DNA of 42,066 bases. It comes from Nitrososphaeraceae archaeon. Lineage in GTDB: Archaea; Thermoproteota; Nitrososphaeria; Nitrososphaerales; Nitrososphaeraceae. This document shows, piece by piece, positions 1 to 42,066 of the stretch. Position numbers and translations under genes: made by a program. The first letter of the stretch is position 1. Each line of letters starts with the position of its first letter. Location: assembly GCA_025923455.1 (NCBI GenBank), contig JAICFW010000104.1, positions 1 to 42,066 of the forward strand, given 5' to 3'. Below the pieces are notes generated by a model. The model worked only from the letters and a program-made list of their open reading frames with translations, had not been told where the DNA came from and ran no database searches.

Positions 1-345
1 GAAGTGGGAAGCAATCTGCCAACCGCACTAATTACACCGACAGTTAACGAACCTGACAATCCAAATGGATTTCCTATTGCCACGGCTGTATCTCCAACTA
101 GTGGTAAAGAGTTGCTTAGAGCCAAGGGATGTACATCGGTTTCCTTAGGATTCAATATCTTTAAGACGGCTAGATCACTGAAAGGATCGTTACCAACCAA
201 TGTTGCTTCATATGCATTGCCATTAAGGAATGTTACAATGTATTCATTTTTCAGAACTTCCTATAATTGCTATTATTTTTGCTACATGACTCATTGATGT
301 TTTATAGTATTGATCCTAATTAATTTCCTTCTATCCTGATCCATT
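1..345 (-). pseudogene. Decayed HtrA/DegP-like trypsin-fold serine protease (runs off the left edge)
   Basis: Reverse strand 260->1 reads EVLKNEYIVTFLNGNAYEATLVGNDPFSDLAVLKILNPKETDVHPLALSNSLPLVGDTAVAIGNPFGLSGSLTVGVISAVGRLLPT, typical HtrA including the DPFSDLAVLKI Asp region. Upstream in another frame: NGSG*KEIN*DQYYKTSMSHVAK, matching the GSG...(T)xxHV catalytic-His region but with two in-frame stops. A frame change is needed near 250-260, and no ATG precedes the open part. Confidence 0.7.
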
Positions 346-498
346 TTAGCTTGACTGTAAGTCTTAATGATGTTACCTAGAAAATATTGTATGTCGTTTG
401 AGTGCAAATTCTCTAATTAAGTTGCGATTGAAAATAATCTCAAAGATGAATCAAATGATGATCGACTAAAGGAAATATTCATCATATCAATTAACTAT

Positions 499-1110
499 TT
501 AGGTTGTTAGGTTAAGGTTTACTTGTGGTACTATACTCCTAGTCTGTGCTGAAGCTTCGTATTGAGGGTACTGTTCATAACCCCAAGCTTTAGCACCAAG
601 AAATCCATTTTCGTTAAATACGTTATTTGGGAAGGTTCTAATGTGAAGGTTAAAGTCTCTTACGCCATCATTGTACGCAGTTCTACTAACAGCGATTCTG
701 TTTTCAGTACCGGCCAATTCATCCATTAATCTTGTCACAGTAGCATCAGATTTTAGCTCCGGATATGCTTCATATGTTAATATGATCTTGCTAAGTGTAG
801 CTTCTAATTGATTGCTCAAGTTAACACGTTGTGCTGCATCTGGAGTTTGCATCCATTGCGATCTAAGCTTGGTAATGTCCTCTAATGTTTGACGTTCAAA
901 CTGCATATAGCCCTTTACTGATGATACCAAGTTAGGGATTAGATCATACCTCCTTTGAAGCTGGGTGTCCACATCTGCAGCACGTTTCTTAACCGACTCA
1001 TCTCTAGACTGCACACCATTAAAGCCAGAAATATAAATAGAATACAGACTTACTATAATAATAATTATTAATGCGGCGATTCCAATGCCAACTTTAATCC
1101 CCGTTCTCAT
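499..1110 (-). CDS. lemA: LemA family protein
   Basis: 203 aa; N-terminal TM segment followed by VQSRDESVKKRAADVDTQLQRRYDLIPNLVSSVKGYMQFERQTLEDITKLR and SRTAYNDGVRDFNLHIRTFPNN, LemA hallmarks. Confidence 0.95.
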   Translation of the reverse strand: MRTGIKVGIGIAALIIIIIVSLYSIYISGFNGVQSRDESVKKRAADVDTQLQRRYDLIPNLVSSVKGYMQFERQTLEDITKLRSQWMQTPDAAQRVNLSNQLEATLSKIILTYEAYPELKSDATVTRLMDELAGTENRIAVSRTAYNDGVRDFNLHIRTFPNNVFNENGFLGAKAWGYEQYPQYEASAQTRSIVPQVNLNLTT

Positions 1111-1191
1111 ATCAAATCACAATAACTTTATTTCAATATGAGCAGCACCTTATTAAATCCACTGGATAGATGTGGAAAATCACAGTTATAG

Positions 1192-2082
1192 CTACCTACC
1201 TGCGCCACCTCCACCAGAGGAGCCTCCTCCTCGACCATAATTACCACCACCGCCGGATCCTCTTGAGAAACCGCCGCCACCTCCTGCCCAACCTAGACCA
1301 CCCAATAAACCTCCCCAACCAAATCCGCTGCCACCTAAATCATTACCACTCTGTCCTCTCGATCCAAATCTCCTTCTTCTGCCTAGATAGAAAATGACGG
1401 CAATAATCACGAAAAAAACTAGCATCAACATCATTACTTCCCAACCACTTTCACTTTCACGTGGTTCATACTCTTGGTAAATCTGATTCTGATTTTTATA
1501 ACCAATCTTCTCGCCAATTGCTATTACCGTTGTTAAGAAAGCTTCACCTAAGACATCAGGATTCTTGGTAGCTTCAAAATTTTGTCTTGCTGGAACAAGA
1601 TATGAATCCAAAATCGCACCTGCAGTGCCGTCTGTGATATTTCCTTCCATTCCCCTGCCCACTTCAATGCGCATCGATCCGCCCCCAGAATCGCGTTGCA
1701 GTGAATATAAAACTAAAACACCATTATCCTTATCCTTCTTTCCTATACCTTTTATTCCATCCAAAGTAACTTCATTAAAAATATAATTGGCAAGAGTATC
1801 TCTGTCCGGAATCTCTTGATTGTCTTTCTTTATCCCATGCCCAATAAAACCTGGGATAGTAAATATTACTACTTCAGCAGAGGTTTGAGCATCCATACCT
1901 CTAAGATAATCTTCAATCAAATCCTTGTATTTTGAATTTATCAAGTTGGCATTATCATATACATATTGTGGTCTAATACCGTATGACGGTTGAGAAACAA
2001 GAGAGAATAAAAGAATCGTAATTAATGTGGATGCTATGCATAATTTATCGAGATTAAAAAGGCCATACAAGTTGAGTAACAT
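1192..2082 (-). CDS. TPM domain (YgcG-type) membrane protein with Gly-rich C-terminus
   Basis: Signal/TM N-terminus, VYDNANLINSKYKDLIEDYLRGMDAQTSAEVVIFTIPGF, C-terminal TM and GGGGGFSRGSGGGG tail; directly downstream of lemA. Confidence 0.9.
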   Translation of the reverse strand: MLLNLYGLFNLDKLCIASTLITILLFSLVSQPSYGIRPQYVYDNANLINSKYKDLIEDYLRGMDAQTSAEVVIFTIPGFIGHGIKKDNQEIPDRDTLANYIFNEVTLDGIKGIGKKDKDNGVLVLYSLQRDSGGGSMRIEVGRGMEGNITDGTAGAILDSYLVPARQNFEATKNPDVLGEAFLTTVIAIGEKIGYKNQNQIYQEYEPRESESGWEVMMLMLVFFVIIAVIFYLGRRRRFGSRGQSGNDLGGSGFGWGGLLGGLGWAGGGGGFSRGSGGGGNYGRGGGSSGGGGAGR

Positions 2083-2305
2083 TAGAACCAGTTATTTACA
2101 AACATTTTGTTTTTTGTTCATTTAAAATATTATTCACTAGGATTATAATCCAATCTAATTATTGAAACCAGGAATTATAACTATTGGTATTAGTAGTCAA
2201 GCATTAAAATTTGAGATCTTAAAATTCAAACACTAGATGTGGAATTTGGCGTAACAGGTTACCTAATATATGGTATAGAATAATCCATTTTCAAGATCGA
2301 TTAGT

Positions 2306-3730
2306 TTGGGAACAGTCACTGTAATGAAATTTGGGGGTAGTACGCTAGGGGAGGACGGTGTATGCATAGACAAAATAATTCAAAGAATAAGTAATAAGAT
2401 AGAAGGTCAAAAAAAGGTAGTTGCTGTATTTTCCGCACCTTTGATTCGATATAGAGATAAACTAAGTTCGATGACTGATGTGGCTATGCACATTGGAAAG
2501 AACTATGCTCAATCAAATCCAATAGAGATCGATGTTTTACGTGAGATATATGAAAACATTGCATCAAATAATCTTTCTGAGGAGTACCGAAAGAAATTTT
2601 CTAATGATATTAATAAATTTCATAAAGAAGTCATTGTTTCGTTAAAACAGGCCGCAGAAAATCGAAGATTTGTTGACGTTACCAGATCAAGGACCCTTGC
2701 TTATAGTGGAGAGATACCAATGTCATATCTAATGGACTATGTTTTAAGAAGCAAGAAAATAAAGTCTGACCATGTAGACATTGAGCAATGGCCTATTATC
2801 ACCGATGATAACTTTGAAGCTGCAAATTTTTTGATTGAAGAATCAAAGCAAAAATCAAGGCATTTCTGTGAATTAATAGAAAAAAATAGTGTAGTGACCA
2901 TAGGAGGTTTCATTGGAAAAACAACCGACGGACTAGAAACGACCTATGAAAGAGGAGGTTCAGATAGATCTGCAGCAGATGTTGCTATATTGCTGAACGA
3001 AAAATACAAAACAGAATTAGATTTTGAAAAGGATAATGCTGTACTGAGTGCAGATCCAAAAATAGTAAAGAAAGAATTGGATAGTATCAAATTTCTTTCT
3101 TATAATGAAGCAAGGTTAGCCGGTATGTTTGGAATGAAAATACTTGATCCTCTGGCAATCAAGGAAATTGATAATAACAATATGGATATACCTATCGTAA
3201 TTACAAACTTGAATGACCCTTCCAATACAACAACGATATCAAAAATTTCTGCCGACCAATCAGACAATCTTGTTAAGATTGTTACTGGAAAGAGAAATTG
3301 CGCCATAGTAAGGATGGAGACTATAGCAGCCTCACATTTATTGGCATCGCTTGAAAGCTACAAGCAATATCATGATTTTCTCAAGCTATCGCCATATAAG
3401 AAAGACGGAACTGAAATCACTAGGATCCTATTCCTCGATGGAGACTATGTTCGGCGAAATGAGCATTATTTCAAGGCTTATTATCCGAAAACGGAGATAG
3501 TGTATGACAGAGGTGTTGTTACTCTAATTGGGGATAATATGTGGAAAATGCCTAAAATTGCTTCAACTACGAGCAGCACGGTAGGTGAGCATGGAATTAA
3601 TATTTTGAATTTGGATGCACAAGAAGAGACTTCACGTATCCTAATTATTGTGGATGATTCCAAGGTGGCTGATGCAATTAGGGCAATACACGATAAGAGA
3701 AACAGAATTGATCGGAATGAAATTCAATGA
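2306..3730 (+). CDS. lysC: Aspartate kinase
   Basis: 474 aa; N-terminal MKFGGSTL, YERGGSDRSAADVAILL, C-terminal ACT-like region (VVTLIGDNMWKMPKIASTTSSTVGEHGINILNLDA). TTG start. Confidence 0.93.
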   Translation: MGTVTVMKFGGSTLGEDGVCIDKIIQRISNKIEGQKKVVAVFSAPLIRYRDKLSSMTDVAMHIGKNYAQSNPIEIDVLREIYENIASNNLSEEYRKKFSNDINKFHKEVIVSLKQAAENRRFVDVTRSRTLAYSGEIPMSYLMDYVLRSKKIKSDHVDIEQWPIITDDNFEAANFLIEESKQKSRHFCELIEKNSVVTIGGFIGKTTDGLETTYERGGSDRSAADVAILLNEKYKTELDFEKDNAVLSADPKIVKKELDSIKFLSYNEARLAGMFGMKILDPLAIKEIDNNNMDIPIVITNLNDPSNTTTISKISADQSDNLVKIVTGKRNCAIVRMETIAASHLLASLESYKQYHDFLKLSPYKKDGTEITRILFLDGDYVRRNEHYFKAYYPKTEIVYDRGVVTLIGDNMWKMPKIASTTSSTVGEHGINILNLDAQEETSRILIIVDDSKVADAIRAIHDKRNRIDRNEIQ

Positions 3731-4641
3731 ATGATAAAGGTAAGATATGGATGGATGGAAAGTTCGTTGAGTGGAATAATGCAAGAATTCACATTCTCAC
3801 ACACGCAATGCACTACGGGACTGCAGTGTTTGAAGGTATCCGCTGCTATGATACAAAAAATGGCCCAGCTATTTTTCGATTAGAGGATCATGTCAGGAGG
3901 CTTGCTAACAGTTGTAAAATGTATCATATGACTTTACAATTTTCAGAGAAAGATCTTGCGGATGCGATAGTTGAAACTATCAGGATTAATAATGCCAGGC
4001 ATTGCTACATAAGACCAATATGCTATTATGGGTATGGGAAAATGGGAGTCAATCCTTTACCTAACAAAGTATCAGCATCTATTGCTCTGTGGGATTGGGA
4101 AGACCACGTAAAAACTGAGGAAAACAAAGGCATGAGAGTTATTGTTTCATCTTGGGCGAGAATAGATTCAAGAAGCCTACCAATGCATGCTAAGGCTACA
4201 GCGAATTATGCAAATTCAGCGCTAGCTCGAATAGAGGCGATAAACTCAGGGGTTGACGAAGCAATCATGCTAAATATCAGTGGAATGGTGGTAGAAGGAA
4301 CCGCCGAGAATATTTTTATTGTAAGAGATAACACTCTCATTACACCTCCCCTTACATCAGGTGCATTGGATGGAATAACCCGATCAACCGTATTATCGAT
4401 TGCAGAGCACATGGGTATTAGCTTTCAGATTTGCGATATATCACGAGATGAGTTGTATTATGCTGATGAAGTATTCTTAACTGGAACAGCTGCTGAAATT
4501 AAATCCATAGGAGAAATTGATAAGATAATCATTGCTAATGGAAAGGTAGGGAAAATTGCTACACAATTAAAAAGCATTTACTATCAAATAGTACATGGAG
4601 ACATTGAAAAATTCGATAAATGGCTTACATACGTCAATTGA
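3727..4641 (+). CDS. ilvE: Branched-chain amino acid aminotransferase
   Basis: 304 aa; THAMHYGTAVFEGIRCYDTKNGPAIFRLEDHVRRL, KATANYANSALARIEA, ATGA overlap with lysC. Confidence 0.95.
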   Translation: MNDKGKIWMDGKFVEWNNARIHILTHAMHYGTAVFEGIRCYDTKNGPAIFRLEDHVRRLANSCKMYHMTLQFSEKDLADAIVETIRINNARHCYIRPICYYGYGKMGVNPLPNKVSASIALWDWEDHVKTEENKGMRVIVSSWARIDSRSLPMHAKATANYANSALARIEAINSGVDEAIMLNISGMVVEGTAENIFIVRDNTLITPPLTSGALDGITRSTVLSIAEHMGISFQICDISRDELYYADEVFLTGTAAEIKSIGEIDKIIIANGKVGKIATQLKSIYYQIVHGDIEKFDKWLTYVN

Positions 4642-4726
4642 TTGAAAAAAGATTTATTTCATCTTCATTTTGTTATTAAATAAATTACCGAATTTCAAGA
4701 AAATAGCACGTTCTAGACAAAAATTC

Positions 4727-5665
4727 TCAGAGTGGAGATTCATTTAAAATCAAAGCGAGAAGTGCGGATCTTAGATCTTTACCATAGGAGGCCTGCTTAA
4801 AGTAGATCGCATTAGTTTTACTATCAACATCTTGTGATATTTCGTCTATCCTGGGTAAAGGATGCATGATAGCAATATCAGATTTAAATTGTTTCAGAAT
4901 GTTACTATCAATTGTATATGCTCCTTTGACCTTTTCATATTCTTGAGGATCAGAAAACCTTTCTTTTTGAATTCTTGTAACGTATAAGATGTCTGCATCC
5001 CGAAACACCTTTTCACTCATCTCGACCAATTCTACAATTTTCATCTTATTTTTCAGTCCATAGATAGACTCTTGTCTAATTTGCAGTGTTGGTGGAGAAA
5101 CCAGAATGATTTCTACATCATAATTTGAAAGTCCGTACAATAAAGAGTAAATGGTTCGTCCGTATTTCAAGTCGCCCAAAATGCAAATTTTTAATCCATC
5201 AATTTTCTTTTTTTCTCTGATCATAGTGTATAAATCAAGCATTGCTTGTGTTGGATGTTCTTCACTTCCACTTCCTCCATTAATTATCGGATGATCAGAA
5301 ATCTCTGCGGCAAATTTACTTGACCCGTCAAGTTGGTGTCGAAGGATTATGATATCTGAATAAAGATCCATTACCCGTACTGTATCTTGCAGACTTTCAC
5401 CTTTTTCAATTGAAGATGATTTCAGATCAGATATCCCAATAGAACTACCGCCTATCGATGCCATTGCTGCCTCAAAACTCATTCTAGTGCGAGTACTTGG
5501 CTCATAAAACAGATATCCCATTATTCTGGCTTTTCCCAATTCATCTTTTTCTTTAGGACTAAGTTTCTTCATCTCGTCGGTTTTTTTAAACAAGTATTCT
5601 AGGTCATCCCTTTGAAAATCCTTAATGGAAACAACGTCTCGATTAAAGAATCTATTATTCTTCAT
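4727..5665 (-). CDS. pyrB: Aspartate carbamoyltransferase catalytic subunit
   Basis: 312 aa; FYEPSTRTRMSFEAAM, GGSGSEEHPTQAMLDLYT, MHPLPRIDEI. Confidence 0.96.
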   Translation of the reverse strand: MKNNRFFNRDVVSIKDFQRDDLEYLFKKTDEMKKLSPKEKDELGKARIMGYLFYEPSTRTRMSFEAAMASIGGSSIGISDLKSSSIEKGESLQDTVRVMDLYSDIIILRHQLDGSSKFAAEISDHPIINGGSGSEEHPTQAMLDLYTMIREKKKIDGLKICILGDLKYGRTIYSLLYGLSNYDVEIILVSPPTLQIRQESIYGLKNKMKIVELVEMSEKVFRDADILYVTRIQKERFSDPQEYEKVKGAYTIDSNILKQFKSDIAIMHPLPRIDEISQDVDSKTNAIYFKQASYGKDLRSALLALILNESPL

Positions 5666-5786
5666 TGATTGACACTATCATATTATGATAAAACCCCCTT
5701 TACAAAAAGATTCTTATCAAAAGTGCAACTAATTCTATAATTTTCTATATAGCATATATTAGTGACTTTTCAATAAAAATTGCAGT

Positions 5787-6713
5787 TTGAATAAGAGTGA
5801 GCTAACTCTGACCTTTGTTTTAATGACGTCATTCTTATTATCAGTCCAAAACGAGAATGTGATTACGTTTGGTCAACCTAATGATACAACGATTAGCTCT
5901 CATTCAAATTTGACTGTCCCGCTAAATAATAGTAGCATATTAGATACTAAATCAACGACTCAATTTCCCAATATGGCTGAACATCAAAACTCCTCCGTCA
6001 AGACTGTTACCTATACGCCAAAGTTTGTGTGCGGTAATGTCACTGCTAGTGAAGGTCCTGTAAGACCAGGACACTACGATACTGATATAAGCATCCTTAA
6101 CAAGCAAGTATACCCAATAAAATTATTTATGAATGTCATACCAAATGATGGTAAATCTTCTAATTCAATCATCAAGGTTCTTGAAGCTGAAAGCGCCATC
6201 GGGATCACATGTAGAGATATTCTTCCATTAGTTACTGACAGTAAGAACTTAACAGAGGGATTTGTGTTGCTGACCTTACCTATCAGTGGCAATATGATTA
6301 ATGCATTCCCTGATCCTAACAATCCAGAGGCATCAATATTAAGATCCATTGATGAATTACAAGCAAATTTGGTTGATGTACAAGTTTTCTATACCGCAAA
6401 TGCGCTTCCTCAACTTCCTAATGAAGTGATATTTAACAAAATTGAATTTAGAATATTAAGTGATCCCAGTGGAAAAATACCTCAAGCATTTTTGAGCAAG
6501 CTGTTAGAAGTCACTCTAACCTCTGATGCTGATCAGGTTTACGACCAAGTGCAACGGGTTAAGTCTCTATTAGAGGATAGATTCAGCCTGTCGGTTTCTG
6601 AAACGAACGCTATTAATATTCAAATTGAGAAATCTGAAATAGATAGCCTTTTTACCAAAGATGATCATGCAATATCTTCATCACGTCTAAATCCTAACAT
6701 ATACTTTAGGTGA
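5787..6713 (+). CDS. Predicted secreted protein of unknown function
   Basis: 308 aa; signal-peptide-like N-terminus, Asn/Ser/Thr-rich linker, then TPKFVCGNVTASEGPVRPGHYDTDISILN motif; TTG start. Confidence 0.75.
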   Translation: MNKSELTLTFVLMTSFLLSVQNENVITFGQPNDTTISSHSNLTVPLNNSSILDTKSTTQFPNMAEHQNSSVKTVTYTPKFVCGNVTASEGPVRPGHYDTDISILNKQVYPIKLFMNVIPNDGKSSNSIIKVLEAESAIGITCRDILPLVTDSKNLTEGFVLLTLPISGNMINAFPDPNNPEASILRSIDELQANLVDVQVFYTANALPQLPNEVIFNKIEFRILSDPSGKIPQAFLSKLLEVTLTSDADQVYDQVQRVKSLLEDRFSLSVSETNAINIQIEKSEIDSLFTKDDHAISSSRLNPNIYFR

Positions 6714-6731
6714 AATTAAGAGTAAAAAGTA

Positions 6732-7397
6732 TCACACCTTTAATGCCCTACTAATCATTATCAGTTCCGGTCCAGTTGTCAAACTACCTACTATCACTGA
6801 GCTGAAGTTGGCTATTATTCCTGATGACAAAAAAGGCGATCCTCCATTGACTGTAGCAGGTTCTGCCTCAATTTGGAGTATTTCAGATATTCTGCTAATT
6901 TCGGCATCATTAGCGTTTGGATGAACAATAGCCCCAGCGTTTGTGGCCACAACCATTGAGCCAACTTGGACGAAACCTCCAATTGACATTCTTTGAATTG
7001 GCACACCAAGAGTATCCTTAATATCTTGATCGACCGCCTCGCCAAACAGGTCCGAAACTATTGCTCCCTTATCATTAGCAGATATTAAGTTACCAATCGC
7101 AGTAAATTTGCTCTTTAATCGTTCTACATTTAATCCTGTCTGCTTAAGTATTTGTATCTCTTCATCTGAAACCGTTGATGGTAACAATATTCCATTGTTA
7201 TTCATAACTGTCATTGGTCCCATCAACCTGGTCCCTGCTATTGAAACATAAATTATTTCTTCAACATCCAAGTACTCTTTCAGTTTTTTAGTCTTTGTCT
7301 CCGCAAACCCAAACGGTAGCAAAAGCGTTTTATCGTTGCACCGTGTAAATAAACCTACGTTTGGACTCCTATAGACATCATATTTGTGGATCACCAA
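6732..7397 (-). CDS. eif6: Translation initiation factor 6 (aIF6)
   Basis: 221 aa; SPNVGLFTRCNDKTLLLP, TRLMGPMTVMNNNGILLPSTVSDEEI, GNLISANDKGAIVS, SMVVATNAGAIVHPNA. Confidence 0.96.
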   Translation of the reverse strand: MVIHKYDVYRSPNVGLFTRCNDKTLLLPFGFAETKTKKLKEYLDVEEIIYVSIAGTRLMGPMTVMNNNGILLPSTVSDEEIQILKQTGLNVERLKSKFTAIGNLISANDKGAIVSDLFGEAVDQDIKDTLGVPIQRMSIGGFVQVGSMVVATNAGAIVHPNANDAEISRISEILQIEAEPATVNGGSPFLSSGIIANFSSVIVGSLTTGPELIMISRALKV

Positions 7398-7585
7398 ATA
7401 TTTGAACTCTCCATCATGTGCACATCATATGGCAATATTTCTCTTATGATCGACTGAGATAAGAAATTATCTACTAAAGCTTAATTAATGACCCTGTAAT
7501 TTCTGGACATAATATAACGCTTGATTCTTTCTATTTGTCAAAAAAATTTCAAATTCGCCAAAAATAAAAAAAGACGGACCTTTGG

Positions 7586-10306
7586 TTATCCGGACATGCA
7601 AGAGCTAAAGCCACATTCGATGCACATATTGCAACCTTCAGTAATAATTAGCCTTGCATTACAGGATGGGCATGCTTCATACTCTATATACTCATTCGGC
7701 GTTGTCGTCACGTTCATTTTCAGCTTCGCTTGAGAAATATTTACTGGGTTATCTGTCGTTTCAATTTCTTCAGTATCTCTAAAGACTTTTTCAACCTGTG
7801 ACATAACATAGTCTTGTTTAATGTTACTATGAATGTGATCAACTACGCTGGCACTTGGTTTCACTATGAATTTTCTCTCCTTATCATTCCCGGTGATATG
7901 TAATACCTGTTCATGTCTGGATCCGTCCCTATACACCGTCACTCCCTTTAATCCCAATTCATGTGATAAAAGATAGGCGGCCTTTATGTCTTCGACCGTA
8001 ACGTCTGATGGCATGTTTATAGTCTTGGCTATTGCATTGCTAATCCATTTCTGCCACACGGCCTGAGCCATTAGATGATCAGTCCAATGTACGTCAATAG
8101 CAGTGACAAATATCTTTTGTAGCCATTCTGGAATTTCAGGCAGCCCTCTTACGGAGCCGTAATTGTTGGCGATCTTAGTCAGGATTTCATCATTGTATAG
8201 ACCATTTTCCTTCAGAATGTTTTCAAATATCTTATTGGTATAAAAGAACCTTCCCACAGTAACTCGCTTTTCAAAAACAAGTGCAAAAACTGGCTCAACA
8301 CCATTCGAACAGTCGGCTATCATCGATAGGGTTCCTGTCGGGGCAATTGTAGTAGTCCATGAATTTCTAATTCCGTACTTTTTTATCTTCTCGACCAATG
8401 AATCCCAATCATATGAGTGATATCGCTTTGGAATTTCATAATATCCTGCCACTGGTATCATTTTTCCTTCGACATAATCAGTCTGGTTGAACAATGGAAA
8501 CGGCCCTCTGCCCTTGGCTAATGCAACACTTTCTTCCATAGTATAGTACGAAAGTGCCTCTGCTACTCTGTTCATAAAGTCATAACCTTCCTTTGAATTG
8601 TATGGTATTTCTAAGGTGAACAATAGATCAGCAATCCCCATTATTCCTAGGCCAATTCTTCTTGTTAATTTTGTATTAAGATCAATCTCTTCCACTGGAT
8701 ACTTATTCATGTCTATGACGTTGTCTAGGAACCTGGTAGAAAGACGAATTGCTTGTTCATATCGTTGCCAATCAAATTCATATTTTCCATCAATAGTCCT
8801 TTTGACAAAATTGGCTAAATTAATGGAACCTAAATTGCATGACTCATATGGATAGAGTGATTGCTCTCCACAAGGGTTTGTTGCTCTAAGTGGTCCTTCT
8901 TTTACATTAATGCAGGGGTTGTATTTGTTGATATTATCGAAGAATATAACACCTGGTTCGGCACTCTTCCAGGCACTAAAAGTTATCAGATCTAATAGCT
9001 GGTGTGAATCAATTTGCTTAACTGGTTCTTGGGTTGTTGGATTTTTAAGCGTGTATTTGTGATTATTTTCGTTAATTATTGATTCCCAGAAATCGCTCCA
9101 AATTCCAACACTTACATTAAAGTTTTCGAAGACACCTGGTTTCGTTTTAGCGGTTACGAATTTTTCTATATCAGGATGCCATGATTCCATTATTCCCATA
9201 TTTGCACCCCTTCTTTTTCCCCCTTGTTTTACCACATCCGTTACTGTATCTATAATTCTCATGAACGAGATCGGTCCCGAAGCTACGCCGGAAGTTGATG
9301 CCACAATATCGCCTTCGGGACGTAGATCGGAGTAATTAATACCAACTCCGCCACCGGACTTGAATATCATTGCTGCATCCGTCGAAGTTTTCATTATCTC
9401 TGACATATCATCTTTCATATCCAATACGAAGCAAGCTGAAAGCTGGCCAAGTTTTGCACCGGCATTCATTAGTGTAGGTGTATTTGGAAGAAAGTCCATT
9501 GATACCATCAAGTTATAATATTCGATAATCCGATCAGAATATTTCGACAATTGTCCCTCTGCAATAAGGCGCAAAAGATCTTTAAAGCTAATTTTTATAT
9601 GTCCACTTTTTGCCAAGTGAATGTAGTGTCTAATCATTGATTCAAAGTGATATTTGTTAAGATAGTGATTTCCAATCTTTAGTTTCAAGTCAAAATCATC
9701 TAATTTCTTGTAATATTCTTCAGCTTCAGTGATATTTTGAACCACTACATCGCTAGAATATACTTCAGAGTCATGGAGCATATCAGGGATTGTTACAAGA
9801 ATTGCGACTCTTTCAAAAAGTGATCTGGGATCCTCAACAATTTCATTATTGCTGTCTCTTAACAAATAGCGAGAAGCTAGGACTCTGAGTGAATTGACGT
9901 CTAAAGCCTTATCCACTTCATCCAGATCTTTCTTGTTAAGAATTTTCTTCTTTTCGTCTCTAACCTTGCGTCTTTCATGTCTGTACAAGATGTAGGCTTT
10001 TGCAGTCTCTGAAAGACCCTCTTCAATCAAGATAGATTCTACCATATCCTGGACATCTTCAACGCTAGGAACTCTATTAGTATCTAAAATAGAAAATTGT
10101 TGGTCCATTTTTTGGACAACTTTTTCGGATAATTTTTCAGCAAGCTTGTAGTCAGCCTTGCCTGCTGCCATTAATGCTTTGTAAATGGCGTTAGAAATCT
10201 TTGAATTATTAAAATCGACTAGCCCTTTATCCCTCTTCCTAATTTGCGCGATTGGTTTCTTGTTCGAGTTTGAAGAATTATTAATTTCGGTAATTTCCTT
10301 TGCCAT
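7586..10306 (-). CDS. nrdJ: Adenosylcobalamin-dependent (class II) ribonucleoside-diphosphate reductase
   Basis: 906 aa; N-terminal ATP-cone (IRKRDKGLVDFNNSKISNAIYKAL), TPTLMNAG, SACFVLDMKD, KSGGGVGINYSDLRPEG, NPCGEQSLYPYESCNLGSINL, TTTIAPTGTLSMIADCSNGVEP, C-terminal CPSCNARLIITEGCNMCIECGFSSC. Confidence 0.96.
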   Translation of the reverse strand: MAKEITEINNSSNSNKKPIAQIRKRDKGLVDFNNSKISNAIYKALMAAGKADYKLAEKLSEKVVQKMDQQFSILDTNRVPSVEDVQDMVESILIEEGLSETAKAYILYRHERRKVRDEKKKILNKKDLDEVDKALDVNSLRVLASRYLLRDSNNEIVEDPRSLFERVAILVTIPDMLHDSEVYSSDVVVQNITEAEEYYKKLDDFDLKLKIGNHYLNKYHFESMIRHYIHLAKSGHIKISFKDLLRLIAEGQLSKYSDRIIEYYNLMVSMDFLPNTPTLMNAGAKLGQLSACFVLDMKDDMSEIMKTSTDAAMIFKSGGGVGINYSDLRPEGDIVASTSGVASGPISFMRIIDTVTDVVKQGGKRRGANMGIMESWHPDIEKFVTAKTKPGVFENFNVSVGIWSDFWESIINENNHKYTLKNPTTQEPVKQIDSHQLLDLITFSAWKSAEPGVIFFDNINKYNPCINVKEGPLRATNPCGEQSLYPYESCNLGSINLANFVKRTIDGKYEFDWQRYEQAIRLSTRFLDNVIDMNKYPVEEIDLNTKLTRRIGLGIMGIADLLFTLEIPYNSKEGYDFMNRVAEALSYYTMEESVALAKGRGPFPLFNQTDYVEGKMIPVAGYYEIPKRYHSYDWDSLVEKIKKYGIRNSWTTTIAPTGTLSMIADCSNGVEPVFALVFEKRVTVGRFFYTNKIFENILKENGLYNDEILTKIANNYGSVRGLPEIPEWLQKIFVTAIDVHWTDHLMAQAVWQKWISNAIAKTINMPSDVTVEDIKAAYLLSHELGLKGVTVYRDGSRHEQVLHITGNDKERKFIVKPSASVVDHIHSNIKQDYVMSQVEKVFRDTEEIETTDNPVNISQAKLKMNVTTTPNEYIEYEACPSCNARLIITEGCNMCIECGFSSCMSG

Positions 10307-10658
10307 AACGCATTATACAGCTAGACTCTAGCTTAAAAATATTATTTTACTAAATAATTCGACAAGATGCACTCAAGGTTTAAATTATTTGATCTGGCAT
10401 GATTATATTGTAAATTAACTGTTCCATTACCTTAAGCAACCTTGAAAGAATCAACATCCTATGGTTCCGACTTTTTCGTGCATAGGTGATTACATCCAAA
10501 GTGCATTCATGCTGGTCTATTAATTAGTTAATTTACACAATTTGGGAACAGTGACAGCTTAGGAGCAGTGTTCTTGCCAGCTATTTTCTCGAGCATTTTT
10601 CTAGTCCTGCTAATTCGTAAAAAATAAAGCTAATGTCTGGTTCTTTAATGAAATTGTA

Positions 10659-10681
10659 ACGTCCATACACAATGTGGACGT
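10659..10681. other. Inverted repeat ACGTCCA-N9-TGGACGT downstream of the NrdD-like gene
   Basis: Perfect 7-bp arms about 30 bp past the minus-strand stop; could be an RNA 3' stem or protein site. Confidence 0.4.
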
Positions 10682-10709
10682 CAAGCTTTGGATTCAGAAG
10701 ATTACCTAT

Positions 10710-12818
10710 CTACAGCTGTGCAAAATTAGTGGAGCCGCACCTTCGACATACTTCAGATGATACCGGCGTCCTTGTTCCGCAGGAGCTACATATTTTATTA
10801 CTGAAGACTAGTCTAAAGAAATTCAGATCAAATGATTTGTCAATGCAATCTTTCATCTCAGTATCGGTAAGATCACCAATGTCTACATTAAGTGAAACTC
10901 CCCCACTTAGTAATTTATCGATCAAGTTACTTGATTCTATTATGGGACCAGTATTCGAAAGTAGATCTCTCCCATTTATGAGAAGCCCTTGTGAGTATGA
11001 CTTTATCATCGCATCATCATCAGATTGATTATACAAGTTCCCATATTTTTCTGAGTCAAGAGAAGCCAATCGTGTACTACTATCATCCGTAATCATAGCG
11101 ATTCGTATAGACTCATCTCCAGCTAGCTTTCCTTGGTCTGAAGCTACTTCAACTGCTGTAAGCAGGACCTTCTTGATAATCGCCTCTCCATCGGATTCAT
11201 GTCCCAATATATTGTATACCGACTCTCTTATTCCTGTCAAATTAATTACAAGGTTCATCTTGCTCAGTTGCATCATTTGTGTAACATTGGCTGTTATTGG
11301 AAGCATTTCTCGTCGTATCATCTCCAGAATAGAGTTCTTTCTTGCCAGCAAGGCAGAGATAGCCGGTTTAATCATCAATGCCAATCTAGCTCTGAAATAA
11401 GTTTCGTCCTTATTGGATTGATAAGCTAGTCGTGGTAGGTTAATAGCTAAAGAGTGTAGGCTTACAACTGAACTTGATTTTTCGTCAGATACAGTTTTTA
11501 CAACTCCTAGATGACTTCTATAGTTCTTTGATACTGACAGAATACCTCCATGTTTGACGATATCTCCAATCAAATCTGCGTTTGTACTTAGCGATTCCTT
11601 ATCATTACCAACTAAGGCTATTGCAATAGTGGGTAAAGGCGTATACTCCAAATATTTCAGATAAGCTGCCAACACGGGTCTAGTAATTGATTTACATTGA
11701 GCTGAAATAGGGAATGTAAAAACTGGAAAACCAGATAAAGAATACGATCTGGATATTGATGATGATACAAATGCCCTGGAAAAAGCCGATTCTATTTCTT
11801 CATCACTTGCTTGGATTTTATTTGAAATGGTAGAAACAAAGCTATCAAGTATTATCTCCCTAGAAGTTTCCCTGCTTAAGACCGAAATCAACACAGGCAA
11901 AACTGCAGTTATGTCATCTAGAGTCTGAATAGGTTTCACCCTTGAAACATTCAAGTATTTTCCTTTGAAGTTTAAGCCATTTTCAATGATATTCTTTGTA
12001 TCAATGAATACTGTGTCCGGCATAAGGTTCCAAAGTCCAGTGTTCGAAATGTTTAGTTCACCAGCAAGATGCATATCAGTTATGTCTTTGGGTAACATGT
12101 TAAACAACAAGTTTTCGGAAAAAACCGCAAGAGAAGTTTCCGACAAAATACCCTCTACACCATTCTTGCTTAATAAGGGGTTGTTAAACATATCAGAGAT
12201 ATCAGATCCCGGAATACCCAGCCTGGCTAATTTCGATCTAAATTCCTCGTAGCCATGCTCTATCAAGATTGAATTCACGGTCTCTCTAATAAGAGAGGAT
12301 GTAAGGTACACAGTTTGGAATTTGTAAACCTTGTTTTCCACCTCTTCAGTAATCTTGTGTGCCTGCTCAAGAGGCATATTTGCCTCCCTAACTAACGATT
12401 GAGTTATCCTATTTGAATTAAATTCTTCTATTGAATGTCTAGAAGTTCGTACATACATTTTTCCGCTTTCGATAATGGATCTCTCTTCAATTTGTCTTGC
12501 TAGACTCAGAACTAATTTCCCGAGGTTGGTAATAGTATACCTTCTTTCTGCTTTATTTAATGCTACAAGAGATTGCCTCAAAAGCTTCCTTAAATGGTAA
12601 GCAAATTTACCCGACTCTTTTTTAGATTTAAAACCAGCCAACGATTTCAATTCTGAATAAGTTAATGGACCTTTGGAATTTAGAATGCGAAGTATATCTA
12701 TTCTATTCGGACTAGCCATTACGGAGAAAATCATCCTAACTCTTTTTGCCGCTTGTAAAATCCCAGTAGGTTTGGATTCTGATTGTGTTATTAGATCATG
12801 GCTAGCCTCTATCTCCAT
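10710..12818 (-). CDS. Winged-helix (ArsR-like) + ATP-cone + NrdD-like protein lacking glycyl-radical motif; candidate RNR regulator
   Basis: 702 aa; wHTH residues about 20-120 (MASPNRIDILRILNSKGPLTYSELKSLAGF...FAYHLRKLL), ATP-cone about 122-220 (KMYVRTSRHSIEEFNSNRITQSLVREA...IRETVNSILIEHGYEEFRSKLARLG), NrdD-like body (SLAINLPRLAYQSNKDETYFRARLALMIK) and C-terminal CSSCGTRTPVSSEVCRRCGSTNFAQL. Confidence 0.8.
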   Translation of the reverse strand: MEIEASHDLITQSESKPTGILQAAKRVRMIFSVMASPNRIDILRILNSKGPLTYSELKSLAGFKSKKESGKFAYHLRKLLRQSLVALNKAERRYTITNLGKLVLSLARQIEERSIIESGKMYVRTSRHSIEEFNSNRITQSLVREANMPLEQAHKITEEVENKVYKFQTVYLTSSLIRETVNSILIEHGYEEFRSKLARLGIPGSDISDMFNNPLLSKNGVEGILSETSLAVFSENLLFNMLPKDITDMHLAGELNISNTGLWNLMPDTVFIDTKNIIENGLNFKGKYLNVSRVKPIQTLDDITAVLPVLISVLSRETSREIILDSFVSTISNKIQASDEEIESAFSRAFVSSSISRSYSLSGFPVFTFPISAQCKSITRPVLAAYLKYLEYTPLPTIAIALVGNDKESLSTNADLIGDIVKHGGILSVSKNYRSHLGVVKTVSDEKSSSVVSLHSLAINLPRLAYQSNKDETYFRARLALMIKPAISALLARKNSILEMIRREMLPITANVTQMMQLSKMNLVINLTGIRESVYNILGHESDGEAIIKKVLLTAVEVASDQGKLAGDESIRIAMITDDSSTRLASLDSEKYGNLYNQSDDDAMIKSYSQGLLINGRDLLSNTGPIIESSNLIDKLLSGGVSLNVDIGDLTDTEMKDCIDKSFDLNFFRLVFSNKICSSCGTRTPVSSEVCRRCGSTNFAQL

Positions 12819-12919
12819 CTCACCCGATATTATCTTGAGATAATTTAAAATTGGGTCGTAAATAGTTATTGACTAACAGTACAAAACAATTTACCTATGA
12901 GGCATCGGAAAAGTAAAAT

Positions 12920-13540
12920 CTAAATCATTACTTCGTTTTCCTCTAATAAGGAATCATATTCATTTTTGTTTTTGATAACATTGATAGTCGCGGGTATGTC
13001 TGGTAGCTTTTGTCTTGTCTCTTCCTCAACATTCTGTTCCACTTCACTCAGAATTTTCAGTGCTTCTTCATCTACATGCATGGGTATTTTTACTTCTGGA
13101 TTGACATTGTAATTTAGAATTTCTGATGATGCGTTTGTAACATCATTAAGTACTTCGTGTGCCGTGGGTATTACCATTGAAATATCTTTCTCGATATCTT
13201 TTATCAAATCTATCGTTGGATTTATTGTATCCATTATGACAGTAAACTCACCTATTATGGTTGAACGCAGAGCTACGACCTCAAGGGACATTATCATGTT
13301 TCTTGTCGTATGCTGAACTCTATGTATATTCACAAGTTCACTTGCCAGTGCCTTGGCTCGTATATTGTTACCCTCTTTGATGTTTTCTACAATTTGTTTT
13401 CTAAAGTGAGTATTCATTACATCAAATTTCTTTGAGAGCTTGTTCAACTTTGTAATCTGAATACTAATAACCTGAGCAGCATTAGAGAGGTCGTTTTGAA
13501 GCTGAGTGTGATGCTGCATTAAGAAAATATTATTTTGCAT
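12920..13540 (-). CDS. cdvB: CdvB/Snf7 (ESCRT-III) family protein
   Basis: 206 aa helical protein; LNKLSKKFDVMNTHFRKQIVENIKEGNNIRAKALASELVNIHRVQHTTRNMIMSLEVVALRSTII matches the archaeal ESCRT-III core; possible MIM2-like KLPDIP near the C-terminus. Confidence 0.82.
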   Translation of the reverse strand: MQNNIFLMQHHTQLQNDLSNAAQVISIQITKLNKLSKKFDVMNTHFRKQIVENIKEGNNIRAKALASELVNIHRVQHTTRNMIMSLEVVALRSTIIGEFTVIMDTINPTIDLIKDIEKDISMVIPTAHEVLNDVTNASSEILNYNVNPEVKIPMHVDEEALKILSEVEQNVEEETRQKLPDIPATINVIKNKNEYDSLLEENEVMI

Positions 13541-13689
13541 GAATGTAAGAATAATTGTCAGTCTCTGTCAACAAAAGAGTAACATAAAGCTAATCTAACT
13601 AAATTCTAGTATATGGACAAATCTAGCCTTTACACAAATAAGAGGAGGAGAAAAATTCGTACTACGTACTACTTTAAAAAAGAAAAATT

Positions 13690-14079
13690 CTAGTTTCCTT
13701 GTTTTTCCAAAGTAAGTCCATGTTTGGCATCATACCCCACAACATTCACAGTAGATCCAATAGGGAGATCCGCTGGCATTTTGATTCCCGGTAGAAATCC
13801 CGATGCGGAAAAAGGAGCGTCTCGCAGCTTGAACACTACCCAAGCATAGGAGCTTATGTCCTCGAAACCTTCAGGGGCCACCGCCTGAATTGTATGAGTC
13901 ACGACTGTACCAATCCCAGGAAATTCAATAAATTCGAAATCGCTTTTGGAACATCCACTACAATAATACATTGTCTCAAGCATTACTTTTCCACAATTTT
14001 TGCACTTGTTTGCTAGTATCATTCCATTTTTTGCTGATTGGATAAATCTTTCATGAGTACTAGAATTTTTTTCCACCAA
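13690..14079 (-). CDS. DUF35 OB-fold/zinc-ribbon acyl-CoA-associated protein
   Basis: 129 aa; CKNCGKVMLETMYYCSGC zinc ribbon, then FEFIEFPGIGTVVTHTIQ OB domain; next to thiolase. Confidence 0.93.
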   Translation of the reverse strand: MVEKNSSTHERFIQSAKNGMILANKCKNCGKVMLETMYYCSGCSKSDFEFIEFPGIGTVVTHTIQAVAPEGFEDISSYAWVVFKLRDAPFSASGFLPGIKMPADLPIGSTVNVVGYDAKHGLTLEKQGN

Positions 14080-14091
14080 AATACACCAAGA

Positions 14092-15249
14092 TTATACTTT
14101 TTGAAAGACATGAACTGCTGCGCTTGCTCCGGTGGCACCAAAGTTATGCGTCAGGGCTATTTCGGCATCCTTTACGGATCTCTCTCCAGCTTTACCTGTA
14201 AATTGTTCGTAAACTTCCACGACTTGTCCTATGCCAGTAGCTCCAATAGGATGACCTTTGGATTTTAGTCCTCCTGACGGATTAATTGGTATTTCCCCTG
14301 TTCTTTTAGTAATTCCTTCTCTCGCGGCTACACCGCCCGTCCCCTTCTTGAAGAATCCCAAGTCTTCAATGTCAATTATCTCTGCAATTGTAAAGCAATC
14401 ATGAACTTCAGCGAAGTCAATATCCTTGGGAGTCACTCCTGCCATCTTGTATGCTTGATTTGCTGCAATAATTGTACTTGGGATGGTTGTGATATCTTCT
14501 CGTGATTGGACAGCCGCAGGAGACCCACCTCTTCCCGAACCAATAACTCTTACATAATCGTTACCAATCTTTTTGGCAAATTCCTCAGTACATAAAATTA
14601 CTGCCGATGCACCATCAGAAAATGGACAACAATCATAGACCTTTAATGGAGATGCTACAACAGGGGAGTTTAGCACATCATCTACTGTTATACTTTTCCT
14701 GATGTGTGCTTTTGGATTTAACAACCCATTTTCATGATTCTTGATTGCAACATATGCCAAGTCCTCCTCAGTTGCTTTGTATTTATTTAGATAAGCTCTG
14801 GCGATAGAGGCAAACAGTCCTGGAAATGAAGCTCCATTGCCACCCTCATAAAAGAAGTCTGAACAATACGAAAATAGTGTGGTACTCAAAGTAGTTCCAG
14901 TATGTGTTACCTTTTCTACACCAACGCCCAACACACAATCATAAAAACCAGCAGCAACGTTTGCATAAGCCTCTCTAAACATCACCGAACCTGAGCCGCA
15001 AGCAGACTCAATTGTTAATCCGGGGACATGAGGAATCCCAAGGTTGCTCATAAGTACTGGTGCCATATGTACTTGTTTGTCAGCAACGCCGAATACGTTT
15101 GAGATATAACCTGCTTGAATATCCTTTGGCGTAATTCCAGCCGAGTCAATAGCACCTTTTGCCGCATCGAGTCCCAGCTCAATGATACTTTGGCTTAGTT
15201 TACCATATTTTGTACTTCCAGCTCCGAGAACGCATACATTATTTACCAT
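14092..15249 (-). CDS. Thiolase family protein (acetyl-CoA C-acetyltransferase-like)
   Basis: 385 aa; TIESACGSGSVMFREAYANVAAG (active Cys), EVHDCFTIAEIIDIEDLGF, NPSGGLKSKGHPIGATGIGQVVE. Confidence 0.95.
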   Translation of the reverse strand: MVNNVCVLGAGSTKYGKLSQSIIELGLDAAKGAIDSAGITPKDIQAGYISNVFGVADKQVHMAPVLMSNLGIPHVPGLTIESACGSGSVMFREAYANVAAGFYDCVLGVGVEKVTHTGTTLSTTLFSYCSDFFYEGGNGASFPGLFASIARAYLNKYKATEEDLAYVAIKNHENGLLNPKAHIRKSITVDDVLNSPVVASPLKVYDCCPFSDGASAVILCTEEFAKKIGNDYVRVIGSGRGGSPAAVQSREDITTIPSTIIAANQAYKMAGVTPKDIDFAEVHDCFTIAEIIDIEDLGFFKKGTGGVAAREGITKRTGEIPINPSGGLKSKGHPIGATGIGQVVEVYEQFTGKAGERSVKDAEIALTHNFGATGASAAVHVFQKV

Positions 15250-15285
15250 TTATATGAAAAATATTACTTTGAGAATATAAAAATG

Positions 15286-15320
15286 TTCGAGAATGTCTTG
15301 CATCATAACCAGTTCTCGAA
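15286..15320. promoter_or_regulatory. Inverted repeat TTCGAGAA-N19-TTCTCGAA between divergent thiolase and topA
   Basis: Two perfect complementary 8-bp arms in the intergenic region. Confidence 0.5.
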
Positions 15321-15410
15321 TATGAGTGGAGATAGAATGCTTTCAACCAACACCTTGCTACTGTTTACCGACCCAAAATCTAAATTATTATTCTCTTTAA
15401 GATATTTTAG

Positions 15411-17558
15411 TTGTCAGAAGATAATGTTATGGGCGTCCAAGGTTATCAACTTGTAATTTGTGAAAAACCACTGGCTGCCAAGAGGATATCCCAGGTATTG
15501 GGATCTAAAAATATTATAGAGAAAAAACATTCTCATGGTATAGTTGTTTTTGAGATTACTTCTGATAAGAATCAGCGATATATAGTATGTTCCGCACTAG
15601 GTCATATGTATAGTTTAATTCCATTGGAGAAAAATCGAAAAAAATATCCAATATATGAAACGGTATGGTCTCCAAGACAATCGACTATTGTGAACGAAAA
15701 TAAGAGAATCATGGAGACTTTGAAAGTCATATCAAGGATTTCTGAAGGTGCTTCTGGATTCATACATGCATGTGACTACGACCTTGAAGGCGAGTTAATT
15801 GGCTATAACATACTTGAACATGCTTGTAAACACAAGTATGAACAGTCACAGAGGGCAAAATTTTCTTCGCTTACTGATTCAGAAATAAATCAATCATTTA
15901 GTAATTTACAACGAACCGATATTAGAGTAGCTGAAGCAGGAAAGGCCAGACATCTTGTAGATTTTATTTTTGGGATTAATCTATCAAGGGCATTGGTTAG
16001 TTGTTTGACTGTTGCCAATCAAGATAACAGATATCACAATTTAAGCATTGGAAGAGTTCAGGGCCCTACTTTAGGATTTATGGTGGATAAAGAAATAAAG
16101 ATTAGGAAACATATTCCAGATCCGGTATGGCATGTTAGTGGAAAATTTCAGAAAGATAACTCTTCTTTCCAGGCAAATCTGAGAAATGCAGTACATAAAC
16201 TTTCGGAAATTCAAGAAATATTAGCTGCATGTAAAAATCAAAAAGGCACTATCAAGAAAATTATAAACCAGAACAAGAAGGTTAATCCCCCTACACCATT
16301 CAATCTAAGTGATCTGCAAAAAGAGGCCTTTAGAATATTAAAACTGTCTCCGTCCATGACCCTTTCAGTAGCTGAGTCTCTCTACCTGGCGGCACTAATT
16401 TCATATCCACGCACATCTAGTAAAAGACTTCCGCCTTCCATAGGATATAAAAAAATTCTAGATTTATTAAGCACAAATTATCCCACAGTGGATAAAAGAA
16501 CAATACGAGAATTGTTGACTCAAAAACATTTGGTGCCCTATCAAGGTATTGAAGAAGATCCGGCTCATCCAGCTATTTATCCTACAGGTACAAAACACAA
16601 AAAACTAAGTAGCCTCCAGAATAAAATTCTAGGCTTGATAATTAAGAGATTTTTGGCCACGTTCGGAGATAGTGCTGCGACCAATTTTACCGAAGTTACT
16701 ATTGATGTGAATAGACATGATTTTATTGCGAACGGAAATACAATTTTGAATTACGGTTGGATTCCTATTTATGAACCATTTTTTAGTATCAAAGAAACGA
16801 GTTTGCCCCACTTTGTCAAGGGTGATTCCGTAGAAGTAAATGAAGTTACTGCAGTAGAGGATTTTATCAAACCACTTGCAAGATATAATCAGGCAAGTCT
16901 ATTAAATAAAATGGAAATTGAAGGGATTGGAACAAAATCTACCAGGGCTGAAACAATCAATTTATTAATAAAACGCAAGTATATTGTTCAAGACAATATT
17001 GGATTAGAACCTACTGAATTAGGCTTTACAATTATTGATACAATGAAAAAATTTATTCCAGATATTGTTACTACAAAATTATCTACCTTCTTGGAGTCCA
17101 GCATTAAAAGAGTAGAAGGAGGAGAGCTTGATATTATTAACCTTCAGAGATATCTAGAAAAATCCTTAATCTATCCTCTAAAAAAGATTAAAATAAATGA
17201 ACTAGCGATTGGCAATGAGATAAAAAATGGACTTGCTACTTCAGAAGACAAATGGTCATTAGGTAAATGTCCAAAATGTCACATAGGAGAAATGGTCTTG
17301 ATTAAAAGCAATAAGACCCATAAACGATTTCTGGCCTGCTCTAAATTTAGAGTAACTGGATGTAATGCAATTACTCTAGTTCCTCAATTTGGCTTGATAA
17401 AAAAAAGTAATGGAATTTGTACTTGTGGATGGCCAATCTTAAATGTAATGTTCAAAAGAAAACGGACATGGAAAATTTGTGTGAATAGAAGTTGCCGAGA
17501 AAATCGATCATATAAAATGGAAAGTCATCGCAATTTAGATCCAAATACATCAATATAA
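15411..17558 (+). CDS. topA: DNA topoisomerase IA
   Basis: 715 aa; Toprim VICEKPLAAKRI and ACDYDLEGELIGYN, SIGRVQGPTLGF, LISYPRTSSKRLP (catalytic Tyr), EGIGTKSTRAETI, C-terminal zinc ribbons. TTG start. Confidence 0.95.
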   Translation: MSEDNVMGVQGYQLVICEKPLAAKRISQVLGSKNIIEKKHSHGIVVFEITSDKNQRYIVCSALGHMYSLIPLEKNRKKYPIYETVWSPRQSTIVNENKRIMETLKVISRISEGASGFIHACDYDLEGELIGYNILEHACKHKYEQSQRAKFSSLTDSEINQSFSNLQRTDIRVAEAGKARHLVDFIFGINLSRALVSCLTVANQDNRYHNLSIGRVQGPTLGFMVDKEIKIRKHIPDPVWHVSGKFQKDNSSFQANLRNAVHKLSEIQEILAACKNQKGTIKKIINQNKKVNPPTPFNLSDLQKEAFRILKLSPSMTLSVAESLYLAALISYPRTSSKRLPPSIGYKKILDLLSTNYPTVDKRTIRELLTQKHLVPYQGIEEDPAHPAIYPTGTKHKKLSSLQNKILGLIIKRFLATFGDSAATNFTEVTIDVNRHDFIANGNTILNYGWIPIYEPFFSIKETSLPHFVKGDSVEVNEVTAVEDFIKPLARYNQASLLNKMEIEGIGTKSTRAETINLLIKRKYIVQDNIGLEPTELGFTIIDTMKKFIPDIVTTKLSTFLESSIKRVEGGELDIINLQRYLEKSLIYPLKKIKINELAIGNEIKNGLATSEDKWSLGKCPKCHIGEMVLIKSNKTHKRFLACSKFRVTGCNAITLVPQFGLIKKSNGICTCGWPILNVMFKRKRTWKICVNRSCRENRSYKMESHRNLDPNTSI

Positions 17559-18382
17559 TTTCGGTATACATCAGTTCGTCTATTCGTCAAAAGTGGAAGT
17601 GTTCTTCTTGTGGTATCTATTTTTGAGCAATCAATATCGATAAATTCAATTCCTTCTCGATTTTCCATATCTACTATGGTAGCACCGAATGGATCGACCG
17701 CCATACTATGTCCACAATAAATATTACCAACTTGATTAGGTGCAAGCACATAAACACCGTTTTCTATTGCTCTTGCTTTAACCATAATTTCCCAGTGTTC
17801 TCTCTTCATAAATCCAGCTACCCAAGCTGAGGGTGATACTAGTATATTAGCCCCATTGACGGTTAGAATTCTGGAAATCTCTGGAAATCGCATGTCGTAA
17901 CAGATGAGCAATCCCAGTTTTCCAACGGATGTTTTACTCGGTTTTTCAATAATACTTCCTGCTAGTAACTTTTTAGATTCTTTGAATCCTAACGCATCAT
18001 AAAGATGGACTTTTCTATAAATGGTTTGTAGTTTTCCAAGCTCATTAATTATTACACCTGTATCAAAAACCTTATGATTCTTGTCATTGGTATTAATAAT
18101 TTCATACAACGTTGCGATTACAGTTATTCTGTTTTGTTTAGCCGAATTTGACAATGTTGACACAAAATTACCAGTGATTTTCTCGGCAATTTTGTGCAAT
18201 AATTTTGACTTTTGTTCAGGTGGAGAATATGCCATCTGAAATTCTGGAAAGCAGATTAATCGAGCCTTTTTCTTGGATGCTTCATTTATTAATTTCAGTG
18301 AGTGAGCCAGATTAAGTTCCTTGTCTACAGAAGATTTCATTTGAACTATAGCAGCTTTGAATTTTTTTTTCATCGAGGTCAC
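17525..18382 (-). CDS. Carbon-nitrogen hydrolase (nitrilase/omega-amidase superfamily)
   Basis: 285 aa; ICFPEFQMAYSP (E), YRKVHLYD (K), GLLICYDMRFPEISR (C); 3' end overlaps topA by 34 bp, convergent. Confidence 0.94.
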   Translation of the reverse strand: MTSMKKKFKAAIVQMKSSVDKELNLAHSLKLINEASKKKARLICFPEFQMAYSPPEQKSKLLHKIAEKITGNFVSTLSNSAKQNRITVIATLYEIINTNDKNHKVFDTGVIINELGKLQTIYRKVHLYDALGFKESKKLLAGSIIEKPSKTSVGKLGLLICYDMRFPEISRILTVNGANILVSPSAWVAGFMKREHWEIMVKARAIENGVYVLAPNQVGNIYCGHSMAVDPFGATIVDMENREGIEFIDIDCSKIDTTRRTLPLLTNRRTDVYRNYIDVFGSKLR

Positions 18383-18430
18383 CTTATTTTAAATTAAAAT
18401 TATTGATCGAAAGGTTAGTGAACAAAATGA

Positions 18431-18640
18431 TCAATCCTTTTCGGCGGAATATGCATGTTTCTTGTGCGAATATCCCCTTTCTTCCAAGAATCCCCAATTT
18501 TTACCACATATAACACAGGTAATCCGGTTTTCAATTTTGATTAATTCCAACTCATAGTGGCTACAACGAATTTGGTACTCCTTCTTCATGGAATCCATTT
18601 CTCTCAAAGTGTCTATGTGTCTAACAGAATTTTCCGTCAT
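18431..18640 (-). CDS. Small putative zinc-binding protein
   Basis: 69 aa; CSHYELELIKIENRITCVICGKNW...HKKH Cys/His pattern; ATG start. Confidence 0.6.
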   Translation of the reverse strand: MTENSVRHIDTLREMDSMKKEYQIRCSHYELELIKIENRITCVICGKNWGFLEERGYSHKKHAYSAEKD

Positions 18641-18764
18641 ATACTAGGAATACTTGATTTGATTACTTTTATCTTTCTTTTGATTTTCACGTCTAAACTA
18701 ATTTTGTCTAACCTTTTAAGATAATAAAGCCAATTGCCTCTAGAACCGAGAAAGTTTGATAAAT

Positions 18765-18893
18765 ATGGTTGGGGAAAAATACCATATGAAGAAATGTCCC
18801 ATTTGCGGCTGTACACAACATAGGCTATTTGGCTGTGGTAGTCATTGGCTAAGACACAAAAGATCAAGCAGTGGATCCTGTGTAGAGAAATAA
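18765..18893 (+). CDS. Very small Cys/His-rich putative zinc-finger protein
   Basis: 42 aa by manual translation: MVGEKYHMKKCPICGCTQHRLFGCGSHWLRHKRSSSGSCVEK*; below the ORF-track length cutoff and antisense to the weak 18637..18867 ORF. Confidence 0.5.
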   Translation: MVGEKYHMKKCPICGCTQHRLFGCGSHWLRHKRSSSGSCVEK

Positions 18894-18900
18894 TTTTGAA

Positions 18901-19521
18901 CTATTTTATTTCATATAACGCTATTGATAGTTTTAATGCCATAGTATCATCTGTTTTTTCGGCTAGTGGCAGAATGTATTTTTGAGTCTCTTCCTTATAA
19001 CGCAACGCCTTTTCCTTTTTTCTGTCATTTTTCAAGAAACGGACATTGTCCAAACGGTCAGCTAGTTTAATGAATCTAGGCATCTTTGGACCTTTTGAAA
19101 TATTTTCGAAATAGTTGACAAGTAATTTTTCTCTGTTATCTTCATTGGTTTTTGGTTCGGTTAAGATCCTAATTGTATCATAAATGCTATCACCAAAATT
19201 TGATCTCAAATCCTCAACAACCGCACTATCCTCCTTGCTTTTTTCAATGGCGTCGTGTAGAATTGCTGCACAGATTGTATCTACGTCATGAACCTTTAAT
19301 TCGTCAGATAATATCAGTGCTACCTTCATGGCATGGTTGATGTATGGCTCATGGCTTTCATTTCTAAATATACCCGAATAAGCACTAGCTGCAAAACCAA
19401 AGGCCTTGGTAATCTTGACAACATCGTTAAGATTATCCCCGAATGGTTGAATTAACCTGGAAAAAGCTATCTTTGTAAAATTATTTAAATTCCATTGCAT
19501 TTGACTCAACCAGTTAACCAA
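18901..19521 (-). CDS. HD-domain phosphohydrolase, RelA/SpoT hydrolase-like
   Basis: 206 aa; INHAMKVALILSDELKVHDVDTICAAILHDAIEKS...FGDSIYDTIRILTEPK...RFIKLADRLDNVRFL, SpoT/MESH1-type HD motifs with no synthetase domain. Confidence 0.87.
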   Translation of the reverse strand: MVNWLSQMQWNLNNFTKIAFSRLIQPFGDNLNDVVKITKAFGFAASAYSGIFRNESHEPYINHAMKVALILSDELKVHDVDTICAAILHDAIEKSKEDSAVVEDLRSNFGDSIYDTIRILTEPKTNEDNREKLLVNYFENISKGPKMPRFIKLADRLDNVRFLKNDRKKEKALRYKEETQKYILPLAEKTDDTMALKLSIALYEIK

Positions 19522-19611
19522 TCAATTATTTTTAAATAGTTTCTAAAGTATGCTAAATTTGAATCTACTACTCCATTCTTATTCTTACTGGATTCTGTAC
19601 AAATATGGAAT

Positions 19612-19977
19612 ATGAGCAAGACTGAAACGAATGAACTTGAGTGGTATTTCAGGGACCTTTTATTCAGAAATCATAACAAAGGGATATTACAATTAGAAAT
19701 AGAAAGTATCCCATCTAAAATGGTTGAAACTTATTTTAGATATAGAAATGAAGAATTTGGTCATATTTCTTCGATATTAGAAATAGTACTGGAAAATCTA
19801 GTATCGTCAAAACTCATAGAACGTCTAGATAATTTAGTAAGTATTAGGGATGGAATTTCTCGCTTACAATGTAGTAAATGCTATTACATCTGTTATCTTG
19901 GAAATCTAGAAGTAAAATCTTGTTTGAGATGTCAAAGTAACGAATTGGTTGTCTTCCCAAAAAAACGCTTACCCTGA
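19612..19977 (+). CDS. Hypothetical protein with C-terminal zinc ribbon
   Basis: 121 aa; possible helical/wHTH N-terminus and LQCSKCYYICYLGNLEVKSCLRCQSN. Confidence 0.65.
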   Translation: MSKTETNELEWYFRDLLFRNHNKGILQLEIESIPSKMVETYFRYRNEEFGHISSILEIVLENLVSSKLIERLDNLVSIRDGISRLQCSKCYYICYLGNLEVKSCLRCQSNELVVFPKKRLP

Positions 19978-20088
19978 GTAGCTTGCTACCTTAGAAAATG
20001 GATAAACAGAAAGATGAACCTGACTTTGGCTCGAAGGCATTATTGAAACTCATATATAGAACTTTGGGAAACATTCCTAGTTGAAAAA

Positions 20089-20502
20089 ATGTCTGCTTTA
20101 ACCATAAGGAAGTTTTATGAAGAAATACTTCAGTTCGTAGGAAAGAAAGTTTTGATAGAGACATCTTATGACAAGAATTATAGCGGAACCTTAAGCGCTA
20201 TCGACGAAAGATTAGATACAGTTCTAGAAAATTTAGAAGGTCAAGGAATACTGAGAATTATTATAAATGGAACTTTTGTGAAAGAGATAAAGCTTCTGGA
20301 GAAGCCTTTTGATCTTAAGGGTCTTGCAGATCGTCTATCAAGAGTATTTCCAGGACTAGTAAAAATCAGAGATGACGTCAAGGCGATAATTGTGATGGAT
20401 AAAATTAAGGTAACCGAACATGGCATAGAAGAAGGTTCCGGACTGGCAGCTGATAGGGTAAAGTCAATCTATGATGAATTCGTGAGGGAGTTCAAGAAGT
20501 AG
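20089..20502 (+). CDS. Sm-like (Lsm/SmAP3-type) protein with C-terminal extension
   Basis: 137 aa; KFYEEILQFVGKKVLIETSYDKNYSGTLSAIDERLDTVLENLEGQGILRIIINGTFVKEIKL is Lsm-like, with about 65 extra C-terminal residues; 2-nt gap to tgtA. Confidence 0.78.
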   Translation: MSALTIRKFYEEILQFVGKKVLIETSYDKNYSGTLSAIDERLDTVLENLEGQGILRIIINGTFVKEIKLLEKPFDLKGLADRLSRVFPGLVKIRDDVKAIIVMDKIKVTEHGIEEGSGLAADRVKSIYDEFVREFKK

Positions 20503-20504
20503 AT

Positions 20505-22049
20505 TTGTTATTTGAGGTCAGGTATTCTGACCTAGCAGGAAGGATAGGAAAAATTAAAACCCCTAGTGGGACTTTTGAAACTCCTGCCTTTATACCTGTT
20601 ATCCATCCTGTTTCACAATCTGTAGATATAGATTTTTTAAAGAAATTAGGTTTTGAGGCCGTTATTACAAATGCGTATATCACGTTAAAGAAATATGGTA
20701 ATCTTGCACGAGAAAAGGGTATTCATGAAATAATAAATTTTGATGGCCCAATAATGACAGATTCAGGTGGCTACCAAGTGCTGGAATATGGTTCTATTGA
20801 GCCAGAGCCTTCGTATATTGCTCAATTTGAAAACGATATTAAAAGTGATATCTGTGTACCTCTTGACAAGCCAACTGGATATGGACTGAGGTATGATGTA
20901 GCAGAAAAGTATGTTAACGAGACTATAAAAAATTCCCAAGAAACTTTGAATCTTATCAAGAGTAACAATGAAAGAAACTCTGTTTGGGTAGGTCCGGTGC
21001 AGGGAGCAGAACATCTAGATTTGGTAAAAAGATCAGCTGGACAACTTGATGAAATGGGTTATGAGATGTTGGCTCTTGGAAGTCCAGTGCAATTGCTAGA
21101 ATCATACGAATTTGCGATTTTGGCGGAAATGATAGCAGCTCTTAAATCAAAGGTTATGTCGAAGCCTATTCATCTCTTCGGAGCAGGACATCCTTTAACG
21201 ATACCATTAGCAGTAGCATTAGGATGTGATACTTTTGATTCTGCTTCCTACGTACTATATGCAAGAGATAACAGATACATGCATGCAAACGGTACTTCAA
21301 GATTGGATAAACTGTCATATCTTTCATGTCAATGCCCAATTTGCATCAATATGACAGTTAAGGAATTTGTTGAACTAGAATATGAAGAAAGAATTGACAA
21401 ATTAGCCAAACATAATCTTTATGTATTGAGGGGAGAGGTCTTGTCTGTAAAACAGGCTATCATGGAAGGAAGACTGTGGGAATATGTCGGGCAAAAGGCA
21501 CGTGCTCATCCCAAATTAATGGAGGCCTTTAAACTATTTCTCAATTACAAGTATTTAGAAGATGGTACTCCGGTGTTCAAGAAAAAAGCGATATTTTTTA
21601 TAGAAACAATCGATCAATATCGACCAGAGGCATCTAGAATAAGAAAGGTCTTTGATTCATTTAGGACAAATAAGAAAAAAATAATTCTATTTCCGGACAC
21701 ACAGGTTTCCCCATTTTATGCTTCTCATGAGTATCATAAACTGTCCAGTAAATTTTCAGACTATCAGATTTGTGCTTATAATCCGTTTATTGGTATCATC
21801 CCGGCTGAAATTTCGGATATCTATCCAGCTGCTCATAACCTTATTTCAAAGAAAAAATTAAACATTCATAGTGTGAAAGACTATCCTACTTTTGTTAGCT
21901 CTTTTGAAAAATTTCTTTCACATAGTTATTTTGATGATGTCATAGTAGTTGCTGATGAATTCATGCAGGGAATAGTTCATCAAACTAATTTAGAATTTAA
22001 GAATCTAAGGATTATTGAATATAACGATGACGTAATTGAACAGATTTAA
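20505..22049 (+). CDS. tgtA: tRNA-guanine(15) transglycosylase (archaeosine TGT)
   Basis: 514 aa; TPSGTFETPAFIPVIHP, IMTDSGGYQVLEYG, HLFGAGHPLTIPLAVALGCDTFDSASY, C-x-C-x2-C zinc site (LSCQCPICI). TTG start. Confidence 0.95.
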   Translation: MLFEVRYSDLAGRIGKIKTPSGTFETPAFIPVIHPVSQSVDIDFLKKLGFEAVITNAYITLKKYGNLAREKGIHEIINFDGPIMTDSGGYQVLEYGSIEPEPSYIAQFENDIKSDICVPLDKPTGYGLRYDVAEKYVNETIKNSQETLNLIKSNNERNSVWVGPVQGAEHLDLVKRSAGQLDEMGYEMLALGSPVQLLESYEFAILAEMIAALKSKVMSKPIHLFGAGHPLTIPLAVALGCDTFDSASYVLYARDNRYMHANGTSRLDKLSYLSCQCPICINMTVKEFVELEYEERIDKLAKHNLYVLRGEVLSVKQAIMEGRLWEYVGQKARAHPKLMEAFKLFLNYKYLEDGTPVFKKKAIFFIETIDQYRPEASRIRKVFDSFRTNKKKIILFPDTQVSPFYASHEYHKLSSKFSDYQICAYNPFIGIIPAEISDIYPAAHNLISKKKLNIHSVKDYPTFVSSFEKFLSHSYFDDVIVVADEFMQGIVHQTNLEFKNLRIIEYNDDVIEQI

Positions 22050-22131
22050 TCATCAAATTCCTCTAGACCACCACTTAATTTTCATTTAGTTTTTGCTTAA
22101 ATATGAGAAATAAATATGATAATTAATAAAA

Positions 22132-22539
22132 TTGGGAATTGACTATGAGTTCATTTATGGTTTTAGTGAGGAATTACTAAATCTAGATAGTTCCCTTCGT
22201 TGGATTGGTATTTCAAACAAGTATGGCGTCTTAATCAATGTAGAACAGCGAGAGGGGTTAAAACCATTAATGTCAGAAGAGGAGAGCGAGGAATATGCGG
22301 CTGCTGCCGTGTCAAGGTACAGGACAAGGGTTAAATTTCAATCTAAAATTGGAAAACTAAATTATGCTGTTGGAAGATACGAAAATGTAACTAGGATTAC
22401 TGTTCCCATAAGTAACGACTATTTTCTCCTGCTAACAATTGATAAGGAGAAAAACTATGATGACCTTATCAATAAGATGATAATTCCATTTATTGCCAAG
22501 AACAGGAACAAATTTCATTTTGAGGATACAAATGATTGA
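22132..22539 (+). CDS. Conserved-looking small protein of unknown function (possibly DUF6659-like)
   Basis: 135 aa; DSSLRWIGISNKYGVLINVEQREGLKPLMSEEESEEYAAAAVSRYRTRVKFQSKIGKLNYAVGRY; TTG start. Confidence 0.65.
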   Translation: MGIDYEFIYGFSEELLNLDSSLRWIGISNKYGVLINVEQREGLKPLMSEEESEEYAAAAVSRYRTRVKFQSKIGKLNYAVGRYENVTRITVPISNDYFLLLTIDKEKNYDDLINKMIIPFIAKNRNKFHFEDTND

Positions 22540-22576
22540 TTCTATCTAGTTCTCGTTATTCTCAACACTTTAAAAA

Positions 22577-23923
22577 TTAGGGTTTAATGTCATCCACAAA
22601 TCTCTTGTAAATTGACAGGGCTTCATCCTCGTTCTTTGCTCCAACGATTGTAGCCGCACCACTTGTCATGAAGCTTATTAAAAGATTGTCAGAACTACTG
22701 CTCATGATAGTTAATCCTAGTTCTCCTTTTGTCTTAATCGCGTATCCCATTCGTTCCGCGTTCTTTTCAATACCTAAAAGGTTTAGTGATGATGAGATAT
22801 GCGCAGGTGTAACAGTGTACGTTCTTTTTCCACGGTTACGACCGCATAACTCTTCAATTATCAATTGCTTTGTTTCCAGTTCATCTCTGTCAATTCTTTT
22901 TATTCCGCACGAAGGACACTCTTCTTGTCTAAATACCGTAATCTTTTCTAATGACAGATCGTTTAAGTCTACATACATGAGCTTATTTTCTAGTGTTGGT
23001 TTCTCACCCAGAATTATCTTGACTACCTCTGAAACTTGAATACCACCGACCAGATACAAAATAGATGGATGAACCCCTTCAGTACTACATGTTGGCATAT
23101 CATCTTCCGCTAGGGCAGGAAAGATGCATCTAAGACATGCGGTTTTATTTGGAATTATGGTACATACTGAACCCAACATGCCCAAAGCCCCAGCGTAGAT
23201 GAGAGGTATATTCAATTTAATGCATGCATCATTTAGCGCATATCTAGCATCTATGCTATCCAATGCATCCACGACGATATCATATCCACTAATTATGCTT
23301 TCGGCAGTATACTTGGTAATTGAATTAGGAAGAGCTTCGATCTCGACACTCGAATTGATTTTTTCAAGTCTTTCTTTTGCTGCCTCAACTTTTACTTTAC
23401 CCAGATCATTTTCTGTGTAAAGATGCTGTCTATGCAGGTTCGAAATCTCTATGATATCTCTGTCTACTATCTTTAATTTTCCAACACCCATTGCAGTCAG
23501 TTGTGTAGCGACAGGATTGCCGATGCCTCCAACTCCAACAACGCATACTTTTGCCTTTCTAAGTTTTTCCAATCCTATGAATCCTATTTCTTCTAGCATT
23601 ATCTGTCTAGAGTATCTTTGTAAGTCCTCGTTCTTTAATTCAGAACCTCCTGCTACTGCTGGAAGAATATAAATGGAATCACCACTATTAAGTTTGGTTG
23701 CCATGCCATCATTACTAAACCGCATATTTTTTCCGTTGATGTAAACGTTAATTAAAGATCGTGGTTTTCCGTTCAAATCCAAAACTTTACGTTTAAAATC
23801 TTCTCCTAGTTGTTCTGTTATTTTAGTAAATGCATCTTGTAAATCTGTGGCGTCTAAAGTAATCTTCTTTTCTCCAGTACCCTTCGTAAGAACAGATGGA
23901 ATTATAAATTCAATATTTGTCAT
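22577..23923 (-). CDS. Fused MoaD/ThiS-like beta-grasp + E1 (MoeB/ThiF/HesA) adenylyltransferase
   Basis: 448 aa; N-terminal Ub-like domain ending SIYILPAVAGGS, then RYSRQIMLEEIGFIGLEKLRKAKVCVVGVGGIGNPVATQL, NLHRQHLY, CLRCIFP...MPTCSTEGV...CPSCG, and about 80 extra C-terminal residues. Confidence 0.93.
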   Translation of the reverse strand: MTNIEFIIPSVLTKGTGEKKITLDATDLQDAFTKITEQLGEDFKRKVLDLNGKPRSLINVYINGKNMRFSNDGMATKLNSGDSIYILPAVAGGSELKNEDLQRYSRQIMLEEIGFIGLEKLRKAKVCVVGVGGIGNPVATQLTAMGVGKLKIVDRDIIEISNLHRQHLYTENDLGKVKVEAAKERLEKINSSVEIEALPNSITKYTAESIISGYDIVVDALDSIDARYALNDACIKLNIPLIYAGALGMLGSVCTIIPNKTACLRCIFPALAEDDMPTCSTEGVHPSILYLVGGIQVSEVVKIILGEKPTLENKLMYVDLNDLSLEKITVFRQEECPSCGIKRIDRDELETKQLIIEELCGRNRGKRTYTVTPAHISSSLNLLGIEKNAERMGYAIKTKGELGLTIMSSSSDNLLISFMTSGAATIVGAKNEDEALSIYKRFVDDIKP

Positions 23924-23940
23924 TTTGTATTCATTATCTC

Positions 23941-25167
23941 CTATGTTATCATTGCTGACACAGTTTGGATATCTGGCTTGACTACATCAAGTTTGGGCAA
24001 TGCACTCATAATTGCTTCTGTGGATTTCAATCCATTACCAGTAACATAACATACTACTTTTTCATCTCGTTCTATAAATCCATCATCAACTAGTTTCTTC
24101 AATACAGCAACAGACACACCACCTGCAGGTTCCGTAAAAATACCTTCAGTTTTAGCTAGTGTCAAGATTCCTTCCACAATTTCGTTATCGCTAGCTTCTT
24201 CAGCAATACCACCGTATTGTTTCAATCTTCTCAACACATAAACGCCGTCACCAGGATCCCCAATTGCTAAACTTTTTGCTATAGTATCTGGTCTTTCTAC
24301 AGGAACAATTTCACCAGTTTTATTCTTAAAAGCATCAACTATGGGGGCACAGCCATGTGGTTGTGCAGCTGTAACTTTTAGATTTGAAATGTCATCAACA
24401 AGTCCTAGTTCATGTAACTCCTCAAATCCTTTACAAATCGCATTTAGCATAGCGCCACTACCTACTGGTATGATTAGATGATCTGGAACTTGCCAGTTAA
24501 GTTGTTCGGCTACTTCAAATGCTAAAGTCTTAGAACCTTCCACGTAGTATGGTCTCATATTAATATTAACAATACCTATACCCTTTGAATCGCCTATTAT
24601 TGACGCCACTCTATTGGCATCGTCATATGTTCCTTCAACTGCGACAAATTTAGCACCGTAAGATAATGCCTGTGCAATCTTTACTTTTTCGATATCCGAT
24701 GGTGCAAAAATATAACATGGCAAATGTGCTTTAGCAGCGTGCGCAGCTGTTGCCGAAGCTAAGTTTCCAGTTGATGCACATCCTACTGCCTTGAGCTTGA
24801 TTTCTCTGGATTTTGAAATCGCCACACCGGCAGGTCTATCTTTAAATGAAAAAGTTGGATTTACAGAATCGTTTTTTATAAACAGATTCTTAAGATTCCC
24901 CATACGAGTCCCAAGATCCTCAGCATGTTGCAGAGGCGTGAACCCAGCATGAATATTTACGATACTGCTTTTGTCGGCAATTGGTAAGAGCTCAAAGTAA
25001 CGCCAATATGTCTTATCCTGTCTGGATGTGAAGGTGTCTCTGCTTAAATCCGCAGGAACATCATAAACAACGTCGAGAGGTCCAAAGCACTCTTCACATA
25101 TGTACTTGAATACGGGTGTATATTCAGCACCGCATTCTCTACATTTTAGAAATCGAATAGAACCCAT
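23941..25167 (-). CDS. thrC: Threonine synthase
   Basis: 408 aa; N-terminal CRECGAEYTPVFKYICEECFGPLDVVYD, NDSVNPTFSFKDRPAGVAIS (PLP Lys), ASTGNLASATAAHAAKA, PVGSGAMLNAI. Confidence 0.95.
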   Translation of the reverse strand: MGSIRFLKCRECGAEYTPVFKYICEECFGPLDVVYDVPADLSRDTFTSRQDKTYWRYFELLPIADKSSIVNIHAGFTPLQHAEDLGTRMGNLKNLFIKNDSVNPTFSFKDRPAGVAISKSREIKLKAVGCASTGNLASATAAHAAKAHLPCYIFAPSDIEKVKIAQALSYGAKFVAVEGTYDDANRVASIIGDSKGIGIVNINMRPYYVEGSKTLAFEVAEQLNWQVPDHLIIPVGSGAMLNAICKGFEELHELGLVDDISNLKVTAAQPHGCAPIVDAFKNKTGEIVPVERPDTIAKSLAIGDPGDGVYVLRRLKQYGGIAEEASDNEIVEGILTLAKTEGIFTEPAGGVSVAVLKKLVDDGFIERDEKVVCYVTGNGLKSTEAIMSALPKLDVVKPDIQTVSAMIT

Positions 25168-25344
25168 GTATACTCAGCTATCAACGATTTTGTAGTAATA
25201 AATATCACTAATAGTAATTTTAGTATTACTTAATTTTTTCACTTCAAAAATTTTATAAGTAATAAATATGATTCAGATCAAAAATCGCAATTATTTAGAA
25301 TACGATATAATTATTATAGGTTTAGGAAAAATAACTTGTCAAAT

Positions 25345-25692
25345 TTAATGAGGGTAGAGTCTGTTGTGGAAGCATGTTCTATTTCCCGTATGACACGCAG
25401 GATTTTTAGAGTCCACCAAATATATGAGCGAATCGTGATCACAATCAACCAGAATATCTTCGACCTCTTGAGTATTTCCAGACTCTTCCCCTTTCATCCA
25501 GAGTTTGTTACGAGAGACACTCCAGAACCACGCATTACCTGTCTTGACTGTATTTTCTATTGCAATTCTATTGGCGTACGCCAGCATCAAAATATCCTTA
25601 GTTTTAATATCTTGCACTACCACCGGTATGAGTCCATCCCTCTTTACAAAATCCAACTTATCTATGAATTCATCATGAATCTTGACTAGCAA
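25345..25692 (-). CDS. hisI: Phosphoribosyl-AMP cyclohydrolase
   Basis: 115 aa; LIPVVVQDIKTKDILMLAYANRIAIENTVKTGNAWFWSVSRNKLWMKGEESGNTQEVEDILVDCDHDSL. Confidence 0.96.
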   Translation of the reverse strand: MLVKIHDEFIDKLDFVKRDGLIPVVVQDIKTKDILMLAYANRIAIENTVKTGNAWFWSVSRNKLWMKGEESGNTQEVEDILVDCDHDSLIYLVDSKNPACHTGNRTCFHNRLYPH

Positions 25693-25933
25693 TCGATCTT
25701 AACCCAAGGATAGGTTTACTATAATACCGAATATAAGTCTAGTACTCCACAGGATCGAATTGAAATATCGGTTCTGCATGTCTTTCAAATCAATCTAATT
25801 TTTATTGATAATGAAGGAGAAATCCGTAGTAATATTTGGTAAAGTTATTCATGCCATTGATTAACATCTGTTAAATCGAGTTTCTTAGACTTAGGGAACT
25901 ATGCTGAACTACTATTTTGTCTATCGTTAAAAA

Positions 25934-26080
25934 CTAATAATATAATCTGGAATTTTCCATGTAATTGAACTTATCCTCAGAAGTGATTATAGCTTTATGG
26001 CATTTCTCGCAAAGAAAGTATTCAGAGCTTGCAGGTAATTCTTTTCCACACACACTGCAAAATCTCTTCAATATATTCAC
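25934..26080 (-). CDS. Very small zinc-ribbon protein
   Basis: 48 aa by manual translation from GTG: (M)NILKRFCSVCGKELPASSEYFLCEKCHKAIITSEDKFNYMENSRLYY*; two CxxC pairs; an in-frame TAG just upstream limits the start. Confidence 0.55.
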   Translation of the reverse strand: MNILKRFCSVCGKELPASSEYFLCEKCHKAIITSEDKFNYMENSRLYY

Positions 26081-26216
26081 ATTCGAAGCCTAATCTATAA
26101 AGTATGCGCCTTTCAGTAACATGTTTTACCTCAAATAAGCGATGGATTAACCTTTTCTTGTCTAGTCCGAAATTTCATATCAACAAAAAAATCTGGAAAT
26201 GAAAAAAAATCAGATA

Positions 26217-28019
26217 TCAATTTTCATTTTCCCTTAACTTGTCTATCTTCATTTTAATAAGATCAAAGCCTTGTTGCCAAAACGAGGCTTTAGTGATATC
26301 AAATCCAGAATCCTTGAGCAATACTTCTGGTTTTTCAGATCCTCCTGCAGACAATATCTTGATGTACTTTGAAATAAAGGAGTTGCCTTCTTCTCTAAAC
26401 TGCTGATACAACGACAGCACAAGCAAGTTTCCAAACGAATATGCATAACAATAGAAAGGCGTGTGATAAAAATGTGGGATATAAAGCCATTCCCATTTAA
26501 AATCTTCCGAGATACGTATTGAGTCTCCAAATTGGGTCCTCAAGTTTTTCATATACAGATCCGAGATATTATCAATAGTAACACCCTTCTCTACAATTTG
26601 ATTATGTGCCTCTATTTCAAAAATAGTAAAAAATGCCTGTCGCATTACTGTCGCATAAATATCATCAATTTGTTCTGCCAAGAAAATCTTTTTCTTTTGC
26701 CTATTAAGCTTTGTGTAAATTTCTTCATTGAGAAGCATCTCTCCAAAAACTGATGCAGTTTCTGCCAATGGAAGAGGAGCGTGAGATACCAAAATTGGTT
26801 TTTCGGATGCGAACATGCTATGTATTGCATGTCCAAATTCATGAGCCATTGTTGAAACGTCTCTCATCATTCCATCAAAATTTAAAAGCACATACGGAGT
26901 CCTTTTTGGAGCAACAGTATAACAAAACGCACCTCCTGTTTTTCCATTCCTTATTTCAGAATCTATATGATTTTCTTCAAACAGACGCTCTGTGTACTGC
27001 CCAAATCTTGGCTCAAATTTATGAAAAGTATCCAACACCAATCTTGTAGCATTCTTAAATGTAATTCTAGGAATGTTCTTACTAGAAATAGGAGCATAAA
27101 GATCATAACGTCTTAATTTCCTCATGCCGATCAACCTTGCTTTTTCAATAAAATAATCATGAAACAAGTGAGCATTTTCTTTACAGACTGATAAGAGAGT
27201 CTCTACAGTAGTATCATCTATGTTATTATAAATATTTCTAACTGAAATAGGGGATTTAAATCCTCTAATAGAAACATTTTCATCTTTCCATTGAGTAACC
27301 AGATTTTGGTAGATTTCTCCGAGAATCCCACTATTTTTTTCATACGTATTGAATAGCGCCTTGTATGCAGATTCCCTTTCATATGCTTTTGAGCTCCGTA
27401 CCAATGAAAGCAGTTTTTCTTTATTCTTGAATATTCTAATTCTCTTGGTTTTTCCATACTTTTTTACAACAGTAAATTCAAAATTGTTGGTCATTCTATC
27501 ATATATTTTTTCTAAGGCGCCTGGACCGGTCACCTCCAGTGTGTTGATAATTTTTTCTTCTGACTCATTAAGTGAATATTTTGCAACCAACCTTTTGTGT
27601 TGTAAATATTCCCTATATACTGACGGTAGACTGTCAATTAGTCTTTGAGCGTTAGTATTGTCTAGTGTTTTCTTGAACCATAAATCAAAAAATAGTACTT
27701 GGTTACTAATTTGAGAACTCAATTTTTCAGTTTCAAGAACTAGAGCCGCGGCCTCGTTCGATGAAGTATCAGCGGCGTATTTTAGCTGGGCAAAACTATT
27801 CACTGTGCTAATAGCTTCCGTAATATTCTCAAGCTTATGAACCAATCCTTTAAAACTCGAGGCGTCAAGATTTGATTTTAGAATTTTTCGATTAGCTTCA
27901 AATTCGCTCACTTCTTTTTTGATATCATTAACCAAATTTGCAAGTGTACTTGTTGACCTATCATCCACTAAATCACAGAGATCCCATTTTCCTAGTTTAA
28001 TATTTGAATAATTTAACAT
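26217..28019 (-). CDS. pepF: Oligoendopeptidase F (M3 family metallopeptidase)
   Basis: 600 aa; MAHEFGHAIHSMFA (HExxH-type zinc site), ETASVFGEMLLNEEI. Confidence 0.95.
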   Translation of the reverse strand: MLNYSNIKLGKWDLCDLVDDRSTSTLANLVNDIKKEVSEFEANRKILKSNLDASSFKGLVHKLENITEAISTVNSFAQLKYAADTSSNEAAALVLETEKLSSQISNQVLFFDLWFKKTLDNTNAQRLIDSLPSVYREYLQHKRLVAKYSLNESEEKIINTLEVTGPGALEKIYDRMTNNFEFTVVKKYGKTKRIRIFKNKEKLLSLVRSSKAYERESAYKALFNTYEKNSGILGEIYQNLVTQWKDENVSIRGFKSPISVRNIYNNIDDTTVETLLSVCKENAHLFHDYFIEKARLIGMRKLRRYDLYAPISSKNIPRITFKNATRLVLDTFHKFEPRFGQYTERLFEENHIDSEIRNGKTGGAFCYTVAPKRTPYVLLNFDGMMRDVSTMAHEFGHAIHSMFASEKPILVSHAPLPLAETASVFGEMLLNEEIYTKLNRQKKKIFLAEQIDDIYATVMRQAFFTIFEIEAHNQIVEKGVTIDNISDLYMKNLRTQFGDSIRISEDFKWEWLYIPHFYHTPFYCYAYSFGNLLVLSLYQQFREEGNSFISKYIKILSAGGSEKPEVLLKDSGFDITKASFWQQGFDLIKMKIDKLRENEN

Positions 28020-28315
28020 TATTTCTTTTCATCATTAATTTGTAACTCGTCTTTAATATTTTACTGATCGTGCATACATTGTGTTGTACAATCCGCATAA
28101 AGACATGAGTATTTAGCAATATAGTCAACATGGTTAGTTTGGAATATAGTTAAATATCACGAATGCGATATATACGACGCCGTAATGGTTTTCAACATAG
28201 GCATAACGGTGAAGGCTGACAATACTCAGTGATTGAGGTGCTATCTGAACACCAAAACTGATTAAAAAATGCCAACCTTTCTATGTTGAATGATTTTGGG
28301 TTTATAACTTGAAAG

Positions 28316-29386
28316 TCATGTATGTTTCAGGTATTCTTTTTTCATCTCTTCGACCCAGGCGTTTTTCTTTGAATATAACCTCTTTGTCGGCCGTTTTTTG
28401 CATTCCGATAAGACATAAGCTCCTATTATTGGAAAGCAAATTGAAGAATCTCCATAAACTATTACATTGTTTCTGTGAGAGGTTTTTATCTTGCCCCAGC
28501 TTTTTCCTTCCTGTATAGTTGCCCCAGATAAACCACCTGTATCAGGTCGCGCATCAGTGATTTGTATTACATAATCATGTCCCCCGTCCTTTAACTTCAA
28601 GATTTGATATAGTGCAGGTCCTGTCTGTTGGAAGAAATTTTTTGGAACTCCTCCGCCTAATTCTATACCACCAGAAGCTTTACTCTTCCAGAGTATAGCG
28701 GTCGATTCAGCTATATCCATCATAACATTCGGAAATCTAGTAACGTCTTCAAATAGTAATGGTAACATATTAAGCCCTATAGAAGAATCACTTATTGCAG
28801 GGATGAAGACTGGTACATCATTCTTGTATGCCGCGGCGAGAAATGATTTTTCTGGGTTTGTTGAATTTTCGTAAGTTGCTTTACCAAGACTATGTGACAT
28901 ATCTGCTGTAGAATACGATACAGAATGGCTCTTTCCTATTTTCTTTATTTCTCTCTGAACAATAATGTCTTGTGCCTGTAAAGTACCTATTTCTTTTATA
29001 TACACATCATAAATTCGTACTATTTGCTTCGAAAAAAGTACATCATCATCAACCTGAAAATGACCCTGCCTTACGGGTAAATCATAAGCAAAATGTAAGT
29101 CATGATAAACGTTGGCCCCAGTCGTAACTATCCAATCAATAAATCCATTTTCAATAAGTGTCTTGATTGTATTGCCCATTCCTATTGGGGTCATCGCTCC
29201 TGCGAGAGTTAAGCAGATGCTACTTCCGCTATCAATCATTTGTTTCATTATATTTGCTGCTTCGAAAAGTCGTCTTGCGTTATAACCTGTTGATCCGAAA
29301 AAATCAACCAACTGTGATATGGTCATATTCTTTGAAATGAGTGGAGGTTCTATTTTCTTGCCGGTAAACGAATGTGCGTCGTTCAT
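28316..29386 (-). CDS. dys: Deoxyhypusine synthase
   Basis: 356 aa; CLTLAGAMTPIGMGNTIKTLIENGFIDWIVTTGANVYHDLHFA, GGGVPKNFFQQTGP, ATIQEGKSWGKI. Confidence 0.95.
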   Translation of the reverse strand: MNDAHSFTGKKIEPPLISKNMTISQLVDFFGSTGYNARRLFEAANIMKQMIDSGSSICLTLAGAMTPIGMGNTIKTLIENGFIDWIVTTGANVYHDLHFAYDLPVRQGHFQVDDDVLFSKQIVRIYDVYIKEIGTLQAQDIIVQREIKKIGKSHSVSYSTADMSHSLGKATYENSTNPEKSFLAAAYKNDVPVFIPAISDSSIGLNMLPLLFEDVTRFPNVMMDIAESTAILWKSKASGGIELGGGVPKNFFQQTGPALYQILKLKDGGHDYVIQITDARPDTGGLSGATIQEGKSWGKIKTSHRNNVIVYGDSSICFPIIGAYVLSECKKRPTKRLYSKKNAWVEEMKKEYLKHT

Positions 29387-29450
29387 CTATTAGCATGCAG
29401 AAAAGGTATTAAAAATTTTATCTGAAGGATTGTTTGTATTATTGTAGAAT

Positions 29451-30083
29451 TTATCGTCTTGTAGAATTTATGATATTCTCTTTGCCCGTGTTTATCGGTG
29501 GCCTTAAGAGACTAGTACCATAGTCGTTTGCCACTCTCTTTTCTTCATATGAGCTGCATTCTATGCATTTTACACCGTTGTTAACCTTAACCGTATCACC
29601 ACCACAGTTCAGACATAATGAATACAATAAACCAAAATTGGTTTCATCTACCGTGAGATGAATCGAAGAGTTCATCAGACTGGTAATCTGACCCCGGATA
29701 ATATCGCCAAACCTATAAATCGATTTAGGTTTCCTATTATATCGATCTCGATTCCATCCACCCTTATTTCCCATTCTCGCCGAGGCAATGGCAGATAATC
29801 CTGAGTTGTACGGTTTGTTGTTAACGGAAAATAACTTGACGGATATCATAGGTCCGAACAACATTTCCACAAATCCCATTACGACATCGCCTATTTTGGG
29901 TAAATCTTGAGGGTTAATTGGATTAATTTTGATAGTTCTTCTCTTAAAATCATATTCCTTTTTTCCTAATACAGTTGATCTGATAGTACCATCAAGGGTG
30001 AAAGTATTATTCCCGGCCTGAAATTCTTCAATTTCTGCTATATATTCACCGGGAAAGACCATTTCAGATGTCTTTTTATTCAT
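29451..30083 (-). CDS. csl4: Exosome complex RNA-binding subunit Csl4
   Basis: 210 aa; VFPGEYIAEIEEF, IGDVVMGFVE, S1-like FGDIIRGQITSL and CLNCGGDTVKVNNGVKCIECS zinc ribbon. Confidence 0.9.
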   Translation of the reverse strand: MNKKTSEMVFPGEYIAEIEEFQAGNNTFTLDGTIRSTVLGKKEYDFKRRTIKINPINPQDLPKIGDVVMGFVEMLFGPMISVKLFSVNNKPYNSGLSAIASARMGNKGGWNRDRYNRKPKSIYRFGDIIRGQITSLMNSSIHLTVDETNFGLLYSLCLNCGGDTVKVNNGVKCIECSSYEEKRVANDYGTSLLRPPINTGKENIINSTRR

Positions 30084-30170
30084 GTTAGGTACTTGACAGC
30101 AAGATGTAGTTATAATTGTTACATGACAATCTATTTGCTTTATTGAAAAATCAATCTTTGATATTATCTT

Positions 30171-30542
30171 CTATCCTTTGCTGAAACCAAATGCAAATCC
30201 CGCAGCAAAACCTCCGGTCAATGGAATACCAGAATTTGATATGGCATCCAGGATTTGATCACTTATACCGGGCAACAATGGAGCACTAAGATTAAACCCA
30301 CTAAAATTAGTCATAGCGTTTCCCAAAGCAGCTTCTAACTTTGACCAATCAAGTGTAACAAGTCCATTGTATTGCAGATAATACAAGATACCGACCAATA
30401 ATCCAGCGACAATTATGATTATTTTTAATATTTTCTTTATGGCATAGCCCATAAGGAAGCCCAAGAATCCCCCGATTCCTACCGAGGTTGCTAGTCCTCC
30501 TATTCCAATAGAGGTAGCTAATGAGCTCAAATCTAGAAACAT
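30171..30542 (-). CDS. FUN14 family membrane protein
   Basis: 123 aa; GIGGFLGFLMGYAIKKILKIIIIVAGLLVGILYYLQYNGLVTLDWSKLE and terminal GFAAGFAFGFSKG. Confidence 0.88.
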   Translation of the reverse strand: MFLDLSSLATSIGIGGLATSVGIGGFLGFLMGYAIKKILKIIIIVAGLLVGILYYLQYNGLVTLDWSKLEAALGNAMTNFSGFNLSAPLLPGISDQILDAISNSGIPLTGGFAAGFAFGFSKG

Positions 30543-30772
30543 CTTTACGAATTATCCCAGATTCATGAATATATGCAATATAGACATTTTTAATGGGATC
30601 TTTTGACTGGATATTGTTATAGATGTTTTAGTGCAAACATAATCGCATGAATATCTTGGATTATATTTACTTGGTAGTTATTCAAGGAAAAAATGTGAGA
30701 ACCAATTGTTTAATGAAATAAAGGAATTGATGAATCAAACAATCTATTAAGAACCTTCTTTTATTTCTAATT

Positions 30773-31495
30773 GTGAAATTCATAGAGTGGTTTCCTTTCT
30801 ATCAACAGATCAGGAATGAATTTGGATATAGCACAGAAAAAGATCAAAAGGCAGCCGAAATGCTGAGTCAAATGATAAAGAGAAAAGCGTTACAGTTGTC
30901 CAAGCTCCAAAAGAAAATAGAAGGAAAGCAAGTACTTGTAATCGGGGCGGGCCCCAGCCTAGACAAGAATATCGAGTTTATCAAGAAGAATAAAACATAC
31001 ACAAAAATAGCTTCCAATGGTGTGGTCGAGATTTTGTTGAATAAGAAAATCAAGCCAGACATAGTGGTGTCCGATCTTGATGGAAATCCAAAATACCTTA
31101 GGATGGCTGAAAAAATGGGAGCAATAATGGTAATCCATGCACATGGCGATAATATGGAAAATTTAGAAAAACATGTTCCTAAATTTGGAAAAGTAATAGG
31201 AACGACTCAAGTAATGCCGGCTGACAATGTATATAATTTTGGAGGATTTACTGACGGGGATAGAAGTGTCTTTTTGGCCGAAGAAATGAAGGCAAAGAGC
31301 ATTACTTTGGTGGGTATGGACTTTGACAACGCCCCAAGAAAATTCTCAAGCGATAAAGACATGGAAATAGACATGGACCTTAAGCGAAGAAAGTTAAAGT
31401 TTGCAAAAAGATTGCTTGAAATGCTAGCCAAACAATCTAGATCCAAATTGGTTAACAAGTCGGCTACGACAATAAAAGGTATCAAATCTCTATGA
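30773..31495 (+). CDS. mptE: MptE-like 6-hydroxymethylpterin diphosphokinase
   Basis: 240 aa; VLVIGAGPSLDKNIEFIKKN, KPDIVVSDLDGNP, MVIHAHGDN, FGGFTDGDRSVFLAEEM. GTG/TTG-type start. Confidence 0.88.
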   Translation: MKFIEWFPFYQQIRNEFGYSTEKDQKAAEMLSQMIKRKALQLSKLQKKIEGKQVLVIGAGPSLDKNIEFIKKNKTYTKIASNGVVEILLNKKIKPDIVVSDLDGNPKYLRMAEKMGAIMVIHAHGDNMENLEKHVPKFGKVIGTTQVMPADNVYNFGGFTDGDRSVFLAEEMKAKSITLVGMDFDNAPRKFSSDKDMEIDMDLKRRKLKFAKRLLEMLAKQSRSKLVNKSATTIKGIKSL

Positions 31496-31580
31496 AATCT
31501 TTTGACTTCTCAAAGTTATGTAAATAAGAGCTCTGTTCGCTTGAAAATAATGTGAAAAACTATTATATGTTTTTGATATA

Positions 31581-32261
31581 TTGAAACCTGTCATGTCCAG
31601 CTTTTCAGAAGATGATATTCGTCGCGCAGCAGAAGTGCGTGAATGGTTAGTCAAGGAAGTTACCAATAAAAAAGAGGAACTCGATAAACTCCGTAATACC
31701 CTATCAATAGTTGATTCTTTGTTAAAAAAAACTAGCTTCATAAGCGCATTGAATTTGGAATCTCCAGCTTCAAATTTAAAGAATAAAAGTACACAGCAAT
31801 ACCAGCCCCTTCAGGAAGAAGAAGACACTACTCATCAAAAACCCAAAATAAATTCAGTTATGAAATCTCCAAGTGATGAGTACAGAAAAGACGAAACTCA
31901 AGATGTAGAGATTAGACCCTTGAAGCGTGCAAAAGATAATCTCTTAATTTCAAATGCAGAATATACTCCTACCTATGTAAGAATAACTTTGGTAGGTGAT
32001 ATCAATTTGAATATTAATACTCCTCCCTTCAAGACTTTTTTCTTGAACCGTATACTAGACGGAATGAGGATGAAAGACAGAGAAAAGGTTCAAAAAGGTG
32101 AACTAATTGAATCTGAAATCATTGAATATAAAGTAGATAATGAAGAAAATGGGAAGATCAATAGTATTATGATTTCAAATTATGGAGAAAGAGAACGGCT
32201 AAACGAGATTTTTAATACAGCAACGTGGGTATTTACAAGAATGTTAGAAAAAGGAAATTAA
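31581..32261 (+). CDS. Hypothetical protein with N-terminal coiled coil, 7 bp upstream of guaA
   Basis: 226 aa; charged N-terminal helix, variable linker, compact C-terminal domain (PTYVRITLVGDINLNINTPPFKTFFLNRILDGM). Confidence 0.7.
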   Translation: MKPVMSSFSEDDIRRAAEVREWLVKEVTNKKEELDKLRNTLSIVDSLLKKTSFISALNLESPASNLKNKSTQQYQPLQEEEDTTHQKPKINSVMKSPSDEYRKDETQDVEIRPLKRAKDNLLISNAEYTPTYVRITLVGDINLNINTPPFKTFFLNRILDGMRMKDREKVQKGELIESEIIEYKVDNEENGKINSIMISNYGERERLNEIFNTATWVFTRMLEKGN

Positions 32262-32268
32262 CGCGCTT

Positions 32269-33801
32269 ATGGATAAAATTGTAGTACTAGATTTTGGATC
32301 GCAATATAGCCATCTGATCTGTAGACGAATTCGCGAATCTAATGTTTATTGTGAACTGTTGCCCTATAATTCACCAATAGGCTTGATTAGAAATTTACAG
32401 CCAAAGGGAATAGTACTGTCTGGAGGTCCTTCAAGCGTATATTTCGAAGATTCTCCAAAACCGGACAATAAAATTTTTGAGATGGGAATACCTATCCTGG
32501 GAATTTGCTATGGCCACCAGTTGATTGTCAATGAATTTGATGGAAAAATAAAAAGATTTGATAATCGGGAGTATGGTTTCGCCGATTTGGAAATTGATGA
32601 TAATTCGGATTTGTTCAAAGGAGTAAATAAGAAAATAAGATGTTGGATGAGCCATGCTGATGCAGCTGAAGCAATTCCAAATGATTTTAATATATTGGCA
32701 CACACGAATAATTCTCATTCTGCTGCAATAGCAAATCGAAATAGAAGATTTTATGGTATCCAGTTCCATCCAGAAGTATCACACACTGAAGAGGGAAATA
32801 GAATTTTAAGAAATTTCTCCCACATTATTAGCAATGCAAAACCGGATTGGACGATGGAAGGTTTTGTTGACTTTTCTATAAAAGATATCAGAGGCAAAGT
32901 CCAAGATGACAGGGTACTGTGCGCTATAAGTGGCGGAATTGACTCTACGACTCTAGCTGTTCTACTAAACAAGGCAATAACTAAAAATCTAACTTGTGTC
33001 TTCGTCAATAATGGATTATTGCGGTTAAATGAAGAATCGTTGGTACCTGAATTAATACACAAACATCTTGGTATTAACACGATTACAATTGACGCGGAAG
33101 AACGATTCTTATCAAGATTAAAAGGCATTGGTGATCCTGAACAAAAGCGAAAGATCATTGGAGAGGAATTTGCCAAAGTATTTTCGGAAGTAACAAAAGA
33201 TTCCGGACCATTTCAATGGCTTGCCCAAGGAACTTTGTATCCAGACGTCATAGAAAGTGGCTTCTCCAAGGGACCGGCTGCTGTAATTAAGACGCATCAT
33301 AATGTCGGAGGTTTACCAGCTTGGCTAAATTTGAAAGTCCTAGAACCCTTCAGAAGTTTGTACAAGGACGAAGTAAGAAAAATAGCTATCTTGTTGGATA
33401 TACCAAATGAATTCATTAAGAGACATCCATTTCCTGGTCCGGGATTGGCAGTGAGAATTATTGGGGAAGTCACCGATGATAAAATTAGAATTGTAAGACA
33501 TGCTAGCAGTATTGTTGAAAATGAATTAATGATTTCAGGCTGGTATGATAAGGTATGGCAAGCATATGCCGCCGTTGGGGATGATCTTGCGGTTGGTGTA
33601 CTTGGAGATGAAAGAGTATATGGCCATATAGTAACCGTTAGAATAGTTGAATCATTGGATGCCATGACAGCAGATTGGTCTAGAATACCATATGATTTGA
33701 TCTCTAAAATTAGCAACAGGATAACCAATGAAGTTAATGGAGTTACTTGGGTTACTTATTCAGTATCAAGCAAGCCTCCCGCTACCATAGAACCGCAATA
33801 A
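32269..33801 (+). CDS. guaA: GMP synthase (glutamine-hydrolysing), single chain
   Basis: 510 aa; GILGICYGHQL GATase Cys, FHPEVSHTEEG, AISGGIDSTTLAVLL PP-loop, RHPFPGPGLAVRIIGEVT, SSKPPATIEPQ. Confidence 0.97.
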   Translation: MDKIVVLDFGSQYSHLICRRIRESNVYCELLPYNSPIGLIRNLQPKGIVLSGGPSSVYFEDSPKPDNKIFEMGIPILGICYGHQLIVNEFDGKIKRFDNREYGFADLEIDDNSDLFKGVNKKIRCWMSHADAAEAIPNDFNILAHTNNSHSAAIANRNRRFYGIQFHPEVSHTEEGNRILRNFSHIISNAKPDWTMEGFVDFSIKDIRGKVQDDRVLCAISGGIDSTTLAVLLNKAITKNLTCVFVNNGLLRLNEESLVPELIHKHLGINTITIDAEERFLSRLKGIGDPEQKRKIIGEEFAKVFSEVTKDSGPFQWLAQGTLYPDVIESGFSKGPAAVIKTHHNVGGLPAWLNLKVLEPFRSLYKDEVRKIAILLDIPNEFIKRHPFPGPGLAVRIIGEVTDDKIRIVRHASSIVENELMISGWYDKVWQAYAAVGDDLAVGVLGDERVYGHIVTVRIVESLDAMTADWSRIPYDLISKISNRITNEVNGVTWVTYSVSSKPPATIEPQ

Positions 33802-33805
33802 ATTA

Positions 33806-34843
33806 TTAAAAGCCTTTTTGAGCAAAATTTACTGCCTCTTCTATTGTTGGAGGTTCAAATTCACTTCTTCCAACATATAATGATGCATATGCATTTGAAA
33901 ACAATAATCTTTCGTTGGCATCAAGATGTGCTAAATATCCCACAAGATCGGCGGCATCCCAACAGTCCCCAGATCCAGTTAGCTTCTTAGGAACTACATG
34001 GAATGATTTAGCAAATTGTATATCCTTTCCATCAGACCATGCTCCACCGATCCTTGTGTGAAGATCGATCTCAAGTCCAAATTCGGACGATAACAATTTT
34101 ACAGCTTGCTTGACATTGCTAATATCATATAAATTAAGAGACAGTTCAGAATGGAGGTTACACGCCCTTAAGAGGGAAGTACATTCGTTTTCATTAATAC
34201 TTAGAACGTCTATTGTATTATTCAAACTCTTCAACATATCTCTAAATTCTTCTTTTCTTGTTTCTATATCAGCAGGATCCAAGAAATGGAAGGCGTTTGG
34301 AGAATTAGTAAATAGATATTTAGCTAAATCAGTCCCACTAAGGTTACTAGCCCAATTTGTTAGGACAACGCCTTTAGCAGAATTTATTGCTTCTAAATCG
34401 GTTTGAGCACTAATCATTTCAGGACCAAAATTCTTATTGTCTCCTACATCGCTAATCATTACATTAGCATTTGTTTCCTCATCTTCATGAAACTCGAATG
34501 ATGTCGTAGACCCGTGTTTACCATTTTTGATTTGCAATTTGACATCCTCTCCAAACTTTGAGAAGATAGCGCGGAGTATGGATGTTCCAATATTGTCTGC
34601 AATTGTAAACAATGTAACAGATAATCCCATTGTTGCTAGACAGTAAGCGACATTAACGGCATTGCCTCCCTTAATGTCAAATGTATTTACTCCCCTGATG
34701 CTTCCGCCTCCGATTGTAGTTTTGCTGGTTATAGTTCTAAACAGCTCATCTTTGGAATTTATCTTTATGATTCTATCTAAAAAAAAATCAGGAAGTACAA
34801 CAATATTACCGCGAAAATCAAACTCACTTAATTTTTCAAACAT
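33806..34843 (-). CDS. PfkB-family carbohydrate/nucleoside kinase
   Basis: 345 aa; DIKGGNAVNVAYCLATMGL, DVLSINENECTSLL, KKLTGSGDCWDAADLVGYL. Confidence 0.9.
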   Translation of the reverse strand: MFEKLSEFDFRGNIVVLPDFFLDRIIKINSKDELFRTITSKTTIGGGSIRGVNTFDIKGGNAVNVAYCLATMGLSVTLFTIADNIGTSILRAIFSKFGEDVKLQIKNGKHGSTTSFEFHEDEETNANVMISDVGDNKNFGPEMISAQTDLEAINSAKGVVLTNWASNLSGTDLAKYLFTNSPNAFHFLDPADIETRKEEFRDMLKSLNNTIDVLSINENECTSLLRACNLHSELSLNLYDISNVKQAVKLLSSEFGLEIDLHTRIGGAWSDGKDIQFAKSFHVVPKKLTGSGDCWDAADLVGYLAHLDANERLLFSNAYASLYVGRSEFEPPTIEEAVNFAQKGF

Positions 34844-34956
34844 TATTAGTATGCTTTATGTGTATATTTTTATTAAAACGTTCTAATTTTCGGAGATGGA
34901 AAGATAAGCTAAAAATTGATTCGTAAAAATTCGATAGGAAGCTGATAATGAAATTA

Positions 34957-36660
<1,704 letters not shown>

Positions 36661-36703
36661 ATTACATATCCCTTAGTAGAATACCATAGATTTCATCATG
36701 CCT

Positions 36704-36712
36704 CTTTTATAG
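36704..36712 (-). promoter_or_regulatory. Candidate TATA box of the thermosome gene
   Basis: Minus strand CTATAAAAG, about 44 nt upstream of the ATG at 36660. Confidence 0.5.
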
Positions 36713-36987
36713 TTTTAGAAAGACTAAATTCAACAACCATTATGCATAAGGGAAGTGAAACTTCAAGATGACTTGAAATATAAAGATCTTGGTTGATATT
36801 TTTGCCATGATGTAGACTTAGGTGAATTATTGTATTACAACAACTAGTACCTGTCTTCATATCATATTGACATTTCTCCTGACACTCCTATTCTAAAATA
36901 TGCGATAATACTATTTTATCAAATTCATGTTTAAATAAATGAGCATTCATATTGCCTCTAATAATAAATCTGTCGAGGTAGAAATTA

Positions 36988-37875
36988 TTGATTCCACAAG
37001 TGACTGTCTCTGATCGGCTTAAAAATTATTATGAGTTGACAAAGCCCAAAATTTGGTATCTTTTAGTTTTTACCGCATTCGGAGCAGCGATAACAGCCTC
37101 ATATTCTACTGACAATTTTCTAACTCCGATTCAATGGATCTTTCTTCTTGTAGGTATAATTACCGGATCAGCAGCGGCAGATGCTTTGACTGGATATAAT
37201 GATCGCGATATAGATGCTATTATGGATAGGACTAAGGCTCGTCCTATTCCGTCGGGAAGAATTACTCCTAGAAATGCGCTTATTTTTGGTTTACTTTTGG
37301 CAGCTATCTCGCTTTTTTGCGCTTGGTCAATAAATTATCTCACCCTCGGGTTAATGGCATTTGGTCTCTTCGACAATATTATAGTTTACAGTAAGTGGTT
37401 GAAGAGAAAGAGTCAAACCAATATTATCCTAGGAGGATTTTCTGGGGCGGTTCCAGCATTGATTGGATATGTAGCAGTTACAACTGAAAATATAGAAATA
37501 GGACTAGCGATGGCTGCGTTAGTTTTCTTTTGGATTCCAACACACATTTGGAGCTTGGCATTGCATGTAAAAAATGATTATACAAAAGCTGGGGTGCCGA
37601 TGCTCCCCGTGGTTGCCGGAGAAAAAAGATCTGTCCAGGTGATTGCAGGTACAACTCTTCTAATGGTGGTAATCAGCTTGATACCTTACTTCCTAAATCA
37701 ATTTGGGATGATTTACTTTGTCACAGCCATCTTCGGTGGAATTGTCATGATAGTTACCTCATTATGGCTGTTGGCTAGACCCAGTGAGAAAGCTTCATGG
37801 TTCCTTTTTAAAATTTCAAGTCCCTATTTAACGGCGCTCTTTGTTGCATTTATGGTTGATGCAATATTTCATTAA
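36988..37875 (+). CDS. ctaB: Protoheme IX farnesyltransferase
   Basis: 295 aa UbiA family; TGYNDRDIDAIMDRTKARPIPSGRITPRNAL, YSKWLKRKSQTNIILGGFSGAVPALIGY; multiple TMs. TTG start. Confidence 0.96.
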   Translation: MIPQVTVSDRLKNYYELTKPKIWYLLVFTAFGAAITASYSTDNFLTPIQWIFLLVGIITGSAAADALTGYNDRDIDAIMDRTKARPIPSGRITPRNALIFGLLLAAISLFCAWSINYLTLGLMAFGLFDNIIVYSKWLKRKSQTNIILGGFSGAVPALIGYVAVTTENIEIGLAMAALVFFWIPTHIWSLALHVKNDYTKAGVPMLPVVAGEKRSVQVIAGTTLLMVVISLIPYFLNQFGMIYFVTAIFGGIVMIVTSLWLLARPSEKASWFLFKISSPYLTALFVAFMVDAIFH

Positions 37876-38555
37876 ACATAGTTTTCACATTCATACAGAA
37901 CTCTTGAAATCACCACATGTGACTCCAAGCTAAATGGACTTATCGAGTATATCGCATCGCATGCTCGAGACACTGTTTCTGAAAAGTTCCCTCGTTGGAA
38001 CCCCCCAATCACAAAGCAATAATGTTTTGTAGTATCATTTGCGTTATTTTGAAGAATATCACTTATTTTACTTTGTGTTCCTTTCACAGAGAATCCGATA
38101 ATCAGGTCTGGTCTAACAATTTTCTCGATTAAATCTTTAAAATTTACATTCTCCTGAAATTCAATTAGATTTGGTGAATTCTTATTTTTCTGTTTGTTAA
38201 ATATTCCAATCATCAATCCTTCAAATCTATAGTAGTTTTTGGGTATTCTTAGATCTTGACTTATTGTTACCAAGTTATTATCGAATGTTGATACATAAAC
38301 TTGTAATTTCTTCTGCTTAAATAGTGGAGTTGAGAGAGCTTCTACGAGATCAAAATGGACTATGTCAGGTCTGCCACGTTTCCACCATTGATCAATATTT
38401 TTTTCAACCATTGCCTTATGATGATAACTAATGTCCAAGAAAATTTCATTTACGCCCCTTCCCGTTCTTTTAGAATGATTCTTTACTGAGGGATGATTTC
38501 TGAGAATCTGAGGTACTAATTCCATTGCCGCTTCAGCAATTACGAGTGAATACAA
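37872..38555 (-). CDS. nep1: Nep1/Emg1-like rRNA pseudouridine N1-methyltransferase
   Basis: 227 aa; VIAEAAMELVP, EIFLDISYHH, RPDIVHFDLVEALSTPL, YCFVIGGFQRGNFS, SLESHVVISRVLYECE; 4-bp convergent overlap with ctaB. Confidence 0.94.
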   Translation of the reverse strand: MYSLVIAEAAMELVPQILRNHPSVKNHSKRTGRGVNEIFLDISYHHKAMVEKNIDQWWKRGRPDIVHFDLVEALSTPLFKQKKLQVYVSTFDNNLVTISQDLRIPKNYYRFEGLMIGIFNKQKNKNSPNLIEFQENVNFKDLIEKIVRPDLIIGFSVKGTQSKISDILQNNANDTTKHYCFVIGGFQRGNFSETVSRACDAIYSISPFSLESHVVISRVLYECENYV

Positions 38556-38662
38556 TCAAATTAACATATAATGATTTGACAATATTACATTTATTTCATA
38601 GCATTTTAATACGTTGGATAATAAAATACCGGATAACTTTCCCCAATGTGTGAGTTGAACTT

Positions 38663-38968
38663 ATGAATAAGAAGAATATTGAAAGAATGGCAGCTGAAAG
38701 AATAGAAATATTGATTGATAATGCGCTGAGGGAAATGCATAATGATGAAAATCTGTCACAATCTTATGCAAAACTGGCTAGAAAAATAGCAATGCGTGTT
38801 AGAATAAGAATGCCTTATTGGATGCGTCAGTTATTTTGCAAAAAATGCAAGCAGTTCATAGTTCCGGGATTTAATTCCAGAATGAGGATTGGCAGAGCAA
38901 AAGTCAAATGTATAAGACTTACCTGTATGAAATGCAATCATGTTTATCGAAAGCTAATTGAAAGTTAA
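38663..38968 (+). CDS. rnp4: Ribonuclease P protein component 4 (Rpp21)
   Basis: 101 aa; AAERIEILIDNALREMHNDENLSQSYAKLARKIAMRVRIRMPYWMRQLFCKKCKQFIVPG, CMKCN. Confidence 0.95.
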   Translation: MNKKNIERMAAERIEILIDNALREMHNDENLSQSYAKLARKIAMRVRIRMPYWMRQLFCKKCKQFIVPGFNSRMRIGRAKVKCIRLTCMKCNHVYRKLIES

Positions 38969-39207
38969 GGCAATCCCATCATGAGTTCGTTTTGGTGGCT
39001 ATGATGTCTATTCAAATTATTCATTATTTTTCTTTACTAATGTAAAAGAATAGATAGCATTTTGCGACGACGGTCGACAATAGCCGTAATTCCTTGATAT
39101 ACTTAAAAAAATCCATATATTGCTGGATTCTTGTCGGAAAATAGGGAATGATTAACGAGCATTTAATCATTTGATTTGGTAAGACCAGAAGATAGTGAAT
39201 AAGATGA

Positions 39208-39215
39208 TTTATAAG
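39208..39215 (+). promoter_or_regulatory. Candidate TATA box for rps19e
   Basis: TTTATAAG about 33 nt upstream of the ATG at 39244, consistent with a leaderless or short-leader archaeal transcript. Confidence 0.5.
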
Positions 39216-39243
39216 GGAATTTCTAAGAATGTTATAGAATATT

Positions 39244-39696
39244 ATGGCCAAGGCTTATGATATTCCCGCCGATGAATTAATCACTCATCTGGCAGAAAAT
39301 TTGAAAAAAGACAAAAAAATTGAGGCTCCACAATGGTCTCAGTTTGTAAAGACAGGATGCCATACGGAAAAAATCCCACAGAATAGAGATTGGTGGTATA
39401 TCAGATGTGCATCATTGTTACGCAAAGTATACATTAACGGACCAATTGGCATTTCCGAACTTAGAAGTGAATATGGTGGTAAAAAGCAAGTGGGATATAA
39501 TATTGCACATCATAAAAAAGCGGGTGGCGCAATAGTAAGAAAGGCCCTGCAACAGTTAGAAGGTGCGGGTTATATTACTAAAAAGAGCAAAGGCAGAACA
39601 ATTTCTGACGAAGGAATGAAAAAAGTGGATAGAACTGCTACCGACATTTACAAGAATCTTGTTAACTCGAGACCAGAACTAGGTAGATACGGTTAG
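39244..39696 (+). CDS. rps19e: Ribosomal protein S19e
   Basis: 150 aa; WSQFVKTGCHTEKIPQNRDWWYIRCASLLRKVYINGPIGISELRSEYGG, ALQQLEGAGYI. Confidence 0.97.
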   Translation: MAKAYDIPADELITHLAENLKKDKKIEAPQWSQFVKTGCHTEKIPQNRDWWYIRCASLLRKVYINGPIGISELRSEYGGKKQVGYNIAHHKKAGGAIVRKALQQLEGAGYITKKSKGRTISDEGMKKVDRTATDIYKNLVNSRPELGRYG

Positions 39697-39720
39697 AGAA
39701 CCGATAATTGTGGGAAGAAC

Positions 39721-40002
39721 ATGTCTGTTTCACCATCAGATAATCCCGAAGAAGCAAAGAGACGCGAAGCCGAATTAGCAATGAGGCAAAAAGCGCTAAT
39801 GGTATTGCTTGACCAGGATGCACGACAGCGACTTATGAATATTAGAATTGTTAAGCCTGATCTTGCACTAGCAGTAGAGAACTATATCATAACAGCTGCA
39901 TCAGCAGGAAAACTAAATAGGGCACTAAGTGATGAAGAACTCAAACAGTTATTAATAAACCTGCAACAGCCTAAAAAACAATTCAAGATAAATCGTCTTT
40001 AG
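39721..40002 (+). CDS. PDCD5-like DNA-binding protein
   Basis: 93 aa; LLDQDARQRLMNIRIVKPDLALAVENYIITAASAGKLNRALSDEELKQLL, follows rps19e as in many archaea. Confidence 0.95.
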   Translation: MSVSPSDNPEEAKRREAELAMRQKALMVLLDQDARQRLMNIRIVKPDLALAVENYIITAASAGKLNRALSDEELKQLLINLQQPKKQFKINRL

Positions 40003-40086
40003 CTTTCGAGACTTGTGGTGCTTCTTCAATTTCGACTATTTTCAACTAAGTTAACTATATTAGTCTAAGAACTTTTCAAAAAATTC

Positions 40087-41136
40087 ATGAAAGCAGCAGT
40101 ATTTAGAGAATATAGTCAAGATCCTCTGAAAGTTGTGAAGATAGAAGACATTGACACTCCCAAGATTAAACCCAATGAAGTCATGATAAAAGTAGAAGCG
40201 GCCGCATACAATTACAACGACCTTTGGGCGATCTGGGGAGACCCTGTAAAGACCCCACTTCCACATATTTCAGGTAGTGATGTAGCAGGTACCGTGGTTG
40301 AAGCAGGCGAGGAAGTTACAAAACTGAAAGTTGGTGATAGAGTTGTTTCTCATTCCAACATGAGCTGCAGGGTTTGCGATATGTGTACCTCAGGAAGAGA
40401 GTATGATTGCAATGAACGACTTATTTGGGGTTTCCAAACTGGCCCCCTTTGGGGTGGTTTCTGTCAAAATACCCATTTACCTGAAGTAAACGTTGCAAAG
40501 ATTCCTGATTCAGTTTCATACGAGCAAGCAGCAGCAGTGTCAATGGTTGGAATGACAGCATGGCATATGCTTGTAGGAAGAGCCAAAATCAAACCAGGAC
40601 AAACCGTTCTTGTCATGGGTGGAACAAGCGGTGTTGGAATGGTAGGTATTCAAATAGCCAAATTATATGGCTGTGATGTGATTGCAACTGCCGGAAATAA
40701 GGAAAAGATGAACAAGTGCGCAGAACTTGGTGCGGATCATGTAGTAAATCACAGAGAACCAGATTGGTATAAAAAAGTAAGAGAGGTGACAAAAAAGCAA
40801 GGAGTAGACGTTGTCTTTGAGCATATTGGAAAATCAACGTTCCCACAGGAAGTAGGTCTCCTCAAAATGGGCGGTACATTAGTGGCTACCGGTGCAACAA
40901 CAGGATATGATTCTACTATAGATCTAAGATACTTGTTCTTCAAAGGAACTAACCTCCTTGGTTCAACTCAGGGTACTAAAGCTGAGTTAGAGCAAGTAAT
41001 TCACTGGACTGCCAAGGGTAAGATTAAGCCTTTGATCAGTACGGTTCTGCCGTTCTCTGACATGGCAAAAGGACATACCATGATGGCAAACGCAGAGCAA
41101 ATTGGTAAAATTGTGACAACTCCTCAAGAACTTTAA
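40087..41136 (+). CDS. Zn-type MDR-superfamily dehydrogenase/reductase
   Basis: 349 aa; GSDVAGTVVEAGEEVTKLKVGDRVV, structural-zinc CRVCDMCTSGREYDC, Rossmann VLVMGGTSGVGMVGIQIAKLYG. Confidence 0.92.
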   Translation: MKAAVFREYSQDPLKVVKIEDIDTPKIKPNEVMIKVEAAAYNYNDLWAIWGDPVKTPLPHISGSDVAGTVVEAGEEVTKLKVGDRVVSHSNMSCRVCDMCTSGREYDCNERLIWGFQTGPLWGGFCQNTHLPEVNVAKIPDSVSYEQAAAVSMVGMTAWHMLVGRAKIKPGQTVLVMGGTSGVGMVGIQIAKLYGCDVIATAGNKEKMNKCAELGADHVVNHREPDWYKKVREVTKKQGVDVVFEHIGKSTFPQEVGLLKMGGTLVATGATTGYDSTIDLRYLFFKGTNLLGSTQGTKAELEQVIHWTAKGKIKPLISTVLPFSDMAKGHTMMANAEQIGKIVTTPQEL

Positions 41137-41155
41137 CTCCCCATTTTTTGAGTAC

Positions 41156-42019
41156 ATGTACAGGAGTTTACTTTTTATTCCTGGAAACAACGAGAGATTT
41201 TTAGTAAAGTCAACTAGTCTTAAACCAGATATACTTTGTTTTGATCTGGAAGACTCCGTACCATCAAATGACAAACAAGTTGCAAGAAAACTGGTTGCTG
41301 AACATCTGGCCTCCCGACAAGAAGACAAGGAATCATCCACTTATGTTAGAATCAATTCTGTGGATTCTGGATTAGTTGAAGAAGACCTTGATAAGATAAT
41401 AGTCAACGGATTGGATGGTATTGTTATACCAAAGATTATCAATAGTCAAGAAGTTGTTGAAATTGCTGACAAAATCGGGACGCTTGGGTCAAAACGCGGT
41501 ATTTCCTCTAGAATTCGAATAATCCCATCCATAGAAACAGCTAAAGGAGTAATAAATGCTAATTCAATTGCATTAGCACATGAAAATGTGGTAGCTCTAG
41601 TCTTTGGGGTTTTTGATTATTTGTATGACATGAATATTGATGTTGAGTATGATGATGGTATTAGTTACGAATATGCACGATCAAAGATTCCAGTAGATGC
41701 CAAAGCTGCGGGAATTGAAGCATTGGATGGTATATGGCAAGAAGTAAATGATATTGATGGTTTGATTGCAGATGCAACTAACGCAAGAAAATTGGGTTAT
41801 TCTGGTAAAACATTGATTCATCCTTCTCACATAATTCCAGTTCATGATATTTTCAGACCAACAAAAAAACAAATAGAATGGGCAGAAAAAGTATTAGGTG
41901 CGTTACAAGATGCATTTGAAAAAGGAAACACTAGAGGTGCAATACTATTAGATGGTAAAATGATTGATGCGGTCCATTATAAACAGGCTAAGTCCGTAAT
42001 AAAAGCTGCAAAACAATAA
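41156..42019 (+). CDS. HpcH/HpaI aldolase / citrate lyase beta-like (CitE) protein
   Basis: 287 aa; RSLLFIPGNNERFLVKSTSLKPDILCFDLEDSVPSNDKQVARKLV, YVRINSVDSGLVEEDLD, IIPSIETAKGVINA, GYSGKTLIHPSHI. Confidence 0.94.
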   Translation: MYRSLLFIPGNNERFLVKSTSLKPDILCFDLEDSVPSNDKQVARKLVAEHLASRQEDKESSTYVRINSVDSGLVEEDLDKIIVNGLDGIVIPKIINSQEVVEIADKIGTLGSKRGISSRIRIIPSIETAKGVINANSIALAHENVVALVFGVFDYLYDMNIDVEYDDGISYEYARSKIPVDAKAAGIEALDGIWQEVNDIDGLIADATNARKLGYSGKTLIHPSHIIPVHDIFRPTKKQIEWAEKVLGALQDAFEKGNTRGAILLDGKMIDAVHYKQAKSVIKAAKQ

Positions 42020-42066
42020 GTAATATCTGCAAATTCATGGTAAGAGAATAGATAATGTTCCTATTT

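Follow-up and report, generated by a model that had tools for sequence, protein, structure and literature searches.

How do archaea without NrdR match the expression of ribonucleotide reductase (RNR) to the supply of dNTPs? NrdR is rare in archaea (PMC9110341), and the locus described here offers a candidate for its role. The window, a stretch of 42,066 nucleotides from a Nitrososphaeraceae archaeon (contig JAICFW010000104.1), encodes a protein of 702 amino acids that an earlier note on this DNA had read as an RNR relative repurposed as a transcription factor. Our analysis indicates that the protein, a dead paralogue of NrdD with a winged helix joined to its N-terminus, probably serves as a transcription regulator of RNR. 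The features of the locus are collected in Table 1.

Table 1. Features of the regulator-nrdJ locus, with positions counted from the first letter of the window
Feature	Position	Strand	Remarks
nrdJ, adenosylcobalamin-dependent class II RNR with its own ATP-cone, presumed target	7586..10306	(-)	906 aa
Regulator-nrdJ gap, presumed nrdJ promoter	10307..10709	(-)	403 bp
Palindrome AGCTAGAGTCTAGCT, candidate operator	10319..10333	(-)	close to where nrdJ transcription should start; partial compensation in relatives
Imperfect dyad ATTATTTAGTAAAATAAT, candidate operator	10341..10358	(-)	conserved in the genus; just upstream of TATA-like TTTTTA
wHTH-ATP-cone-NrdD-like pseudoenzyme, candidate RNR transcription regulator	10710..12818	(-)	702 aa, ATG start
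C-terminal four-Cys zinc ribbon (C677, C680, C691, C694)	10737..10790	(-)	alignment
Degenerate NrdD body	10815..12182	(-)	aa 213-668; scaffold residues kept
Cysteine (finger) loop equivalent SKNYRSHLGVVKTVS, no Cys	11487..11531	(-)	sequence, alignment
T269, position of E. coli NrdD C175	12012..12014	(-)	alignment
ATP-cone	12240..12458	(-)	aa 121-193; PF03477
Winged helix-turn-helix (DUF7347/HTH_20)	12507..12731	(-)	aa 30-104; Pfam above cut-off
Putative recognition-helix segment GFKSKKESGKFAYHLRKL	12582..12635	(-)	nearly invariant within the order
Regulator's own promoter region	12819..12893	(-)	69/75 bases invariant, five congeneric species

The protein is composed of a winged helix (wHTH, about residues 28-112), an ATP-cone, an NrdD fold and a terminal four-cysteine zinc ribbon, and ends in CRRCGSTNFAQL. 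Consistent with the ArsR-like wHTH that the earlier note had placed at the N-terminus, DUF7347 (PF24038, 40.2 bits, cut-off 27.6) and HTH_20 (PF12840, residues 34-86, 32.6 bits, cut-off 27) both matched above their Pfam cut-offs; the protein remained below the NCBIfam ArsR/SmtB cut-off. The core G-K/R-F-x-Y-H-L of the putative recognition helix is preserved in the relatives shown. The ATP-cone, likewise predicted by that note, scored 45.4 bits (cut-off 25.8), and the C-terminal half of NrdD was recovered with 64.2 bits (NRDD, PF13597, residues 445-698, cut-off 26.2). The NrdD equivalogue model TIGR02487 reached 58.3 bits, far under its cut-off of 326.

The structure was modelled with AlphaFold2 from the pseudoenzyme and 12 named relatives, which gave a pLDDT of about 80 in the body and low values at the N-terminus; without an alignment the pLDDT was 39 and the model of no use. 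The low confidence of the wHTH and ATP-cone probably arises because the alignment rows barely vary there. The PDB matches listed by Foldseek for the model were all ribonucleotide reductases, class III first, and the top matches extended over about 620 columns (E 4e-17). The predicted NrdD fold therefore spans the entire body of the protein, beyond the C-terminal half matched by Pfam. Scaffold residues of NrdD are retained as well (INLPR, G529, E532, D588, Y608 and GG639-640).

The RNR fold and the zinc ribbon could be taken to mean that the protein is an active but divergent class III RNR, its annotation as an anaerobic reductase being correct. To this reading we assign almost no probability, as the residues on which catalysis depends are missing. 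We aligned 15 intact NrdDs with 58 orthologues from the order (Nitrososphaerales) and 34 deeper relatives. None of the 58 orthologues carries cysteine at the positions of E. coli NrdD C175, where most have threonine, or C384, in agreement with the cysteine-free loop before INLPR noted earlier for the window's protein. The neighbouring CC (387/388) is kept in none of them either, and the NxN flap of NrdD (PMC11226230) is missing. The equivalent of the glycyl-radical residue G681 is absent from all 58; the protein stops after the zinc ribbon, where NrdDs continue into the glycyl-radical loop, as had been proposed. The four zinc cysteines, by contrast with these catalytic positions, are kept in 58, 58, 57 and 57 of the 58 orthologues, which bears out the four-Cys motif of the NrdD-like body; no other cysteine reaches 90% conservation across the order. 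No activase NrdG (TIGR02491) was found above cut-off in the window's own genome or in 60 relatives (0/61), which extends the earlier observation of none nearby, and none of nine order members tested has an intact NrdD.

Judged by these residues, the pseudoenzyme is no reductase and has lost catalysis, and the annotation as an active class III enzyme was rejected. What the earlier note had read from one sequence holds across the 58 orthologues and nearly all of the 34 deeper relatives; an intact active-site cysteine with a radical glycine, the finding that it had set against its own reading, occurs in none of the 58. The deeper relatives have eroded unevenly: the glycine is kept in four, a single cysteine aligns at position 384, and C175 is found in none. 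In five short relatives, measuring 598-621 aa in those with a clear start, the zinc ribbon is missing as well, and the wHTH and ATP-cone are retained. In a search for a still shorter form with the wHTH and ATP-cone only, the shortest frames covering both domains were about 540-600 aa.

The pseudoenzyme, which occurs in archaea of soil and sea, is present in 58 of the 61 genomes in the sample of relatives, and in 40 of 41 when only good genomes are counted. At the level of the phylum, 217 of 300 genomes gave a match at E 0.001, of which the weakest (about E 1e-4) may reflect only HTH similarity; the named matches are mostly MAGs of Nitrososphaerales or Thaumarchaeota. One genome contains, besides an intact copy on contig C123, fragments interrupted by stop codons (G036:C159:4792-5499) that resemble a broken duplicate of the gene. 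In a tree of 79 rows, rooted at the midpoint only, a branch with 100% support had every NrdD to the same side of it; the pseudoenzymes of the order came out as a single group, likewise at 100%.

NrdR (TIGR00244) was detected neither in the window's own genome nor in the order members sampled. Above the TIGR00244 cut-off it occurs in 15 of 200 phylum genomes, all of them outside the order. In some genomes of family f18, NrdR and the wHTH-NrdD protein coexist, which counts against the regulator reading. One f18 genome, G061, encodes a true NrdR (G061:C8:13747-14178) just before an intact NrdD and the wHTH-NrdD protein on another contig; both regulators can therefore coexist.

Selection has acted very unevenly on the domains of the pseudoenzyme. 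In all four congeneric species pairs compared, dN of the wHTH was 0 at dS values of about 0.5-2, and ω of the ATP-cone was about 0.004 or less where computable; for the NrdD body, ω was 0.05-0.14 in the same pairs. Positions conserved at 90% or more across the order number 56 of 85 in the wHTH, 43 of 97 in the ATP-cone and 52 of 490 in the body. By these measures constraint is strongest in the wHTH and ATP-cone, suggesting that evolution has protected the domains presumed to touch DNA and to bind nucleotides. Within the ATP-cone, the alignment shows equivalents of the NrdR residues V48, E56 and K62 (PMC9110341) to be conserved, together with those of the arginines of the C-terminal helix (PMC11226230). 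NrdR K50/R51, at phosphate-contact positions, are not kept and are replaced by T/S, and the D-G turn is missing; both points speak against the regulator reading. Archaeal NrdDs are similar at the two positions, with T or R followed by S or T. Taken as a whole, the residue pattern makes nucleotide binding by the ATP-cone likely.

The proposed link to RNR comes from the neighbourhood of the gene. As the earlier note had stated, nrdJ is the next gene downstream on the same strand, though 403 bp lie between the two. Among order loci with at least 1.2 kb of downstream flank, the next same-strand gene is an RNR in 50 of 52. In the window and in most relatives it is an NrdJ with ATP-cone, the relatives' being 43-100% identical to that of the window; in three loci, the downstream NrdJ has no ATP-cone, and in one it is of bacterial type with Ribonuc_red_2_N. 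At least three kinds of NrdJ thus occupy this slot within the order. Outside the order, an RNR is adjacent in 6 of 33 loci (five intact NrdDs, one NrdJ); its absence from the remaining 27 is a further point against the regulator reading. In five loci an intact NrdD immediately follows the wHTH-NrdD gene, which makes neighbours of a dead and a live paralogue.

Downstream pyrB, in the loci where it can be seen, is mostly encoded on the opposite strand; its distance is about 2.4-3.7 kb if the slot contains an RNR. Ten loci have an empty slot, with pyrB at 1-303 bp from the regulator on the opposite strand. These belong to genomes that we call Bathyarchaeia-like from their kinship and gene content; in such relatives the slot beside pyrB holds an intact NrdD or nothing. 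The regulator has thus held its position even as the adjoining RNR changed or disappeared, which points to a functional tie with RNR, although the synteny may simply have been inherited.

Such a tie might also be post-translational, with the dead NrdD bound to NrdJ and supplying an ATP-cone in trans; the wHTH would then serve for dimerisation, or just for autoregulation. The adjacency to nrdJ, the downstream NrdJs without an ATP-cone and the retention of zinc ribbon and scaffold would all agree with a partner of this kind. However, the window's NrdJ already carries an ATP-cone, and the RNR partner changes between unrelated types, NrdD among them, while the wHTH hardly varies; such constancy is easier to reconcile with binding to DNA than with binding to a single protein surface. 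We therefore consider a partner in trans improbable.

Further support for DNA binding comes from the regulator's own promoter. In five congeneric species, 92% of its bases are invariant, compared with 75% of the wHTH and ATP-cone coding sequence and 61% of the body coding sequence, and a block at 12836-12875 is invariant throughout (40/40). Upstream of the neighbouring CdvB-like gene, the corresponding value is 77%. The regulator promoter of other genera has a 21-bp element, TTTACAAAGTAGTTTTAATCA, that overlaps a TATA-like box, and a regulon search with this element at up to two mismatches matched the own promoter only. A conserved promoter with an element unique to this gene fits autoregulation, which these comparisons suggest for the pseudoenzyme gene. 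The wHTH presumably binds DNA in a sequence-specific way, given how well both it and this promoter are conserved.

The nrdJ gene probably also has a promoter of its own, given the length of the gap that separates it from the regulator stop in the window; in some close relatives this distance is 69-89 bp. The presumed nrdJ promoter, which includes the two genus-level dyads, is invariant at 44 of 69 positions. An Rfam search over 7000-14500 gave no match and hence no cobalamin riboswitch at nrdJ. An operator common to the own and nrdJ promoters was not found, which weighs against the regulator reading: the best 16-mers rose above shuffles no more than sporadically, with 1 of 31 species beating all 15 shuffled controls. 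A likeness of the two promoters within the genus, based on TTAGT, was considered and rejected as not significant. That nrdJ is a direct target is thus something we infer from position.

Considering that the conserved element is confined to the own promoter, that the nrdJ promoter has no operator in common with it, and that the regulator persists where the RNR slot is empty, the protein might be a DNA-binding regulator with mainly non-RNR targets (its own gene and, for example, replication, division or pyrimidine genes), its adjacency to RNR being inherited synteny. The CdvB-like gene often found directly upstream would suit this as well. Yet the slot has repeatedly received a new RNR while the regulator beside it remained the same one, the body itself is an RNR and the sensor an ATP-cone, so that we hold this explanation to be rather unlikely. 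In the window, the CdvB-like (Snf7/ESCRT-III) gene occupies 12920-13540(-), on the same strand as the regulator; it is found upstream in most loci of the same family and not in family f9. A link between cell division and dNTP supply is possible.

The proposal of a regulator, inferential in the earlier note, is supported by the extreme selection on wHTH and ATP-cone, by the persistence of the gene beside RNR through replacements, and by order members sampled without NrdR. Together, these observations make a strong circumstantial case that an RNR has given rise to a transcriptional regulator that senses ATP/dATP. In the mechanism that we propose, the ATP-cone would sense the balance of ATP and dATP, and nucleotide binding would alter how the protein dimerises or oligomerises, the dead NrdD body acting as the dimerisation scaffold. 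The change in assembly would switch DNA binding by the wHTH at the adjoining RNR gene and the own promoter. Repression when dATP is plentiful would be the simplest mode, assumed here by analogy with NrdR, and the pseudoenzyme would fill in these archaea the role of the bacterial protein.

NrdR, the bacterial RNR repressor, likewise joins a DNA-binding domain and an ATP-cone in one RNR-linked protein. It differs in binding DNA through an N-terminal zinc ribbon and in having no RNR body, whereas the pseudoenzyme has a winged helix, and its zinc ribbon is C-terminal and derived from NrdD. As the earlier note had proposed, its origin is a different one, ATP-cone and body coming from NrdD. It has the ATP-cone but not the TIGR00244 architecture (zinc ribbon then ATP-cone, about 150 aa). 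With NrdD (class III RNR; PF13597, TIGR02487) it shares the fold of the whole body, the ATP-cone and the four-Cys zinc site, but neither the two active-site cysteines, the radical glycine and its domain, the flap nor an NrdG partner, and a wHTH has been added. ArsR-like or DUF7347 winged-helix regulators, whose domain it carries above curated cut-offs, are usually short and stand-alone, whereas this wHTH is part of a fusion that also contains an ATP-cone and a degenerate RNR. As far as can be read from its sequence, the pseudoenzyme works like NrdR but stands outside the NrdR family, and descends from NrdD but no longer belongs to it. The novelty would lie in a nucleotide-sensing RNR regulator built from different parts than NrdR. 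None of the papers listed in our literature search describes an NrdD-derived regulator; prior notice, for example in subscription journals or arCOG annotation, is possible.

We give even chances to the broader proposal that a single ancient NrdD-derived winged-helix pseudoenzyme serves Nitrososphaeria and Bathyarchaeia-like archaea as their general, dNTP-responsive regulator of RNR. It would have stayed in place while the RNR under its control changed several times, both from one class to another (III and II) and from one class II type to another. For the ammonia-oxidising archaea, it is a near-universal candidate that can be tested with one protein and one promoter. If the regulator reading is true, we know of no earlier case of an RNR homologue that acts as a transcription factor. 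An enzyme family would then have turned into a regulator of its own function, in a clear case of a pseudoenzyme outlasting the repeated replacement of the enzyme that it controls.
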